Assembly: GCF_041361345.1 (NCBI RefSeq)
Contig: NZ_JBGKAD010000001.1
Location: 806,001 to 870,000 of the forward strand
DNA: 64,000 bases
Direction of reading: 5' to 3'
Source: Halobaculum sp. MBLA0147
Lineage (GTDB): Archaea > Halobacteriota > Halobacteria > Halobacteriales > Haloferacaceae
Positions 1-64,000 of this stretch are shown here, one piece after another. The notes under the pieces were generated by a model, which made no database searches, was not told where the DNA came from, and saw only the letters and a program-made list of their open reading frames with translations. The stretch's first letter is position 1, and each line of letters opens with the position of its first letter. The position numbers and the translations under genes were made by a program.

Positions 1-633
1 CAGACTCGCCGGGATGGCGGCGCTGGCGCCGAACAACACGGCGGTCTTCAGCTCCACCATCTCCAGGTACTCGTCGGGGGTCACGTCCGTCCGGTTCTCG
101 TAGGCCACGTCCAACGACTGCCCCTCACAGATCCGCGTACACGTGGAGGCGAGCCGGTGCATCGCCGCGACCTCGTTCTCCGGGCGCGCGCCGGTGTCCG
201 AGATCATCTCGAACGCCTTCGCGTACAGCGTGTCACCCGCCAGGATCGCCGTCTCGGTGTCGTACTCCACGTGGACCGCCGGGACGCCCCGCCGCAGGTC
301 GTCCTCGTCCATGATGTCGTCGTGGATCAGGGTGAACGACTGGATCACCTCGACACTCAACGCGGCCCGCAGGAGGTCGAACTCCCACCCGTCCAGCGCC
401 GGGAACGACCGGAAGTCCGCCGTCATCGGGGCCACGTCACCCAACGACTCCCCGACCAACAGCGACACCGTCGGCCGGAGGCGCTTCCCGCCGGCCTCGA
501 TGATGTACCGGGTCGCCTCGTAGAGCCGCTCCGGCTCCGCCATGGGGAGGTCCTCGTCGACGGCCTCGTTGACCAACTCCCGCCGCTCACGGACCGCGTC
601 GAGCACCCGCTTCTCCATCGCGTCCTGGGTCAT
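1..633 (-). CDS. idsA: Polyprenyl (geranylgeranyl) diphosphate synthase, C-terminus outside window
   Basis: Trans-isoprenyl diphosphate synthase that condenses IPP with allylic diphosphates to make the C20 (or C25) precursor of archaeal ether lipids and carotenoids. The window holds the first 211 codons. Visible are GGKRLRP (residues 48-54) and the first aspartate-rich motif DDIMDEDD (105-112) with the downstream arginines, all diagnostic of the family. The second DDxxD motif lies beyond base 1. It starts 10 nt after the RNase J stop, so the two genes are surely cotranscribed. An RNase J / prenyl synthase pair is a known archaeal arrangement. Chain length cannot be read without the rest; GGPP synthase is the usual haloarchaeal assignment. 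Confidence 0.93.
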   Translation of the reverse strand, partial: MTQDAMEKRVLDAVRERRELVNEAVDEDLPMAEPERLYEATRYIIEAGGKRLRPTVSLLVGESLGDVAPMTADFRSFPALDGWEFDLLRAALSVEVIQSFTLIHDDIMDEDDLRRGVPAVHVEYDTETAILAGDTLYAKAFEMISDTGARPENEVAAMHRLASTCTRICEGQSLDVAYENRTDVTPDEYLEMVELKTAVLFGASAAIPASL

Positions 634-643
634 CGTTCGGTGG

Positions 644-1993
644 TCACTCGACCAGCGTGATGACGTTACCGTTCTGTGTCACGTGCAGGTCACGCCCCAG
701 CGAGTACCCCTCGTCGCGACACAGGTCCACGTACGGCGCGAACCCCTCCATGCTCTGGTGGGCCGGGATCACGTTGCGCGGCTGGAGTGCGTCCAGCATC
801 TCGTAGTGACCCTCCTCGCGGAGGTGTCCCGACACGTGGATGTCGTCGTAGATCCGCGCGCCCTGCATCTTCAGGAGCCGCTCGGACTGGTAGCGCTGCC
901 CCTCGTTCGTCGGCTCCGGGATCACCCGTGCCGAGAAGATCACCTTGTCGCCGTCGTCGAACTCGTACGGCGTCTCGCCACGCCCCATCCGGGTGAGCAT
1001 CGCACGCGGCTCCCCCTGGTGGCCCGTGACGATCGGGAGGTAGTCCTCCTTCCCCTCCTTCATGATCCGCTTGAACGTCCGGTCGACGGACTTCCGGTGG
1101 CCGTACATCCCCAGGTCGTCCGGGAAGTCGACGAAGTCGAGTCGCTCGGCCGTCCCGGAGTACTTCTCCATCGAGCGTCCCAACAGCACCGGCTGGCGGC
1201 CGATCTCGTCGGCGTACTCCACGAGACTCCGCACACGGGCGATGTGGCTGGAGAACGTCGTCGCCACGATCCCGCCGTCGTAGTCCTCGACGGAGTGCAT
1301 CACGTCCTGGAGGTGGCGCTTCGCGACGGACTCACTCGGGGTGCGGCCCTTGCGGCCCGCGTTGGTACAGTCCTCGATGTACGCGAGGACACCCTCGCCC
1401 TCGCGGCCGATCTCGCGGAACCGCTCCATGTCGATCGGGTCGCCGATGACCGGGTCGTGGTCCATCCGCTTGTCGAGGCCGTAGACGACCGACCCCTCCG
1501 GCGTGTGCAACACCGGGTTGATCGCGTCGATGATCGAGTGGGTGACGTTGACGAACTCCAACTCGACGCCGCTGTCGCCGATGGACATCGTCCCGCCGGC
1601 ACCCATCTTCACGAGGTCGTTGTCGACGTTGAACTTGTTCTCGGACTGGATCCGCTGTTTGACGAGCTCGATCGTGTACGGCGTCGCCACGATGGGCGCG
1701 TCGTACCGGTGGGCGAGCTTCGAGATGGCCCCGATGTGGTCGAGGTGGCCGTGCGTCGGCACGATCGCCTGCACGTCGCCCTCGAGGTCGGACATCACGC
1801 GGTCGTCCGGGATGGCCCCCATGTCGATGAGGTCCAGACTGTGCATCTTCTCGGTCTCGACGTTGTCGTGGATGAGGACCTGCGAGAGGTTGAGCCCCAT
1901 GTCGAACACGACCACGTCGCTACCGGCCTTCACCGCCGTCATCTGTCGACCGACGGCCTCGTAGCCGCCGATCGTCGCGATTTCGATCTGCAT
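644..1993 (-). CDS. rnj: Archaeal ribonuclease J (metallo-beta-lactamase/beta-CASP)
   Basis: Probable 5'-3' exoribonuclease of mRNA decay and RNA maturation in the cytoplasm. The 449-residue protein carries the metallo-beta-lactamase signature THGHLDHIG (residues 80-88), giving zinc ligands His81, His83, Asp85 and His86, and later beta-CASP features including the final AHQSMEGF segment. I place the start at the ATG giving [10 protein letters not shown], which matches where the family begins. The reading frame stays open upstream to an ATG at 2185, but that stretch is arginine-rich, unlike any haloarchaeal cytoplasmic protein, and is more likely 5' leader. It lies 10 nt upstream of the GGPP synthase start, so the two form an operon. 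Confidence 0.95.
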
Positions 1994-2356
1994 TTGTTGT
2001 CGGTTGCGTCGGTTGCGAGCGTCCGAATCCTCCGCCGCTCGGAGGCCTGCTCGTACGGAACACCCCGGGAACACGGGTGACTGTGAACCCCGGCGTCTTA
2101 CAGCGCGTCGGTTCTGCGGCCCCGCTGTACGCGACCGGACACCGCGTCCGGCCCGTATGTCCCGCGGGCTCTGGTAGCTCGGCATTCTCCCTCCAGTGAT
2201 AAAATACTGCGGGTTCGGGTCGTCGAACCACTCGGAGGAGTGTCGGCACCCGACCGAACGGACGGTACCGGTCCCGGCGCCGTGCCTCTCGTGTCCGTCC
2301 CGTCGCCGGGCGCCTGCCGTCGGGGAGGTTAAGCCGACGCGACCGCAACGGCCGCC
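1994..2356. other. Divergent intergenic region between rnj and a DUF5830-type gene
   Basis: This 363-base stretch holds no convincing gene. On the minus strand a good TATA box (GTATTTTATC, 2198-2207) would start an rnj transcript near 2177, leaving about 180 nt of leader, long for a haloarchaeon. Next to it is a GGAGGGAG stretch (2187-2194) followed by ATG at 2185, which opens an Arg-rich extension in frame with rnj. On the plus strand GGTTAAGCC near 2328-2336 serves the rightward gene. Between them I see only GC-rich sequence. Confidence 0.6.
2198..2207 (-). promoter_or_regulatory. Likely TATA box of the rnj-idsA operon
   Basis: The minus strand reads GTATTTTATC, by far the most AT-rich patch in the intergenic region and close to the haloarchaeal TATA consensus. 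Initiation about 25 nt downstream would give a long (about 180 nt) leader before the RNase J start codon. No comparable box lies 25-30 nt before the ATG at 1993. Confidence 0.5.
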
Positions 2357-2908
2357 GTGGCGCGCGACGACGGAGACCGGGCCGACCAGACCGTCGACCT
2401 CGAGAGCTTCGCGGCCGCCGATCACGACGGGGACGGCGGCACCGACGAAGTTGTCGACCACGGCGAGAGCGAGACGGGGGACGACTCGCCGTCCGCGGAC
2501 GACGATCGACTCGATCCGGACGCCGTCGTCCGCGATCCGCCGGGACGCCCCCGAGCGGACACCGTCGAGTTGGGCGTCGAACTGCTGGCTCGGCTCGGCG
2601 ACGAGACGCTCCCGCTGCCCGACGCCGTCGACCGCGTCGAGACCGTGACGACGGACCCCGCGCTCGTCAGGGAGATTCTCGACACTGCGGACACGCGCGG
2701 CGTGATCGACCGCGACGGCGCGACGGTGCGGCGTCGGACCCGTGGCCCGACGATCGCCCTGGAGCGCCGGGTCGTCCGCCGGGAGGGTGACTACGACTGC
2801 CGCCGCTGCGGGAAGTCGCTGTCGACGGGGCACTTCGTCCAGTTCGACACCGGCGAGGTGGGCCCGTTCGGCTCCTCGTGTGTGCGGAAGGTGACCGGGC
2901 GAGACTGA
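2357..2908 (+). CDS. DUF5830-type haloarchaeal protein with C-terminal zinc ribbon
   Basis: A 183-residue acidic protein. The first 55 residues are a low-complexity Asp/Glu/Thr tail. Residues about 60-135 look like a small winged-helix-type domain ([19 protein letters not shown] onward). The C-terminus holds [13 protein letters not shown], then [11 protein letters not shown], giving three visible cysteines for a zinc site. The GTG start is chosen because a TATA-like TTAAG sits about 27 nt upstream, which fits leaderless initiation. I associate the sequence with the haloarchaeal DUF5830 family from memory. Function is unknown; a DNA- or RNA-binding role is only an inference from the winged-helix and ribbon appearance. 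Confidence 0.75.
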
Positions 2909-2976
2909 CTGGCGCCGGTCGCCCGCGGCGAGCGTGACGGAGACGGCGACAGTCTCGGGCGGGCGAGCCAGACGAG

Positions 2977-4092
2977 CTACCGACCGCGACGCAGTTCCTC
3001 GATCAACTGTTCGATGAGGTCGCTCTGGCGGGCGAGCTCCCGCTGTTGGTCCTCGACGGTCCGGCGGAGTTCGGCGACCTCCTCCGCGAGGTCGTCTTCC
3101 GGCGCCGCCGCCTCGAACTCCGAGTCGGCGAACGCGTCCGGCTCCCGCTCGACCGCCCGTGCCGCCTCCTCGGCCGCCGTCTGCCCGCCGGCGCCGGCTG
3201 CCCCACCCGTTCCGGCCTCCTCCGAGACGACCCGTCCGGCGCTCTCGCCCGAGCCGGCACCGTCGACGGCACCCGCCACCGCGGTGTCCGCGTCCCCGTC
3301 GTCGGCCCGCGTCGCGTTGTCCGGGTCGTCGACCTCAGCCGGGTCCGCCGACAACGGGTCCGGGCCACCGCCGAAGTCGACCTCGTCGTCGCCCGCAGTA
3401 CCGAGCGAGTCGGCGCCGGTCGACTCGGCGCCGGTCTCGTGCTCGGGCTCGTCGTCGGCGACCGACTCGCGGAACTCCGAGAGCGTCCGGACGCCGTGGT
3501 GGTCGAACAGGGCCTGCGTGAGTGTCTCCCGCAACGCCCGCGTCTCGTCGCTGGGCGTCTTGAACCGCTCCTGTCGGCCGTCGACGCTCAGCACGACGGA
3601 GGTGGAGACGCTCCCCTCCTCGAAGTTCACGTCCGTCACGTCGTCGTAGTGGTACTCCTCGGCCTCGTCGTCCCACACCGCCGAGCCGACGTGTTTGACG
3701 AGTCGCCGGCTCGTGACGACGAGTGTCAACTCGGAGAAGCGGAACGTCCGTTCGACCGTCTCACCGGGGTCGGTGGTGTCGGCCGCCGCCAGGACACCCG
3801 CGAGCACCGGGTGGAGTACGTCGTCGAGTGCGTTCCGCGGGACGGAGACGGACCGCTCGCCGTCCAGTCCGTAGTCGAGTGTGAGCTTCGCCTTCCGTCG
3901 CTTCTCCGTCACGGTGAGCCGCTCGGCGTCGTGTGGGTAGCTCTCGACGGACTCGTCGGAGAGCAACCCCTCGGCCCGGTAGATCAGCGTCCGCGTCGGC
4001 GTGACGAACAGTTCGTCGTCGCCCCCCAGGCCGACGCGCGCGACGGGGTCTTCCTCCCCCAGCTCCCGCTGGAGTGCCTCCGGCAGACTCAT
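2977..4092 (-). CDS. Conserved haloarchaeal protein with acidic linker and C-terminal coiled coil
   Basis: 371 residues in three parts. Residues 1-185 form a folded domain with two similar beta-rich halves ([19 protein letters not shown] and, later, [17 protein letters not shown]), reminiscent of bacterial PH-like or short-chain stress-domain folds. Residues about 190-315 are a low-complexity Asp/Gly/Ala linker. The last 50 residues ([19 protein letters not shown] onward) are a clear coiled coil likely to drive oligomerisation. The ATG start is set by a TATA box (ATTTATACC on the minus strand, about 4115-4123) 25-30 nt upstream, so the mRNA is probably leaderless. I do not know its role. Convergent with the gene ending at 2908. 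Confidence 0.8.
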
Positions 4093-4263
4093 ACCAACGA
4101 TTGGCCAGCGACTCGGTATAAATCCGGCGCACAGCCCGCGTCCCGTCGGACGGACGGCAGACGACCGCGAGCGCGTCGTTCGACTGGATTCTGGACCGAG
4201 GTCCCCGGACACTCCCACCGTCGACCCAGGGGGCCACCCACGGGGCGACGCGACCGACTGCGC

Positions 4264-5640
4264 TCACTCCTCGCGCGTCCGGCGATCGGCGCCCGCGGCC
4301 TCGAACTCGTCGTCCACGAGACAGTTCAGCGCCCAGATGGTCCGGAGCAGCGTCGCGGCTTCGCCGGGCGGGAACACCAACTCGTCTGTCGCGCGGACGT
4401 GTTCGAGCACCCGCTCGGAGGCGTGGGCCGGAGCCGCAGCGATGCCCGCGTCGCGGTCCGCGGCCCACTCCATCGCTCGCAGGTCCGACTTGCTGTCGCC
4501 GACGACCGCGACGAACGGGTCGTCGATCCCGAGCACGTCCAGTGCGGCCGCGACACCCTGTGCCTTGTCGAGTGCGCGCACCGCCAGTTCGGCCGCGTCG
4601 GCGTAGTACAGCGCCACGTCCAGTCGTCCGAGGAGGTCGGCGGCAGCGTCCGGCACCGCCGCTGCGACTGCACCGCCCTCGCGAGCGAGTGCGCCCGCGA
4701 CCTCCGGGTCCGCGTCGGCGAAGAACGCCCGCGCGACCGCCGCTCCCGGTGCCGGGTCGTCGAGCGACTCGTCGTCCTCGCCGTCCGCTGCGTCCCCGTC
4801 GTAGTGTGTCGCGCGGACGGCCGCCTCGCTCGCCGGAGGAGCAGTCGTCTCGACCTCGCCGACCGCGACACGGTCCGCGACCGCCTCGCCGACGAGATCC
4901 AGCAGGTGGACCACCCCCTCGTCGATCACCGCCGCCGCGTCCGGGCCGCCGGTCTCGTGGTTCGGCTTGAGCGTGACGTTGAACTCGTTCCCCTGGAGGT
5001 GACAGCCGCGACGGATCGACTCCGGCGCCGCCCGGAGCACGCGCGACCGCACGTCGTCGACGACGCCACGACTGTCCTCGGGGAGGTCGTCGTACAGCAA
5101 CCGCTTCGTGTCGGCGCCGTGACCGGGCGTGAACACCCCGGCGCCGGCCTCGTACACCACGGACACGTCGCCGGAGTGGACGAGTTCGTTGCCGAGTCCC
5201 TGGACGAGAAAGCCCTTCACGTTCTCCAGCGTCTGGCCGGTACAGATCACGAGCGGGACGCCCCGCTCGACGAACTCCGTCAGGAGGTGGAGTGTCTCGC
5301 GTGGGATCTCGTTGTCCGTGTCGCCGGCCGATCGGAGTGTCTCGTCGACGTCCAACACGAGCGCGTTCACCGCGCGGCCGTACTTCCCGCGGAGGTCGAG
5401 CGCGGTGAACGCGGTCGTGCGGTCCGCGCGGGCGGCGATCTCTGCCAGACGCTCCCCGTCGTCGAACGCGGCCACGATCTCGCTGCGCCGCTCTGCGAGT
5501 CGCGCGGTCGCCTCGTCCCACCGATCGAGCGCGACCGGCGACGACAACGGCGGGAACAGGTCGACGAACTCGCGGTACGCCCGCAACTCCTCGGTGTCGA
5601 ACCTGTCGTACACCTCGTAGAGCCGATCGTAGTCGTCCAC
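4264..5640 (-). CDS. HAD-superfamily hydrolase (haloarchaeal, Cof/trehalose-phosphatase-like)
   Basis: Predicted Mg2+-dependent phosphatase of 458 residues. HAD motif I is LDVDET (nucleophile Asp97, acid Asp99). Motif II is the Thr of VICTGQT. The lysine of LDKAQGVAA fits motif III, and GDSKSDLRAM is motif IV. A cap-like region between motifs I and III carries an acidic, probably disordered insert (DDGEDDESLDD region). I chose the GTG giving VDDYDRLYEV because sequence before it looks non-coding in character; an ATG at 5751 in the same frame is possible. The motif order resembles sucrose/trehalose-phosphate phosphatases, but the substrate is unknown. No operon partner: the gene on each side is more than 110 nt away. 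Confidence 0.85.
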   Translation of the reverse strand: MDDYDRLYEVYDRFDTEELRAYREFVDLFPPLSSPVALDRWDEATARLAERRSEIVAAFDDGERLAEIAARADRTTAFTALDLRGKYGRAVNALVLDVDETLRSAGDTDNEIPRETLHLLTEFVERGVPLVICTGQTLENVKGFLVQGLGNELVHSGDVSVVYEAGAGVFTPGHGADTKRLLYDDLPEDSRGVVDDVRSRVLRAAPESIRRGCHLQGNEFNVTLKPNHETGGPDAAAVIDEGVVHLLDLVGEAVADRVAVGEVETTAPPASEAAVRATHYDGDAADGEDDESLDDPAPGAAVARAFFADADPEVAGALAREGGAVAAAVPDAAADLLGRLDVALYYADAAELAVRALDKAQGVAAALDVLGIDDPFVAVVGDSKSDLRAMEWAADRDAGIAAAPAHASERVLEHVRATDELVFPPGEAATLLRTIWALNCLVDDEFEAAGADRRTREE

Positions 5641-5757
5641 GGGTCGTGTGTCGGTCCCGACCGACAAGAGTGTACCCCGAACTGTGGGGCGGTCGGCACG
5701 TCGCAGACCGACGACCGTCTCCACACTCCCGACTCCCGCGAGAGTGGCCACAGAGAG

Positions 5758-6132
5758 CTACCGTTCCTCGCCGCCCGGCGCGGTGAACAGGCGCCGGTGC
5801 GCCAGGTAGAGGCCGATCACCGGCGGGAACAGGAGCGCGACGCCGACGTAGAGCCACCGGGCGCGCCCGACCCCCGCGCCGACGGCCGAGCGGACGCGGT
5901 CGTCCTGGTAGCAGGTGGCGGCGACGAGCGGCGCCACCAACAGCGAGTACGCGCTGCGGACCAGCGCCCACGGCGAGGAGCCGACGACGAGCAGCCGACG
6001 CTCGAAGAGGACCAACACGACCCAACACAGCGCCGCGGCGACCGCGACCGCCAGCCACGGGCCAGTCTCGTCGGCCGGGTCCGGACGATCTTCCGGGTGG
6101 AGTGCCGACGGCGGCGGCGAACGACTGGACAC
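5758..6132 (-). CDS. Small haloarchaeal membrane protein, three to four TM segments
   Basis: A 124-residue protein with hydrophobic segments at about residues 26-45 (WLAVAVAAALCWVVLVLF), 55-72 and 88-106 (LYVGVALLFPPVIGLYLAH), separated by short Arg-rich loops, so it is an integral membrane protein. The GTG start giving VSSRSPPP is favoured because a TATA-like GTTGAAGAC lies about 25 nt upstream and the frame beyond it looks like non-coding GC-rich sequence. I do not recognise the family. It lies 83 nt after the arylamine N-acetyltransferase stop and could be the last gene of that cluster. Confidence 0.65.
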   Translation of the reverse strand: MSSRSPPPSALHPEDRPDPADETGPWLAVAVAAALCWVVLVLFERRLLVVGSSPWALVRSAYSLLVAPLVAATCYQDDRVRSAVGAGVGRARWLYVGVALLFPPVIGLYLAHRRLFTAPGGEER

Positions 6133-6215
6133 ACGAGTCGCACGGGCGTGACCGTCTTCAACCACCCGGTCTCCGTCTCCGGGAAGGGTCACCTCGGCAC
6201 CGGGGGAGACACACG

Positions 6216-7097
6216 TCACTCCGCTCCGTCGAGGAACGGGTACCGGAGGCCGAACGTCTCGGCGGCGTGGTGCGCCCACTCCTCCGGCGAGAGCGACTCC
6301 GTGGTGGTCCCCTCGGGCGTGTGGCGCGTGAGTGTCGTGGGTGACAACTCGACGGCGCCGTCGGCGGTCGCGACCGACAGCGTCGGCTCGCCGGTGAACG
6401 GCGACTCGGCGGCCGTCGCGAGGTAGTCACAACTGGCGGCGAAGTACGACAGCGGGCGCGGCGTCGCGTCGAACACGTACCGGCGCTCCCACTGCTCGTC
6501 GCCTGGTCGGCGGTACGACAGCCTGTACTCGCTGTCCGGACGGCTGCTGTCGGCGACGCGCCACTCCGTGCCACGGTCGTCCCTCACGCTCTCGCCGTCC
6601 AGCGGCACCGGGACGCGCGTCTTCGGCAGCCCGGTCCCCACGTCGGCCACGTACCGCCGGTCGAGGTGAACCACGACGGTGTGGTGGTTCGCGGGCGTGG
6701 GCGAGGTCTCCCCGTCGCCGAGCACCATCCCCGCCGCGCGGTCCGCGCGGAACCCGAGCGAGCGGAGGAGCACCGTGAACAGCCCACCCAGTTCGAAGCA
6801 GTAGCCGCCGCGCTCTCGCGCGACGACCTTCTCGTACAGCGCCGGGACGGTCAGCGAGACCCCCGGACCGGGCCACTCCCCGAACGGGTCCCCGGTGATC
6901 GACAGCGTCTCGAACGGCACCGCGGTGACGTGTGCCCGGAGGAGGTCCGTCAGGAGGTCGTGGTTCGGCCGACGTGCTCGGACGCGTTCGGAATCGAGCC
7001 CGATCCGTTCGAGGTAGGTGGTCACCCGCTCGTCGTCGGACGACCACCGTCTGTCGTCCGGTTCGCTCCCGTGCAGCCCGTCGCCGCGCTCAGTCAC
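6216..7097 (-). CDS. nat: Arylamine N-acetyltransferase
   Basis: Transfers an acetyl group from acetyl-CoA to arylamines, hydrazines or similar amines in the cytoplasm. The 293-residue length matches the family. The Cys-His-Asp triad is present: RGGYCFEL (Cys100), NHHTVVV (His138/139) and YVADVG (Asp152). An N-terminal helical region and the PFETLSI segment at 61-67 are also typical. The first 20 residues are a Ser/Asp-rich tail. Its start overlaps the end of the FMN reductase gene by 8 nt, so the two are translationally coupled and may act on the same aromatic or nitro compounds; that link is inference. Confidence 0.93.
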   Translation of the reverse strand: MTERGDGLHGSEPDDRRWSSDDERVTTYLERIGLDSERVRARRPNHDLLTDLLRAHVTAVPFETLSITGDPFGEWPGPGVSLTVPALYEKVVARERGGYCFELGGLFTVLLRSLGFRADRAAGMVLGDGETSPTPANHHTVVVHLDRRYVADVGTGLPKTRVPVPLDGESVRDDRGTEWRVADSSRPDSEYRLSYRRPGDEQWERRYVFDATPRPLSYFAASCDYLATAAESPFTGEPTLSVATADGAVELSPTTLTRHTPEGTTTESLSPEEWAHHAAETFGLRYPFLDGAE

Positions 7098-7674
7098 CGG
7101 ACAACACCCGTGTCTCCCGCGACTCGTCGGCCACCGTCGGGTACTGCTCGACGTTCGCGTAGGCGACGGCGGCCTCGCCGAGGTCCGCGAGTCGATCCGC
7201 GACGGACTCGTCGACGACCGCGTCCTCGCCGACCGTCTCGCCGGCGTTCGGAATCGCGACCTCGGTCGGCAGCGTCCACGCGGTCAACGTCCGTGCGACC
7301 TCGCGGAGGTGTGCGAGCGCGCTCGTCGGGAACGAGCCTCCGGCGGTCGCGACGAGACCGACGGTCGTCTCCTCGAACTCGTCGAAGCCGCAGTAGTCCA
7401 GTGCCGTCTTGAGGGGCGAGGAGTACGAGCCGTGGTACACGGGCGTTCCGAGGACGACCGCGTCCGCGTCCGCGACCTGGTGCCGCACCGCGGGTGCGTC
7501 TCCCGCATCTCGATCCGGCCCCCGTGGCGGCAGGTCGTACTCTCGAAGGTCGACGAGTGTCGTCTCCGCCCCGGCGCCCTCGGCGGCCGCGAGCACCGCC
7601 CGCAGCGCCGTCCGAGTCGTGCTCTCCGGCGCGAGACTCCCACAGACTGCGGCGACGTGTGGTTCTCTCGACAT
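7090..7674 (-). CDS. NADPH-dependent FMN reductase family oxidoreductase
   Basis: Flavodoxin-like NAD(P)H:FMN/quinone/azo reductase of 194 residues. Visible are the phosphate-binding N-terminus AAVCGSLAPESTTRTAL, the GTPVYHGSYSSPLKTALDY segment (typical FMN-contact loop of the SsuE/ChrR group), and the TAGGSF loop. The ATG giving MSREPHV is preferred over one five codons upstream because a TATA-like GCTTACGT lies about 30 nt before it. Its 3' end overlaps the acetyltransferase start by 8 nt. Electron acceptor unknown; candidates are quinones, chromate or nitro/azo aromatics. Confidence 0.9.
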   Translation of the reverse strand: MSREPHVAAVCGSLAPESTTRTALRAVLAAAEGAGAETTLVDLREYDLPPRGPDRDAGDAPAVRHQVADADAVVLGTPVYHGSYSSPLKTALDYCGFDEFEETTVGLVATAGGSFPTSALAHLREVARTLTAWTLPTEVAIPNAGETVGEDAVVDESVADRLADLGEAAVAYANVEQYPTVADESRETRVLSGD

Positions 7675-7785
7675 CGTACCCGTCACCACACCACCCGCAC
7701 ACGTAAGCGCTCTCGAAACGCCGTTTTGGTAAGAAACCCTACACGTCTCGTCGGTGCATCGGCGTATCGGTGCGTCGGGGACGGT

Positions 7786-9054
7786 TCACCCGACTCGCGA
7801 CAGCGGGTCGCGAAGTCCCCAGTTCGTCGCCGTCGGATCGTCGACGTTCGACGGCTCCGTCCCGCGCTCGGCGAGGAGACCGGCGTGGTACAGCATCGTC
7901 TTGTACTGGAACAGCGTCGGCGAGTGGTAGACGTTCGCGTCCGTGAGTGCTCGCTCCCTGAGCGCACCGCGGTCGTCGAGTACCCGTCGGCGAGCGTCGT
8001 CCGTTCCCCGGACGAACAGCTCCACCGCGAACGCCGGCCGCAACTCGTGGAGTCGGACGACGAGATCGACGACGGAGGGCTCGGGAACTCCGTCGTCTGC
8101 GAGCCGTTGGAGTTCCGTCACCAGCGTCTCCGTCGCCGGGTACCGGTACAGCACTCGCCGTGCGAGGTCACCCCACCGCGGCGCGAGATCACAGAATCTC
8201 CTTCGTGAACCGGTCCAGTCGTCGATCCGGTTGAGTCCGTCCGCAACGTCACCTTCGACTCGCTCGGCGAACCGCACGACCTCCGCCCCGAGTGGACGGA
8301 GCCGGACACTGCCGGCGTGTCGTTCGACCAGTCCGAGCGCGACCGCACCGCGGACGGCGTCGCCGAACACGTCGACGGCGGCTTCGCGGAACCGCTCGCT
8401 CGTCTCTCCGTCGGCAGTGACGGCCAACGGCACGGCGAGGTAGTTCTTCGGGTGGTTCAGCCCGAACGGGTTCCTGGCGACACCCTGTGGACTCGCCTGG
8501 AACCGCACGGCACCGGCCGGGCCGTCCGTCCCACTAGCCCCACCGACGACACGTGGTCTGACCAGTGGCTCTACGTCGCCAGCGGCCGTGACGCCGAGCA
8601 ACCCGACGTTCAACTCGGCGGCCATCGTCCGCGTCGCCTGCCCGACACTCTCGTGGGGGGCCGCGACGAACGCGACGTTGGCCTCGTCGAGCCGGTCGTA
8701 CGCCTGCGTGACGCCACGCTCGACGTCCGCTCCAGTCTCGCCGGTCCGCAGTCCCTTCGCCTCGACGGCGACGAGCGGTCGGCGACTACCGAGCCGGTCG
8801 ACTGCGAGGAGGTCGTCGTCTAAGTCGTGGACGCCGACGAGGTCGGGGTACCCGGACCCGACCTCAACGTGGTTGAACGGGGCGAGTGTCTCGCGGACCC
8901 GTTCCGGAACCGGGTCGCCGTCGAGCCACTCCTCCCGAGTGAACTGCGTGTCCGCGACGACGTACCGGTCCGGTTCTGGATCGTCGGGCGCACCGAACAG
9001 TCGGCGCTTGGTGGAGGCGAGCACGGCCGGCTCCGCGAGTGACCTCGTCGACAC
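7786..9054 (-). CDS. Putative PD-(D/E)XK nuclease-domain protein with C-terminal helical region
   Basis: 422 residues, unrecognised as a named family. The N-terminal 200 residues carry the pattern of a restriction-endonuclease-like fold: an acidic residue in YPDLVGV (Asp71), then VAVEAKGL (Glu98-x-Lys100), then a helix with TQAYDRL (Gln117), followed by strands FVAAP and VGLLGVT. The second half (about 215-420) is helical with Arg/Asp pairs and a PSQ-free but wHTH-like patch (AVALGLVERHAGSVRLRPLG). It could act on DNA as a standalone nuclease or be an inactive scaffold. GTG start; no strong TATA box is visible. It stands alone, divergent from a small membrane protein gene. Confidence 0.75.
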   Translation of the reverse strand: MSTRSLAEPAVLASTKRRLFGAPDDPEPDRYVVADTQFTREEWLDGDPVPERVRETLAPFNHVEVGSGYPDLVGVHDLDDDLLAVDRLGSRRPLVAVEAKGLRTGETGADVERGVTQAYDRLDEANVAFVAAPHESVGQATRTMAAELNVGLLGVTAAGDVEPLVRPRVVGGASGTDGPAGAVRFQASPQGVARNPFGLNHPKNYLAVPLAVTADGETSERFREAAVDVFGDAVRGAVALGLVERHAGSVRLRPLGAEVVRFAERVEGDVADGLNRIDDWTGSRRRFCDLAPRWGDLARRVLYRYPATETLVTELQRLADDGVPEPSVVDLVVRLHELRPAFAVELFVRGTDDARRRVLDDRGALRERALTDANVYHSPTLFQYKTMLYHAGLLAERGTEPSNVDDPTATNWGLRDPLSRVG

Positions 9055-9220
9055 GGGTCACTCGTTCGTGTACGACCACATCAATCTGGCTGGTGGCTGT
9101 GGCCGGTCGGATCGACTCGTCGAGACCGCTCGTCCGAGTCGGCGGCCGAGTTCGACCCGACACCGGAGACGGTCTCCGGGCGAACGGGCAGTTTACTTGC
9201 GTGGCAGCCCTCGCACGGGT

Positions 9221-9340
9221 ATGGCTTCAGACGAGGCAGCGACCGGCCGCGTGTTGGTCGGACTGGCCGCCGTGGCCGGGTTGGTGACACTGCTGGGTAT
9301 CGCCGTCGTGTGGGCGTTCTCGTACGGTCCGCTGGGGTGA
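9221..9340 (+). CDS. 39-residue single-span membrane protein
   Basis: Encodes an acidic eight-residue head (MASDEAAT) followed by one hydrophobic helix (VLVGLAAVAGLVTLLGIAVV) and a short WAFSYGPLG tail, with the look of the small single-TM proteins common in haloarchaea. The ATG lies 28 nt after a TATA-like TTTACTT (9192-9198), matching leaderless initiation, and codon choice is GC-rich at third positions. No function can be assigned. Confidence 0.65.
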   Translation: MASDEAATGRVLVGLAAVAGLVTLLGIAVVWAFSYGPLG

Positions 9341-9399
9341 CCGACACACGCGGTGACCGTCTGGATCGGACGACGCACGCCCTCGCCGTCTCCGACGAC

Positions 9400-10395
9400 T
9401 CACTCCCCGTCTGCCGGCAACTCCTCGTCGGCGTAACAGCTCCGCTCGACTAGGGCGTCGTACAGCGTCGAGACGAGCTTCGTCACGGGGCCGCCGCCGA
9501 CCGCGACACCGTCGACCGTCGCCACCGGCTTCACCTCGCGGATCGAGGAGGTGAGGAACGCCTCGTCGGCGTCGCGTACGTCGTCGGGGTCGTAGGTCCC
9601 CTCCTCGACGGGAATCTCCTCGTCCGCGAGCGCGTCCAGAACCGTCTCGCGTGTGATCCCCGGGAGCACGGGGCCGTCGAGACTCGGGGTGCGGAGCGCG
9701 TCGTCGGCGACGAACCAGAGGTTCGCCGTCGCCGCCTCCGCGACGTTGCCGTCCGTGTCCAACACAAGCGCCTCCGTGGCGTCGCTGACGGTCGTCTCCA
9801 GCCGCGCGAGGATCGGGTTCAGGTAGTTGTGCGTCTTCGCCGCGCTCGGGAGCGCGCGGTCCGGCACCCGCCGCGTCATCGCGGTCTGGAGTCGCGCCGG
9901 CTCGTCCCAGACCCGCTCGCCGTCCGTCCCGCCGCGCGGGAGCGGCGAGACGGTGATCACGACCGTCGGGTCGGGGTCCGTCGGCGGGGTGAGTCCCCGC
10001 GTGTCGACGCCGCGGGTCACGGACAGCTTCACCGCCGCCTCCCGGAGGTCGTTGGCCGCCAGCGTCTCCACGACGCGAGCGCGCAGTTCCGTGCGGTCGC
10101 ACGGGAGCGGGAGCGACAGCGCCTCGGCACTGTCTTCGAGGCGGTCACAGTGTGCGTCCCACCGGAACGGCGTGCCGCCGTAGACGCGGATCGTCTCGAA
10201 GACGGCGTCCCCGTACGCGAACCCGCGGTCGTGGACGTTCACCGTCGCCTCGCTCGCCGGCACCGACTCCCCGTCGACGTGGTACACGAGGTCGGGTGGT
10301 GTCGTCTGGTCGACCTCTCCCGGCGGCGTCTGGTCCGACTCCTCGGGTGTGTGCGTCGACGGCGACCCGTCCGTCGGCTCTGGCTCCTCGGCCAT
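9400..10395 (-). CDS. Class IV PLP-dependent aminotransferase (aminodeoxychorismate lyase / branched-chain aminotransferase type)
   Basis: PLP enzyme of 331 residues. After a 36-residue acidic Thr/Pro tail, the fold begins at LVYHVDGESV with the family landmark HDRGFAYGDAVFETIRVY. The PLP-binding lysine is in SAAKTHNYLNPILA, the catalytic Glu in NVAEAATANLWF, and PGITRETVL is the phosphate-binding loop. The KTHNYL context is more like PabC/BCAT than D-amino-acid transaminase. In some haloarchaea pabC sits with pabAB, but no anthranilate-synthase-like genes are present here, so folate and branched-chain roles are equally open. A TATA-like GCTATCAC about 28 nt upstream supports the ATG start. 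Confidence 0.88.
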   Translation of the reverse strand: MAEEPEPTDGSPSTHTPEESDQTPPGEVDQTTPPDLVYHVDGESVPASEATVNVHDRGFAYGDAVFETIRVYGGTPFRWDAHCDRLEDSAEALSLPLPCDRTELRARVVETLAANDLREAAVKLSVTRGVDTRGLTPPTDPDPTVVITVSPLPRGGTDGERVWDEPARLQTAMTRRVPDRALPSAAKTHNYLNPILARLETTVSDATEALVLDTDGNVAEAATANLWFVADDALRTPSLDGPVLPGITRETVLDALADEEIPVEEGTYDPDDVRDADEAFLTSSIREVKPVATVDGVAVGGGPVTKLVSTLYDALVERSCYADEELPADGE

Positions 10396-10548
10396 CGTGT
10401 CCCCGTCGGGTGGGCGCGGTGATAGCTCCGGCGGCTCCGCGACGGGGACGAGCGGCGGAGGCCCCGGGCTCCCCCGTGGCGATCACGAGCGAGCCGAGGG
10501 TACTTGTTCGTGTAGCGTGAACGCCGGACGACTACACGAGGGCACACG

Positions 10549-11547
10549 GTGGTCACACGACTGATCGCGTTCTCCGTCCTCCCGTTGGCAGCGTTGTTGC
10601 TCAGTGCCGCGTACGCCGTCCGCGCGACGTGGTCGCTGCGCGACTGGCGCCCCGCGCTGTTCACAATCCTGCTGGTGCTGATGAGCGTCCACCAGGCCAA
10701 CGAGGTCGGGGTGTACCTGTCGAGTGGCGTCGCCACTGCCTCGCGCGGGTTCGGCGAGTACCCGGAGACGGGGGTGAACCTGCTGGCCGGCGTCGCGGTG
10801 ATCTCCGTCCTCCGACTCGTGGACGAGGAACGCCGACTCTCGGAGGAGTTGGCCGACACGCTCGACGAGGTGCGGGCGCTCCGCCGGGAGAACGACCGCC
10901 TGGAGGAGTTCGCCTCCGTCGTCAGTCACGACCTCCGGAGCCCACTGAACACCGCTCGCGGCTACGTCCAGTTGGCGCGCGACGAGGACGACCCGGAACG
11001 ACTGGCGGCCGTCGAACGCGCGCTCGACCGGATGACGACCATCGTCGACGACTCGTTGACGCTGGCGCGGCGCGCAGACACCGTGGAGACGCGCGAGCCC
11101 GTCGCCGTCGCGGCGTTGGTCGAGGAGTGTTGGGCGGTCGTCGAGACCGACGAGGCGACACTCGACGTGGCGTCGTTCGACGTGCAGGCGGACCCGGACC
11201 GACTCAGACACGTCTTCGAGAACCTGTTCCGCAACGCCGTCCAACACGGCGGCGAGGACGTGACCGTCACCGTCGGTCCGCTGGACGACGGCGAGTTCTA
11301 CGTGGCCGACGACGGTCCGGGAGTCTCGGCCGAGGATCGCGAGGCGGTGTTCGAGTTGGGCCACACGACCGCGGCCGACGGGACCGGGTTCGGCCTGGCG
11401 ATCGTCCAGCGTGTCGCCGCCGCACACGGGTGGGCCGTCTCCGTCACCGAGAGCGACGACGGCGGGGCACGGTTCGAGTTCCGCTCGACCGAGTCGGACG
11501 CGAGCCCCCGGACGGTGGAGTCGACCGCCATCTCCGAGGCGGGGTGA
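10549..11547 (+). CDS. Membrane-anchored sensor histidine kinase
   Basis: 332 residues. Two or three TM segments occupy residues 4-95 (LIAFSVLPLAALLLSAAY; ALFTILLVLMSV; VNLLAGVAVISVL), followed by a short coiled coil (98-120) and the H-box FASVVSHDLRSPL with phospho-acceptor His127. The ATPase shows the N-box FENLFRNAVQHGG, G1 DDGPGV and G2 GTGFGLAIV. There is no receiver or long sensory domain, so the signal is probably perceived in the membrane region. The GTG start follows a 150-base divergent spacer. No response regulator is adjacent, as is usual in haloarchaea. Confidence 0.92.
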   Translation: MVTRLIAFSVLPLAALLLSAAYAVRATWSLRDWRPALFTILLVLMSVHQANEVGVYLSSGVATASRGFGEYPETGVNLLAGVAVISVLRLVDEERRLSEELADTLDEVRALRRENDRLEEFASVVSHDLRSPLNTARGYVQLARDEDDPERLAAVERALDRMTTIVDDSLTLARRADTVETREPVAVAALVEECWAVVETDEATLDVASFDVQADPDRLRHVFENLFRNAVQHGGEDVTVTVGPLDDGEFYVADDGPGVSAEDREAVFELGHTTAADGTGFGLAIVQRVAAAHGWAVSVTESDDGGARFEFRSTESDASPRTVESTAISEAG

Positions 11548-11620
11548 CGATCCGTCCGTCCCGAGGGGATCGGACGCGACCGTCACTCGGGGACACGCCA
11601 CCGTGTGAGACCCGGCCGGA

Positions 11621-11630
11621 AGTTTATCAC
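11621..11630 (+). promoter_or_regulatory. TATA box of acetyl-CoA synthetase gene
   Basis: AGTTTATCAC lies 25-34 nt before the ATG at 11655 in otherwise GC-rich sequence. The spacing implies initiation at or next to the A of the start codon, so a leaderless mRNA, and it fixes the start codon choice. Confidence 0.7.
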
Positions 11631-11654
11631 GACGCCGCGAGACCCACAGCCCGT

Positions 11655-13652
11655 ATGTCCGACACGGATCCCGAACTGGAGGCCCGGTTGGCCGAGGCCG
11701 ACGAGTTCGAACCCCCCGAGGCGTTCGTCGAGCAGGCGAACGTCGTCGACCCGGAGCTCTACGAGACGTTCGAAGAGAACTGGCCCGACTGCTGGGAGCG
11801 GGCCGCCGCCCTGCTCGACTGGACGGAGCCGTACGACGAGGTGCTGGACGACTCGAACCCGCCGTTCTACGAGTGGTTCACCGGTGGGTCGCTGAACGCC
11901 TCGGCGAACTGTCTCGACCGCCACCTGGAAGCGCGGGGTGACGAGCCCGCCATCGAGTGGGTCGGCGAGCCGACCGACGAGGCGAACCGGACGTACACGT
12001 ACAACGACCTCCACCGCCGCGTCAACGAGTTCGCGGCCGGCCTCCGCGAGTTGGGTGTCGGGGAAGACGACGTGGTGACGATGTACATGCCGATGATCCC
12101 CGAGTTGCCGATCGCGATGTTGGCGTGTGCACGCATCGGCGCGCCACACTCCGTCGTGTTCGCGGGGTTCTCCGCCGACGCCCTCGCGACGCGGATGGCG
12201 GCCGCCGACTCCGAGTACCTCGTCACCGCCGACGGCTACTACCGTCGCGGCGACCCACTCGACCACTTCGCGAAGGCGACCGAGGGGCTCGCCGAGGTGC
12301 CCCACGAGACGACGACCGTCGTCGTCGACCGCCTCCGCGAGAGAGACGGCTTCGGCCACGACCTCGGAGCGGGACAGTACGACTGGGAGACGTTACTCAC
12401 CGACCACGCGGGCGAGACGGTGGAGCCGGTCGCCCGCGACGCGGAGGACATGCTGTTCCTGATGTACACCTCCGGGACGACCGGGGAGCCGAAGGGGGTG
12501 AAACACACCACCGGCGGCTATCTCTCGTGGGTGAGTTGGACGGCGCAGGCCGTACTGGACGTGAAACCCGAGGACACCTACTTCTGCTCGGCGGACATCG
12601 GCTGGATCACCGGCCACTCCTACATCGTCTACGGACCACTCGCGCTGGGGACCACGTCGGTGATGTACGAGGGGACGCCGGACTACCCGGACCGCGACCG
12701 CCTGTGGGAGATTGTCGAAGACGTGGAGGCGACGCAGTTGTACACCGCGCCGACGGCCATCCGGGCGTTCATGAAGTGGGGGACGGAGTACCCCGACCGG
12801 CACGACCTCTCGTCGCTGCGACTGCTCGGCACCGTCGGGGAGCCGATCAACCCCCGCGCGTGGAAGTGGTACTACACCCACGTCGGGGACGAGTCGTGTC
12901 CCGTGGTCGACACCTGGTGGCAGACGGAGACCGGCGGGACGATGCTCACGACGCTCCCCGGGATCGGAGCGATGAAACCCGGTGCCGCCGGGCCGCCGTT
13001 ACCGGGTGTCGACGCGCAGGTCGTCGACGCCGAGGGGGAGCCGGTCGACGCCGGCGAGGCGGGGTACCTGACGCTCCAGAAGCCGTGGCCGGGGATGTTG
13101 CGGACGCTGTACCGCAACGACGAGCGGTTCGTCGAGGAGTACTGGGCGACGTACTCGGACACGGACAGCGACGATCCGGACGACTGGGTGTACTTCCCCG
13201 AGGACGGCGCGAAGGTGGACGGGGACGGCTACGTCACGGTGTTGGGTCGCGTCGACGACGTGATCAACGTCTCCGGACACCGCCTCGGGACGATGGAGAT
13301 CGAGTCGGCCATCGTCGGCGTCGAGGGGGTCGCGGAGGCGGCCGTCGTCGGCGGCGCCCACGACGTGAAGGGCGAGGCGGTGTACGCCTACGTCATCACG
13401 GAGGACGGCCAGACGGAGTCCGAGGCGTTCCGCGAAGAGATCGTCGCCGCCGTCGAGGACGCCATCGGCCCCATCGCCCGCCCGGAACGGGTCGTCTTCA
13501 CGCCGGAGTTGCCGAAGACCCGCTCCGGGAAGATCATGCGCCGCCTGCTGGAGGACGTTGCCAACGACGCCGAGTTGGGTGACACCTCGACGCTCCGGAA
13601 CCCCGACGTGGTCGAGGACATCCGCGACGCGGTGCGCGGAGACGACGACTGA
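11655..13652 (+). CDS. acs: Acetyl-CoA synthetase (AMP-forming)
   Basis: Activates acetate to acetyl-CoA via acetyl-AMP in the cytoplasm. The 665-residue length equals that of bacterial Acs. Motifs in order: YTYNDLHRRVNEFA; the phosphate-binding loop MYTSGTTGEPKGVKHT; DIGWITGHSY; WWQTETGG; the DGYVTVLGRVDDVINVSGHRLGT hinge region; and the C-terminal TRSGKIMRRLL, whose lysine is the catalytic and usual acetylation site. A leaderless promoter precedes it. The stop codon lies inside a perfect 15-bp tandem duplication. The very acidic N-terminal 30 residues are typical of halophilic orthologues. Confidence 0.97.
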   Translation: MSDTDPELEARLAEADEFEPPEAFVEQANVVDPELYETFEENWPDCWERAAALLDWTEPYDEVLDDSNPPFYEWFTGGSLNASANCLDRHLEARGDEPAIEWVGEPTDEANRTYTYNDLHRRVNEFAAGLRELGVGEDDVVTMYMPMIPELPIAMLACARIGAPHSVVFAGFSADALATRMAAADSEYLVTADGYYRRGDPLDHFAKATEGLAEVPHETTTVVVDRLRERDGFGHDLGAGQYDWETLLTDHAGETVEPVARDAEDMLFLMYTSGTTGEPKGVKHTTGGYLSWVSWTAQAVLDVKPEDTYFCSADIGWITGHSYIVYGPLALGTTSVMYEGTPDYPDRDRLWEIVEDVEATQLYTAPTAIRAFMKWGTEYPDRHDLSSLRLLGTVGEPINPRAWKWYYTHVGDESCPVVDTWWQTETGGTMLTTLPGIGAMKPGAAGPPLPGVDAQVVDAEGEPVDAGEAGYLTLQKPWPGMLRTLYRNDERFVEEYWATYSDTDSDDPDDWVYFPEDGAKVDGDGYVTVLGRVDDVINVSGHRLGTMEIESAIVGVEGVAEAAVVGGAHDVKGEAVYAYVITEDGQTESEAFREEIVAAVEDAIGPIARPERVVFTPELPKTRSGKIMRRLLEDVANDAELGDTSTLRNPDVVEDIRDAVRGDDD

Positions 13653-13672
13653 GCGGCCGACGACTGAGCGGC
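13643..13672 (+). repeat. Perfect 15-bp tandem duplication spanning the acs stop codon
   Basis: Two abutting identical copies of CGACGACTGAGCGGC. The first contains the last codons and TGA of acs; the second repeats them in the spacer. This looks like a slippage duplication and is one of several in the window that include a stop codon. Confidence 0.9.
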
Positions 13673-13690
13673 TGGTACTCCGGGGAGCAC

Positions 13691-14308
13691 TCAACGGTCT
13701 CCCGACGCAGACACGTCCGGATCGGCGTCGCCCTCGACCCCGACACCGGCCTCGGCGAGCGCGTCCGCGAGTCGCGAGTCGTCGGGGACCGCCGCGTGGA
13801 ACGGCTCGGTGTCGATCCCGGCGCGCCCGTTCACGGAGCACAGGCGGAGCGTCGCCGGATTGTCGAGGCCGACCGGGAACGCGACGGTGCGGCGCGCGTC
13901 GACGCCCTCGACGGTCGTCTCTGGGTCGAGCGTCTCGTAGAGATCGGCGTGTGCGGCGACGTGGTCGACACACGTCGCCGTCGGTGCGAACAACAACAGC
14001 AGGTGGACGCCGGGCTCCGTCCGGCCGAGGCGACGCCGGAGGCCGTGGTCGTCACCGCGGTAGAAGTACCGTTCCATCCGCCGGAACTGTCGGAGGATCT
14101 CGTTGGTGCCCGTCGCGCGCCGTACCGCCGCGTCGGCCTTCAACTCGACCAAGTAGTCGGTTCTGGGTGGGTCGCGAACCCGCGCGTACACGTCGACCTG
14201 CCCGCGGTTGCCGTAGTGGTCGTACGGCTCCTCCAACGCCACCGTCACCGTGTCGTTGGCGGCCTCGAGGTGGGTGACCACCGGCGTCGCGAGGTCGTCT
14301 TCGCGCAT
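13691..14308 (-). CDS. Small PD-(D/E)XK nuclease-like haloarchaeal protein
   Basis: 205 residues. The first half has the signature of a minimal restriction-endonuclease-like core: QVDVYARV (Asp39), DYLVELKAD (Glu55-x-Lys57), then a helix with ILRQFRRMERYFY (Gln74), the order expected of PD-(D/E)XK enzymes. The strand HLLLLFAPTA follows. The C-terminal third is acidic and probably flexible. The ATG giving MREDDLATPVV is supported by a TATA box (GTGTATACC on the minus strand, about 14337-14345) 29-37 nt upstream. Functionally unassigned; a DNA repair or modification-dependent nuclease is an inference. Convergent with acs. Confidence 0.78.
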   Translation of the reverse strand: MREDDLATPVVTHLEAANDTVTVALEEPYDHYGNRGQVDVYARVRDPPRTDYLVELKADAAVRRATGTNEILRQFRRMERYFYRGDDHGLRRRLGRTEPGVHLLLLFAPTATCVDHVAAHADLYETLDPETTVEGVDARRTVAFPVGLDNPATLRLCSVNGRAGIDTEPFHAAVPDDSRLADALAEAGVGVEGDADPDVSASGDR

Positions 14309-14513
14309 CCGTGTCGTCCGTAGGTGGGCGGTGGCTGGTATACACTTTCGGGACACGACCACCGACTACCGACGCGGTCGACGCCGAGGCCACGTACCGA
14401 ACCGACCAGTGAGTCGACTCCTCCACGGAGCGTGTAACCACACACGCGTCCGTTCCGGCACGAGCGGAACCCACACGGCTTTAGTCGGTCCGCGGGCAAC
14501 GTCGGGCAAGTAA

Positions 14514-15509
14514 ATGATCTCGAAGGGGTGCGAGCAGTGCGCGAAGGGCGGGAAGATGGTGTTGTTCGTCTACGGCTACTGTGACCAGCGGGACTGTTTC
14601 TACTGCCCGCTGGGCGAGAACCGGAAGAACGTCGACTCGGTGTACGCCAACGAGCGGGAGGTCACCTGCGACGAGGACGTGTTGACGGAGGCGCGACGGA
14701 TGGACGCGCTGGGCACCTCGATCACCGGGGGCGAACCACAGGAGCGACTCGAACGCACCTGTCACTACCTCTCGCTGTTGAAAGACGAGTTCGGCGAGGA
14801 CCACCACACGCACCTCTACACGGGGATCACCGGTGGTCGCGAGAACATGCGCCGGCTCTCGGAGGCGGGACTCGACGAGATCCGGTTCCACCCGCCGTAC
14901 GAGCTGTGGGGGGATCTCCACGGCACCGAGTGGGAGGAGATCCTCCACGTCGCCCGCGAGGAGGGGCTCACGCCGGCCTTCGAGATCCCCGGCATCCGAC
15001 CGGAAGAGGAGTTCCTCGAGTTCCTCGACGAGGGGGCCGCCGAGTTCTGTAACGTCAACGAGTTCGAGATGTCCGACGGGAACTACCGCCGGATGCAGGA
15101 ACACGGCTTCGAACTGCAGGAGGGGCACATGTCCGCCGTCGACGGGTCGAAGGAGGCGATCCTGGACGTGATGGGCGACCACGAGAAGGTGTACTTCTGT
15201 ACGTCGGTGTTCAAAGACGCCGCCCAACACCGCAACCGGATGAAGCGGATGGCGCGGAACCTCCGGCGACCGTTCGACGAGGTGACCGACGACGGGACAC
15301 TCGTATACGGGAAGACGTACGCCGAGCCGGAGCGGTTCGAACGGCTGGGCGTGCCCGAGGAGTTCTACACGGTGAAGTCGGAACACGTCGAGGTCGCGTG
15401 GTGGCTGCTGGAGGAGATGGTCGCCGAGGGCGACCTCGAAGAGGGCGAGGTCGTCGAACAGTACCCCACCGTCGACGGCACCGTCGTCGAGCGCACCCCG
15501 TTGGCCTGA
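14514..15509 (+). CDS. Radical SAM protein of the archaeal PflA-like group, CX4CX2C cluster motif
   Basis: Predicted S-adenosylmethionine-dependent radical enzyme of 331 residues. The cluster motif is CDQRDCFYC (Cys23, Cys28, Cys31), one residue longer than canonical CX3CX2C. Two further cysteines lie at 6 and 9 (GCEQC). SITGGEPQ is the SAM-binding GGE motif, and LYTGITGG, EIRFHP and PAFEIPGI follow as the barrel strands. The C-terminal 100 residues are a helical extension with TVDGTVVERT at the end. The family is conserved in archaea as a predicted pyruvate-formate-lyase-activating-like protein, with unknown substrate. The ATG lies about 30 nt after CTTTAG, consistent with a leaderless mRNA. 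Confidence 0.9.
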   Translation: MISKGCEQCAKGGKMVLFVYGYCDQRDCFYCPLGENRKNVDSVYANEREVTCDEDVLTEARRMDALGTSITGGEPQERLERTCHYLSLLKDEFGEDHHTHLYTGITGGRENMRRLSEAGLDEIRFHPPYELWGDLHGTEWEEILHVAREEGLTPAFEIPGIRPEEEFLEFLDEGAAEFCNVNEFEMSDGNYRRMQEHGFELQEGHMSAVDGSKEAILDVMGDHEKVYFCTSVFKDAAQHRNRMKRMARNLRRPFDEVTDDGTLVYGKTYAEPERFERLGVPEEFYTVKSEHVEVAWWLLEEMVAEGDLEEGEVVEQYPTVDGTVVERTPLA

Positions 15510-15584
15510 TCGGGACGGCGCCGAGGGCGCCCGGACGGTCCGCCCGCCGGCACGCTCGCGCAGGCGACGACTCCACGATGCGAC

Positions 15585-15593
15585 ACTTATACC
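15585..15593 (+). promoter_or_regulatory. TATA box that decides the K+ channel start
   Basis: ACTTATACC is the only AT-rich patch in the spacer. It lies 25-33 nt before the GTG at 15618 but only about 4-12 nt before the alternative GTG at 15597, so it argues for the downstream start and a leaderless mRNA. Confidence 0.7.
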
Positions 15594-15617
15594 AGGGTGC
15601 CACGCGCAGTCGCCGAC

Positions 15618-16871
15618 GTGTCGTCTGTCGATCCCTCGCGGGTGCCGGGACTCGGACGCGTGGCGGGTGTCCGCGTCGCCGTGCTCGCGACGACCGTCGT
15701 CGCCGTCCTCTCGGTGGTGACCGGCGTCGCGAACATCGTCACCCCGCCGCGATTGATCGGGCCGCTGGTGCCGGTCGTCCCCGACACCGTCCGGTCGGCC
15801 GCGGGGTTCACCGGCACACTCACCGGGTTCGCGCTGTTCGTGGCGGCGACCGGGATGCGACGGGGCCTGCGAGCGGGCTGGTACGCGTCGGTGGCGTTGC
15901 TCCCGATCACGCTGGCGCAGGGGGTGATCCAGACCTCGCAGCTGTCGGTGCCGCTCGTCGTCGCCTCGCTGGTGGCGTTGCCGAGCGTGGCGTACTCGCG
16001 CGAGCGGTTCGACAGGCCGCTGTCGCTGTCGACGAGTCAACTCGCCGGGGCGACGGCGATCGCGGCGGTGCAGTTGTACGGGACGGCGGGGGCGTTCGCG
16101 CTGCGCGAGCAGTTCTCGAACGTCGAGACGGTGCTCGACGCGTTCTACTTCACGCTCGTGACGGCGAGTACGGTCGGCTACGGCGACGTGACGGCGGGCA
16201 GCCAGACGGCGCGGCTGTTCACGATGAGTCTGGTCGTGCTCGGGACGGCGAGTTTCGGGATCGCCATCGGGGTGTTGATCACCCCGGCGATCGAGGCGCG
16301 GTTCTCGGAGGTGCTCGGACGTGTGACACAGGCAGACTTGGAACTGCTCGAGGACCACGTGATCGTCCTCGGCTACGGCGACCTGACGGAACCGATCCTC
16401 AACGAGTTGAGCGAACTGTCCGCGGAGTTCGTCGTCGTCACCCCCGACGAGGCGCAGTCGAACCGACTCGCCGGACGCGAGTTCCTCACGCTCGTCGGCG
16501 ACCCGAGCGACGAGGAGACGCTCGACCGGGTGGGGCTCGACCGCGCCACGGCCGTGGTGGCGGCGACGAACAACGACGCCGAGGACGCGTTGGCGGTGTT
16601 GACCGCACGGCACGTGGCCCCGTCGGTGCGGATCGTCGCCGCCGCGACGGATCGCGAGAACGTGAACAAGCTCCGTCGGGCGGGCGCCGACACCGTGATC
16701 TCGCCCGCGAGCATCGGCGGCCACCTGTTGGTGCAGTCCGCGCTGGGTGCCGAGGGGATGGAGGACGTGGCCGCGCAGGTGATCGGTACGGATCGCAGTG
16801 ATACCGATTCGCCACCACGAGAGTCGGAGTCTGTCGAACACACGACCGGCGGCAGAGACGACGGGGAGTGA
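15618..16871 (+). CDS. Potassium channel with RCK/TrkA-N domain
   Basis: Cytoplasmic-membrane K+ channel of 417 residues. The N-terminus has four hydrophobic segments (about 16-42, 60-78, 86-102, 111-128), then a pore unit: helix, VTASTVGYGD selectivity filter (TVGYGD at 185-190) and an inner helix (LFTMSLVVLGTASFGIAIGV). From about 235 a Rossmann TrkA-N domain follows (DHVIVLGYGDLTEPI; the glycine pattern departs from GxGxxG, reading GYGDLTE), ending with VISPASIGGHLL. The last 35 residues are a polar tail. The extra N-terminal TM segments set it apart from simple MthK-like channels; they could be a membrane-embedded sensory or structural module. Confidence 0.92.
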   Translation: MSSVDPSRVPGLGRVAGVRVAVLATTVVAVLSVVTGVANIVTPPRLIGPLVPVVPDTVRSAAGFTGTLTGFALFVAATGMRRGLRAGWYASVALLPITLAQGVIQTSQLSVPLVVASLVALPSVAYSRERFDRPLSLSTSQLAGATAIAAVQLYGTAGAFALREQFSNVETVLDAFYFTLVTASTVGYGDVTAGSQTARLFTMSLVVLGTASFGIAIGVLITPAIEARFSEVLGRVTQADLELLEDHVIVLGYGDLTEPILNELSELSAEFVVVTPDEAQSNRLAGREFLTLVGDPSDEETLDRVGLDRATAVVAATNNDAEDALAVLTARHVAPSVRIVAAATDRENVNKLRRAGADTVISPASIGGHLLVQSALGAEGMEDVAAQVIGTDRSDTDSPPRESESVEHTTGGRDDGE

Positions 16872-16948
16872 CTCGGACACCGGAGGGGCCATCGGCGCCT
16901 CCCGGCACTCGGGGCAACACACTTGTCCGTGAGGTCCGGTGAACGTAC

Positions 16949-17242
16949 GTGACGACGACGATTCCAGTCACTGGCCCGGACGACGACAGACCCCGCCGAA
17001 CCGAGCGCCACCACGAGCCGACGACGCGTGTCGACTCAATACGGTCGGCCGGTCGAGAGCGGGACGAACCAGTCACACTCGACGTCCCGTTCGTCGCTCT
17101 CGGTGACGGCGAGTCGCCGCTGTACGACATCGGACGAGTGGTGTACTACGGGGTGAAGGCACTCGATGCTGCGCGCGAGGTCGGGGAGTACGCAGGCGAG
17201 GTTCTGAGGGCAATTCGTCGGCTCTGGCAGTGGGTGCGGTGA
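16949..17242 (+). CDS. Hypothetical small protein
   Basis: 97 codons from a GTG, with high GC at third positions. The first 45 residues are polar and probably disordered (TGPDDDRPRRTERHHEP); the last 40 form a likely amphipathic helix with Trp near the end (AIRRLWQWVR), which might bind a membrane surface. I see no clear TATA box, and the protein resembles nothing I know, so this could be a chance reading frame. It lies between the K+ channel and gatB on the same strand. Confidence 0.4.
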   Translation: MTTTIPVTGPDDDRPRRTERHHEPTTRVDSIRSAGRERDEPVTLDVPFVALGDGESPLYDIGRVVYYGVKALDAAREVGEYAGEVLRAIRRLWQWVR

Positions 17243-17368
17243 CCCCTCGGCGCGGAGGCGCCGCGACGGCGTCGTCACGTCGTCGGCTCCGAGCGGAGAT
17301 CGACCGCGAACTGCCTCACGAGTGGAGTCCCGTCACCCTTTAGCCACCGCCAGCCGAACCGGACGCCA

Positions 17369-18886
17369 ATGGCACGAGCAGCAGAGCGAGCCGATCTCGA
17401 ACCCGTGATCGGGCTGGAGGTCCACGTCCAGCTCGACACGGACACGAAGGTCTTCTGTGGCTGTTCCACCGACCCGGAGCCGGACGAGGACCCCAACACG
17501 CGGACCTGTCCCGTCTGTCTCGGCCTCCCCGGGGCACTCCCGGTGTTGAACGAGGCGGCCGTCGAGGCCGGCGTGAAGGTGGGGAAGGCGCTCGACGCCG
17601 AGATCCCCGAGGAGACGCAGTTCCACCGGAAGAACTACTACTACCCCGACCTCCCGAAGAACTTCCAGATCACCCAGTACGACGCGCCGCTGTGTGCCGA
17701 CGGGGAACTGGAGTTCTCCCACGAGGGCGAGCGCCGCAGCGTCCGCATCCGCCGGGCGCACCTCGAAGAGGACCCCGGCTCGATCCGTCACGCCCGCGAG
17801 GGGCCGGCGGACCTGGAGGCACGGACCACCTCCGTCGACCGCGCGGACTACACGCTGATCGACTACAACCGCGCCGGCACGCCGCTGATGGAGATCGTCA
17901 CGGAGCCCGACTTCCGCGAGCCCGCCGCAGTCCGCGGGTTCTTGGAGAAGCTGGAGGAGGTGCTGGAGTACCTCGGGATCTTCGACGCCGGCAGCGACGG
18001 GAGTCTGCGCGTCGACGCCAACCTCTCGATGGTGGAGGCCGACCGGATCGCCGACGACGGCTCGATCCCGGAGTCGGTGCTGGACGACGCCAACCGCACG
18101 GAGGTGAAGAACATCTCCAGTCACCGTGGGGCGGAGACGGCGTTGAGCTACGAGGCGAGCCGCCAACGCGACCAGATCGACGCCGGGCGCGAGGTCCAAC
18201 AGGAGACGCGCCACTTCAACGAGACCCACGGGAACACGGTGTCGATGCGCGCGAAGGAGGAGGAGAAGGACTACCGCTACTTCCCGGAGGCGGACCTCCC
18301 GCCGCTGCGCGTCGCCCACTGGAAGGCGGAGATCGAGATCCCGGAACTGCCGGACGCCCGCCGCGAGCGGTTCCGGACGGAGTACGACCTGGGCGCCGAG
18401 ACCGCCTCGAAGCTCACCTCGCGGAAGGCGGTCGCGGATTTCTACGAAGAGGTGGCGGCGGCGTTCGACCCCGAGCTCGCGGCGACGTGGGTCGCCGACA
18501 ACCTGCTCGGCGAGCTCAACTACCGCGACGAGTCGATCGACGCGGTCACCGACCGGCTCGACGAGTTCGAGCGGCTGATCGAACTCGTCGCGACCGGCGA
18601 GGTGACGACGAAGAACGCCGAGGAGACCGTCCTGCGGGCGATGCTCGACGAGGGGCTGGACCCGGACACGGTCGTCGAGCGCGAGGGGCTCGGGAAGGCC
18701 GGCGACGACGAGGTCGCCGACGCCGTCGCGACGGCGGTCGCGGAGAACCCGGACGCGGTCGAAGACTACCACGCCGGCGAGGACGGCGCCTTGAACTTCC
18801 TCGTCGGCCAGGTGATGGCCGAGACGGGCGGCTCGGCGGACCCCGGAACCGTGAACGAACTGCTGCGCGAGGAACTGGCAGAGTAA
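17369..18886 (+). CDS. gatB: Asp-tRNA(Asn)/Glu-tRNA(Gln) amidotransferase subunit B
   Basis: Binds mischarged tRNA and phosphorylates the side chain for transamidation to Gln-tRNA or Asn-tRNA with GatA/GatC. At 505 residues it is full length. Diagnostic segments: VIGLEVHVQLDTDTKVFC; CGCSTDP with CPVCLGLPGALP, giving the zinc-binding cysteines; RKNYYYPDLPKNFQITQYD; SLRVDANLSM; and the C-terminal YqeY-like tail ending ALNFLVGQVMAET. A CTTTAG element about 27 nt upstream indicates leaderless initiation. gatA and gatC are not in the window, which is common in haloarchaea. Confidence 0.97.
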   Translation: MARAAERADLEPVIGLEVHVQLDTDTKVFCGCSTDPEPDEDPNTRTCPVCLGLPGALPVLNEAAVEAGVKVGKALDAEIPEETQFHRKNYYYPDLPKNFQITQYDAPLCADGELEFSHEGERRSVRIRRAHLEEDPGSIRHAREGPADLEARTTSVDRADYTLIDYNRAGTPLMEIVTEPDFREPAAVRGFLEKLEEVLEYLGIFDAGSDGSLRVDANLSMVEADRIADDGSIPESVLDDANRTEVKNISSHRGAETALSYEASRQRDQIDAGREVQQETRHFNETHGNTVSMRAKEEEKDYRYFPEADLPPLRVAHWKAEIEIPELPDARRERFRTEYDLGAETASKLTSRKAVADFYEEVAAAFDPELAATWVADNLLGELNYRDESIDAVTDRLDEFERLIELVATGEVTTKNAEETVLRAMLDEGLDPDTVVEREGLGKAGDDEVADAVATAVAENPDAVEDYHAGEDGALNFLVGQVMAETGGSADPGTVNELLREELAE

Positions 18887-18955
18887 GCGGGCGGTCGCGC
18901 ACACCTCCGCGATCCGTTCTCGTCGGTCGGTGACGTGTCGTCTCCACGCTCGAAG

Positions 18956-20503
18956 TCACCCACCACGCCGGAGGGCGACAACCCGGGTCTCGCCGACTGT
19001 CACGACGACGGTCTCGGGGCCGACGGCGGGTCGCGAGGTCGGCGCGACGGTCGTGTACCGCCAGCGCCGCTCTCCGCGCGGACCGAACGACGCGAGCCGT
19101 CGGCCCTCGGATCGCGGTCCCACCAACAGCCCGTCCGTCGCCGGGAGGGTCGTCGTCTCCGGTCGGACGGAGCGCCGGGCGAGGACGCGACCACTGGACG
19201 GCTCGCGGAACCGTGCAGTCCCGTCGGCGACGGTCACGACGCAGGTGGGCGTCGCGACCAGCGACCCGTCCGTCGCTGGACCCGACCGACGCCACCGGAC
19301 GGTCCCGTCACTCGTCAGCCCGTAGAGCGTTCCCGATCCCCCGAGAACCACCGCGACCGATCCGGAGTCGGCGACCGACGCCGTCGAGACCGCACGGGAG
19401 AGGCCCGACGACCCGTCGTCGCCGGGCGACGGATCGAACGTCCACCGGAGACGCCCGTCGCGCACGTCGACCGCCGCGACACCGGACCGAGGCACCGACG
19501 CGAGTCGTCCGGCAGTCGCCGAGTACGGCGTGCGGTCACCTCCCGTCGTCTCGTCGTCGGCCGGTGTTCCGTCGTCCGGTGTCGGGGTTGGCGAGACCAC
19601 CGATTCGTCGGGGGTACGGACGAGGACCGCACCGTCGACGGTGACGGGGTCCGGACGAGCGACGGGGGCGACCGGGCGCCGCCAGCGTCGGTCGCCGGTC
19701 GTCCGGTCGAACGCGTGGAGCCAGCCGTAGCTGTCGTGGAGGACCGTCTGCCCGGTGACGGCGACGGTGCCGTCGCCGACCGGAACGCGCCAGCGGCGGC
19801 GCCCGTCGGGGTCGTAGGCGGTGAGCCGTTCCCGCGGAGCGGTCGTCGGGAAGTCGTCGGCCGTCGCGACGTACACCCAACCCGTGGTCGTGGTCGTCGG
19901 GCGGAGCCACTTCCCGTACGGGTCACTCGTCCAGAGCCTGTTCCCCGTCGCGGAGAGCCGCGACACCCGCTGCCCGCGGCCGGCGAACCCGGTCGAGAAC
20001 CCCGTCACGATCCGGAGGTCCGACTCCGCGTACGCCGGTCGTGCGGTCACGGGCCTGTCCGTGCCGAACCGCCACCGGGGCGTCCCGTCCGGGTCGAACT
20101 CGTAGACGGCGCCGTACGACCCGTCGTCGGTCGGCGGCGTCGGTGTCCCACCCGCCGCCGGGCCGGGAGAGACGGACACCGCCACCGCGACTCTGCCGTC
20201 GGGGGCGACGGCCGGACGATAGACGTGCGACTCCGGGAGGGCAACCGCCCACGCTACACGTGGGTCGTCGACGGACAGCCGTCGAACGTCGTCGACGGTC
20301 AGTGTGTCGGCCGGTGAGTCGGTCTCGGTGTCCGTGTCCGTGTCGGTCGGCGTGTCGCGCGCCGTGACTCGGTCGGACGCGGACGGTGACGCGGACGGCA
20401 GCGACGTGTCGGTCGCGGTGTCTGTGGTCTCCCTCCCACCACAGCCGGCGAGGAGGACACCGAGTCCCGCGACGACGCGGCGACGGGAGAGCTCTCGGGG
20501 CAC
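18956..20503 (-). CDS. Secreted PQQ-like beta-propeller lipoprotein
   Basis: 515 residues from the GTG that gives VPRELSRRRVV. The N-terminus is a Tat lipoprotein signal: twin arginine SRRRVVAG, hydrophobic stretch and lipobox LAGC with Cys21. It would be anchored outside the cell. A Thr/Asp linker (TDTDTDTETD) precedes a seven-bladed propeller with repeated WRW-type motifs (PRWRFGTD, RWRVPVGDG, RWRRPV, RLRWTFD, VRWRRSG, RRWRYTTV). The start choice is supported by CTTGTTACG (20525-20533 on the minus strand) about 25 nt upstream; a longer frame exists but would bury the signal peptide. Ligand unknown; these propellers often serve as scaffolds or bind alcohol-dehydrogenase-type cofactors. Confidence 0.88.
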   Translation of the reverse strand: MPRELSRRRVVAGLGVLLAGCGGRETTDTATDTSLPSASPSASDRVTARDTPTDTDTDTETDSPADTLTVDDVRRLSVDDPRVAWAVALPESHVYRPAVAPDGRVAVAVSVSPGPAAGGTPTPPTDDGSYGAVYEFDPDGTPRWRFGTDRPVTARPAYAESDLRIVTGFSTGFAGRGQRVSRLSATGNRLWTSDPYGKWLRPTTTTTGWVYVATADDFPTTAPRERLTAYDPDGRRRWRVPVGDGTVAVTGQTVLHDSYGWLHAFDRTTGDRRWRRPVAPVARPDPVTVDGAVLVRTPDESVVSPTPTPDDGTPADDETTGGDRTPYSATAGRLASVPRSGVAAVDVRDGRLRWTFDPSPGDDGSSGLSRAVSTASVADSGSVAVVLGGSGTLYGLTSDGTVRWRRSGPATDGSLVATPTCVVTVADGTARFREPSSGRVLARRSVRPETTTLPATDGLLVGPRSEGRRLASFGPRGERRWRYTTVAPTSRPAVGPETVVVTVGETRVVALRRGG

Positions 20504-20613
20504 GTGTCGTCTGCGCCCGAGCGTCGTAACAAGCTTTGTGTCGTCGAGCGCTCGGCGCAACCGGCCCGTCCTCCGCCGGAAGACCGAGGTGGCTCGAGGA
20601 CCAACGTCGACCG

Positions 20614-21066
20614 ATGCAGGTCCGCGAACTCGCGACGGAGTCGGTGGTCACGTGCGACGTGGACGACTCGCTGGCGACCGCCGGACGGCAGATGTTGGAG
20701 GAGCACGTCGGCAGTGTCGTCGTCACACGCGACGGCGATCCGGCGGGGATCCTCACGGAGACGGACGCGCTCCGTGCCGGCGTGGCGACCGACCGACCGT
20801 TCGACGACGTAGCGGTCCACGAAGTCGCCTCCTCGCCGCTGGAGACCGTCACACCGACGGCGACCGTCCGAGAGGCGGTCCGGCAGATGCAACGGCACGA
20901 CGTGAAACACCTCCCCGTCGTCGAACAGTTGGAACTGCGCGGGATCGTGACGATGAGCGACGTGGTGTTCGCGTACACCGACATCGTCCGCGAGGCACGC
21001 GACGCCGACAGTCGCCGCGACCGATGGGAGACGGACGCGGACCGCTGGCAGTTCGACGACGACTGA
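20614..21066 (+). CDS. CBS-pair domain protein
   Basis: 150 residues made of a tandem CBS (Bateman) pair: first CBS VRELATESVVTCDVDDSL to GILTETDAL, second VHEVASSPLETVTPTATV to GIVTMSDVVF. Such modules bind adenosine nucleotides or SAM and regulate partner proteins. A short charged C-terminal tail (RRDRWETDADRWQFDDD) ends the protein. The ATG giving MQVREL is chosen because CBS1 begins there. Standing alone with no enzyme domain, its partner is unknown. It is divergent from the PQQ-propeller lipoprotein gene, 110 nt away. Confidence 0.9.
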   Translation: MQVRELATESVVTCDVDDSLATAGRQMLEEHVGSVVVTRDGDPAGILTETDALRAGVATDRPFDDVAVHEVASSPLETVTPTATVREAVRQMQRHDVKHLPVVEQLELRGIVTMSDVVFAYTDIVREARDADSRRDRWETDADRWQFDDD

Positions 21067-21081
21067 GCGGTGCGGCGACGA

Positions 21082-21142
21082 GTCTCGGGACGACGGCCGT
21101 CTCACGGCGGTGGGTCTCGGGACGACGGCCGTCTCACGGCGG
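21082..21142. repeat. 29-bp perfect direct repeat, period 32 bp
   Basis: Two identical 29-base copies (starting GTCTCGGGACGACGGCC, at 21082 and 21114) separated by 3 bases, 16 nt after the CBS gene stop. Non-coding, GC-rich and consistent with slippage duplication. Confidence 0.9.
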
Positions 21143-21203
21143 CGAGACGAAGGACACTGCCGACGCCGACACGGCTTACTCGGGGGCGGTCGAACTCGCG
21201 GCC

Positions 21204-22283
21204 GTGACAGACGGAGCCGACACGACGGACGACTCGACGACCGAGGGGAGCACGACCGACGAGACACAGACGGACGAGACCCCGACGGGAGAGACACTGT
21301 TCCTCGGGAGCGACGAGGTCGACGACCTCGCGGAACCGGCCGACTACGTCGCGGCGGTACGAGACGGCTACCGGCAGGTCGGCGAGGGAGCGCCGGCGGA
21401 ACCGCGGACGGCGCTGTTCGGCGAGGACCCGCCGGGGATGTTGACTTCCTACAGCGCGATCCTCCCGGAGACGGGCGGGATGGGTGGGTACACCTACACC
21501 GCCGGCTTCGGCGCGTCGGACGCCTGGTTCCTGACGCCGCTGTTCGACGCAGAGAGCGGCGAACCGCTCGCGATCCTCGACGGCGCGTCGACGAACCCGT
21601 ACAAGACCGGCGCGGCGGGTGCCGTGGCGGTCGACGAACTCGCCCGCGCGGACGCCGATACGGTCGCCGTGATCGGCTCCGGCCCGCAGGCGCGGGGGCA
21701 ACTCGCGACGACCGCGACGGTCCGTGAGTTCGAGACCGGTCGCGTCTACTCCCCGACGCGCGAGCACCGCGAGGCGTACGCCGCAGAGATGTCCGACCGG
21801 ACGGGGATCGACGTGACCGCAGTTGGATCGGCCGCGGCGGCCGTCGACGGCGCGGACGTGGTGATCACGGCGACGACCGCCGACGAGCCGGTCGTGGCGA
21901 GCGAGGATCTCGATCCGGGGACACACGTCACCGCGATGGGGCAGTACCACCCGGGGAAGCGCGAACTCGACACCGAGACGATCCGGCGCGCGACGTACGT
22001 GCCGGACCTGCGAGCGCGGGCGACGCAGGACGCCGGCTCGTTCCTCGCGGCAGTGGAGGCCGGCGTCGTCTCCGAGGATCACGTCCACGCCGAGTTGGGC
22101 GAGGTGGTCGCCGGCGAACGCCCCGGCCGGACGAGTCCCGACGAACTCACCGTCTTCGACTCCGGGGGCACCGGGATCGAGACGGTCGCCGCGGCGACGA
22201 TGCTGTACGAGCGGGCCGTCGCTCGCGACCGTGGGACCCCGCTGTCTGTCTCCCCCGCCAGCGAGGCGCTCACCGGGCGGTGA
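21204..22283 (+). CDS. Ornithine cyclodeaminase / mu-crystallin family protein
   Basis: NAD(P)-dependent enzyme of the OCD/alanine dehydrogenase family, 359 residues. A 25-residue Thr/Asp tail precedes LFLGSDEVDDL. The Rossmann site is VAVIGSGPQARGQLATTA; conserved features MGGYTYTAGFGAS, DGASTNPYKTGAAGAVA (with the catalytic-type Lys/Arg region), DVVITATTADEPVV and AMGQYHPGKREL follow. Substrate could be ornithine, alanine or another imine; the family is used for amino-acid dehydrogenases and for sulfonamide/imine reductases alike. The GTG start lies about 28 nt after GCTTACT, consistent with a leaderless mRNA. Confidence 0.9.
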   Translation: MTDGADTTDDSTTEGSTTDETQTDETPTGETLFLGSDEVDDLAEPADYVAAVRDGYRQVGEGAPAEPRTALFGEDPPGMLTSYSAILPETGGMGGYTYTAGFGASDAWFLTPLFDAESGEPLAILDGASTNPYKTGAAGAVAVDELARADADTVAVIGSGPQARGQLATTATVREFETGRVYSPTREHREAYAAEMSDRTGIDVTAVGSAAAAVDGADVVITATTADEPVVASEDLDPGTHVTAMGQYHPGKRELDTETIRRATYVPDLRARATQDAGSFLAAVEAGVVSEDHVHAELGEVVAGERPGRTSPDELTVFDSGGTGIETVAAATMLYERAVARDRGTPLSVSPASEALTGR

Positions 22284-22316
22284 GGGGATCGGGCACGGGA
22301 GACGCGACTCCCCAGC

Positions 22317-22412
22317 TCACAACGGTCACGACTCCCCCGTTCACAGCAGTCGCAACTCGCCCGTTCACAACGGTCGCAACTCGCCCGTTCACAACAGTCG
22401 CAACTCGCCGCC
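22317..22412 (-). repeat. Four 24-bp tandem units covering the 3' end and stop of the DUF5817-type gene
   Basis: Units begin at 22317, 22341, 22365 and 22389, each with TCAC at the edge. The rightmost unit encodes the genuine C-terminus GELRLL and the TGA stop; the other three, now downstream of the stop, still read as GELRPL, GELRLL and a diverged GES, each followed by TGA. Outer copies have accumulated substitutions, so the array grew from the gene end and is decaying. Confidence 0.92.
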
Positions 22413-22910
22413 CGCCTCCGTCGCCTCGCCGCGTCTGAGTAGTCGCTCCAGCAAGTTGCGTGCGGCGTCCTCGGGGACGCCACGCGCCGTCGCGTACGCC
22501 GTCGCCGCGCTGCGGTCCGACGACTCCCGGATCGCCTCGCGGACGATCTCGTCGCGGGACTGCGACCCGCCGCTCGACACGTCGCCCGCCTCCGCGACGG
22601 CGTCCGGGTCGAGTCCCGACCGGTCGAGGTACTCGCGCTCGGAGACGCCGGTCTCGCCGTCTTCGACGGCCCGCTCTAACTCGCCGGCGTCGGGCACCGC
22701 CGCGAAGCTGTCGCTCTCGCCGCGTTTGTCGGCCAACAGCGCGGCGCGGGCCTCGACGGCCGCGGCGCGATCCGCGCTCGTGTGGAACCGGTTGAGCTTC
22801 GCCGTCTGGTGTGTCCGCCCACAGCCGGGACACGTCGCCGAGTCCTGCTCGTCCGGGTCCGTCACCAGCCAGTACTCGCCACACGACGTGCAGCCGACGA
22901 CCGCGTACAT
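22389..22910 (-). CDS. DUF5817-type haloarchaeal zinc-ribbon protein
   Basis: 173 residues. The N-terminus is a zinc ribbon: VGCTSCGEYW followed by TCPGCGRTHQ. A basic segment (TAKLNRFHTSADRAAAV) comes next, then an acidic helical middle, and a C-terminal winged-helix-like part (VREAIRESSDRSAATAY, GVPEDAARNLLERLLRRGE). This layout suggests nucleic-acid binding, perhaps in transcription or RNA processing; experimental function is unknown to me. The ATG is chosen because MYAVVGCTSCG begins right at the ribbon. It is divergent from the epimerase gene. Confidence 0.82.
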   Translation of the reverse strand: MYAVVGCTSCGEYWLVTDPDEQDSATCPGCGRTHQTAKLNRFHTSADRAAAVEARAALLADKRGESDSFAAVPDAGELERAVEDGETGVSEREYLDRSGLDPDAVAEAGDVSSGGSQSRDEIVREAIRESSDRSAATAYATARGVPEDAARNLLERLLRRGEATEAGGELRLL

Positions 22911-23077
22911 ACCCCGACCTGGGTCGTGATCCGGTTTGAACCCTTCCACCACGGTGGAGAGTAGCTCGTCGACTCGACGGACGACACCGGGGAACGGCGG
23001 TGAGTGTCTCACCGGCTCGACGGACGCCACCACGACGTGTCCGTACATTTAGGTTCGCCGCTCCACTGCGCGCCAGT

Positions 23078-24010
23078 ATGGACGTACTCGTAGCCGGCGG
23101 TAGTGGGTTCCTCGGATCGTACCTGTGTGCGGAGTTGGCCGACCGTGGCCACGACGTGACGGCGGCCTCGCGGTCGCCGGACGCCGCCGAGTTGCCGGCG
23201 GACGTGTCGACGACACGACTGGACGTGACAGACGCGGCCGACGCCGACGAGGTGGTCCCCGGTCACGACGCCGTGGTCAACCTGGTCGCGCTGTCGCCAC
23301 TGTTCAAACCGGACGGCGGCGACCGGATGCACGACCGCGTCCACCGCGGCGGCACCGAACACCTGCTGGACGCTGCGGAGGACGCGGGTGTCGAGCGATT
23401 CGTCCAGTTGTCGGCGCTGGGTGCCGATCCGGACGGCGACACGGCGTACATCCGGGCGAAGGGCGAGGCGGAGGAACTCGTCTCTGCGGCCGACGTGGAG
23501 GGTGTGATCTACCGCCCCTCGGTCGTCTTCGGGGACGGCGGCGAGTTCGTCGGCTTCACGAAGAAGCTCAAGGGCTGGTTCGCGCCGGGCGTCCCGCTGT
23601 ACCCGCTGCCCGGCGGCGGGAAGACGCGGTTCCAGCCGATCTGGGTCGCGGATCTGGTGCCGATGATCGCCGACGGCGTCGATGACGACGACCGCGCGGG
23701 CGAGACGTACGAGCTCGGCGGACCGGAGGTACTGACGCTGCGAGAGGTGACCGAGAAGGTGTACGACGCGGAGGGTCGCTCCGTCGGGATCGTCCCGCTC
23801 CCGATGGGGCTGGCGAAGGTCGGCCTCGGCGTGATGGGTGCGGTCGGCGGCCCGATGGGGACGGACCAGTACCGATCGCTGCAGTTCGACAACACGACCG
23901 CCCGCAACGACGTCGGCGCCTTCGGTGTCTCGGAGGCGGACCTCACGACGCTCGACGAGTACCTCGCCGGGAGCGCGACGAGCGGTGCCGGTGGTCGCGC
24001 CACTGCCTGA
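23078..24010 (+). CDS. NDUFA9-like NAD(P)-binding epimerase (atypical short-chain dehydrogenase)
   Basis: 310 residues. The N-terminus VLVAGGSGFLGSYLCAEL is the GxxGxxG dinucleotide site of extended SDRs. AVVNLVALSPLF and FVQLSALGADPD follow; the YxxxK site appears as AYIRAKGEAEEL. PSVVFGDGGEFVGF and FQPIWVADLVPM are hallmarks of the complex I NDUFA9 subgroup, members of which bind NADPH and may act in quinone or lipid chemistry. Leaderless: ACATTTAGG lies about 28 nt upstream of the ATG. Substrate unknown. Confidence 0.92.
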   Translation: MDVLVAGGSGFLGSYLCAELADRGHDVTAASRSPDAAELPADVSTTRLDVTDAADADEVVPGHDAVVNLVALSPLFKPDGGDRMHDRVHRGGTEHLLDAAEDAGVERFVQLSALGADPDGDTAYIRAKGEAEELVSAADVEGVIYRPSVVFGDGGEFVGFTKKLKGWFAPGVPLYPLPGGGKTRFQPIWVADLVPMIADGVDDDDRAGETYELGGPEVLTLREVTEKVYDAEGRSVGIVPLPMGLAKVGLGVMGAVGGPMGTDQYRSLQFDNTTARNDVGAFGVSEADLTTLDEYLAGSATSGAGGRATA

Positions 24011-24359
24011 TCGAAGCGGAACCGTCTCGCACGAGACGTGACGGCCGTACGACCTCGCGCCAGTCGGCTCCGGTTCGCCGATCTGAACTGTACACTCACG
24101 GCGAGTGGATCGACCACCGAGAGCGCGTGCCAGCGTCGGGACGACCGATCGTCGGACGCACGGCACACAAGAGATATAAAACACGCGGGACCGAGCGGTG
24201 TGTGACCGACGGACACCGTCCGTCCGAGCGAACCGGCACCGCGGCCACGTCTGGCGGTTCGGGGGGTCCGGGACGAACCGACGATTATCAGGTCTTGCGT
24301 CGGCAACACAACCCTTTTATCTGTGGTCCGACTGGTTCCCCACCAATGGCGGGAGACGC
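24011..24359. other. Gene-free region upstream of cetZ with two AT-rich promoter-like boxes
   Basis: This 349-base stretch carries two AT-rich elements. One, GATATAAAAC (24172-24181), is far upstream and reads as a TATA box in either direction; on the minus strand (GTTTTATATC) it matches the haloarchaeal consensus better. The second, TTTTATC (24315-24321), is the likely cetZ promoter. Between them is a 7-bp perfect hairpin (GACGGAC ACC GTCCGTC, about 24209-24225). Just before cetZ there is a five-codon frame ATG-GCG-GGA-GAC-GCA-TGA starting at 24346, whose TGA overlaps the cetZ start codon. No protein-coding gene of normal size is evident. Confidence 0.6.
24315..24321 (+). promoter_or_regulatory. 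TATA box of the cetZ operon
   Basis: TTTTATC follows a CCC run in GC-rich surroundings. Initiation 25-28 nt downstream falls close to the ATG at 24346 that opens the five-codon frame, or gives a 15-20 nt leader before the cetZ ATG at 24360. That leader contains GGGAG (24350-24354), a weak Shine-Dalgarno-like run. Confidence 0.6.
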
Positions 24360-25550
24360 ATGAAACTGGCACTGATCGGGTTCGGACAGGCTGGGGGGAA
24401 GATCGTCGACAAGTTCGTCGAGTACGATCAACGCAACGGGACAGACATCGTCCGGGCCGCCGTCGCCGTCAACACGGCGAAGGCCGACCTGATGGGGCTG
24501 GAGCACATCCCGGAGAACAACCGGGTACTCATCGGTCAGTCTCGCGTGAAGGGACACGGCGTGGGGGCCGACAACGAGCTCGGCGCGGAGATCGCCGAGG
24601 AAGACATCGACGAGGTACAGGGCGCGATCGACTCGATCCCCGTCCACGAGGTGGACGCCTTCCTCGTCGCCGCGGGGCTCGGTGGTGGGACCGGGTCCGG
24701 CGGCTCGCCGGTGTTGGCGAAACACCTCAAGCGAATCTACACGGAGCCGGTGTACGGGCTGGGCATCCTGCCCGGCTCCGACGAGGGCGGGATCTACACG
24801 CTCAACGCCGCGCGGTCGTTCCAGACGTTCGTCCGCGAGGTGGACAACCTCCTCGTGTTCGACAACGACGCCTGGCGGAAGACTGGGGAGTCCGTCTCGT
24901 CGGGGTACGAGGAGATCAACGAGGAGATCGTCAAGCGGTTCGGTATCCTCTTCGGCGCCGGCGAGATCGAGGAGGGTGGGGAGATCGCGGAGAGTGTCGT
25001 CGACAGCTCCGAGATCATCAACACCCTCGACGGCGGCGGCGTCTCGACGGTCGGGTACGCCCGCGAGGAGGTCGAGGAGGCCGGCGGCGGCGGTGGTGGC
25101 GGGGGACTCCTCTCCCGGATCACCGGCGACGACGGCGAGGACGAGCTCGACACCGCCCACACGACCAACCGGATCACCTCGCTGGTCCGGAAGGCGGCGC
25201 TGGGGCGGCTGACCCTGCCGTGTGAGATCGACGGCGCCGAGCGGGCGCTGCTCGTGATGGCGGGGCCGCCGGCCCACCTCAACCGGAAGGGGATCGAGCG
25301 CGGGCGGAAGTGGCTCGAAGAGCAGACGGGCTCGATGGAGGTCCGTGGTGGCGACTATCCCGTCAAGGGGTCCGGCTTCGTCGCCAGCGTGATCCTGCTG
25401 TCCGGGGTCACCAACGTGCCGCGCATCAAGGAGTTGCAACAGGTTGCCATCGAGGCGCAGGACAACATCGACGAGATTCGCGAGGAGAGCGAAGACAACC
25501 TCAACGACCTGATACAGGATGACGACGACGAGTTGGAATCACTCTTCTAG
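24360..25550 (+). CDS. cetZ: Tubulin/FtsZ-superfamily cell-shape GTPase CetZ
   Basis: 396-residue cytoskeletal GTPase that in haloarchaea controls cell shape and rod development rather than division. The nucleotide-binding N-terminus is LALIGFGQAGGKIVD; the tubulin signature is GLGGGTGSGGSPV (106-118). VFDNDAW and ERALLVMAGPP fall in the T6 and activation-domain regions. A Gly-rich insert (residues 240-250) and an acidic C-terminal tail (QDDDDELESLF) are present; CetZ1-type proteins carry such tails. The ATG overlaps the TGA of a five-codon upstream frame. The last 32 nt overlap the next gene, which implies coupled translation. CetZ rather than FtsZ is judged by NTAKADL and the 396-residue length. 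Confidence 0.95.
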   Translation: MKLALIGFGQAGGKIVDKFVEYDQRNGTDIVRAAVAVNTAKADLMGLEHIPENNRVLIGQSRVKGHGVGADNELGAEIAEEDIDEVQGAIDSIPVHEVDAFLVAAGLGGGTGSGGSPVLAKHLKRIYTEPVYGLGILPGSDEGGIYTLNAARSFQTFVREVDNLLVFDNDAWRKTGESVSSGYEEINEEIVKRFGILFGAGEIEEGGEIAESVVDSSEIINTLDGGGVSTVGYAREEVEEAGGGGGGGGLLSRITGDDGEDELDTAHTTNRITSLVRKAALGRLTLPCEIDGAERALLVMAGPPAHLNRKGIERGRKWLEEQTGSMEVRGGDYPVKGSGFVASVILLSGVTNVPRIKELQQVAIEAQDNIDEIREESEDNLNDLIQDDDDELESLF

Positions 25551-26313
25551 ACTGCTCGCCGTGGCCGCAGTGGTGGCACTGTTGGCCGCCGCGGTCGCGC
25601 CGGCCACTGCCGTCTCCGTCGCGGAGACGGACGCGCCGGACAGCGCCGCGGTCGGCGAGGAGGTGTCGCTCACGATCACACTGACGGAACTGTACCGAGA
25701 GCCGTCGCTCGAACAGTGGGAGCTGTCCGGGGCGACGGAGCTGACCAACCCGACGTGGACGGTCGTCCTGTACGACCAGACCGGTGCGAAGGTCGGACAG
25801 GAGTCGTTCGGCGGGCAGACGTTCGCGGGCGTGAGCGTCGTGGCCGACGACGGTGTGAGCGAGGTCGAGGTGCAACTCACCGGGTCGGTCCCGGAGGTCG
25901 CCGAGTACACCTACGACCCCCACCAGACGTTCGAGGCGGCGACGCTCGAACAGGTGCCCCCGGGTGGTGGGGCCAACGAGTTGACCAGCGTCGCGACCGA
26001 GCACTTCACCGAGGAGAGCCAGTCCGCTCGCGAGGCGCTCGACGCTGCGAGCTCCGAGATCGAGGCCGCCGGGAACCCCTCGGAGGCGACGGAGACGTTC
26101 GGGCTCGCCGTGAGTGCCTACGAGAGTGAGAACTTCGACAACGCCCAGAAACTCGCCGACGAGGCGAAGGGGCAGGCACAGCAGGCCCAGAACACGGCGA
26201 ACCGCAACCGGCTCATCCTGATGGGTGCCGGCGCGTTACTCGTGTTGGGGATCGCCGCCGGCGGCGTCTTCTACTGGCGCTCCCAGCAGGACAGCACCGA
26301 CCGCCTCGGGTGA
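25519..26313 (+). CDS. Secreted/membrane-anchored protein coupled to cetZ
   Basis: 264 residues. The N-terminus is a Sec signal peptide (LLAVAAVVALLAAAVAPATA, cleavage near residue 31). An extracytoplasmic beta-rich domain follows (EEVSLTITLTELY, TWTVVLYDQTG, VEVQLTGSVPEVAEYTY), then a helical stretch of about 85 residues, and one TM helix near the C-terminus (ILMGAGALLVLGIAAGGVFY) with a short cytoplasmic tail. Its start lies inside cetZ, overlapping by 32 nt, so expression is tied to cetZ. I do not recognise a named family. A membrane or cell-surface partner of the CetZ cytoskeleton is a plausible inference from the coupling alone. Confidence 0.85.
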   Translation: MTTTSWNHSSRLLAVAAVVALLAAAVAPATAVSVAETDAPDSAAVGEEVSLTITLTELYREPSLEQWELSGATELTNPTWTVVLYDQTGAKVGQESFGGQTFAGVSVVADDGVSEVEVQLTGSVPEVAEYTYDPHQTFEAATLEQVPPGGGANELTSVATEHFTEESQSAREALDAASSEIEAAGNPSEATETFGLAVSAYESENFDNAQKLADEAKGQAQQAQNTANRNRLILMGAGALLVLGIAAGGVFYWRSQQDSTDRLG

Positions 26314-26314
26314 G

Positions 26315-26995
26315 ATGCGCGTCCTCGTGCCGTTCGCGGCCGGACGGCCGAAGACGCGACTCGCGGACGTTCTGGACCGCGACGAACGACGAGCGTTCGC
26401 CGAGGCGATGCTGTCTGACGTGCTCGCCGCGGTCCGTGCCGCCGGCCACACGCCGGAGTTGCTCACCACGGAGCGACTCGACCGCGACGTGACACAGACC
26501 GTCGACGACCGACCGCTGGGGACGGCCGTCGACGCCGTGCTCGCCGAGCGGCAACCGACACGGGAGTCGCCGCTCGGAATCGTGATGGCGGACGTGCCGC
26601 TGGCGACGGCCGAGAGCGTCCGCCGTCTGACCGGCGAGCGGCACGCGGGCAACGGCGAGCGCGGCGACGAGGCCACCTCGGAGTCCACCCCGAGAGCAGA
26701 CCTGGTGTTCGCGCCAGGACTCGGTGGGGGAACGAACGCGATGGTCGTCGCGCACCCGGGGTTCCGGACGGACTACCACGGCGCGTCGATCCGCGACCAC
26801 CGGCGTGTCGCAGCGCGGTTGGACGCACGGGTGCGCGAGGTGGACTCGCGGCGGCTGGCGACGGACGTGGACGACCCGGCGGACCTCGCCGAGGTGTTGC
26901 TCCACGCCGACGGCGCCGCACACGACTGGCTGGTCGACGCCGGGTTCACCGTGCGCACCGGCGACGGGCGGGTCGGCGTCGAGCGGACGGGGTAG
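26315..26995 (+). CDS. cofC: 2-phospho-L-lactate guanylyltransferase
   Basis: Coenzyme F420 biosynthesis: couples phospholactate or phosphoenolpyruvate to GTP. The 226-residue length fits the family, and so do the N-terminal MRVLVPF-AGRPKTRLA nucleotidyltransferase loop, MADVPLAT (91-98, metal-binding Asp93) and APGLGGGTNAMV (133-144). The C-terminal part conserves FGxx-type HxxxA substitutions (TDYHGASIRDH). It starts one nucleotide after the stop of the membrane protein gene, so it is the third gene of the cetZ operon. From memory, cof genes also lie next to cetZ1 in other haloarchaea. A Ser/Glu-rich insert near 110-127 is probably a surface loop. Confidence 0.93.
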   Translation: MRVLVPFAAGRPKTRLADVLDRDERRAFAEAMLSDVLAAVRAAGHTPELLTTERLDRDVTQTVDDRPLGTAVDAVLAERQPTRESPLGIVMADVPLATAESVRRLTGERHAGNGERGDEATSESTPRADLVFAPGLGGGTNAMVVAHPGFRTDYHGASIRDHRRVAARLDARVREVDSRRLATDVDDPADLAEVLLHADGAAHDWLVDAGFTVRTGDGRVGVERTG

Positions 26996-27074
26996 TCGGG
27001 GCGACGATCGAGTCACTCCGGCGTCGCCCACTGCGGAAGGCGTCGCTTATTCCGATCCGGCCCCCAGACGGTGT

Positions 27075-27554
27075 ATGGCCGTCTACCGGAAGGAGACGCG
27101 GATCGACGCGCCGCTGGACGAGGTGTGGGACTTCCACTCGGAGATCCGTGGGTTGGAGGCACTGACGCCGGGCTTCCTCGGACTCGCAGTCGAGCGGGTC
27201 ACCGGCCCCGACGGGACGGTCGACCCGGCGGTGTTGGAGACCGGGTCGCGGATCGAGATGGCACTGCGGCCGCTCGGTGTCGGGCCGCGCCAGCCGTGGG
27301 TGGCCGAGATCGTCGAGCGCGAACGCGACGGCGACGAGGCACACTTCGTCGACACGATGGCGGAGGGCCCGCTCCCCGAGTGGCGACACACCCACTCGTT
27401 CCGGGCGGACGGCGACGGGACGGTGCTGTTGGACGAGGTGAACTACCGCCTCCCCGGCGGGTCGGTCGGCGACGTGCTCGGCCCGTTCGGGGCCGTCGGC
27501 TTCGAGCCGATGTTCCGGTACCGCCACTGGAAGACGAAGCAGCTGCTGGAGTAG
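27075..27554 (+). CDS. SRPBCC-family protein
   Basis: 159 residues with START/Bet v1-like helix-grip fold: N-terminal strand AVYRKETRIDAPLDEVWDFHSE, then repeated strands ending ADGDGTVLLDEVNYRLPGG, and a long C-terminal helix (GFEPMFRYRHWKTKQLLE). These proteins hold a lipid or other hydrophobic ligand in the cavity, as in polyketide cyclases or coenzyme Q-binding proteins. A TATA-like GCTTATTCC sits about 27 nt before the ATG, so it is a separate leaderless transcript. Ligand unknown. Confidence 0.88.
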   Translation: MAVYRKETRIDAPLDEVWDFHSEIRGLEALTPGFLGLAVERVTGPDGTVDPAVLETGSRIEMALRPLGVGPRQPWVAEIVERERDGDEAHFVDTMAEGPLPEWRHTHSFRADGDGTVLLDEVNYRLPGGSVGDVLGPFGAVGFEPMFRYRHWKTKQLLE

Positions 27555-27581
27555 TCGGGGCCGGACGAACGAGCGGGGGCG

Positions 27582-29576
27582 CTACTCCGCGGCGTCGCCG
27601 CCGAAGGGGTCCGACTCGTCGGTATCCTCGTCCGAGGCGGTTGCGTCGCTACCCGACGACTCCGACTCGTCGGTGTCTCCGTCCGAGGTGGCTGCGTCGC
27701 TACCCGACGACTCCGACTCGTCGATGTCTCCGTCCGAGGTGGCTGCGTCGCCGCCGAACAGTTGCTCGCTCGCCCCGTCTCCGTCGGACGTGTCCGCCAC
27801 CGAATCGGCACTGTCGAACACGTCCTCGTGGGTACCGGTGTCGAACTCGAAGCGGGCGCCCCCCGCCTCGCTGTCCGTCGCGGTGACCGACCAGCCGTGT
27901 GCCTCGGCGACCGTCGAGACGATGGCGAGCCCCAGTCCGGAACCGTCCGACTCCGTGGTCGTCCCCCACTCGAAGAGGTCGTCTTCGTCGACCGTCGGGA
28001 GCCCCGGTCCGTCGTCGGCGACGTAGAACCCGCCGTCCGCGAGCGGCCCGACCTCGACCGTCGTGTCGCTCCCACCGTGTTCGACCGCGTTCCGAAAGAG
28101 ATTCTCGAAGACGGATGCGAGTCGTCCCTCGTCGGCCGGGACGACCGTGACCCCCCCGATCGACAACTCGGCGTCGCGCGTGTTCACGCGGCTCCACGCC
28201 TCGCGTGCGACCGCCTCCAACTCCACCGGCTCCACGTCGCCGATGTCGCTGCCGTCGCGGGCCAGCGTGAGCACGTCCTCGATGAGCTGTTCCATCCGAT
28301 CCAAGGCGTCGGCCACCTTCTCGAACCCCTGCTCGTGGCCGTCTGCGGCGAGGTCGAGCCACCCGTCCGCGACCGCCAGTGGGTTCCGGAGGTCGTGGCT
28401 GACGACACTGGCGAACTGTTCGAGGCGCTCGTTCTGGCGCCGCAACTCGCGTTGTTGCCGCCGGCGCTCGACGGCCCGCGTGACGAGTTCCGTCACCGTC
28501 TCGATCAGGTCCACCTCCTCGTCCGACCAGACGCGACTCTCCGGGTCGTCGAACACCGTGACGCCGATCAGTCGGAACTCCGAGGAGAGCATCGGCGCGA
28601 CGACGCCCGAGCGGCCCGGCGGGCCGACCGTCCCCTCCGCGCTCGGGTGACAGCCCGGGTCGCCGTACTGGACCGTCTCGAACCGAGCGACGCGGTCGAG
28701 CCACTCGGCGTGTGTCTCCGCCGGGTCCAGCGTCTCCGGCAGCGGCCCCGGCGGTGGCATCACTCTCACGTCGCCGTCCGCTCTGCCGTCGGTCGTGTCG
28801 TCCGTCGCGTCGCCGTCGGTCGTGTCGTCGTCCGTCGTGTCGTCGTTCGTCGTGTCGTCGTCCGTCCACTCCGCCGACCCGTCTACGGAGGGCCCGTCCG
28901 TCTCGGAGTCCGCCTCCGTGTGGGTCCCGCCGTCGGCCGCGCTGGCGGCGTAGGCGTCGGCCGTCCACGTGTGGGTCCGCTCGTAGTCGCCGTCCGTCTC
29001 CAAGTACGTCGCCGCCCGTCCGATGTCCATGAACTCCGAGACGGTCTGGAGCGTGAACGACACCTTCGTGTCCAACTCGTCCGGCGTCGCCGACATCAGG
29101 TTCGTCGCGGCGTCGAGCGCGATGTCGCGCATCCCCGCTCGGTACTGGAGGTGGTCGTCCGTCGCGCCGTCCGTCGAACGGCGCTTGGCGACGGCGTTGC
29201 GGACCCGCTCGGCGAGCAGGCGGATCGTCTCCGGGTCGCCGTCTTTCACCATGTAGTCGGTGACGCCGGCCCGGAAGGCGTCGCGAGCCGTCTCCTCGCC
29301 GCCACGGGCGGTGAACAGGACGAACGGCAGCGCGGAGTGGCGCTCGCGGAGCGCCTCCAACAGGTCCAGTCCGTCGCGGCCGGGCATGTCGTAGTCCGAG
29401 ACCACACAGTCGATCGGCTGGTTCGCCAACACCTCCAGCGCCTCCTCGACACCGGTCGTGGGTGTCACGGACAGCGGCGGGTCGCCGTCGTCGTCCTCCA
29501 GCCAGTACTCGACGAGGTCCGCGAACTCGGGCTCGTCGTCGACGTAGAGGACTCGGACCGCGCCCGCCTCGACCAT
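27582..29576 (-). CDS. Receiver-GAF-histidine kinase sensor
   Basis: 664 residues, soluble. Order: receiver domain (1-120; acidic YVDDEP, phospho-acceptor Asp61 in VVSDYDMPG, Thr89, Lys111); linker; GAF-like domain (about 150-375) interrupted by an Asp/Thr-rich insert (DDTTNDDTTDDDTTDG, 239-254); H-box QFASVVSHDLRNPL with His394; N-box FENLFRNAVEHGG; G2 SDGSGLGLAIV. A receiver in front of a kinase without a membrane segment is a common haloarchaeal arrangement. The C-terminus adds three 17-residue acidic repeats. The ATG follows a T-rich patch (TTTTTGATCG on the minus strand, about 29597-29606). Confidence 0.93.
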   Translation of the reverse strand: MVEAGAVRVLYVDDEPEFADLVEYWLEDDDGDPPLSVTPTTGVEEALEVLANQPIDCVVSDYDMPGRDGLDLLEALRERHSALPFVLFTARGGEETARDAFRAGVTDYMVKDGDPETIRLLAERVRNAVAKRRSTDGATDDHLQYRAGMRDIALDAATNLMSATPDELDTKVSFTLQTVSEFMDIGRAATYLETDGDYERTHTWTADAYAASAADGGTHTEADSETDGPSVDGSAEWTDDDTTNDDTTDDDTTDGDATDDTTDGRADGDVRVMPPPGPLPETLDPAETHAEWLDRVARFETVQYGDPGCHPSAEGTVGPPGRSGVVAPMLSSEFRLIGVTVFDDPESRVWSDEEVDLIETVTELVTRAVERRRQQRELRRQNERLEQFASVVSHDLRNPLAVADGWLDLAADGHEQGFEKVADALDRMEQLIEDVLTLARDGSDIGDVEPVELEAVAREAWSRVNTRDAELSIGGVTVVPADEGRLASVFENLFRNAVEHGGSDTTVEVGPLADGGFYVADDGPGLPTVDEDDLFEWGTTTESDGSGLGLAIVSTVAEAHGWSVTATDSEAGGARFEFDTGTHEDVFDSADSVADTSDGDGASEQLFGGDAATSDGDIDESESSGSDAATSDGDTDESESSGSDATASDEDTDESDPFGGDAAE
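27585..27737 (-). repeat. Three in-frame 51-bp repeats at the kinase C-terminus
   Basis: Each unit encodes 17 residues of the type SDGDxDESESSGSDAAT. The first two copies are near identical; the last is degenerate (ending DPFGGDAAE). It is coding, acidic and probably disordered. Confidence 0.9.
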
Positions 29577-29638
29577 ACCGTCTGTGTGGGACGTTCGATC
29601 AAAAACACTCCGACTCCCGTAGCGCCCACGAGACCACC

Positions 29639-29788
29639 CTGTCACCCCGGCCCGTGTCGGTCCCGTCACTCCGAACCCCACGTCCGCCCCGTCACCCCAA
29701 ACCCCACGTCCGCCCCGTCACCCCAAACCCCACGTCTGCTCCGTCACTCCGACCTCGTGTCGGTCCCGTCACCCCGGCCCGTGTCGGT
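29639..29788. repeat. Six 24-26 bp tandem units at the 3' end of the EamA transporter gene
   Basis: Units begin at 29639, 29663, 29689, 29715, 29741 and 29765. Each starts CCxGTCAC, so on the minus strand each ends with GTGAC and contains a potential TGA. Outer units share a CCGTGTCGGT ending; inner units share CCCACGTCCG. The unit at 29741 holds the real stop of the transporter gene. The inner 26-bp units are nearly identical, so expansion is recent. Confidence 0.9.
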
Positions 29789-30712
29789 GTCGCCGGTACG
29801 ACTCCGGGCGGTGAGCGCGATCCCGGCGAGGACGACACACCCGCCGAGGACGGTCGTCGCCGTCGGCACCTCCGCGAGCAGGACGGCGGCCAACAGCGTC
29901 GCCCCGACGGGTTCGCCGACCAAGGAGACGGAGACGACGCGCGACTCCACGTGTGCGAGCGCCCAGTTGACGACGGTGTGTCCGAACAGCCCCGGCCCCA
30001 CCGCCATCGCGGCGAACAACAGCCACTCCCGGCGAGCGTAGCCGAGCAGTGGGTGTCCGCGGGCGACGACCGCGACGAGCAACACGGCCGCACAGACGGC
30101 GTACACCACGACCACGTACGGGATCACGGGGAACCGCTGGCGGAGCGAGCGACCGGCGAGCACGTAGACGGTGTAACACAACGCTCCGACCAACGCCAGC
30201 GCGTTGCCGAACAGCGGTCGCGCGCCGCGCAGCGCCGCCCCGGAGAGCGAGCCACCGCCGGCCAACAGCGCCGCCCCGCCGAGCGCGACGAGGATGCCGA
30301 CCGCGCCGCCGCGGCTCACCCGTTCGTCCAACAGCGCCCACGCCCCGACGGCGACGAACACCGGCTGTGACTGGACGAGCGTGACGCTCGCCGCGACGCT
30401 GGTCCAGCGGAGACTCTCGAACCACGAGGCGAAGTGCAGCGCCAGCGCCGCGCCGGAGGCGACCGCGACGAGGAGGTCCCGGCCACGGAGCCGTCGGAAC
30501 GCCCGCCGGTCCGCGTCGCGCCCGACCGCCAGCGGGAGCAAGACGAGCGTGGTGAACAGCACGCGGTAGAACGCCTTCACCAGACTCGGCGCGCCGCTGT
30601 ACTCGACGAGGATCGCACTGGTCGAGACCGCCAAGACGGCCACGACGAGCGCCGCAAGCGGCGGGACACGCTCTGCGACGGCCGCGAAGTCGAGGCCCGA
30701 GAGTGTCGACAC
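29744..30712 (-). CDS. EamA-family (DMT) transporter
   Basis: 322 residues with about ten hydrophobic helices in two EamA halves: PPLAALVVAVLAVSTSAIL with the FYR motif (LVKAFYRVLFTTLVLLPL), LHFASWFESLRWTSVAAS, QPVFVAVGAWALL, and in the second half LVGALCYTVYVLAG and SLVGEPVGATLLAAVLL. The last two match the PVxAxLxAxxLLxE signature. It is likely a metabolite efflux or uptake protein of the drug/metabolite superfamily; substrate unknown. GTG start, about 25 nt after GTTTAGT on the minus strand. The polar Thr/Asp C-terminal tail runs into a tandem repeat array that includes the stop codon. Confidence 0.92.
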   Translation of the reverse strand: MSTLSGLDFAAVAERVPPLAALVVAVLAVSTSAILVEYSGAPSLVKAFYRVLFTTLVLLPLAVGRDADRRAFRRLRGRDLLVAVASGAALALHFASWFESLRWTSVAASVTLVQSQPVFVAVGAWALLDERVSRGGAVGILVALGGAALLAGGGSLSGAALRGARPLFGNALALVGALCYTVYVLAGRSLRQRFPVIPYVVVVYAVCAAVLLVAVVARGHPLLGYARREWLLFAAMAVGPGLFGHTVVNWALAHVESRVVSVSLVGEPVGATLLAAVLLAEVPTATTVLGGCVVLAGIALTARSRTGDTDTGRGDGTDTRSE

Positions 30713-30802
30713 GTCCGCTCGTCGGCGTGCGTGGACTAAACGACGGTGGAACCGGCGGGAGAGACGTTGACCGAGATCGACTGCGGCAGCCGCAGACCCC
30801 GG

Positions 30803-31399
30803 TCAGTCGTCGGTCGCCTCGTCGTCGACCAGACCGGCCATCACGGTCTCGGCGTCGGCGGGTGTGTCGAAGTCGTGGAAGTGCTCACCCTTCTCTTTCG
30901 TGAGTACGTTCAGCGCCGCCGCCGCGCCGTCGCCCGCGGAGATGATCGCCTGCCACTCCTCGGCACGGACCATCGCGCCGGTGGCGTACGCGTCCGCCAC
31001 GGAGGTCTCCATCGTCACGTCTACGTCCACGACACCCTCGTCGGTCGTCGCACAGCCGAGGTCCTCGGCGAGGTCGCGGTTCGCACCCGTGGCGAGGACG
31101 ACGTAGTCCGCCTCGTGTGTCTCGCCGTCCGCCGAGACCGCGAACCCGTCGTCGGTCTCGCTCACGTCCGTCACCTCGGCGTCGTGGCGCGTGACCCCGA
31201 CGTCGTCGACCTGGTCGCGGGCGACCTCGAGGAAGGTGCTCCCGTCCATCGAGTTGAGGCCGAGGTAGTTGAACAGGTGCGCCTTGTGCATCCAGGTGCC
31301 GTCCGTGTCGAAGACGGTGGTCTCGAGTCCGTTCTTCGCGGTGAACAGTGCCGCCGACAGCCCGGCAGGGCCGCCGCCGACGACGACGACGTGTGTCAC
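30803..31399 (-). CDS. Short FAD-dependent (thioredoxin reductase-like) oxidoreductase
   Basis: 198 residues, about two-thirds of a thioredoxin reductase. The N-terminus THVVVVGGGPAGLSAALF is the FAD Rossmann motif. The middle conserves VVLATGANRDL, and TSVADAYATGAMVRAEEWQAI with GDGAAAALNVL matches the C-terminal FAD-binding GD motif. The NADPH domain and the redox-active CxxC of true thioredoxin reductases are absent. Such halved proteins exist as a conserved haloarchaeal family; the donor is unknown. GTG start giving VTHVVVV. Confidence 0.88.
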   Translation of the reverse strand: MTHVVVVGGGPAGLSAALFTAKNGLETTVFDTDGTWMHKAHLFNYLGLNSMDGSTFLEVARDQVDDVGVTRHDAEVTDVSETDDGFAVSADGETHEADYVVLATGANRDLAEDLGCATTDEGVVDVDVTMETSVADAYATGAMVRAEEWQAIISAGDGAAAALNVLTKEKGEHFHDFDTPADAETVMAGLVDDEATDD

Positions 31400-31495
31400 A
31401 CCCGGGACCGACGCGTGGCGACCCGAAAAGCGTGGGGGTGCCGGGTGGTCGGCTGGGCGACCGACGAGAGGCGCGTCACGTCGCCACGTGACCGC

Positions 31496-32653
31496 TCAGT
31501 ACCCCTCGTCGTACAGTTCGCGGGCGATGATGTTCTTCTGAATCTGGGTGGTCCCCTCGTACAACTGGGTGATCTTCGCGTCGCGGTAGAACCGCTCGAC
31601 GTCGTGGTCGTTCACGAAGCCGGCGCCGCCGTGGAGTTGCACCGCCGTGTCGCTCACGTCCACTGCCACGCGCGAGGCGTACTCCTTCGCCATCGAGGCG
31701 AGCTTCGTCAACTCGGAGCCGTCGCCGTGTTCGACGTGCCAGGCCGCCTTGTACGTCAACTGCCGTGCCGCCTCGATGTCGGTGAACGCCTCCGCGAGGT
31801 CGTGCCGTAGTGCCTGGAACTCCGAGATCGGTCGCCCGAACTGTTCACGCTCCGACATGTACGTCTTGGCACGCTCGGCCGCGCCGCGAGCGATCCCGAC
31901 ACCCTGTGCGGCGACGCCGGTGCGCGTCTCGTCGAAGAACTGCATCAACTGCGGGAACCCCATCCCGCGGGAGCCGACGAGGTTCTCCGCGGGGACGCGC
32001 ACGTCGTCGAAGATCAGCTCCGCCGTGTCGGACGCGCGGATCCCCATCTTCCCGGTGATCTTCTCCGTCGAGAAGCCGTCGCGGTCCGCCTCGACGAGGA
32101 TCTGGGAGTAGCCGAGGTAGCGGTCGTCCTGGTCCGGGTCCGTCTCGCACATGACGACGAAGTAGTCGCCGACGGAGCCGTTCGTGATCCACATCTTGTT
32201 GCCGTTCAGCACCCACTCGTCGCCGTCCTTCTCCGCCGTGGTGGTGATGCCGGTCACGTCCGAGCCGGCCTGTGGCTCCGAGATCGCCGCGCCCATCACG
32301 GCCTCACCCTCCGTGAGCGGCGGGAGGTACTCCTCTTTCTGTTCTTCGGTGCCGAACGCGACGATTGCCTCGGAGCCGAACCCGGCCGAGACGACACACA
32401 GCCCGATCCCGGGGTCGACGGCGAACAACTCCTCGGTGATGAGCGCCATCTCCAGCGAGGAGTAGCCGACACCGCCGTACTCGATCGGGACGTGTGGCGC
32501 CGTCAGCCCGAGTTCGGCCGCCTGGTCGACGATCTCGCGGGGGTACTCCTCGGCCCGGTCGTACTCCGAGGCGACCGGCGCGATCTCGTTCTCGGCGAAC
32601 CGCCGCACCTCGTCGCGAATCTGTCGTTGCTCGTCGGACAGCGCGAAGTCCAT
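31496..32653 (-). CDS. Acyl-CoA dehydrogenase
   Basis: FAD enzyme of beta-oxidation or branched-chain amino acid breakdown, 385 residues, the usual length. Motifs: N-terminal LSDEQRQIRDEVRRFAENE; FAD-binding AISEPQAGSDVTG and KMWITNGSVGDYF; the C-terminal FAD loop AVQLHGGAGFVNDHDVERFYRDAKI; and YEGTTQIQKNIIAREL, whose Glu is the position of the catalytic base in short-chain and butyryl-CoA enzymes. Chain-length specificity is not decidable here. Electrons would pass to ETF. The stop is 104 nt from the FAD oxidoreductase gene, so the two may be one transcript. Confidence 0.94.
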   Translation of the reverse strand: MDFALSDEQRQIRDEVRRFAENEIAPVASEYDRAEEYPREIVDQAAELGLTAPHVPIEYGGVGYSSLEMALITEELFAVDPGIGLCVVSAGFGSEAIVAFGTEEQKEEYLPPLTEGEAVMGAAISEPQAGSDVTGITTTAEKDGDEWVLNGNKMWITNGSVGDYFVVMCETDPDQDDRYLGYSQILVEADRDGFSTEKITGKMGIRASDTAELIFDDVRVPAENLVGSRGMGFPQLMQFFDETRTGVAAQGVGIARGAAERAKTYMSEREQFGRPISEFQALRHDLAEAFTDIEAARQLTYKAAWHVEHGDGSELTKLASMAKEYASRVAVDVSDTAVQLHGGAGFVNDHDVERFYRDAKITQLYEGTTQIQKNIIARELYDEGY

Positions 32654-32814
32654 ACTGGAGGGTGTCACAGCATCCCACATGAACGTACGGGAACGTTCGA
32701 CCACTCGCGGTGGGTTTCCAGGGGCGTGGGAACGGAATCTTCGCACCTCTCTCGGCGCGTTCGCCGAGCCACGTTCCGAACGCTCTTGACCCGTGGCGGC
32801 GCTACGGTGTCGAG

Positions 32815-33240
32815 ATGAACTACCTGCCGTGGGCGGTGGTCGCGCTCGTCGCCTACTCGTTCGTGCCGCCGCTGTTGAACCGGGCGACGACCGGAGCGGG
32901 TGCGGTGCCGTCGAACGTCGCCGCCCTGGTGTCGAACGGGATCTTGGTGATCGTCACGCTCGGCGTGATCGCGGTGCAGGGCGAGAGCGTCGTCGAGCAC
33001 GTCCGGAAACCGGAGATGGCGTTCGTCGCCGCCAGCGGACTGTTCCTGGCGGTCGGTATCCTCTCGTACTACCGCGCGCTGTCGCTGGGACCGGTCTCGG
33101 TCGTGACACCCGTCTTCGGGATGTTCCTCGTCCTCGCCTCCGTGGTCGGCGTCGCGCTGTTGAACGAGTCGCTGACCGCCCGGAAGGTCGTCGGGATCGG
33201 ACTCGCCGTGCTCGCGGTCGTGTTGGTCGCCGGTGACTGA
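32815..33240 (+). CDS. Four-TM EamA-like membrane protein (single repeat)
   Basis: 141 residues with four or five hydrophobic helices (YLPWAVVALVAYSFVPPLL; LVSNGILVIVTLGVIAV; FVAASGLFLAVGILSYYRAL; VVTPVFGMFLVLASVVGVALL; VVGIGLAVLAVVLVAGD). The pattern LSLGPVSVVTPV and LNESLTARKVVGI matches one EamA repeat, as in small bacterial DMT proteins that work as dimers. Substrate unknown. The ATG start is chosen because the open frame before it looks non-coding. Confidence 0.85.
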   Translation: MNYLPWAVVALVAYSFVPPLLNRATTGAGAVPSNVAALVSNGILVIVTLGVIAVQGESVVEHVRKPEMAFVAASGLFLAVGILSYYRALSLGPVSVVTPVFGMFLVLASVVGVALLNESLTARKVVGIGLAVLAVVLVAGD

Positions 33241-33347
33241 CGACCGGGACGCGACCGAGACGCGACTGCGAAAGTGCTCGGGATCGGCCGATCCACCGCT
33301 GCGGCGGAGTGGACACGGCTTTGAGTCTCGCGGGCGTGCCGCCGGAC

Positions 33348-34232
33348 GTGACGGACCAGACAGACGCCGCAGACGGGGACGAGTCGACGCCGGGGCCGGA
33401 GACGACCAGCGACTGGGGCGACTGGCTCCCGCGAGCCGTCGCGACCGCCGATCCGGACGGGCTGTCGCTGTGGTACCTCGGCTGCAACGGCTTCGTCGTG
33501 AGAGCCGCAGACGGGTCGACGCTGTGGATCGACCCGTACGTCGGGACCGGCGACCCACCGCGTACCGTCCGGATGGTGCCGGTGCCGTTCGACCCGCGAG
33601 ACGTGACGGCCGCCGACGCCGTGCTCGCGACCCACGAGCACACCGACCACGTCCACGGGCCGTCGCAGGCACCGATCCTCGCCGAGACGGACGCCGACTT
33701 CTACGCCGCCGACGACTCGCTGGCGGTCGCCCGCGAGGACGAGCGGTGGACGGACCGGTGGGACGTGTCGGACGAGCAGTTCGTCGAGGTCGCCGAGGGC
33801 GACTCCCTCGACGTCGGCGGGATCGAGATCGACGTGGTCGACGTCCACGACCCGGACGCGACACACCCCGTCGGGTACCTGCTCCAGTACGACGGGACGA
33901 CGGTGTTCCACGGCGGCGACACGAAGCCACACGAGGGGTTCGCCGCGGTGGGCGAGACGTACGACGTGGACCTCGCGATCGTCGCGTTCGGCTCCGTCGG
34001 GACGGTTCCCGACAAGGAGACCGGCGAACCGGTCGAGACGAAGTGGTACTGCGACGAGAACGAGGCCGTCAGGGTGGCCCGCGCGCTCCAGGCCGACCGT
34101 CTGCTCCCGACCCACTGGGACATGTGGAAGGGGCTCACCGCGGACCCCTCCGCGCTCCACGAGCACGTCCGGAGTTTCGAGTTCCCCGACCGACTGGACG
34201 TGGTCGAGATCGGCGACCGAGTCGACCTCTGA
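33348..34232 (+). CDS. MBL-fold hydrolase, UlaG (L-ascorbate-6-P lactonase)-like
   Basis: 294 residues. Zinc site THEHTDHVHG (HxHxDH), later FHGGDTKPHEG and LLPTHWDMWKG supply the remaining metal ligands in the order seen in UlaG-type lactonases. SLWYLGCNGFVVRAADGSTLWIDPYV is the family's N-terminal strand pair. Other UlaG relatives act on phosphodiesters or RNA, so the substrate is open. The GTG giving VTDQTDAADG is preferred: GGCTTTGAGT (about 33317-33326) is a TATA-like element 22-31 nt before it. An in-frame GTG at 33309 would lie inside that element. Confidence 0.88.
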   Translation: MTDQTDAADGDESTPGPETTSDWGDWLPRAVATADPDGLSLWYLGCNGFVVRAADGSTLWIDPYVGTGDPPRTVRMVPVPFDPRDVTAADAVLATHEHTDHVHGPSQAPILAETDADFYAADDSLAVAREDERWTDRWDVSDEQFVEVAEGDSLDVGGIEIDVVDVHDPDATHPVGYLLQYDGTTVFHGGDTKPHEGFAAVGETYDVDLAIVAFGSVGTVPDKETGEPVETKWYCDENEAVRVARALQADRLLPTHWDMWKGLTADPSALHEHVRSFEFPDRLDVVEIGDRVDL

Positions 34233-34265
34233 GATCCCGCACGGCCCGCGGACCCGTACCACACG

Positions 34266-34275
34266 AAATTTAAAC
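34266..34275 (+). promoter_or_regulatory. TATA box of the universal stress protein gene
   Basis: AAATTTAAAC, about 28 nt before the ATG, is one of the best matches to the archaeal TATA consensus in the window and implies strong leaderless expression. Confidence 0.7.
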
Positions 34276-34298
34276 CCCGGACGGGTCAACGGACGGAC

Positions 34299-34748
34299 AT
34301 GGACCACGCACTCGCGGTCGTCGGTTCCACGGAGACGGCGAAGCGACTGGTGAGAGAGGCCGGGGAACTGGCGGCGGGCGTCGACGCCGAACTGACGCTG
34401 CTGCACGTCACCGACGAGGAGGAGTACGCGGAGGAACGCGAGCAACTCGCGTCGGTCACGAGCGGCGAGGTCAGCTACTCCAGCGGCCAGGCGAAGGACG
34501 GCGCGCGCAACTACGCCGCCGACGTGGGCCGAGCGGTGTTGGACGACGTGGACGTGAGCTACGACGCCGCCGGTCGACTGGGCGAGTTCGCGGACGTCGT
34601 CTTGGAGGAGATCGACCGGACGGACGTCGACCACGTGTTCCTCACCGGACCGAAACGCTCGCCGGCCGGGAAGGCGCTGTTCGGCGACGACACTCAGCGG
34701 ATCGTCCTCGACTCTCCGGTGCCGGTGACCGTCGTCACCGAGGAGTAG
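34299..34748 (+). CDS. Universal stress protein, UspA family
   Basis: 149 residues with the alpha/beta USP fold: HALAVVGSTETAKRLVREA at the start, strand ELTLLHVTD, and the C-terminal ATP-loop pattern GPKRSPAGKALFGDDTQRIV then VPVTVV, matching G-2x-G-9x-G(S/T) type sites. It may bind ATP and act in stress response. It has a strong own promoter, and the gap to the next gene is about 95 nt with another promoter, so it is monocistronic. Confidence 0.9.
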   Translation: MDHALAVVGSTETAKRLVREAGELAAGVDAELTLLHVTDEEEYAEEREQLASVTSGEVSYSSGQAKDGARNYAADVGRAVLDDVDVSYDAAGRLGEFADVVLEEIDRTDVDHVFLTGPKRSPAGKALFGDDTQRIVLDSPVPVTVVTEE

Positions 34749-34813
34749 CTCGGCGGCCGCCGTGGTGAGAGTCACCGGTCACGTCACCGGAGTCGACCGG
34801 ATAGCCCGAGGGG

Positions 34814-34820
34814 TTTTTTA
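34814..34820 (+). promoter_or_regulatory. T-rich promoter element of the coiled-coil protein gene
   Basis: TTTTTTA lies about 25 nt before the ATG at 34843, inside an inverted CCCGAGG/CCCGGG context. The T run may also help terminate the upstream usp transcript. Confidence 0.55.
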
Positions 34821-34842
34821 CCCGGGTTGTGAAGAGGGAGCC

Positions 34843-37374
34843 ATGAGTCAGGGGTCCGACGGCGACGAGCCCGTCGCGGTGGAGGCCGACGGTCTGGTCG
34901 TGCACAAACGATTCGACGCCGACGAGTTCCCGGTGCCCGCGGTGGCGTTCACGATCACCTCCGAGCGGTCGGAGGCGACCGAGTTCCGGATCGTCGACCA
35001 CATTCCAGACGGCTTCTCGATGGATCGGGTGGGGTTCCACCCGGACTTCGAGGCGGAACACTGGACCGCCTACCAGGACCACCGCGTGGAGTTCCGGCGA
35101 CGGATCGAGGCGGGCGAGGAGATCGAGACCGTCTACGGGATTCGGACGGAGAACCTGGACGACCTCGACCGGTTCTTGGGCGAGCCGACCGTGACGGCCA
35201 TCGCCGAAGACGCCGACCCGACGGGTGACGTGGCGGACGTGATCGGCGAGGACTCCTCGCAGGTCGTGCGCGACGTGCTCTCCGGTGACCGCGACGGCGT
35301 CCCCGGTTCCTCGGCGGAGGGCGACGACACCGGCGGTCTGTTGGGCGACGACCCGCTGTCGCCGACGGGGAGTGACGCGACCGACCAGTTCGCGACGACC
35401 GCCGACACCGACGACGCGTCGGTCGGTGCCGGTGGGGCCGACGACGGCGCGTCGGTGTCGGGAGACGATCCGCTCGCAGAGACGGGCGGCAGCGACGACC
35501 CGCTGGCCGAGACTGGTGGGGGAACCGACGACCCGCTGGCCGAGACCGGTGGGGGAACCGACGACCCGCTCTCGGAGTCGAACGGTGACGCCGACGCCGC
35601 GACGGCAGACGATCCGCTCGCGGAACCGACCGGTGGCGAGTCGGAGGCTGACGAGACCGCACCGGCGGCCGAGACGGACGAGACGGCAGCTGACACCGGT
35701 GTCTCTGCGGACGACTCCGACGAGACCGGCGCAGAGAGCGGCGAGACGGACGAAGACGTCGAGTCCACAGACGAGGCCACCGAGCCGACCCCTACGTCGT
35801 TCGACGACGACGCGGCAGACGCAGTCAGCGAGGCCGCCGGATCGCTCGGCGCAGATCCGGCGACGGACACCGGAGACACTGCGGCGACCCCAGAGACCGA
35901 GGCGACCGTCGAGACCGAGGCGACTGCAGAGTCCGAGGCGACGGGTGAGACTGGCGACGACACCGAGACGGCTGATCGCGACGAAGCGGCGACGACCGTC
36001 GACGTGACCGGCACGGAGGAAGGTGCCGCCGTCGCCGACGAGGGTGTCGAGGCGACTACCCCCACCGGGCCGGACGAGGGTCTCGCGTCCACGGAGGACG
36101 CCGAGACCACCACGTCCGCGGACCAAGACGAGACCACCACGTCCGCGGATCAAGACGAGACCGCCGCGTCTACGGACCCGGACGAGACCGCCGTGGTGGC
36201 GACCGGTGCCGCGACGACGACGGACGGGCTCGCAGAGGCGCTGGCGGCGGAGTTGCGTGCCGGCGAGGTGTCGGCCGAGGCGAAGGAGACGCTGTCCCGC
36301 GAGTTGGAACTGGGCCACTCCACGGGTGTCGACACGCGGATCGAACGGCTCCAGACGCAGGTCGCAGACCTGTCGGCGTACACGGACGCGCTGGAGGCGT
36401 TCATCGACGAGAACGGCACCGCCACCGAGGTGATCGAGGAGTTCGACGCCGAGGTCGAGACGCTCCGCTCGGAACTCGACGACGTGCGGGCGACGCTGGA
36501 CACCGCGGCGGCGGCGCGACAGGACCTCGCCGAGACGGTCGACGCGGTGGAGGCGTCCGTCGCGGACACGAGCGACACCGTCGCGAGCGTCGCCGAGGAC
36601 CTCGCTACCGCACGCGAGCGGATCGACGACGTGGCCGACGAAGCCGCGGCCGCCGCCGAGACCGCCGCCGACGCGGAGGCGGCGACCGTCGAGCTGTCCG
36701 GCGACCTCGACGCCGTCCGCAGCGAGGTGGAGACCGTCCACGGTCGCGTGGACGGCGTCGAGTCGGACGTCGAGGATGTCGCAGAGCGCGTCGACGCAGT
36801 CGACGAACGAACCGACGGCGTCGACGAGCGGGTCGACGACGTGGAGACGACGGCGACGGACGCCGCGGAGACCGCGTCGGCGGTCGACGAGGACGTGACG
36901 GCTGTCGACGAGCGGGTCGACGCGGTCCAGGGCGACCTGACGGCCGTCGACGAGGAGGTGGAGGCGGTCCACGACGAGATCGACGAGGTCGCGGCGGACG
37001 TGGACGCGGTCGACGACCGCGTCGACGAGGTGGCCGCCGACGTGGCGGAGAGCCGCGAGACGTTCCAGGACCGCGCCGACGAGTTGTCCACGACGACCGA
37101 GGAGTTGGAGGCGTCCGTCGCGGAGGTGCGGACGGAACTCGCCGCGCTCGAGGACCGGACGTTGGACGACGAGGACCTCTCGGACGTGCGCGACTCCGTC
37201 CGACAGTTGGAGGAGGAACTCGACACGGTCGAGAGTCTCGTGGACGACCGTGTCGACGACGTGCGCGGCGACGTGCGCGAGGTGGAGTCCGACGTTGCCG
37301 ACCTCAAGCAGTTCCGCGACCAACTCTCCTCGGCGTTCGGTCCCGCCGGCGGCGGTGTCGACGACGGAGAGTGA
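34843..37374 (+). CDS. Large acidic haloarchaeal protein: beta-domain, disordered linker, long coiled coil
   Basis: 843 residues in three parts. Residues 1-130 are a folded domain (VHKRFDADEFPVPAVAFTIT to EIETVYGIRTENLDDL) with the look of an immunoglobulin-like or DUF11-type beta domain. Residues about 145-460 are Asp/Glu/Thr/Gly-rich, containing DDPLAETGGGT repeats near 207-250 and DQDETTTSA repeats near 427-450. Residues about 465-843 are a continuous alanine/valine/aspartate coiled coil with heptads such as VDAVDERTDGVDERVDDVE. No TM segment or signal peptide, so probably cytoplasmic. No family name known to me; a scaffold or SMC-like tether is the natural guess. It has its own promoter. 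Confidence 0.85.
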   Translation: MSQGSDGDEPVAVEADGLVVHKRFDADEFPVPAVAFTITSERSEATEFRIVDHIPDGFSMDRVGFHPDFEAEHWTAYQDHRVEFRRRIEAGEEIETVYGIRTENLDDLDRFLGEPTVTAIAEDADPTGDVADVIGEDSSQVVRDVLSGDRDGVPGSSAEGDDTGGLLGDDPLSPTGSDATDQFATTADTDDASVGAGGADDGASVSGDDPLAETGGSDDPLAETGGGTDDPLAETGGGTDDPLSESNGDADAATADDPLAEPTGGESEADETAPAAETDETAADTGVSADDSDETGAESGETDEDVESTDEATEPTPTSFDDDAADAVSEAAGSLGADPATDTGDTAATPETEATVETEATAESEATGETGDDTETADRDEAATTVDVTGTEEGAAVADEGVEATTPTGPDEGLASTEDAETTTSADQDETTTSADQDETAASTDPDETAVVATGAATTTDGLAEALAAELRAGEVSAEAKETLSRELELGHSTGVDTRIERLQTQVADLSAYTDALEAFIDENGTATEVIEEFDAEVETLRSELDDVRATLDTAAAARQDLAETVDAVEASVADTSDTVASVAEDLATARERIDDVADEAAAAAETAADAEAATVELSGDLDAVRSEVETVHGRVDGVESDVEDVAERVDAVDERTDGVDERVDDVETTATDAAETASAVDEDVTAVDERVDAVQGDLTAVDEEVEAVHDEIDEVAADVDAVDDRVDEVAADVAESRETFQDRADELSTTTEELEASVAEVRTELAALEDRTLDDEDLSDVRDSVRQLEEELDTVESLVDDRVDDVRGDVREVESDVADLKQFRDQLSSAFGPAGGGVDDGE
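35464..35592 (+). repeat. In-frame DDPLAETGGGT tandem repeats
   Basis: Three units (10, 11 and 11 residues; 30-33 bp) with near-identical DNA, followed by a diverged DDPLSESNGD unit. They lie within the disordered linker of the large coiled-coil protein. Confidence 0.88.
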
Positions 37375-37494
37375 CCTGCCGGCGCGTCCGCGGGGTGTGA
37401 TCGACCCGGTCGACCGCCGAGTCGGCGACGAGGAGTGACCGGCCGACGCGACCGAATCCGTCCGTTTTTGCCGACCCGTGGCGTCTCACCGACG

Positions 37495-38406
37495 ATGACC
37501 GAACCCGTCGCCGTCGCAGTCCCCCGGAAGGGTCGTCCGCTGGAGGCCGCACTCGAACGGCTGGCGGCCGTCGGCGGCTCCGGGGCGACGGCGCTGGCAG
37601 ACGAGGTCTCGAACACGCTCCGGTACGAGAAGGCCGTGACGAAGGGGCGCGAGACACCCACGGCGGGCGTCTACGAGCGACTCGCCGACTACAGCGACCC
37701 GACCGACCCCGCGGGTGTCGAGTACACGCTCGTCCGCGACGACCGCGAGGCGCACCCGCGGCGGATCGTCTTCGACAGCGCGGTCGTGGAAGTGGGTGAG
37801 ACGACCGTCCGACTCGTCGGTCGCGAGGAGCCGTTCCGCGCGCTGCGGACCCACGAGTTCGCGCTGGGGTTCGACTCCGCAGATCTCGTCTTGGAGGAGG
37901 TGGTGACGCTCGCCCCCGAGGGTGTCGAGTCCATCGCGGACGTGAACGAGCGGATCGACCCGCGAGACACGGACGTGCGCGTCGCGACGGGACTCGGCGA
38001 CACCGTCTACCACACGCTGATGGCGACGCCGGCAGAGATCCCCGCCGGGCGGTCACTGGACCGTTCGTTCGTCGCCGACCACGAGGGGCCGCTGTGTATC
38101 TCGCCGCGCTACGAACGGCTCGTCGAGGCGGTGTTGGGGACGGCGGCGCTCGCGGACGTGTCGTTCACTTACCCCGATCCCGGGCGCGAGGAGGAGGCGG
38201 CGATCGCCGACACGGGTGTGGGCGTCTACCTCACCGTCACGGGGAACACCGCCCGCGAACACGGGCTCGTCGTCGGCGACCACCTGTTCCCCAGCGAGAC
38301 GGTCCTGCTGGAGAACGTCGTCGAGACGAGCGGCCCGGCCGAACGACTCCGCGAGCGGATCGCCGACGGCGTCGACACCGCCATCGACGCCACCGTCGCG
38401 CAGTGA
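37495..38406 (+). CDS. HisG-like (ATP phosphoribosyltransferase-fold) protein of unknown role
   Basis: 303 residues. The start MTEPVAVAVPRKGRPLE resembles the opening of HisG (KGRL motif), and near the C-terminus AIADTGVGVYLTVTGNTARE plus HGLVVGDHLFPSETVLLEN parallels HisG's DIVxTGxTLxxNGL and the strand after it. CISPRYERLVEAVLG also matches the region before the second lobe. The PRPP-binding aspartate and TLR residues of HisG are not fully kept, and the N-terminal lobe is rewritten, so it may be a binding protein or a phosphoribosyltransferase with another substrate. It lies alone, with its own TCCGTTTTTG promoter-like stretch upstream. Confidence 0.72.
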   Translation: MTEPVAVAVPRKGRPLEAALERLAAVGGSGATALADEVSNTLRYEKAVTKGRETPTAGVYERLADYSDPTDPAGVEYTLVRDDREAHPRRIVFDSAVVEVGETTVRLVGREEPFRALRTHEFALGFDSADLVLEEVVTLAPEGVESIADVNERIDPRDTDVRVATGLGDTVYHTLMATPAEIPAGRSLDRSFVADHEGPLCISPRYERLVEAVLGTAALADVSFTYPDPGREEEAAIADTGVGVYLTVTGNTAREHGLVVGDHLFPSETVLLENVVETSGPAERLRERIADGVDTAIDATVAQ

Positions 38407-38516
38407 GTCGGGCGGGACCGACACGGTCGTGATCCGCGAGCCGTACGGTCGTGGTCAACGACCCGTCCGCCCGCAGTCCGCAAGCTACAGGGTCACGGCC
38501 CTCGGACGATCTCCCG

Positions 38517-39944
38517 ATGGACGGACCCCGTACCGACGCCGCTGACGAGCCGTCTCGTCGGCTCGCTCGCCCGGTTCGCGTCGTCGCCGTCGCCGTCGTC
38601 GTGGTCGCCGGGACGCTGGCGGGGCGCGCGGTCGCACACAGCGGCGGGTTGCGGGGTGTCGCACCGGAGTCGCTGACGGTCCCGACGTGGCTGTTCCTGG
38701 CGACCGGCGGCGGCGTCGTCGGCGCCTCCTTCCTGCTGGCGTCGTTCGTCACCGATCGCTCGTTCGTCCGGCGACTCGACACGTGGCGTGGACCGACGCT
38801 GTCGACCGGACGGGTGCTCCGACTGTCCGGGCGAGCCCTCGGACTCGTCGGGCTCCTCGTCGTGCTCGCGAGCGGCTTCGCCGCCGGGTCGGTGACACCG
38901 ACGGACCCGATCAGGAACGCGACGACGCTGGTGGTGTGGGTCGGCTGGTGGGGGCTCGTCGTCGCAGCGACCTACCTCGTCGGCGACGTGTGGGCGACGC
39001 TGGACCCGTTCCGGACGGTCGCCGGCCCGCTCCCGTCGCTGGACCGCTCGTACCCCGACGCCCTCGGCTCGTGGCCCGCCGTCGCCGGACTGTTACTGCT
39101 CGTGTTCGTCGAGGTGGTCACGCCGTTGGCCGACGACCCGCGACTGCTCGCGACGGTCGTCGCCGCCTACGGCGTCGCGACGCTCGCGGGCGCCGTCGTG
39201 TTCGGCGCGGAGACGTGGTTCGGACGTGGCGACCCACTCGCGCGACTGGCACGAGCCTACGGTCGGATCGCGCCGCTGGAACGGACGGCCGACGGACTCG
39301 CCGTGCGACTCCCCGGAAGCGGCGCGACGAGCGCCGCGTGGGTGGACGGACGCGACGACGCCGCCCTCGTCGTCGCGGTGGTGTTCGCGACGACGTACGA
39401 CGGCTTCGTCGGGACGGGACTCTGGCAGTCGCTCGCGCGACCGTTCGTGGCTGCCGGTGTGCCGCCACTCGTTCTGTACGTCGCACTGCTGGTGGGGGGA
39501 TTCGGACTGTTCTACGCCGGGCTGGCGGTGGCGGGGCGACTGGCGCGGCGGACCGCGGCGACGTACCTCACGCCGGCGGCGTTGGTCCGACGGTTCGCGC
39601 CGTCGCTGCTCGCCATCGCGGCCGGCTACCACCTCGCGCACACGCTCGGGACGACGCTATCGCTGCTGCCGACGACGCTCGCGGTGTTGGCGGCGCCGCT
39701 GACCCCACCCGTCGCCCCGCCGACACTGGTCGTCCCCTCGTGGATCGGCGGTGTCGGCATCGCGGCGGTGTTGGGCGGCCACCTGTTGGCCATCTGGATC
39801 GCACACACCGCCGCCTACGAGTTGTTCCCCGACCGGATGCAGGCGATCCGGAGCCAGTACGGGATCACGCTGGTGATGGTCGCGTACACGATGGTCGCAC
39901 TGTGGATCGTCACGACTCCCGGAGGTGCACCACCCTACCTGTGA
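38517..39944 (+). CDS. Polytopic membrane protein, about 12 TM segments
   Basis: 475 residues of mostly hydrophobic helices, e.g. VAVAVVVVAGTLAGRAVAHS, WLFLATGGGVVGASFLLASF, VWVGWWGLVVAATYLVGDVW, LAIAAGYHLAHTLGTT and VGIAAVLGGHLLAIWIAHTA. Conserved-looking histidines lie in the last two of these helices. The GWWGLVVAATYLVGDVWATL segment resembles bacterial membrane proteins loosely named fenitrothion hydrolase; that resemblance is recalled, not tested. The ATG giving MDGPRTDAADEP is supported by CAAGCTACAG about 30 nt upstream. It overlaps the next gene by 4 nt (GTGA), so the two are coupled. Confidence 0.82.
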   Translation: MDGPRTDAADEPSRRLARPVRVVAVAVVVVAGTLAGRAVAHSGGLRGVAPESLTVPTWLFLATGGGVVGASFLLASFVTDRSFVRRLDTWRGPTLSTGRVLRLSGRALGLVGLLVVLASGFAAGSVTPTDPIRNATTLVVWVGWWGLVVAATYLVGDVWATLDPFRTVAGPLPSLDRSYPDALGSWPAVAGLLLLVFVEVVTPLADDPRLLATVVAAYGVATLAGAVVFGAETWFGRGDPLARLARAYGRIAPLERTADGLAVRLPGSGATSAAWVDGRDDAALVVAVVFATTYDGFVGTGLWQSLARPFVAAGVPPLVLYVALLVGGFGLFYAGLAVAGRLARRTAATYLTPAALVRRFAPSLLAIAAGYHLAHTLGTTLSLLPTTLAVLAAPLTPPVAPPTLVVPSWIGGVGIAAVLGGHLLAIWIAHTAAYELFPDRMQAIRSQYGITLVMVAYTMVALWIVTTPGGAPPYL

Positions 39945-40363
39945 CCGACTCCGAATCCGACTCCGAGGCCACCGACCGCGACGCGAGTGAGGGTGTGGCC
40001 GCGACCGTCGACGCCGACGTGGGCGACGACGAGCGGAGAGACGGCGCCTCGGCCGGCGACGCCGACGCGAGTGACGGCGTCCCGGCGATGGGTGTCGACC
40101 CCTCGGAAGTGTCAGTCCCGACGGACGCGGAGACGCACACCTGTGAGCACTGTGGCCGGGTGTTCGCGCGGGCCAGACACCGCGACCTCCACCGTGGGCG
40201 AGCCCACCGCGATCTGGTCGACGACGCCGAGGCCGCCGCCTACCGCTCGGCCGCCGAGTCGGAGTGGGACGAACTCCGCCGGTACCGCTACCTCGCGCTC
40301 GGGACGCTCGTCCTGCTGTACTTCGGGTTCCTCGTCGTCTACGCGGTCGCCGGCACCGGGTGA
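39941..40363 (+). CDS. C2H2 zinc-finger protein with a C-terminal TM helix
   Basis: 140 residues. After about 65 residues of acidic disorder comes a finger: CEHCGRVFARARHRDLH with a following RGRAH, i.e. C-x2-C-x12-H-x4-H. A helical stretch and one TM segment (LALGTLVLLYFGFLVVYAVAG) end the protein. The finger is therefore tethered to the membrane, facing the cytoplasm if the N-terminus is inside. The GTG start overlaps the stop of the polytopic membrane protein (GTGA), so the two are made together and may form a complex. Ligand (DNA, protein or metal) unknown. Confidence 0.85.
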   Translation: MTDSESDSEATDRDASEGVAATVDADVGDDERRDGASAGDADASDGVPAMGVDPSEVSVPTDAETHTCEHCGRVFARARHRDLHRGRAHRDLVDDAEAAAYRSAAESEWDELRRYRYLALGTLVLLYFGFLVVYAVAGTG

Positions 40364-40534
40364 CGTGGTCGGGGGCTCCGACCACGACGCCGGGTGACAC
40401 GAGTGGCGAATCGGCTACGAGGTCTGGCTACTCGCGCCAACCGCTCCACCGACGAGAACGGGTCGGTGAGGGCGTTCCAGCGACGACAGGGTGGCCGGAA
40501 CTAATAGGTGGGAGTAGTCCCTGTCGTACAGTGC

Positions 40535-40690
40535 ATGCCGGAATGCAGAAACTGTGGTGCGTTCGTCACGGAGCGGTACGTCCGAGTGTTCGCCCCGCCG
40601 GGGATGGACGACGTTCGGGTCTGCCCCTCCTGTGAGGACATGGTCCGCGAGGGGGCCAGCGTGCGTGAGGCACGCTCGAAGCGAGTCTGA
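40535..40690 (+). CDS. DUF7563-type small zinc-finger protein
   Basis: 51 residues with CRNCGAFV and VCPSCEDMV, two CxxC knuckles 26 residues apart, flanking VTERYVRVFAPPGMDDVR. This is one of the tiny haloarchaeal zinc-ribbon proteins; I associate it with the DUF7563 family from memory. The ATG is supported by a TATA-like CTAATAGG about 30 nt upstream. Such micro-proteins often regulate transcription or adaptation, but no role is shown here. Confidence 0.85.
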   Translation: MPECRNCGAFVTERYVRVFAPPGMDDVRVCPSCEDMVREGASVREARSKRV

Positions 40691-40949
40691 ACCGGCTAGA
40701 GAACGATCTGCTGTCGCCACTCACGACTTCGCGTGGCCGTGGGGACCACGCGAGCCACCGACGCCGTGTCCGTCTCCCCTCTCTGCCGCCGTCACACGCC
40801 ACACAGCGACGCGACTCGACGGCGCGACGACACCGTCGAGCGGGTGTCTCTCCTCGGTTCGACGTGACTCCGCGACACCGCCGTGCCGTCGTCGCTCTCG
40901 GAGTCACGACGCCGCGGCACTGAAGTCGTCGACAGCCCTACCACGCTCG

Positions 40950-42419
40950 ATGTCAGACACCGCCGTCCTGTGGTGCAGACGCGACCTCCGACTCCACGAC
41001 GCGCCGGCACTGACGGCGGCCGCCGAGGCCGACCGTCTCCTGCCGGTGTACTGTTTCGACCCACGCCAGTACGGCGAGCGCCCGTTCGGCGGGCGCGACT
41101 CGTTCCGCTACCACAAGACCGGCCCACACCGCGTCCGGTTCCGCCGCGAGGCGGTCGCCGACCTCCGGGCACGGCTACGGGAGCGCGACGGCGACCTCGT
41201 CGTCCGCCACGGCGCTCCCGAAGCGGTGCTCCCGGAACTCGTCGCAGCGGTCGACGCCGACGCCGTCCACTTCCACACGTACCCGACGCCGGAGGAGGCG
41301 GGCGTCGAGGCGGCCGTCGAGGACGCGTTCCGCAACCGCCCGGTCGAGACGACGCGGCACTGGGGCCACACGCTGTACCACCTCGACGACCTCCCCGTGC
41401 CGTACACCGAGATCGACGACACCTACACGCCGTTCCGCCAACGTGTCGAGAGCGGCCCCGAGCCGGGTGACCCGCTCCCGGTGCCGACGGTCCCCCCGAC
41501 ACCCGACGCCGTCGGCGAGTCGATCCCGCCCGGCGAGTGTCCGACACCCGGCGAGTTGGGCGTCGAGCCAGTCGAGCCCGACGACCGCGGCGTCCACCCG
41601 TTCCCGGGTGGTGAGTCGGCGGCACTCGACCGCCTGGAGGCGTGGATCTGGGAGGGTGACAACCTCCGCGAGTACAAGCAGACGCGCAACGGGATGCTCG
41701 GGCCGGACTACTCCGCGAAGGTCTCGCCGTACCTCAACGAGGGGTGCCTCTCTCCGCGGCGCGTCGCCGCCGCAGTCGACCGCTACGAGACGGAGCGCGT
41801 CGCGAACGACGACACCTACTGGCTGGTGTTCGAGCTGTTGTGGCGAGACTTCTTCCAGTTCCAGTTCGCCAAACACGGCGCGCGGTTCTTCGAGCGACCC
41901 GGCATCCGCGACCGGACCGACATCGACTGGCGGGACCCGGCGACGGACGACGACGCCGCCCGCGAGTTCGAGCGGTGGTGTGACGCCGAGACGGGCGTCC
42001 CGTTCGTCGACGCCAACCTCCGGGAGTTGGTCGCGACGGGGTACGTGAGCAACCGCGGGCGACAGAACGTCGCCTCCTTCCTGGCGAACGACCTCCGGAT
42101 CGACTGGCGCCGCGGGGCGGCGTACTTCGAGACGCACCTCGTCGACTACGACCCCGCCTCGAACTACGGCAACTGGGCGTACATCGCCGGCGTCGGCAAC
42201 GACTCGCGGAACCGCTCGTTCGACGTACTCTCGCAGGCCGAACGGTACGACCCCGAGGGCGAGTACGTCACCCACTGGCTCCCGGAACTGGAGCCGCTCC
42301 CGGCCGACGCCGTCCACGAGCCGTGGACCCTCTCCGAGCGCGAGCAGGCGGCGTACGGCGTCCAACTCGGACTGGACTACCCAGAGCCGGTGGTCGACCT
42401 CCGGGCAGACCGGGGGTAG
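40950..42419 (+). CDS. Cryptochrome DASH / deoxyribodipyrimidine photolyase family
   Basis: FAD and folate (MTHF)-binding light-dependent DNA repair or photoreceptor protein, 489 residues. The N-terminal alpha/beta domain has VLWCRRDLRLHDAPAL. The FAD domain shows TRNGMLGPDYSAKVSPYLN, LVFELLWRDFFQFQFAKHG, VDANLRELVATGYVSNRGRQN and ASNYGNWAYIAGVG with DSRNR, all matching the DASH branch more than CPD class I photolyases. A long insert near 190-220 (Pro/Gly-rich) is typical. DASH proteins repair CPDs mainly in single-stranded DNA. The start ATG gives MSDTAVLWC. The stop codon is within a 15-bp tandem duplication. Confidence 0.93.
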   Translation: MSDTAVLWCRRDLRLHDAPALTAAAEADRLLPVYCFDPRQYGERPFGGRDSFRYHKTGPHRVRFRREAVADLRARLRERDGDLVVRHGAPEAVLPELVAAVDADAVHFHTYPTPEEAGVEAAVEDAFRNRPVETTRHWGHTLYHLDDLPVPYTEIDDTYTPFRQRVESGPEPGDPLPVPTVPPTPDAVGESIPPGECPTPGELGVEPVEPDDRGVHPFPGGESAALDRLEAWIWEGDNLREYKQTRNGMLGPDYSAKVSPYLNEGCLSPRRVAAAVDRYETERVANDDTYWLVFELLWRDFFQFQFAKHGARFFERPGIRDRTDIDWRDPATDDDAAREFERWCDAETGVPFVDANLRELVATGYVSNRGRQNVASFLANDLRIDWRRGAAYFETHLVDYDPASNYGNWAYIAGVGNDSRNRSFDVLSQAERYDPEGEYVTHWLPELEPLPADAVHEPWTLSEREQAAYGVQLGLDYPEPVVDLRADRG

Positions 42420-42438
42420 CGCGACCGGGAGTAGCGCG
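42409..42438 (+). repeat. 15-bp tandem duplication spanning the cryptochrome stop codon
   Basis: ACCGGGGGTAGCGCG followed directly by ACCGGGAGTAGCGCG, one mismatch. Both contain a TAG; the first is the actual stop. Confidence 0.9.
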
Positions 42439-42533
42439 ACCGGACGAGTCGACGGTGGGGCCGACGATACGGCCGTCGCTGGTCGAGTAGTAGTCGAAGA
42501 GAGGGAGCCGGTCGGCGGTTGCGGTCGCGGTCC

Positions 42534-43259
42534 TCAGGCGAGCAGCGACTCGACGTCCTTCTCGCGGGTGATCTCGACGCCGTCCTCGGTGACGACGGCG
42601 ATGTTGATCCCGTTGCCGGAGGCCACGTCCCGTTCCATCGCGGACTGGATCGCACGCGTCGCCACGTCGCGTGCCTCGTCGATGGCGAGCGTCTCGTCGT
42701 ACTCCTGTTCGAGGACACCCAGCGCGTACTGGGAGCCGGAGCCGGTGACCGTGTACTCCTCCTCGGTCATCCCACCGGCCGCGTCGATGGAGTAGACGTG
42801 TGCACCGTCGTCGTCGACGCCGCCGAGGATCGGCTGGACGATGAAGAACCCACCCGTCCGCAGGAGGTTGCCGGTCAGCGTCGACAGCGCCTGCATGCTC
42901 ATGTCCTCGCCGCGGCGAGACTCGTAGAGGCGCACCTCCGCCTTCAGCGTCTCGATGAGGTTCTGTGCCGCGGAGACGGAGCCGGCGATGGTGAGCGCGC
43001 CGGTCGGGTGGATCTCCTCGACCTTCTGGACGTTCTTCGAGGAGACCATCGGTCCGAGCGAGGCCCGCATGTCCGTCGCGAGGACGACGCCGTCCTCGGC
43101 ACGGAGGCCGACGGTGGTCGTCCCGGTCTTCATCTCACCGTCTCTGTCCGTCGCACCCGCCCGCTGGTCGGCGTTGGGGAACTCACCGATCTCCGGGCCG
43201 AACACCGTCTGGTCGTCTGCACCCGGCGTGAGATCGTCGAGGTCGCTGGTCGGTCGCAT
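42534..43259 (-). CDS. psmB: 20S proteasome beta subunit
   Basis: Catalytic subunit of the archaeal proteasome, 241 residues with a propeptide removed by self-cleavage. The cleavage site lies in MKTGTTTVGL between Gly46 and Thr47, leaving Thr47 as the nucleophile; the conserved active-site region ATDMRASLG and SGSQYALGVLEQEY (with the Asp/Ser residues) follow. The acidic 46-residue propeptide is haloarchaeal in character. A strong TATA box (GTTTTATC on the minus strand, 43285-43292) lies 26-33 nt before the ATG, so it is a leaderless single gene. psmA is not in the window. Confidence 0.97.
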   Translation of the reverse strand: MRPTSDLDDLTPGADDQTVFGPEIGEFPNADQRAGATDRDGEMKTGTTTVGLRAEDGVVLATDMRASLGPMVSSKNVQKVEEIHPTGALTIAGSVSAAQNLIETLKAEVRLYESRRGEDMSMQALSTLTGNLLRTGGFFIVQPILGGVDDDGAHVYSIDAAGGMTEEEYTVTGSGSQYALGVLEQEYDETLAIDEARDVATRAIQSAMERDVASGNGINIAVVTEDGVEITREKDVESLLA

Positions 43260-43284
43260 TGACCCGAGGTAGGTCGTCGCCGCA

Positions 43285-43292
43285 GATAAAAC
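43285..43292 (-). promoter_or_regulatory. TATA box of the proteasome beta gene
   Basis: GTTTTATC on the minus strand, 26-33 nt upstream of the start codon. Further upstream (43310-43324) is a perfect CCCGCC-GGA-GGCGGG hairpin, possibly a terminator of the preceding small-protein transcript. Confidence 0.7.
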
Positions 43293-43458
43293 CGTTCCTT
43301 CCCCACCACCCCGCCGGAGGCGGGATTCTCGGGGGTGGTCGGGTCGTCGACTCCGGTCGGCGTGCGACGCCGTGGATCGGCGATCGATCGAGAACGAGAG
43401 CGTGTGTCTGCGGACGACGAGAACGAGTCTCCGCAGTCGGATCGGTCCCTCGGGGTCG

Positions 43459-43641
43459 TCACTCCGCGACGTGGCGGTCGTACGTCTCGTTGGCCCACTC
43501 GACGAGTCGGCGGATCGGGAGCACGACGCCTGCTCGACGGGCGAGGAGTGCCACCGGCAACACGAGGATGCCGACGAGCAGCGTCAGTTGGTGGAGTGCG
43601 AACGTCGTCGCGCGGCGGGCGCGGGTCGTAGCGGTCGTCAT
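43459..43641 (-). CDS. 60-residue single-TM basic protein
   Basis: Starts with a basic Thr/Arg-rich head (MTTATTRARRATTFALHQL), then one long hydrophobic helix (LTLLVGILVLPVALLAR), and a tail with VEWANETYDRHVAE. It looks like a small membrane protein of haloarchaeal type. A TATA box GTTTATACGT (43671-43680 on the minus strand) lies 30-39 nt before the ATG, which supports a real gene with a very short leader. Confidence 0.75.
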   Translation of the reverse strand: MTTATTRARRATTFALHQLTLLVGILVLPVALLARRAGVVLPIRRLVEWANETYDRHVAE

Positions 43642-44003
43642 CGGGTGTGGATAGACCCCGGGCGACGCCCACGTATAAACCCGTCGCCGGTGGCGGACAC
43701 GTCGAACCCGACGCAGTCGTGCGGTTCGCCGCCGGACTCGAGACGAGCGGGCGCTCACCACGCCGACGGGTCGAGACGGTGTCTCCTCGGAGATAGCCCA
43801 CCCATCACAGCACGGGGCCGCTCGTAAGTTACGGCGTGGTGACGGCAGTCGTACGGGAAGACGAGCGGCGGGTCGACGCCGCCGAGTGGAGTCGCACGGA
43901 GCAGTGGAGTGGTCGAGGCTCCGGAGTCGGTGCCGAGATGTGGGTGCACGGAGTCCCACCCCGAACCGCAAGAGTAGAAAGCCCCACACCCCAACGACCG
44001 GGT
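43642..44003. other. Divergent intergenic region without a gene
   Basis: 362 bases. The left part holds the TATA box of the leftward small-protein gene (43671-43680). A second AT-rich patch GTAAGTTAC (43825-43833) has no gene at the matching distance. A GTGGG/CCCAC inverted repeat with a 10-base loop lies near 43940-43960. AGAGTAGAAA (43971-43980) is a weak promoter candidate for the rightward UPF0212 gene. Reading frames through the region are Arg/Ser-rich and look non-coding. Confidence 0.5.
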
Positions 44004-44381
44004 ATGAGCAACTACCTCGTCGCGTTGGAGGCCGCGTGGTTGGTGCGAGACGTCGAAGAAGTCGACGACGCGATCGGAGTCGCGGTCAGCGAGGCCGGTC
44101 GTCGCCTCAACGAGGCGGACAAAGAGTACGTCGAGGTGAACGTCGGCGCGACGCCGTGTCCGGCGTGTGGCGAGCAGTTCGACTCCGCGTTCATCGCCGC
44201 CGAGACGGCGCTGGTCGGCCTGTTCCTCGAGATCGAGATCTTCAACGCCGACAGCGAGGAACACGCCGCCCGGATCGCCAAGAGCGAGGTCGGCTCCGCG
44301 CTGCGGGACATCCCGCTGGAGGTCATCGACGTGATCGCGGACCCCGACACCGAGGAAGCGCCCGCCGACGAGGCCGCCTGA
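44004..44381 (+). CDS. UPF0212 / DUF555 family protein
   Basis: 125 residues matching the archaeal UPF0212 (DUF555) family: MSNYLVALEAAWLVRDVEE at the start, CPACGEQFDSAF (one CxxC), and SALRDIPLEVIDV in the last third, before a short acidic tail. Conserved across euryarchaea, function unknown. The ATG is at the natural beginning of the conserved segment. It is followed after 74 nt by the HTH-CBS regulator on the same strand. Confidence 0.9.
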   Translation: MSNYLVALEAAWLVRDVEEVDDAIGVAVSEAGRRLNEADKEYVEVNVGATPCPACGEQFDSAFIAAETALVGLFLEIEIFNADSEEHAARIAKSEVGSALRDIPLEVIDVIADPDTEEAPADEAA

Positions 44382-44455
44382 TCGGCCGACGAGCGAACGG
44401 ACGTCCCCGCGCTCGCCGTCGGAACACACTTCTATTACTACGGCTCATTCCAGGT

Positions 44456-45007
44456 ATGGACATCCCGACACCGGAGCAGTTGAAAGAGCGACGGGGCGAC
44501 GTGGGCGTCACACAGACAGAGCTCGCGGAGCTCGCGGGCGTCTCGCAGCCGTTGATCGCCCGGATCGAAGGGGGCGACGTGGACCCGCGGATGTCGACAC
44601 TGCGGGCCGTGGTCGAGGCGCTGGACGAACTGGAGCGGGAGACGGTCGTCCTCGCGGCGGACATCTACCACGAGGGGATCGTCAGCGTCGCGCCGGACGA
44701 CTCCGTCGCCGACGCACGCGACCGGATGACGGCGGAGGACTACGACCAACTCCCGGTGTTGAAGGGTGCGTCGTCGGTCGGGTCGATCTCGCTGGCGGAC
44801 ATCCTCCAGGCGAAGTCGCGCGAGGACTCACTCGACGAGTTGGACGTGCGGACGGTGATGAGTCCCTCGTTCCCGGTCGTCTCACCCGAGGACAGACTCG
44901 ACCGGATCAGCGGCTACCTCCAACACTCCGAGGCCGTGATGGTGACCGAGGGCGAACGCGTCGTCGGGATCATCACCGAGGCCGACGTGGCTGCGACGCT
45001 GTCGTGA
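44456..45007 (+). CDS. HTH transcriptional regulator with CBS pair
   Basis: 183 residues: an N-terminal XRE-type helix-turn-helix (ELAELAGVSQPLIARIEGGDVDP, residues about 22-44) joined to two CBS motifs (IVSVAPDDSVADARDRM; MSPSFPVVSPEDRLDRI, ending GIITEADVAATL). The layout is a recognised archaeal family of predicted ligand-responsive DNA-binding proteins that sense adenosyl nucleotides or similar. TCTATTACTA (44431-44440) lies 16-25 nt before the ATG and may be its promoter. No target is evident. Confidence 0.92.
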   Translation: MDIPTPEQLKERRGDVGVTQTELAELAGVSQPLIARIEGGDVDPRMSTLRAVVEALDELERETVVLAADIYHEGIVSVAPDDSVADARDRMTAEDYDQLPVLKGASSVGSISLADILQAKSREDSLDELDVRTVMSPSFPVVSPEDRLDRISGYLQHSEAVMVTEGERVVGIITEADVAATLS

Positions 45008-45076
45008 CCCTGTGAGCGGGGTCGGAGAGAGTGGTCGGCGGGGGTACGAGCGGCGGGAGCGTGTGGCGCCGCGTCG

Positions 45077-45604
45077 TCACGCGAGCCACGCGCGGACGGC
45101 GTCGGTGTCGCGGTAGTCGTCGAACAGGTGAGCCATCCGGTCGAGGAACCACACCTTCGCGAGGACCATCGTCACCAACCCCGTCGCCGTCACCCACGGG
45201 GCGAGCGTGTACAGCCCCCAGAGGAACGGCGGCACACCGACGACCTGCACCGCCGTGATCGCGTGGAGCTGCCGCCGTCGTGTCCGGTCGAGTCCGAACG
45301 ACTCTCGGTCCGCCCAGATCCGCTCGCCGAGGACACCCTTCGCGGCCCAACTGTCGAACGACGCCGGTTCGTCGAACAGCCGTGGGTTGAGGTAGGTCCA
45401 CGCGACCGTCGCCGCGACCGGAAGGAGTGCCCACCAGCCGAGCCACACGCGACTCCAGACGGCGACGACGAACAGCGGGAGGACGGTGAACCGCGAGTAC
45501 ACGCTCTTCGGGTTGGCGTGCCGGAGCCACTCGTCGCCCGCGAGCCCGAACGCACTCGCCAACCGCCCCTCGACCGTCGTCGAGGTGTCCCCGTGTGAGT
45601 CCAT
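45077..45604 (-). CDS. DUF6653 family membrane protein
   Basis: 175 residues with four hydrophobic segments (LPLFVVAVWSRVWLGWWALL; PVAATVAWTYLNPRLF; AVQVVGVPPFLWGLYTLAPW; TATGLVTMVLAKVWFLDRM), and polar LRHANPKSVYSRF between the N-terminal helix and the first TM. I associate it with the DUF6653 family from memory. Function unknown. An earlier in-frame ATG exists at 45649, but the residues between look non-coding. Confidence 0.8.
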   Translation of the reverse strand: MDSHGDTSTTVEGRLASAFGLAGDEWLRHANPKSVYSRFTVLPLFVVAVWSRVWLGWWALLPVAATVAWTYLNPRLFDEPASFDSWAAKGVLGERIWADRESFGLDRTRRRQLHAITAVQVVGVPPFLWGLYTLAPWVTATGLVTMVLAKVWFLDRMAHLFDDYRDTDAVRAWLA

Positions 45605-45705
45605 CGTGGGTCGTCGTAGCGTCTGTGAACGAAAGAGTGTTTCGCTCACGAGTTTTTGAACTACCCGAGGACACTTGTCGGTCCGTCGTCTAGGTGGTGG
45701 TCCAC

Positions 45706-46521
45706 ATGGGTCCCGACGAGTACGACGTCTGGTTGTTCGACCTCGACGGCACGGTAGTCGACGCGGAGTGGGAGTACGTCCGGGACGTGTTCGACCGCAC
45801 TGGCGACCGTCTCGACTACGAGTTCTCCGACCGACAGGCAGAGGACCTCTGGCACGGCCTCACCGGGACCCGCAACGACCACCTCCGCGAGCTGGGGATC
45901 GCACCCGAGGAGTTCTGGCCGGTGTTCCACGACGAGGAGGACCCGCAGGCACGGGCGGCCGCCTCCTACGTGTACGACGACGCCGCGCGCCTGATCCAGC
46001 GGCTCCGTACCGCAGACGTGCCGGTCGGGGTGGTCACTCACTGTGCCGCCTTCCTCGCGTACCCGGTCGTCGAGACGTTGGGGATCGACGAGTGGTTCGA
46101 CGCCTTCCTCGCGTGTTCGGAGGAGACGGGGTACAAGCCCGATCCGGCGCCGGTCGAGCGGGTACTCGGGGACCTCGAAGTGTCGGGGGACGCCTCGGGT
46201 GTGCTGTTGGGCGACGGCGAGAGCGACGTGGGCGCGGCGTGGAACGCGGGGCTGGACGCCGTCCACGTCGAGCGACACGGCCACCGGCGCCGTGGACGCT
46301 GTGTCGTCGCCGACTACCGCGTCCACGACTTCGACGAACTGCTCGACACCCACGGGGTCGGCGAGACCGGCGACGGTGCGAAGGGAGTCGCCGACGACTC
46401 CGGACGGGCCACCGCCGTGAGGACGGGGACGGCAGCAGAGGTCGTGACGGACGGCGACGGCTCGAGAGTGGGCGACTCGCGCGAGGGCACGGGAGCCGCC
46501 GACGCACGCGACGACGAGTGA
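45706..46521 (+). CDS. HAD-superfamily hydrolase with disordered C-terminal tail
   Basis: 271 residues. HAD motif I is WLFDLDGTVVDAEWEYV (Asp nucleophile and acid at DLDGT), motif II VGVVTHC, motif III GYKPDPAP (Lys), motif IV LGDGESDVGAA. It resembles phosphoglycolate-phosphatase/beta-phosphoglucomutase-type HADs with a helical cap near residues 20-85. The last 60 residues are a low-complexity Gly/Asp/Thr tail, which is unusual. GTG codons at 45694 and 45697 are alternative starts. Substrate unknown. Confidence 0.9.
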   Translation: MGPDEYDVWLFDLDGTVVDAEWEYVRDVFDRTGDRLDYEFSDRQAEDLWHGLTGTRNDHLRELGIAPEEFWPVFHDEEDPQARAAASYVYDDAARLIQRLRTADVPVGVVTHCAAFLAYPVVETLGIDEWFDAFLACSEETGYKPDPAPVERVLGDLEVSGDASGVLLGDGESDVGAAWNAGLDAVHVERHGHRRRGRCVVADYRVHDFDELLDTHGVGETGDGAKGVADDSGRATAVRTGTAAEVVTDGDGSRVGDSREGTGAADARDDE

Positions 46522-46602
46522 GTGCTCGCTCTCTCAGACGGACGCCGGTGTGGTCCCGTCGACCGGGAGACGACCGCAGGTTGAAACGGGTGTCGCCGCT
46601 AG

Positions 46603-49323
<2,721 letters not shown>

Positions 49324-49353
49324 GTCCGTGTGGCGGGAGACGAGCCGGTCCGG

Positions 49354-49746
49354 TCACCGCTCGCGGCGACTCGGGCCGCGGTCTGGCCCGCGGACGATCT
49401 CTCGCACGTCGACGGCACCCAGCGAGAGCCCGTCCGGATCGAACCCCGAGCGTGGGTCGTGGGTGCCGGTCGGCTCCAGCGTCGCGTCGACGAGCGCCTG
49501 GTCGTCGCCGTGGACACCCGTCAGTGACGCGAGGTCGTCCGGCGCGTGCTCGGGGCACCGGAACGTCACCGGTTCCCACCCGTCGTGGCCCTCGGCGACG
49601 AGCGCCGCGACGCGGTCGCCCGCGGCGAGTCGCGTCGCACACCGTGCACACCGGACGCCGTCTCTGCGGGCCGCGGGGAAGCCACCCGTCTCGGCCGCGA
49701 GTCCAGTGACGGCACGTGCCAGTTCTGCCGCGGCATCGTCGCTCAC
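49354..49746 (-). CDS. Haloarchaeal protein with CxxC zinc-knuckle
   Basis: 130 residues. The middle has CARCATRLAAGDRVAAL and later FRCPEHAPD, a C-x2-C plus C-x2-H pair suggesting a zinc ribbon. The C-terminal tail is polar (ADVREIVRGPDRG type). The GTG giving VSDDAAAELARA is supported by CTTAACACG on the minus strand (49767-49775) 21-29 nt upstream. Not recognised; possible nucleic-acid or protein interaction module. Confidence 0.72.
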   Translation of the reverse strand: MSDDAAAELARAVTGLAAETGGFPAARRDGVRCARCATRLAAGDRVAALVAEGHDGWEPVTFRCPEHAPDDLASLTGVHGDDQALVDATLEPTGTHDPRSGFDPDGLSLGAVDVREIVRGPDRGPSRRER

Positions 49747-49893
49747 GACCCTCGTGACGGGCGCGGTCGTGTTAAGACTCGCGTCCGTTCGGAGGACACG
49801 CGACGACGGCGTCGCCTCACGGTCCGACGGAACCGATCCCCGAGGGTGCACGTCCAGCCGTGGGACCCCCGCGAGAGAGACGGAGACTGAAAA

Positions 49894-49901
49894 GCATTAA
49901 C
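49894..49901 (+). promoter_or_regulatory. TATA box of atpD
   Basis: GCATTAAC lies 29-36 nt before the atpD ATG and is followed by a C-rich stretch. The gene therefore has its own promoter, separate from an ATP synthase operon. Confidence 0.65.
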
Positions 49902-49929
49902 CCCCCGCGGCCACAACCGCCGGTAACGA

Positions 49930-50637
49930 ATGGCCGAGGACGTCAAACCGACCCGGAAGAACCTGATGGAGATCGAAGACCGCATCGAACTCTCCGAGCG
50001 GGGACACGACACGCTCGAACAGAAGCGTGACGGCCTGATCATGGAGTTCATGGACATCCTCGACCAGGCCCAAGACGTCCGTTCGGAGCTGAACGCCGAC
50101 TACGAGCGCGCCCAGGACCGCATCAACAAGGCTCGTGCGATGGACGGCGACGTGGCCGTCCGCGGTGCCGCCGCCGCCCTGGAGGAGTACCCGGAGATCA
50201 CCACCCAGTCGAAGAACATCATGGGTGTCGTGGTTCCGCAGATCGACTCCTCGAAGGTCCGGAAGAACATCGACGAGCGCGGGTACGGACTGCTCGGCTC
50301 CTCGGCCCGGATCGACGAGGCCGCCGACGCCTACGAGGAGTTGATCGAGTCGATCATCCTCGCCGCCGAGGTGGAGACGGCGATGAAGAAGATGCTCGAG
50401 GAGATCGAGACCACCAAGCGCCGCGTCAACGCCCTGGAGTTCAAACTCCTGCCCGAACTGCGCAACAACCAGGAGTACATCGAGCAGAAGCTCGAAGAGC
50501 AGGAGCGCGAGGAGATCTTCCGCCTGAAGAAGATCAAGGCCAAGAAGGAGGCCGAGGCGAAGGCCGAACGCGAGGCCGAGGCCGCCGAGACCGAGGAAGA
50601 AGAGAGCGAGCCGGAACGGCTGTCCGCCGACGACTGA
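49930..50637 (+). CDS. atpD: A-type ATP synthase subunit D
   Basis: Central-stalk subunit of the archaeal A1A0 ATP synthase. The 235-residue protein is largely helical: [34 protein letters not shown], and the long C-terminal helix [19 protein letters not shown] with the conserved RVNALE motif. The C-terminus extends into a charged Glu/Ala tail. The gene is alone, with its own promoter; no other atp genes occur in the window. In several haloarchaea atpD is separated from the main operon. Confidence 0.96.
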
Positions 50638-50668
50638 CGCCGTTCCACGACGGCTGTCCGCCGACGAC
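50618..50668 (+). repeat. 17-bp direct repeat straddling the atpD 3' end
   Basis: GGCTGTCCGCCGACGAC occurs at 50618-50634 and 50652-50668 (34-bp period). The first copy encodes the last codons before TGA; in the second the stop has become CGA. It fits an older stop-spanning duplication. Confidence 0.85.
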
Positions 50669-50727
50669 CGATTCACTCGACCGGCCGGGGCCGGGTTTGA
50701 AGTTCGTGGATTCCTCACCGCTGCCGT

Positions 50728-51984
50728 ATGCGACGACGGGCAGCACTCGCGACGATCGGAGCGGCCGTGACCGGTGGATGTCTCCGACTGACGGGGAGCG
50801 ACGAGGCGTCGGCGACACCGACGGCGGCCACGGGAGAGACGGGGACGGCCGCCGCCGCGTCGAGCGGCGAGCGCCCGACCGCCGACGTCTGGGTCGCGCC
50901 GGACGGCGAGAGCGGGGACGGCTCGCGGTCGGCACCGTTCACGAACGTCCGGCGTGCGTTCGAGGCCGTCGAACCGGGCGACACCCTGTTCTTCCAGTCC
51001 GGCGAGTACCGACTCAACGGACGCACACTCGTCGGCGGCGAGCCGGACGCACCGATCGAGATCACGGGGCCACCGGACGCGGTCCTCCGCGCCCGAGAGG
51101 CCGCCGGGCCGGTCCTCGGAATCGTCCACAGCCACGTCCACTTGACCGGGACGACCCTCGACGGGCTCGCGGACCCCTCGCGCAAGTGGGAGACGCCGGA
51201 CGTGTGGGCCGACAGCGTGGTGGAAGTCTCTCCCGGACCGCGGTACGAGTCGGCGGGCGTGGAGTACCTCGAAGACGTGGTGGTGGAGCCGCACGCGATC
51301 CGCAACAGTGGGTCGGCGTTCGTGCTACTCGAACGGACACGCGACGCCGCGATCGGCGGCTTCGAGGTGACGGGCCCGGCGGGTGCCGAGTTCCACCCCG
51401 AGATGGCGGACCCGGTCGAGTCACACGTCGGCAACCTGATCCAGATCGGCGCGTCGACGAAGACGATCGCAGAGTACAAGCCGTGGGACGGGCTCGACCG
51501 GACGCGCAACGTTCGGATCCACCACGTGAACAACGCCGCCGGCCACCACCACTCCTCGTTCGCTCAGATCCACGTGGGTGCCGAGGCGATCACCGTCGAG
51601 TACTGTACCGACCGGAACGCGGGCAACGAGACGACGGGGAAGAAGTGGGTCCCCTCGGTCGCCGTCGCCGGCAACAACTGTACCGTCCGCGGCAACGACT
51701 TCGGCGACTCGCGGCAGGGCGTCGTGTTCAGCGCGTGGACGCCGGAGGGGATCGCGGAGGCGTCGAACTGGGCGCGCAACAACGACGTGTACACCAACCG
51801 GCTCCAGCGACTCTCGGCGGCACCGTTCGTGTTCGACGAGTCGTCGCCGGACGCACAGCGCACCTTCTGTGACAACCGCCTCGTCGGGATCGACGGGAGC
51901 TACGACTACGCCACGGGAGAGTGCTCGACGGACGTGGCCGCGGTCGACGGGATCGGGCACACCGCCGGACGCGACGGGGAGTAG
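50728..51984 (+). CDS. Secreted right-handed beta-helix lipoprotein
   Basis: 418 residues. The N-terminus MRRRAALATIGAAVTGGC is a (Tat-type) lipoprotein signal with lipobox TGGC, Cys18. After a Thr/Ala linker comes a segment like DUF1565/pectate-lyase-like proteins: VWVAPDGESGDGSRSAPFT, VEPGDTLFFQSGEYRL, then repeating beta-helix rungs (VHLTGTTLDG, GGFEVTGPAG, EYCTDRNAG, CTVRGNDFGDSRQGVVFS). Probably an extracellular polysaccharide-binding or -degrading protein. The ATG is about 29 nt after GGTTTGAAG. Confidence 0.87.
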   Translation: MRRRAALATIGAAVTGGCLRLTGSDEASATPTAATGETGTAAAASSGERPTADVWVAPDGESGDGSRSAPFTNVRRAFEAVEPGDTLFFQSGEYRLNGRTLVGGEPDAPIEITGPPDAVLRAREAAGPVLGIVHSHVHLTGTTLDGLADPSRKWETPDVWADSVVEVSPGPRYESAGVEYLEDVVVEPHAIRNSGSAFVLLERTRDAAIGGFEVTGPAGAEFHPEMADPVESHVGNLIQIGASTKTIAEYKPWDGLDRTRNVRIHHVNNAAGHHHSSFAQIHVGAEAITVEYCTDRNAGNETTGKKWVPSVAVAGNNCTVRGNDFGDSRQGVVFSAWTPEGIAEASNWARNNDVYTNRLQRLSAAPFVFDESSPDAQRTFCDNRLVGIDGSYDYATGECSTDVAAVDGIGHTAGRDGE

Positions 51985-52066
51985 CCGGTACGACGTGCGA
52001 CGAGTGGTCGTCCGACGCGACGGAGGCGGTCACCCGACACGACGGGGAGTAGTCGCCCGACGCGGC

Positions 52067-52074
52067 GTTTTTGC
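52067..52074 (+). promoter_or_regulatory. Promoter element of the DUF6276-type gene
   Basis: GTTTTTGC lies 24-31 nt before the GTG start at 52098 and supports that start and a leaderless mRNA. Confidence 0.55.
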
Positions 52075-52097
52075 CCGCGGGACACGCAGTTCGGCTC

Positions 52098-52493
52098 GTG
52101 ACAGACTGTCCCACGTGTTCGGCCGGTGTCGTCACCGTCGGCGTCCCCACCGACCTCCGCGAGTACGCGCCCGACGACGCCGCCGCGGTCGGACTCTGCC
52201 CGCAGTGTCTCACGGTCACGGCTGTCGATTCGAGCAGTGCCGAGGACCCACCGAGATTCGACCGCGTCGCCCCGCCGTTCCCGGACGGCGAGGCCGGTGT
52301 CGCACTCGCGCTGCTGATCGGGAAGCTCCCGTCGCTGGCGGTCGAGAAGCCGGCCGTGCGGGCGCTCCGTGAGCGGGCGGAGGCAGCCGGCGGGGACGTG
52401 GTCCTGACGCTGGACCGGTTGGTGGCGGCGTCCGACGTGGAACCGCACTTCGCGCTGGAGCGGAAGGTGGTGCAGATGGAACAGTTGGTGTGA
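52098..52493 (+). CDS. DUF6276-type haloarchaeal protein
   Basis: 131 residues with an N-terminal zinc-ribbon: CPTCSAGVV and later LCPQCLTVT. After that the protein is acidic and helical (ALALLIGKLPSLAVEK; RALRERAEAAGGDVVLTLDRL). I recall this as the DUF6276 family. GTG start, supported by GTTTTTGC about 28 nt upstream. Role unknown. Confidence 0.78.
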   Translation: MTDCPTCSAGVVTVGVPTDLREYAPDDAAAVGLCPQCLTVTAVDSSSAEDPPRFDRVAPPFPDGEAGVALALLIGKLPSLAVEKPAVRALRERAEAAGGDVVLTLDRLVAASDVEPHFALERKVVQMEQLV

Positions 52494-52579
52494 GTCGGGC
52501 GGTCTACCCTGTCACATCGAAGTACGAACTACCGCCCTCGTGTACGCTCTTGTGGATGACTCGGTCTATCGAGGAGAAT

Positions 52580-52750
52580 CTACAGTTCGTCGGCAGTCTG
52601 ATTCTCTTCGAGGAACTCTTCTATCGGTGGTGTATCGACCCTGTCGCCGTCAAGGGTAGTCTCCGCAGCCCCCACCCGCGATTCGTCGGGTCCGTTGCGA
52701 TTCGTGTCGCCCACGAGTAGGTGCTCTGTCGTGCAGGAATGAAAGCCTAG
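52580..52750 (-). pseudogene. Remnant of an IS200/IS605-type (TnpB) transposase C-terminus
   Basis: In the minus strand a 56-codon open stretch runs LLVGDTNRNGPDESRVGAAE and on through TTLDGDRVDTPP to a stop at 52580-52582. The GPDESRV motif is, from memory, typical of C-terminal tails of haloarchaeal TnpB-like proteins. The stretch has no start codon and is cut by the aRF1 gene end. It is visibly less GC-rich than all surrounding genes, as expected of mobile DNA. A plus-strand frame covering 52490-52720 also exists but has no sign of coding. Confidence 0.45.
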
Positions 52751-52756
52751 GGGCGT

Positions 52757-54013
52757 TTACACACCCGTCTCGTACCGCAACAGCCCCGCGACGCCGCCGA
52801 ACGCGTCCAGCAGTTGTTCGCCCTTCTCGAAGTCCGTCGAGATGAACGTCGTCTCCGTACCGCGCTGTTCGGCGATCTCGATCAGGTGTTCGACCACGTC
52901 CTCGCGCTCGCCCGCCTCGGCCTCGGCACCGCAGACGCTACACTCGTGAGTCGGCGTCTCGGCGCGGCGGTCGACGAGTTCGAACTCGTCGTGACCCTCC
53001 GGACACTCGAACGCGACCACGTCGTCGTGGACGTCCTCCGAGAGCAGCAGGGTCTCGACCGATCCCATCACGAGGTTCTGGCGCGTCTGGTCGAACCCGT
53101 AGGTCGCCTCCCCGCCGCTGTGGAGGTTCTCGAAGAACTCCTCCATCAGGTTCTTGTCGCGGACGATCTCCTGGTCCGCCAGCGCCTCCTGCCCGGCGTC
53201 GACCAGGTCGTGGAGCCCGGACTCGTCGGTGTAGGCCACGTCGAACTTCCCGAGCACCAGGTCCTGGATCTCGTGGTGGAGGTAGTCGCCGTCGAGGAAC
53301 TCGTCTTTCGTCGGCGAGGGCCCGCCGACCAGGACGCCGTCCAACTCGTGGCGCTCCGGGACGAACAGTTCGTTTGCCATCTCCGCGACCTCCTGGTAGA
53401 AGTTGTCGATGGCCTCAAGGCGGAGTCGGGCGAACCGCTGGGCGGACTGGCCCCCTTTCCGCTGTTTGCCCGGGACGAGCGATGAGGCGGACTTCACCGG
53501 CTCGACGCGTTTCCCCTTCAGCCAGCCGACGTTCGCCTCGCGCCGGTCGAGGACGATCAGGCCGAACAGGCCCTTGTCGCCCATCATCTCCTCCAACGGC
53601 TCCGTGAGGAAGTCGGAGTCGCAGTGGTAGCGGAACGACTGGACCGGTTCTGGCGGCGACTCCAACACCTTCGTCACCATCTCCGTCCGGCCGCCGCCGG
53701 AGTCGACGGCCCCCGAGAACAGCACCATCCCGTTCTCCGGGGCGGTGTGTTCGTAGTACTTCAGCCGGTCCTTGATCGAGGTGAGTGCGTCCTGGACGTT
53801 CGTCCGCGTCTGTTTGGACTTGATGTTGGACGCCTCGCTGTGTTCCTGCGTGACGTGGGCGACGACGTCCGAGATCTGGTGGTCCTCGGGAACGTAGATG
53901 GTGACGAGCTGCGTGCCGGAGCCCTCGAACTCGTCGAGTTCCTCCAACACCTTCCGGAACTCGTACTCCCGGCGGTCGTCACTCGGCTCGCCCGCTTCGA
54001 CGTCGCTGCTCAT
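52757..54013 (-). CDS. prf1: Archaeal peptide chain release factor aRF1
   Basis: Recognises all three stop codons and releases the peptide. 418 residues with NIKS (63-66) for stop codon decoding, GGQ within PGKQRKGGQSAQRFARLR (187-189) for hydrolysis, and the minidomain with CSVCGAEAEAGERED. The length fits aRF1. The ATG giving MSSDVEAGEP is preferred over a GTG three codons upstream because CTACTTACA on the minus strand (54038-54046) lies 25-33 nt before it. Its 3' end abuts a low-GC transposase remnant. Confidence 0.96.
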   Translation of the reverse strand: MSSDVEAGEPSDDRREYEFRKVLEELDEFEGSGTQLVTIYVPEDHQISDVVAHVTQEHSEASNIKSKQTRTNVQDALTSIKDRLKYYEHTAPENGMVLFSGAVDSGGGRTEMVTKVLESPPEPVQSFRYHCDSDFLTEPLEEMMGDKGLFGLIVLDRREANVGWLKGKRVEPVKSASSLVPGKQRKGGQSAQRFARLRLEAIDNFYQEVAEMANELFVPERHELDGVLVGGPSPTKDEFLDGDYLHHEIQDLVLGKFDVAYTDESGLHDLVDAGQEALADQEIVRDKNLMEEFFENLHSGGEATYGFDQTRQNLVMGSVETLLLSEDVHDDVVAFECPEGHDEFELVDRRAETPTHECSVCGAEAEAGEREDVVEHLIEIAEQRGTETTFISTDFEKGEQLLDAFGGVAGLLRYETGV

Positions 54014-54149
54014 TACGGTCACACTGGCCGGCGTGGCTGTAAGTAGGTGTCGAACCGTGGAACCCGCTCACACCCGGTCGTCGGTGGTGTCGGGTGACAC
54101 TCCCGGTTCGGAGAGTGGCGTCCGTCGCTCGGGTGGTGTCGGACCTCGC

Positions 54150-54986
<837 letters not shown>

Positions 54987-55130
54987 GGGTCGTGGGTCGC
55001 GGTGTGACGACTTCAGTCTGTCCACACCCGCGACGCGTTTCCGGCCGTTTCGTCTCCGAGATCGTCCCACAGGACGAGGTTCTCGCGTGCGTCGAGTGCA
55101 GACGGTGCGAGCCGAACGTGGACGCGCGAC

Positions 55131-56570
55131 TCAGACCAGTCCGGGCGTCGTCCGCACGACGAAGTAGGCGACGAAGGCACCGGCCAGCACCCAGTGGCCC
55201 GCACGCACGTCGCCGAAGTCGCCGGTGACGGCCTTCACGATCGGGTACGAGACGATCCCTGCGGCGATCCCGTACGCGATGGAGAAGGTGAACGGCATGA
55301 TCAGGACGGTGAGCCCCGCCGGGATCGCCTCCGTCGCGTCGTCCCACTCGATCTCCGTGACGTTGCCGAGCATGATGACGGCGACGACGACCAGCGCGAG
55401 GTGCGAGGCGTGGATCGGGACCGCCGCGGCCAGCGGCACCAGCGCCAGCGAGGCGAGGAACAACAGCCCCACCACGAGCGCGGTCATCCCGGTCCGACCG
55501 CCCACCTCGACCCCGGTCGAGGACTCGATGTACGTCGTCACCGTCGAGGTGCCGAGCATCCCGCCGACGGTCGTCCCGATCGCGTCGGCCAACAGCGGCC
55601 GGTCGATGTCCGGGAGGTCCCCGTTCTCGTCGAGGAACCCGGCGACCTGCCCGACGCCGACGAGCGTGCCCGCGGTGTCGAAGAAGTCGACGAAGAAGAA
55701 CGTCACCATCACGAAGAGGAACGTCGCTGGGTCCACGTTCGAGAGTCCCTCGACGAACGCCCCCGCCAGCGGCGTGATGTCGTAGGCCGCCAGCGAGTAG
55801 GTGATCGTCGTCGACCCCGTCAGCGACGCCGGCGTGTACAGCGAGACGCCGCCGGCCTGTGTCGCCTCCGGCGCGGCGTACCCGAGCGCGGCGAGCCCGT
55901 ACGAGGCGACCGTCGTGAGCAAGATCCCGAGGACGATCGACCCGCGGACGCCACGAGCGTACAATCCGGCCGTGAGCAGCAGACCGAGGACGGAGACGAC
56001 CGCGATGGGGTCGGCGGCGAGGATCGGGTTCAGCGTGAGGAACGTCGCCGGGTCACCGGCCGTGACGTGCATCGCCTGGAGGCCGATGATCGCGAGGAAC
56101 AGCCCGATCCCGGCGCCGACGGAGCGCTTGACCGGCTCCGGGAACAGTTTGACGACGTACTCGCGAGCACCGATCAGCGTCAAGACGACGAACAACAGTC
56201 CCTCGACGACGACCGCCGCCAGCGCCGTCTGCCAGGGAACGCCGAGCGCCCCGACGACGGTGAAGGCGAAGAAGGCGTTCAACCCCAGTCCGGGTGCCTG
56301 TCCGAACGGCCGGTTCGCGTACAGTGCCGTCACCAGCGTCGCGACGGCGGCGGCGATCAGCGTCACCACCGCGACCATCTGGAGGGTCTGGGCGTAGCCG
56401 ACACCCTCCAGCACGATCCCCGGTTTCTCCCCCGTCCCGACGAGGATCGACGGGTTGACGACGACGATGTAGCTCATCGTCAGGAACGTCGTCAGCCCCG
56501 CCGTCACCTCGGTGCCCAAGTCTGTCCCGTACTCGTCGAAGCCGAAGAACTCGGCCAGCGTTCCCGCCAT
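55131..56570 (-). CDS. NCS2 family purine permease (AzgA-like)
   Basis: 479 residues, about 12-14 TM helices. Family marks: TVxxEVTAGLTTFLTMSYIVVVNPSIL, GQAPGLGLNAFFAF, GIGLFLAIIGLQAM, VTFFFVDFFDTAGTLVGVGQ, and TYIESSTGVEVGGRTG. The AzgA/PbuG branch transports adenine, guanine and hypoxanthine with protons. The ATG lies about 25 nt after CTTACCTAG on the minus strand (56595-56603). The 183-base spacer to pgk is unusually AT-rich and includes both promoters. Confidence 0.95.
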   Translation of the reverse strand: MAGTLAEFFGFDEYGTDLGTEVTAGLTTFLTMSYIVVVNPSILVGTGEKPGIVLEGVGYAQTLQMVAVVTLIAAAVATLVTALYANRPFGQAPGLGLNAFFAFTVVGALGVPWQTALAAVVVEGLLFVVLTLIGAREYVVKLFPEPVKRSVGAGIGLFLAIIGLQAMHVTAGDPATFLTLNPILAADPIAVVSVLGLLLTAGLYARGVRGSIVLGILLTTVASYGLAALGYAAPEATQAGGVSLYTPASLTGSTTITYSLAAYDITPLAGAFVEGLSNVDPATFLFVMVTFFFVDFFDTAGTLVGVGQVAGFLDENGDLPDIDRPLLADAIGTTVGGMLGTSTVTTYIESSTGVEVGGRTGMTALVVGLLFLASLALVPLAAAVPIHASHLALVVVAVIMLGNVTEIEWDDATEAIPAGLTVLIMPFTFSIAYGIAAGIVSYPIVKAVTGDFGDVRAGHWVLAGAFVAYFVVRTTPGLV

Positions 56571-56740
56571 GTCGACACGTGTGTGGATACTAGGTAAGTG
56601 TATTGCGGTCTATAGGCGCGTATCTGTACACGTTCGTGCTTACTGTGCGCGTACCGTGGCGACTGTCCGAGCCTGCTGCGGTCGGGAGCCCCACGCGGCG
56701 ACCGACGCCGCGCTTCCACACGCACTAAGTACCGCTCGGG

Positions 56741-56748
56741 AGGAGGGA
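56741..56748 (+). promoter_or_regulatory. Shine-Dalgarno of pgk
   Basis: AGGAGGGA lies 5 nt before the pgk ATG. It follows a TATA-like CACTAAGTA (56722-56730), so unlike most genes here pgk seems to use a short leader with a real ribosome binding site. Confidence 0.65.
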
Positions 56749-56753
56749 CGGAC

Positions 56754-57980
56754 ATGGCAGCGTTCCGGACACTCGACGACCTCGACGCGGGACAGCGGGT
56801 GTTGTGTCGTCTCGACCTCAACTCGCCGGTCGAGGACGGGGCGGTACAGGACAACCGGCGGTTCGACCGCCACGCCGAGACCGTCAGCGAGTTGCACGCG
56901 GCGGACCACCGCGTCGCACTGTTGGCTCACCAGGGGCGGCCCGGTCGCGACACGTTCGTCGGGCTGGAACAGCACGCCGAGATCCTCTCGGAGCACGCGG
57001 GCGTCGACGTGACGTACGTGCCGGACACGTACGGCGAGGAGGCACTCGCGGCGATCCGGGAGACGGAGCCCGGCGACGTGTTGCTGTTGGAGAACACACG
57101 GATGGTCGACGCGGAACTCCCGGAGGAGAGCCCGGAGACGAAGGCCGACACGGAGTTCGTCCGGACGCTCGCGGCTGAGGTCGACGCCTACGTGAACGAC
57201 GCCTACTCCGCCGCCCACCGGAGTCACGCCTCGCTGGTCGGGTTCCCGCGGGTCCTCCCGTCGTACGCCGGTCGCGTGATGGCGACGGAGTACGAGGCCA
57301 ACACCGCCATCGCCGCCCGCGAGTTCGACGGCGAGGTGACGATGGTCGTCGGCGGGACGAAGGCGACGGACGTGATCGAGGTGATGGAGGCGCTGGGCGA
57401 CCGCGTCGACACGTTCCTGTTGGGTGGCGTCGCGGGAGAGCTGTTCCTCCGGGCCGCCGGCTACCCCGTCGGCGAGGACGTCGACGCCGAGTTGTTCGAC
57501 GAACAGTGGGCCGCCAACGGCGACACCGTCGAGCGCGTGCTCGAGGAGTACGGCGACGCGGTGCGACTCGCGGACGACCTCGCGTACGCGGACGCCGACG
57601 GGGACCGCGCGGAGATCGGCGTCGAGGAGATCGACACCAAGGAGACGGACTTCCTCGACGTGGGGGGGTCGACGGTCGCGGAGTACCAGTCTCGGATCCA
57701 CCGCTCGGAGGCCGTCTTCGTCAAGGGTGCACTGGGTGTGTTCGAGGACGAGCGGTTCGCGGACGGCACCGTCGGCGTCTTGGAGGCGATCGCCGAGACG
57801 GACTGTTTCTCCGTGGTCGGCGGCGGCGACACCTCGCGGGCGATCGAGCTGTACGGACTGGACGAGGCCGACTTCTCGCACGTCTCCATCGCCGGCGGCG
57901 CGTACATCCGTGCGCTGACCGGGCAGGAACTGGTCGGTGTGGCGGAGTTGGAGCGGAGCGCCGAGTCCGACGGAGACTGA
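56754..57980 (+). CDS. pgk: Phosphoglycerate kinase
   Basis: Glycolysis/gluconeogenesis: 1,3-bisphosphoglycerate + ADP to 3-phosphoglycerate + ATP. 408 residues with RLDLNSPVEDG, ALLAHQGRPG, LLLENTRM, DAYVNDAYSAAHRSHASLVGF, VVGGTKATDVIEV, FVKGALGVFED, and GGGDTSRAIELYG. The last is the nucleotide-binding GGGD. Has a Shine-Dalgarno sequence and short leader. gapB lies 0.7 kb downstream in the opposite direction. Confidence 0.97.
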   Translation: MAAFRTLDDLDAGQRVLCRLDLNSPVEDGAVQDNRRFDRHAETVSELHAADHRVALLAHQGRPGRDTFVGLEQHAEILSEHAGVDVTYVPDTYGEEALAAIRETEPGDVLLLENTRMVDAELPEESPETKADTEFVRTLAAEVDAYVNDAYSAAHRSHASLVGFPRVLPSYAGRVMATEYEANTAIAAREFDGEVTMVVGGTKATDVIEVMEALGDRVDTFLLGGVAGELFLRAAGYPVGEDVDAELFDEQWAANGDTVERVLEEYGDAVRLADDLAYADADGDRAEIGVEEIDTKETDFLDVGGSTVAEYQSRIHRSEAVFVKGALGVFEDERFADGTVGVLEAIAETDCFSVVGGGDTSRAIELYGLDEADFSHVSIAGGAYIRALTGQELVGVAELERSAESDGD

Positions 57981-58035
57981 TCGGCCCCCGGCGTCGCCCG
58001 AAAGCTACACGTCGGTACTCGCCGAGAGGTTTCGT

Positions 58036-58593
58036 ATGCGACTCGGCATCGTCTCCGACACGCACGACGACGCGGACGCGGTGGCGGCGGCGGTCGATCT
58101 GTTCGAGAGCGCCGACGTGGACACGGTGATCCACTGCGGGGACGTCGTCGCGCCGTTCTCCGCGACGCCGTTCGACACGGTCCGGTTCACCTTCCACGCC
58201 GTCCGCGGGAACAACGACGGGGAGTGGGCGCTCGCGGACACGGTCGACGGCTTCGGCACCTACCACGCGGAGGCGGCGACACTCGAGGTCGACGACCTCG
58301 CGGTCGCCGTCTACCACGGGACGAGCGAGCCACTCGTCGAGGGGCTCGTCGGCTGTGGGGAGTACGACCTCGTCTGCCGCGGGCACACCCACGAGCGGAC
58401 ACACGAACACCACGCCGCCGACGGCGCCGTCACCACCTACCAGACGGACGGTGAGGCGTCACACGACCTCGGCGACGGCGGCACCCTCCACCTGAACCCC
58501 GGCGGTGTCCCGGTTCCCGGCCGCGAGGAACCGCCGGCCGGCGTGATCGTCGACACCGAGACCGGGAGCGTTCGGTTCGAGACGCTGGCGTGA
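58036..58593 (+). CDS. YfcE/MJ0936-like phosphodiesterase
   Basis: Calcineurin-like metallophosphoesterase of 185 residues. Metal ligands are in GIVSDTHDD, IHCGDVVAP, VRGNNDGEW and CRGHTHERTHE (GHTH), all in order. Family members are Mn2+-dependent phosphodiesterases with broad substrates. TTCGT precedes the ATG; no strong TATA box is visible. It stands between pgk and gapB and may be cotranscribed with pgk (55-nt gap). Confidence 0.92.
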   Translation: MRLGIVSDTHDDADAVAAAVDLFESADVDTVIHCGDVVAPFSATPFDTVRFTFHAVRGNNDGEWALADTVDGFGTYHAEAATLEVDDLAVAVYHGTSEPLVEGLVGCGEYDLVCRGHTHERTHEHHAADGAVTTYQTDGEASHDLGDGGTLHLNPGGVPVPGREEPPAGVIVDTETGSVRFETLA

Positions 58594-58690
58594 TCGAGGT
58601 GGCGGAGTAGCGGTCGGAGGGAGAACGGAGCACGGGGTAGCGATCCGCGAGAACCACGAGAATCGACCGACTGCTCTCGCGTGCGAGTCG

Positions 58691-59764
58691 TCAGTCGTCC
58701 GCCTCGCGCGGCACGACCCGCTGGCGACGCCCCTGGAACAGCGACTCCAGCCCGACACCGAGCGTCTCGTCGGTCGTCGCGAGACTGTCGGCCTTCGACT
58801 CGCGGTCGAGCAGCGCCCGGATCGCGTCGACGTTCTCCGGGATCACGTCGCTCTCCTGGTGGATCGACTGGAAGAGGTACAGGTCCGACCCCTCCATCGA
58901 GACGGAGTTCTCCCAGATGCAGTTCTCCCAGAGGTCACCCCGCGGGCGACCGGTGTCCTGTGCGAACTCCTTCAGTTTCCCCGTCCCGTCGATGCCGGCC
59001 TCCTCGGGGATCAGGAACAGCCGCGACTCCTCGGACAGTGTCTCCCGAACCTCGGCGGCCGTCGGCTCCCCCTCCAGCGTGACGTTCACCGAGTGGAGGT
59101 GCATCAGCGTCGCCGGCACCTTCACGCCGAGGGTGTCGATGGACAGCTCCGGGAAGATCGTGTTCACGTCCGGGCCGTGGTGAGAGGGGACCTCGACGGG
59201 GTCCGGGAGGATGTCGTTGATCGGACCACGCGAGGTCTGCCCGGGGTCGCCACCTCGTCGGACCAGCGTCACGCGCGCCTTCTCGACGCCGTACGTCTCC
59301 CGCAGCGGCGCGAGGAGTCGCGAGAGTCCGGTCGTGTTACACGACACGACACGGGCGGTGTCCACGTCGTCGCCTCGTGCCGCGTCGTAGTTCGCCCGCG
59401 AGTTGAAGCTCACGTCGGCCACGTCGGCGTCCTCTCCACCTTGGAAGATGGCCGGCGTGTCGTACCGCTCGTACAACGCGGCGTTCTCTGCACCGATTCC
59501 GGAGGGTGTCGTGTCGACGACCACGTCCGACCGCATCACCAAGTCGTCGACCTCCCCGGCCACGTCGACGCCGGCCTCGTGGAACGCGTCCGAGCGTTCC
59601 GGGATCGCGGCGTACAGCGGGTACCCCTTCCGGACGGCCGCCTCTGCCTCGAAGTTCGGGCGCGTCTTCGCCACGCCCGCCAGTTCCATGTCCGGCTGGG
59701 CCGCGACGGCGTCCGCGACCCGTTTCCCGATCGTCCCGTAGCCGTTGACTCCCACCTGTATCAT
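58691..59764 (-). CDS. gap: Type II glyceraldehyde-3-phosphate dehydrogenase (archaeal)
   Basis: Phosphorylating archaeal GAPDH of 357 residues. N-terminal [17 protein letters not shown] is the NAD(P) fold; the catalytic cysteine is Cys142 in SCNTTGLSR; and [16 protein letters not shown] and HHGPDVNTI are class II features. In Haloferax the type II enzyme (GapB) works in gluconeogenesis, and pgk is close by, so the same role is likely here. CGATTAACC (59790-59798 on the minus strand) lies about 26-34 nt before the ATG. Confidence 0.96.
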
Positions 59765-59955
59765 CGGTCGACAGTCGTCGCGGAACCGGGTTAATCGTTA
59801 CGGGACGGAGTGAAAGAAAGCAACTACCATTCGAGTACCCGAACGGATGGTTGTGCCGTGGGGCCGTCGGATCTGCTCCAGTGGGAGCGTGGCCGTGGTC
59901 TGGAGACGGCCGGCGACGCAAAACACATACCACCGTTCCCCACCACCGAACCGGT

Positions 59956-60942
59956 ATGGCAGAGACACGCGGTGCCGAGGCGGACGGCGACGGAGACGAC
60001 GAACTCGCGCGTGCCGCCGAGACGGCGATCGGCCAGGCGCTCGCACTCGACGCAGACGAGTCGCTGGCGGTCGTCACGGACGACGAGCGGCGCGAGATCG
60101 GTGAGGCGCTGTACGCCGCCGGGAGCGAGGTGACCGACGACGCGACGCTCGTCACGTACCAGCCGGGCGAGCAACACGGGGCTGAGCCGCCGGCACCCGT
60201 CGCGGCGGCGATGGAGGCGGCCGACGCCTTCCTCGCGCCGACGACGAAGAGTCTGAGTCACACCCGCGCCCGCTCGGCGGCGACGGACGCGGGCGCTCGG
60301 GGCGCGACGCTGCCTGGGATCACGGCCGAGGTGTTCGCGACGGGGTTGGACGCGGACTACGACGCCATCGCGGCACACTCGGCGGACATCTACGAGCAGG
60401 TCGCCGACGCCGACGAGGTCCGGGTGACGACCGAGGCGGGGACAGACCTTAGGCTGGACGTGACAGACCGGGAGTGGTACCAGGACACCGGCGACGTGGC
60501 CGAGCCGGGGAGCTTCTCGAACCTCCCGGCCGGGGAGGTGTTCACGAGCCCGGCGACCGCGGACGGCACCTACGTCGTCGACGGCACGATGATGCCCCAC
60601 GGACGGCTCGCGGACGGCGAGCAGTTGCACTTCGAGGTGGAGGACGGCCTGGTGACGGAGATCTCCGACGACGAGATCCGCGCGCAGGTGGAGACGGCCG
60701 CCGAGGAGGTCGGCGACGCGGCGTACAACCTCGCGGAACTCGGTATCGGGACGAACGTCGGCGTGACGGAGTTGGTGGGCCACGTCCTGTTGGACGAGAA
60801 GGCCGCCGGGACGATCCACGTCGCCATCGGGGACAACGCCTCCATCGGCGGGGAGACGGAGGCACCGATCCACCTCGACGGGATCGTCACCGAGCCGACC
60901 GTCTTCGCCGACGGCGAGGAGATCACGCTCCCGGAGCCGTGA
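59956..60942 (+). CDS. M29-like metal-dependent aminopeptidase
   Basis: 328 residues. Conserved elements of the M29/AmpS (also DHODH-like NicX) group: SLSHTRARSAATDAGARG, SDVTLxxx-like DLRLDVTDREW, LPAGEVFTSPAT with a metal-binding Glu, NLAELGIGTN and HVAIGDN with the metal-binding His. It lacks the Glu/His arrangement of the bacterial 410-residue M29 peptidases and is shorter. It may be an aminopeptidase or a related metallohydrolase. Its stop overlaps the ATP-grasp gene (GTGA), implying coupled synthesis. Confidence 0.87.
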   Translation: MAETRGAEADGDGDDELARAAETAIGQALALDADESLAVVTDDERREIGEALYAAGSEVTDDATLVTYQPGEQHGAEPPAPVAAAMEAADAFLAPTTKSLSHTRARSAATDAGARGATLPGITAEVFATGLDADYDAIAAHSADIYEQVADADEVRVTTEAGTDLRLDVTDREWYQDTGDVAEPGSFSNLPAGEVFTSPATADGTYVVDGTMMPHGRLADGEQLHFEVEDGLVTEISDDEIRAQVETAAEEVGDAAYNLAELGIGTNVGVTELVGHVLLDEKAAGTIHVAIGDNASIGGETEAPIHLDGIVTEPTVFADGEEITLPEP

Positions 60943-61946
60943 CCGAGGAGTCGCCGGTGGCCGCCGACGATGTCCCCCCGGCGCCGGGGACCGAGGAGCC
61001 AGCGGGATCGGACGCCGACGACCGCCTCACGCTCGCGGTCACGACGGCCGCAGAGACGTTCGAGCGACTCCGGGACCGTCTCCCACCACACCGGATCGAC
61101 GTCGTCCACGTCCAGCCCTCCGAGCGAGTGTTCGAGATCGACGACGAGAGCGCCGGGGGGATCGGGGGGTCGAGTGACGCCGAGCAGGGACAGGAGTCGA
61201 GCATCACCGAACAGGTGCCGGACGCGGACGTGGGCTGGGTGTACCCCTCGCGACTGATGGAGGGAGCGGTCGTCGACACGCTGTTGGACGTGCCGTGGGT
61301 GAACGGGCGCGACGCGGTGGTCACCTCGCGCAACAAGGCGGGCGTGCTGGCGGAACTCGCGGCCGCCGACGTGCCGGTCCCGGCGACGCGGGTCGTCTCG
61401 AACCCGGCCGACGAGAGCGACGTGCTCGCCGCCGCCGACGAGCTCGGCTGGCCGGTGGTCGTGAAGCCGAACTCGACGACGCGCGGCGTCGGTGTCGCGA
61501 AGGTCACAGACCCCGACTCCGTGGCCGGGGTCACGGACTACCTCGACTTGGTCCACGACTACCGCGCGACGGGCGACCGGTCGTACCTCCTCCAGGAGTA
61601 CCTCCCGGACGCGACGGACTACCGCGTGATGGTGGTCGGCGGCACGTACGTCGGCGCGGTCCGGCGCGAACTGCCGGCGGACAACCTCGCCGACGGCCAG
61701 TGGAAACACAACGTCCACCGCGGCGCCGTGGCCGAGGGTGTCGATCTCGACCCCGCGTTGCGACGGCTCGCCGAACGCGCCGCCCGGGTGCTGGAGATTC
61801 CGGTCGTGGGTGTGGACCTACTCGTCACCGACGACCGCGCGGTGGTCTCGGAGACGAACGCCCGGCCGACGGTCGACGACGCGGAGAAGTACGTCGACGG
61901 GTTCGACGAGCGACTCGCGGTCGAGATCCGACGCGCCGCAGAGTAG
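60939..61946 (+). CDS. RimK-like ATP-grasp ligase
   Basis: 335 residues. ATP-grasp features: VVTSRNKAGVLAELA; nucleotide-binding VVVKPNSTTRGVGVAKV; LLQEYLPDATDYRVMVVGG; the metal-binding DLLVTDDRAVVSETNARPTV with ETNA. This is the RimK/LysX/MptN group, which adds glutamate or another amino acid to a carboxylate (protein, LysW, or coenzyme F420/methanopterin). N-terminal 60 residues are acidic disorder. GTG start overlaps the aminopeptidase stop by 4 nt, suggesting that one enzyme makes and the other breaks an amide. Confidence 0.88.
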   Translation: MTEESPVAADDVPPAPGTEEPAGSDADDRLTLAVTTAAETFERLRDRLPPHRIDVVHVQPSERVFEIDDESAGGIGGSSDAEQGQESSITEQVPDADVGWVYPSRLMEGAVVDTLLDVPWVNGRDAVVTSRNKAGVLAELAAADVPVPATRVVSNPADESDVLAAADELGWPVVVKPNSTTRGVGVAKVTDPDSVAGVTDYLDLVHDYRATGDRSYLLQEYLPDATDYRVMVVGGTYVGAVRRELPADNLADGQWKHNVHRGAVAEGVDLDPALRRLAERAARVLEIPVVGVDLLVTDDRAVVSETNARPTVDDAEKYVDGFDERLAVEIRRAAE

Positions 61947-61963
61947 TCGACGCCCGTGGCGGC

Positions 61964-62335
61964 TCAGAGGTCGATACTGGCGGAGTCGTCGACGGCCTCG
62001 AACGTCACCTGGAGGACGCCGTTGTTGAAGGAGGCCTCGGCGGAGTGCTCGTCGACGCGCGAGGGGAGCCGCACGCGCTCCTCGTACTGTCGGTTCGGGC
62101 CGTCGGCGGCGAGTGTCAGCACTTCGCCGTCACACTTCAGGTCGATGCTGTCCTCGTCGACGCCCGGGAGGTCCGCCACGACGCGGACCTCCTCGTCGGA
62201 CTCGTACGTCGAGACGTGTGTCTCGGAGCCGAATCCGGCGTCACCCGGCGCGGCGTCCGGGCCGGCCATCCCGTTCATCATGCGCTCGATCTCGTCGAAG
62301 ATGTCCCCGAACGGATCGTCGCGATCATCCCGCAT
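61964..62335 (-). CDS. Small heat-shock protein Hsp20
   Basis: 123-residue alpha-crystallin-domain chaperone. N-terminal FGDIFDEIERMMNGM precedes THVSTYESDEEVRVVADLPGV, then the conserved LKCDGEVLTLAA and ASFNNGVLQVTFE (the family's A-x-x-x-NGVL motif). No C-terminal IxI motif is obvious: the end reads SASIDL. AAGGCTTTTGCCC on the minus strand (about 62360-62372) lies 25-37 nt before the ATG. Convergent to the ATP-grasp gene. Confidence 0.93.
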   Translation of the reverse strand: MRDDRDDPFGDIFDEIERMMNGMAGPDAAPGDAGFGSETHVSTYESDEEVRVVADLPGVDEDSIDLKCDGEVLTLAADGPNRQYEERVRLPSRVDEHSAEASFNNGVLQVTFEAVDDSASIDL

Positions 62336-62561
62336 ACACTCACGGGTACGGCTCACACGGGCAAAAGCCTTCGGCGCAGTTATCGAGGCCGAGAGTTCCG
62401 GTACCGGCGCGAATCGCCGTCTTCCGGGGCGGTGTCCGGTCGTCGGGACGGCCGTCGGAGCGCCGGTCGCGGCGGGCGGCGTCGTGTCGTCGCGGCCGCG
62501 AGGTGCCGTCGTGTCCGAGCAATCCAAAGACGCTTACTCGCGTGTCTCGAACCGTGGTTCG

Positions 62562-62789
62562 ATGCGAGACCGGTACAAGGAACTGATGCTCCGCAGCTTC
62601 AAGGACGCGATGGACGTCGTCGACGAGTACAACGAGTGGGCCGCCGGCGCCTTCGACTCCGCGCCGCCGGTGCCACCCCAAGCCGTCCCGCAGGTCGCGA
62701 TGGCGCTGTACCAGTCGCGCGTGATGGACGGCTGGGGCGGCGACGGCGGGTTCGACATCCCCGAGTTCGACGACAAGATGTTCGAGTGA
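62562..62789 (+). CDS. Haloarchaeal small conserved-looking protein
   Basis: 75 residues: MRDRYKELMLRSFKDAMDVV (helix), AGAFDSAPPVPPQAVPQVAM (Pro-rich turn and helix), and an acidic end DIPEFDDKMFE. The ATG is favoured because CGCTTACTCG (62531-62540) lies about 22-31 nt before it; a GTG at 62511 would extend the protein by 17 residues. Function unknown. Divergent from Hsp20. Confidence 0.7.
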   Translation: MRDRYKELMLRSFKDAMDVVDEYNEWAAGAFDSAPPVPPQAVPQVAMALYQSRVMDGWGGDGGFDIPEFDDKMFE

Positions 62790-62919
62790 CGACGTGACGA
62801 CGCCGTCTTCTCCACTGCTCGGTTCTCGTGTGCCGACACCGAGCAGCTCCGTCCGAGTGGTCCGGTGACGCCCGAGTGACCCGAAACCTACTCGGCTCGC
62901 GCTCCCGACACGGCGAGGT

Positions 62920-63165
62920 ATGGAACGGCTCGACGTGTCGGACGGGTTCGACGTCCACGACTACCGGGCGAAGCTGAAGCTGCTCACGCAGGACGCCGAC
63001 TCGATGCAGTTGGCGAACCGCGAGGGGCTCGGCTGTCCCGCCTGTGGTCGCGAGTTCGAGAAGCTGTTCGTCACCGAGGACGACTCCGTGAGTTTCGACG
63101 CCGCGCCGAACGGGCCGATCTGCGTGACGCGGACGGCAGAGGAGTTGCTAGTGTTGGCGCACTGA
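62920..63165 (+). CDS. DUF7385-type protein (zinc-knuckle), annotated elsewhere as flagella cluster protein
   Basis: 81 residues: VHDYRAKLKLLTQDADSMQ, then CPACGREFEKLF (one CxxC), and SFDAAPNGPICVTRTAEELL with a further Cys. I recall similar haloarchaeal proteins under DUF7385 or flagella cluster protein, a label not backed by function. ATG start; CCTACTCGG lies about 30 nt upstream. Confidence 0.75.
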   Translation: MERLDVSDGFDVHDYRAKLKLLTQDADSMQLANREGLGCPACGREFEKLFVTEDDSVSFDAAPNGPICVTRTAEELLVLAH

Positions 63166-63481
63166 ATGCACGGGCTGTGACCCACGTTCTGAAGGTCCGA
63201 ACAGAGGTCGTACAGCTGTTCTACACAACTTCGGATTCCCGCTCTCGCCCCCGTTTCCACCCGTGACCTGTCCGAGGGGTTTGGTACGCGATTCTGTTGC
63301 CTCCGGTGTCTCCCCGAAGACCGTGTCACGGTCTCGGGCCGACACCGCGAACCGTCGAAGCGTTCGGACCTCGTTCGGGCACGGATCTCACCGTGTGGCA
63401 GGGACGACGGAGCGGGCTCTCAACGCCCACACCGAGCGCTCGCGGCTTAAGACTGCACATAAAAATATTTGTATCTTTCTC
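63166..63481. other. Gene-free region with a T-run at its right end
   Basis: 316 bases. No reading frame has coding character. The right end (63457-63477) is the most AT-rich sequence of the window; read on the minus strand it gives a T-run directly after the stop codon of the next gene, and is likely its terminator. The rest is mixed, slightly less GC-rich than genes, without clear repeats. Confidence 0.5.
63458..63476 (-). terminator. Probable T-rich terminator of the TM-protein gene
   Basis: On the minus strand AGATACAAATATTTTTATG begins 6 nt after the stop codon at 63482. Archaeal termination uses T-rich runs in the non-template strand, and this is the only such run in the window, including TTTTT. 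Confidence 0.5.
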
Positions 63482-63967
63482 TCACTCGCCGGCGAGGTAC
63501 CCCGCGCCGGCCACGAGGGCCCCGACGACCGACAACACGAGGGTCAGGAGGAACCCCAGCCCGAACAGCGCCGGGGCGAAGGCGAGTCCGAAGACGAAGC
63601 CGATCACCGCGCCGTTGCCCACGGCCAGCAGTGGCGACCCCTCGCCGGCCCACCCGCCGACGGCCGCGCCGACGCCGAGGCCGACGAGCCAGGTGAACGG
63701 GAGTGGGAGGAGGCCGGCGAGGAACGCGCCCGCGATCGTCAGTCCGGCGAGTTTCAGTGCGCCACCGGAGTCGTCGCGCGACCGTCCGGCGTCCGAGACG
63801 ATGACGTTGTACGCACGCTTCGCCAGTCCGGACCAACTGGTGCGATCCGACACGGGCATCCGTCCACGCGACCCCCGTGATCGTCCGTCGGCGTCGCGCT
63901 CGTCGGCGTCGGTCCGGTCGCGTTCGGACCCGCGTTCGCGTTCCCGCTGTCGCCCGTCCCGTGACAT
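63482..63967 (-). CDS. Membrane protein with charged N-terminal tail
   Basis: 161 residues: a 40-residue Arg/Asp-rich tail (RERERGSERDRTDADERDAD) then a hydrophobic, glycine-rich half (LTIAGAFLAGLLPLPFTWLV; GLGVGAAVGGWAGEGSPLLA; AVIGFVFGLAFAPALFGLGF; LLTLVLSVVGALVAGAGYLA) with four TM segments. An internal ATG at 63859 would remove the charged tail. CTTCTTCAG near the window edge could be its promoter and supports the longer form. Family not recognised. Confidence 0.7.
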   Translation of the reverse strand: MSRDGRQRERERGSERDRTDADERDADGRSRGSRGRMPVSDRTSWSGLAKRAYNVIVSDAGRSRDDSGGALKLAGLTIAGAFLAGLLPLPFTWLVGLGVGAAVGGWAGEGSPLLAVGNGAVIGFVFGLAFAPALFGLGFLLTLVLSVVGALVAGAGYLAGE

Positions 63968-64000
63968 ACCCGACCAGACGTGGCCGAGACTGAAGAAGCT

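Follow-up and report, generated by a model that had tools for sequence, protein, structure and literature searches.

In the window, a 64,000-nucleotide stretch of DNA from Halobaculum sp. MBLA0147, the gene that directly follows cetZ1 encodes a membrane protein, here called mid, which is a strong candidate for a CetZ membrane anchor or receptor and has a short inner tail conserved across the phylum. We consider it reasonably probable that mid is a type I membrane protein tethering CetZ through this tail, and that cetZ and mid form an ancient module with cofC as a bystander; there are no binding, localisation or phenotype data. The features of the locus, all read from the forward strand, are as follows, with their basis in brackets.

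23078-24010, +: nolA-like NAD-dependent nucleotide-sugar epimerase/dehydratase gene (ORF; neighbourhood and sequence reading only)
24315-24320, +: possible TATA element, ttttat, about 40 nt 5' of the cetZ1 start (inferred from letters read directly)
24360-25550, +: cetZ1, tubulin-superfamily cytoskeletal GTPase, 396 aa, C-terminus DDDDELESLF (ORF, Pfam)
25519-25550, +: 32-nt cetZ1/mid overlap (the mid ATG is the +1 reading of the CetZ1 Asp-Asp pair GAT GAC)
25519-26313, +: mid, 264 aa, putative type I membrane protein and candidate CetZ tether (ORF, alignment, AF2, dN/dS)
25519-25611, +: predicted mid signal peptide, residues 1-31, ending in APATA (sequence, alignment; a low-confidence helix in AF2)
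25612-26007, +: predicted extracellular Ig-like beta-sandwich of mid, residues 32-163 (AF2, fold comparisons)
26008-26205, +: predicted helical stalk of mid, residues 164-229, in relatives weakly like DUF4398 (AF2, profile match)
26206-26274, +: predicted transmembrane helix of mid, residues 230-252 (hydrophobicity, AF2 helix 206-258)
26275-26310, +: predicted cytoplasmic tail of mid, WRSQQDSTDRLG, family consensus YWRSQQDxYDKLG (alignment, information content)
26315-26995, +: cofC, 2-phospho-L-lactate guanylyltransferase of coenzyme F420 synthesis (Pfam, NCBIfam)

The overlap between cetZ1 and mid includes the cetZ stop codon. Mid runs from an ATG at 25519 to a TGA that ends at 26313, and a single base (26314) separates it from the cofC ATG at 26315. 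The initial annotation had proposed the order cetZ-mid-cofC with a 32-nt overlap and a 1-nt spacing, which is confirmed by the coordinates of the ORFs and by the family models. The CetZ of the window matches CetZ_C (PF21011; 9e-81, 270 bits against a cut-off of 21.6) and Tubulin (PF00091; 8e-32, 111 bits against 33), and CofC matches Pfam CofC (1e-28) and TIGR03552 (2e-40, 138 bits, meeting the equivalog cut-off of 105), so that both identities are certain. The requirements of the CetZ1 subfamily are also met, namely a Tubulin/FtsZ GTPase domain followed by CetZ_C, with nolA upstream and cofC downstream, and the protein is 84-90% identical to CetZ1 from named Halobaculum, Halobellus and Haloferax species. 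The genome encodes three CetZ_C proteins and one mid; neither of the other two CetZ genes has a mid-like neighbour. Mid itself matches no Pfam or NCBIfam family above its cut-off. Elsewhere in the window, at 27582-27900 on the reverse strand, a response-regulator/histidine-kinase ORF (27582-29681) has a C-terminus built from Asp/Ser-rich repeat units (ATSDGDTDESESSGSDA...).

The nolA-like gene is the conserved upstream neighbour of cetZ1. Main-text passages of Brown and Duggin 2023 already report cetZ1 with nolA (arCOG03015, in 20 of the 20 cetZ1 regions analysed) upstream and cofC nearby in haloarchaea, and few similarities among the non-haloarchaeal, non-pili cetZ regions (PMC9856176). The membrane protein goes unmentioned in those passages, and it might appear among the uncharacterised arCOGs in the figures or tables of the same paper. 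Two papers (PMC9856176, PMC11621097) treat the way in which CetZ works at the archaeal cell surface as an open question. Our literature search found no paper describing mid and no candidate for a CetZ membrane partner, tether or receptor. A search for HVO_2203, which we take to be the Haloferax volcanii locus tag, also returned nothing.

The first description of mid as a secreted, C-terminally anchored protein holds, as the sequence predicts a signal peptide and, together with the AF2 model, a single C-terminal transmembrane helix. According to topology rules, a signal peptide, one transmembrane segment and a basic tail give a cytoplasmic C-terminus. Because mid has these three elements in its sequence, its C-terminus of about 12 residues should be cytoplasmic. 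The AF2 model (33 sequences, mean pLDDT 82.7) contains a beta-sandwich at residues 33-163 and helices at 165-183, 188-202 and 206-258, the last of which spans the membrane; the signal peptide and the last residues are of low confidence, so the model is silent on any complex of the tail. In a comparison with solved structures, the outer domain resembled common Ig-like surface domains (VIA Z up to 8.8) and no family beyond generic Ig-like folds. Such matches to a predicted model agree with an exposed ectodomain and name no function. The beta-sandwich is common to Ig-like adhesin, pilin and cohesin domains of the surface, a match of fold only, which may reflect nothing more than a common arrangement, and no sequence relation has been shown. 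The helical stalk of mid relatives weakly matches DUF4398 (PF14346; 11 of 20 members at E up to 0.1, best 2e-6), whereas the window mid has no match up to E = 1 and the tested representatives of other families stay below the gathering cut-off. Mid has no archaeosortase (CTERM) sorting signal above an NCBIfam cut-off, the only such match being GVDTG_CTERM (E 0.11, 12.8 bits against a cut-off of 29). All testable features of the CetZ-adjacent type I membrane protein family, a family that we define here, are present in the window protein: signal peptide, beta-sandwich, helical region, single C-terminal transmembrane segment, a position directly downstream of a CetZ gene and a tail of the form x-D-(K/R/E)-L-(G). 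In three relatives (L130, L181, L200) about 70-100 extra residues, Ser/Asp/Gly-rich at their end, lie between stalk and membrane segment, and the tail end is kept (RDPLG).

Values of 0.16-0.34 for dN/dS between relatives, and a start ATG that tracks its presence, show mid to be a real gene under purifying selection and not a chance reading frame. An ATG in the +1 frame within the last 12 cetZ codons was found in 81 of 82 loci with mid and in 2 of 85 loci without it (Fisher p ~1e-44; relatedness is uncorrected, and a few genomes are present under two locus ids). It arises where a GAT-G stretch, coding for part of the Asp-rich end of CetZ1, is read in the +1 frame. The Asp codon concerned is GAT where mid exists and nearly always GAC in mid-less genomes, and GAT accounts for only 2 of the 29 Asp codons in the window cetZ. 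Replacing GAT by the synonymous GAC at the right Asp codon of cetZ1 would thus abolish the mid start and leave CetZ1 unaltered. Most loci have an overlap of 32 nt, the others one of 23, 26 or 29 nt. Gene pairs with efficient termination-reinitiation lie between -8 and about +10 nt, in H. volcanii and generally, and complexes are over-represented among such coupled pairs. Overlaps beyond that length are uncommon, and in one phase the long ones are apt to persist, being hard to shorten (PMC10666635). Tight coupling had initially been inferred from the overlap, an inference that has to be given up, because 32 nt falls outside this range and proves neither coupling nor a fixed stoichiometry. The conserved feature of the overlap is the start codon of mid.

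To see how widely the arrangement occurs, we compared the genomes of the class. The mid profile matches 203 of 391 genomes, including three spurious partial matches, one interrupted by a stop codon and three in genomes without a CetZ_C protein. The three spurious matches (L187-L189) were weak and were not accepted as mid, having no BLAST match to it. CetZ1 (E up to 1e-100) is present in 365 of the 391 genomes. About 196 of these 365 (about 55%) carry an intact mid as well, against 3 of the 26 genomes without CetZ1 (p 2e-5, relatedness uncorrected). In every locus inspected, mid lies after cetZ1, or in its place, and before cofC unless the contig ends: mid adjoins cetZ1 in 43 inspected haloarchaeal matches, with cofC next where the contig allows, and about 40 named loci likewise read cetZ1-mid-cofC. 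The refuting condition set for the proposal, that most genomes with this cetZ lack the middle gene or have it at another place, does not hold.

About 170 of the 365 CetZ1 genomes have no mid, and mid is missing from whole genera, Halorubrum among them; further examples of mid-less CetZ1 genomes are Halolamina, Halonotius, Halohasta and most genera of coded family f7. There, cofC directly follows cetZ1; wherever cofC was located, the gap between the two measures 8-311 nt, with a single exception. CetZ1 can therefore function without mid, which is an accessory: several lineages keep CetZ1 without it. On the CetZ1 tree, mid switches between presence and absence only 4-5 times, and from its deep distribution beyond the haloarchaea we infer that these switches are mostly losses from a mid-bearing ancestor. 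Genomes without a CetZ_C protein are unusual for the class (G223, G263, G269, G027, G095, G173 of coded genus g25; G326, G329 of g6). A stop codon breaks mid in one of the CetZ-less g6 genomes, and in three CetZ-less g25 genomes nolA-mid-cofC is kept with cetZ missing. As three CetZ-less genomes keep an intact mid, the outer domain would have some use of its own. In genome G102, a second mid copy (L190) without the tail motif lies away from any cetZ, beside a transcription initiation factor B-like ORF.

Searching the whole phylum with the mid profile from haloarchaea gave weak homologues, and 9 of the 9 inspected lie directly downstream of a CetZ gene without cofC. A second search was seeded by one non-haloarchaeal CetZ protein, and the downstream side of 80 loci was examined. 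It turned out that an automatic filter recovered a protein with a signal peptide and a single C-terminal transmembrane segment in 57 of the 80; three further loci (L271, L289, L292) were picked out on visual inspection, and with one locus set aside because it ends too soon, the count is about 60 of 79. The genomes are inferred to be those of methanogens and relatives. By HH-align, the haloarchaeal mid set is related to a 270-300-aa set (E 3e-20, 99% probability) and to a 365-390-aa set (E 6e-20, 99% probability, with the terminal motif aligned), and the latter to a 390-435-aa set (E 2e-33). Most of these genes start 0-20 nt from the cetZ stop, some with overlaps of 1 or 4 nt (L216, L215), a spacing more suggestive of coupling than the 32-nt overlap. 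Since the non-haloarchaeal mid-like proteins follow cetZ without cofC, the best explanation, judged from sequence comparison alone, would be an ancient cetZ-mid pair, a two-gene module of the phylum, with cofC as a haloarchaeal bystander. The suggestion in the initial annotation that the cofC link may reflect only shared transcription is supported by the same absence of cofC. In this way the F420 link, haloarchaeal and probably incidental, is separated from the ancient pair of cetZ and a membrane protein.

The tail of mid is remarkably constant. The last 12 residues carry a mean of 3.18 bits, against 2.65-2.83 for ectodomain, stalk and transmembrane segment (the N-terminus encoded in the overlap is left out). 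Among distinct cetZ-adjacent haloarchaeal C-termini, 74 of 75 end in (K/R/P)-L-x, mostly YDKLG, and the window mid ends in TDRLG. WDELG is invariant (19 of 19) in the 365-390-aa set, whose proteins are 27-40% identical to its first member. For the 57 non-haloarchaeal tails, 35 fit (W/Y/F)(D/E/G)(K/R/E)L and 16 end in R(G/K/R)(I/V)(Y/F), mostly from coded family f22, where RG(I/V)(Y/F) largely stands instead of the Leu motif; the other six are PPLG (two), GKLG, DKLGKW, FQRL and FRRL. The motif is lost in the three CetZ-less genomes with mid, whose tails end in RDR or SDR, and in the G102 paralogue (SEHR). Overall divergence does not explain the loss, because equally diverged mids adjoining cetZ (L182, L186, L020) retain the motif; the cases amount to about two independent events. 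In all DNA examined, 93 of 341 distinct ORF ends with a C-terminal transmembrane segment bear the motif (this background includes unused reading frames), and 93 of these 93 are CetZ neighbours. Whether or not mid is present, CetZ conserves its C-terminus to the same degree, and no CetZ surface was shown to covary with mid. In coded genus g51 (L175, L176, L178), where CetZ is clearly diverged (about 61% identical), the mid tail is altered as well (PSRLQ/PSRLR/PSRLK), and co-adaptation of the two might be sought there.

These observations can be assembled into a mechanism. The signal peptide would export mid, which would show its Ig-like domain on the helical stalk to the cell envelope, span the membrane once and leave about 12 residues in the cytoplasm. 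The tail with its free C-terminus, (Y/W)-D-(K/E/R)-L-G, may then dock on CetZ, so that CetZ filaments or sheets would be tied to the membrane and the outer envelope or given their position there, with cofC presumably a co-transcribed bystander. Topology signals, conservation, adjacency and loss of the tail motif in CetZ-less genomes are established as far as sequences can establish them; binding of the tail to CetZ, and of the outer domain to the S-layer or another envelope part, is inferred. A CetZ-binding peptide on an envelope-exposed anchor is the most economical reading, because the CetZ-facing part is held constant across ectodomains of differing length and sequence, and disappears from mid in genomes that lack CetZ. 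A published study reports that CetZ1 associates with the envelope and is abundant in vesicles (PMC10927574). The idea of a surface or membrane partner of CetZ, put forward initially, is thus strengthened by the pairing in haloarchaea and in non-haloarchaeal families, not by the overlap, and its physical interaction remains an inference. More tentatively, and short of what we would assert, mid could be a transmembrane adaptor that links outside and inside like an integrin, from the envelope (S-layer) to the CetZ cytoskeleton via C-terminal WDELG/YDKLG, having arisen before the haloarchaea diverged from the phylum's other families, its outer domain diversifying with the envelope and its CetZ-facing peptide fixed.

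Known membrane tethers of FtsZ are ZipA, FtsA, SepF, EzrA and MapZ. Like them, mid would join a tubulin-superfamily polymer to the membrane, but they act on FtsZ and mid would act on CetZ, and its layout (signal peptide, large outside domain, short inside C-terminus) is opposite to that of ZipA and EzrA. No ZipA, SepF, EzrA or MapZ family was found among the Pfam and NCBIfam matches of mid. What mid provides is a specific and widespread candidate for a CetZ membrane partner, with a five-residue motif to mutate.

It is also conceivable, though rather unlikely, that mid and CetZ serve one process (cell-shape change, envelope growth or motility) in which mid contacts other proteins, the tail being a signal for a protease, MinD or a secretion factor and the adjacency only co-regulation. 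Adjacency and tail conservation leave the binding partner unnamed, MinD proteins position CetZ1 and LonB degrades it (PMC11621097, PMC9263693), and mid persists without CetZ in three genomes; but exactly there, and in the paralogue away from cetZ, the motif is gone, and in the DNA examined it occurs only on CetZ neighbours. That mid is a general envelope protein which merely happens to follow cetZ in a frozen operon, its overlap hard to shorten, appears improbable. By our own arithmetic the 23, 26, 29 and 32-nt overlaps do belong to the hard-to-shorten phase, and the few switches on the CetZ1 tree fit such inertia; yet the pairing persists across families with different flanking genes, and the tail is conserved across a length change from about 260 to 435 aa.

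We give hardly any credence to the remaining alternative, in which mid belongs with cofC and F420 metabolism and cetZ is the bystander, despite the retention of nolA-mid-cofC in the CetZ-less genomes and a short mid-cofC spacing (median 6 nt). A functional mid-cofC link is disfavoured by mid adjoining cetZ without cofC outside haloarchaea and by cofC staying beside cetZ1 in mid-less haloarchaea, nor is it apparent what an exported protein would do in the cytoplasmic synthesis of F420. Tethering of CetZ by the mid tail remains the reading that we prefer.

A different gene follows cetZ in some genomes of coded family f21 (L245-L247, L251, L253, L266, L267, L275, L279), namely a UbiX-like flavin-prenyltransferase ORF (MKLIVALTGASGQIVG...), whose start often lies at an ATGA-type 4-nt overlap. 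With cofC in haloarchaea, two unrelated flavin-type cofactor genes are thus found adjoining cetZ.
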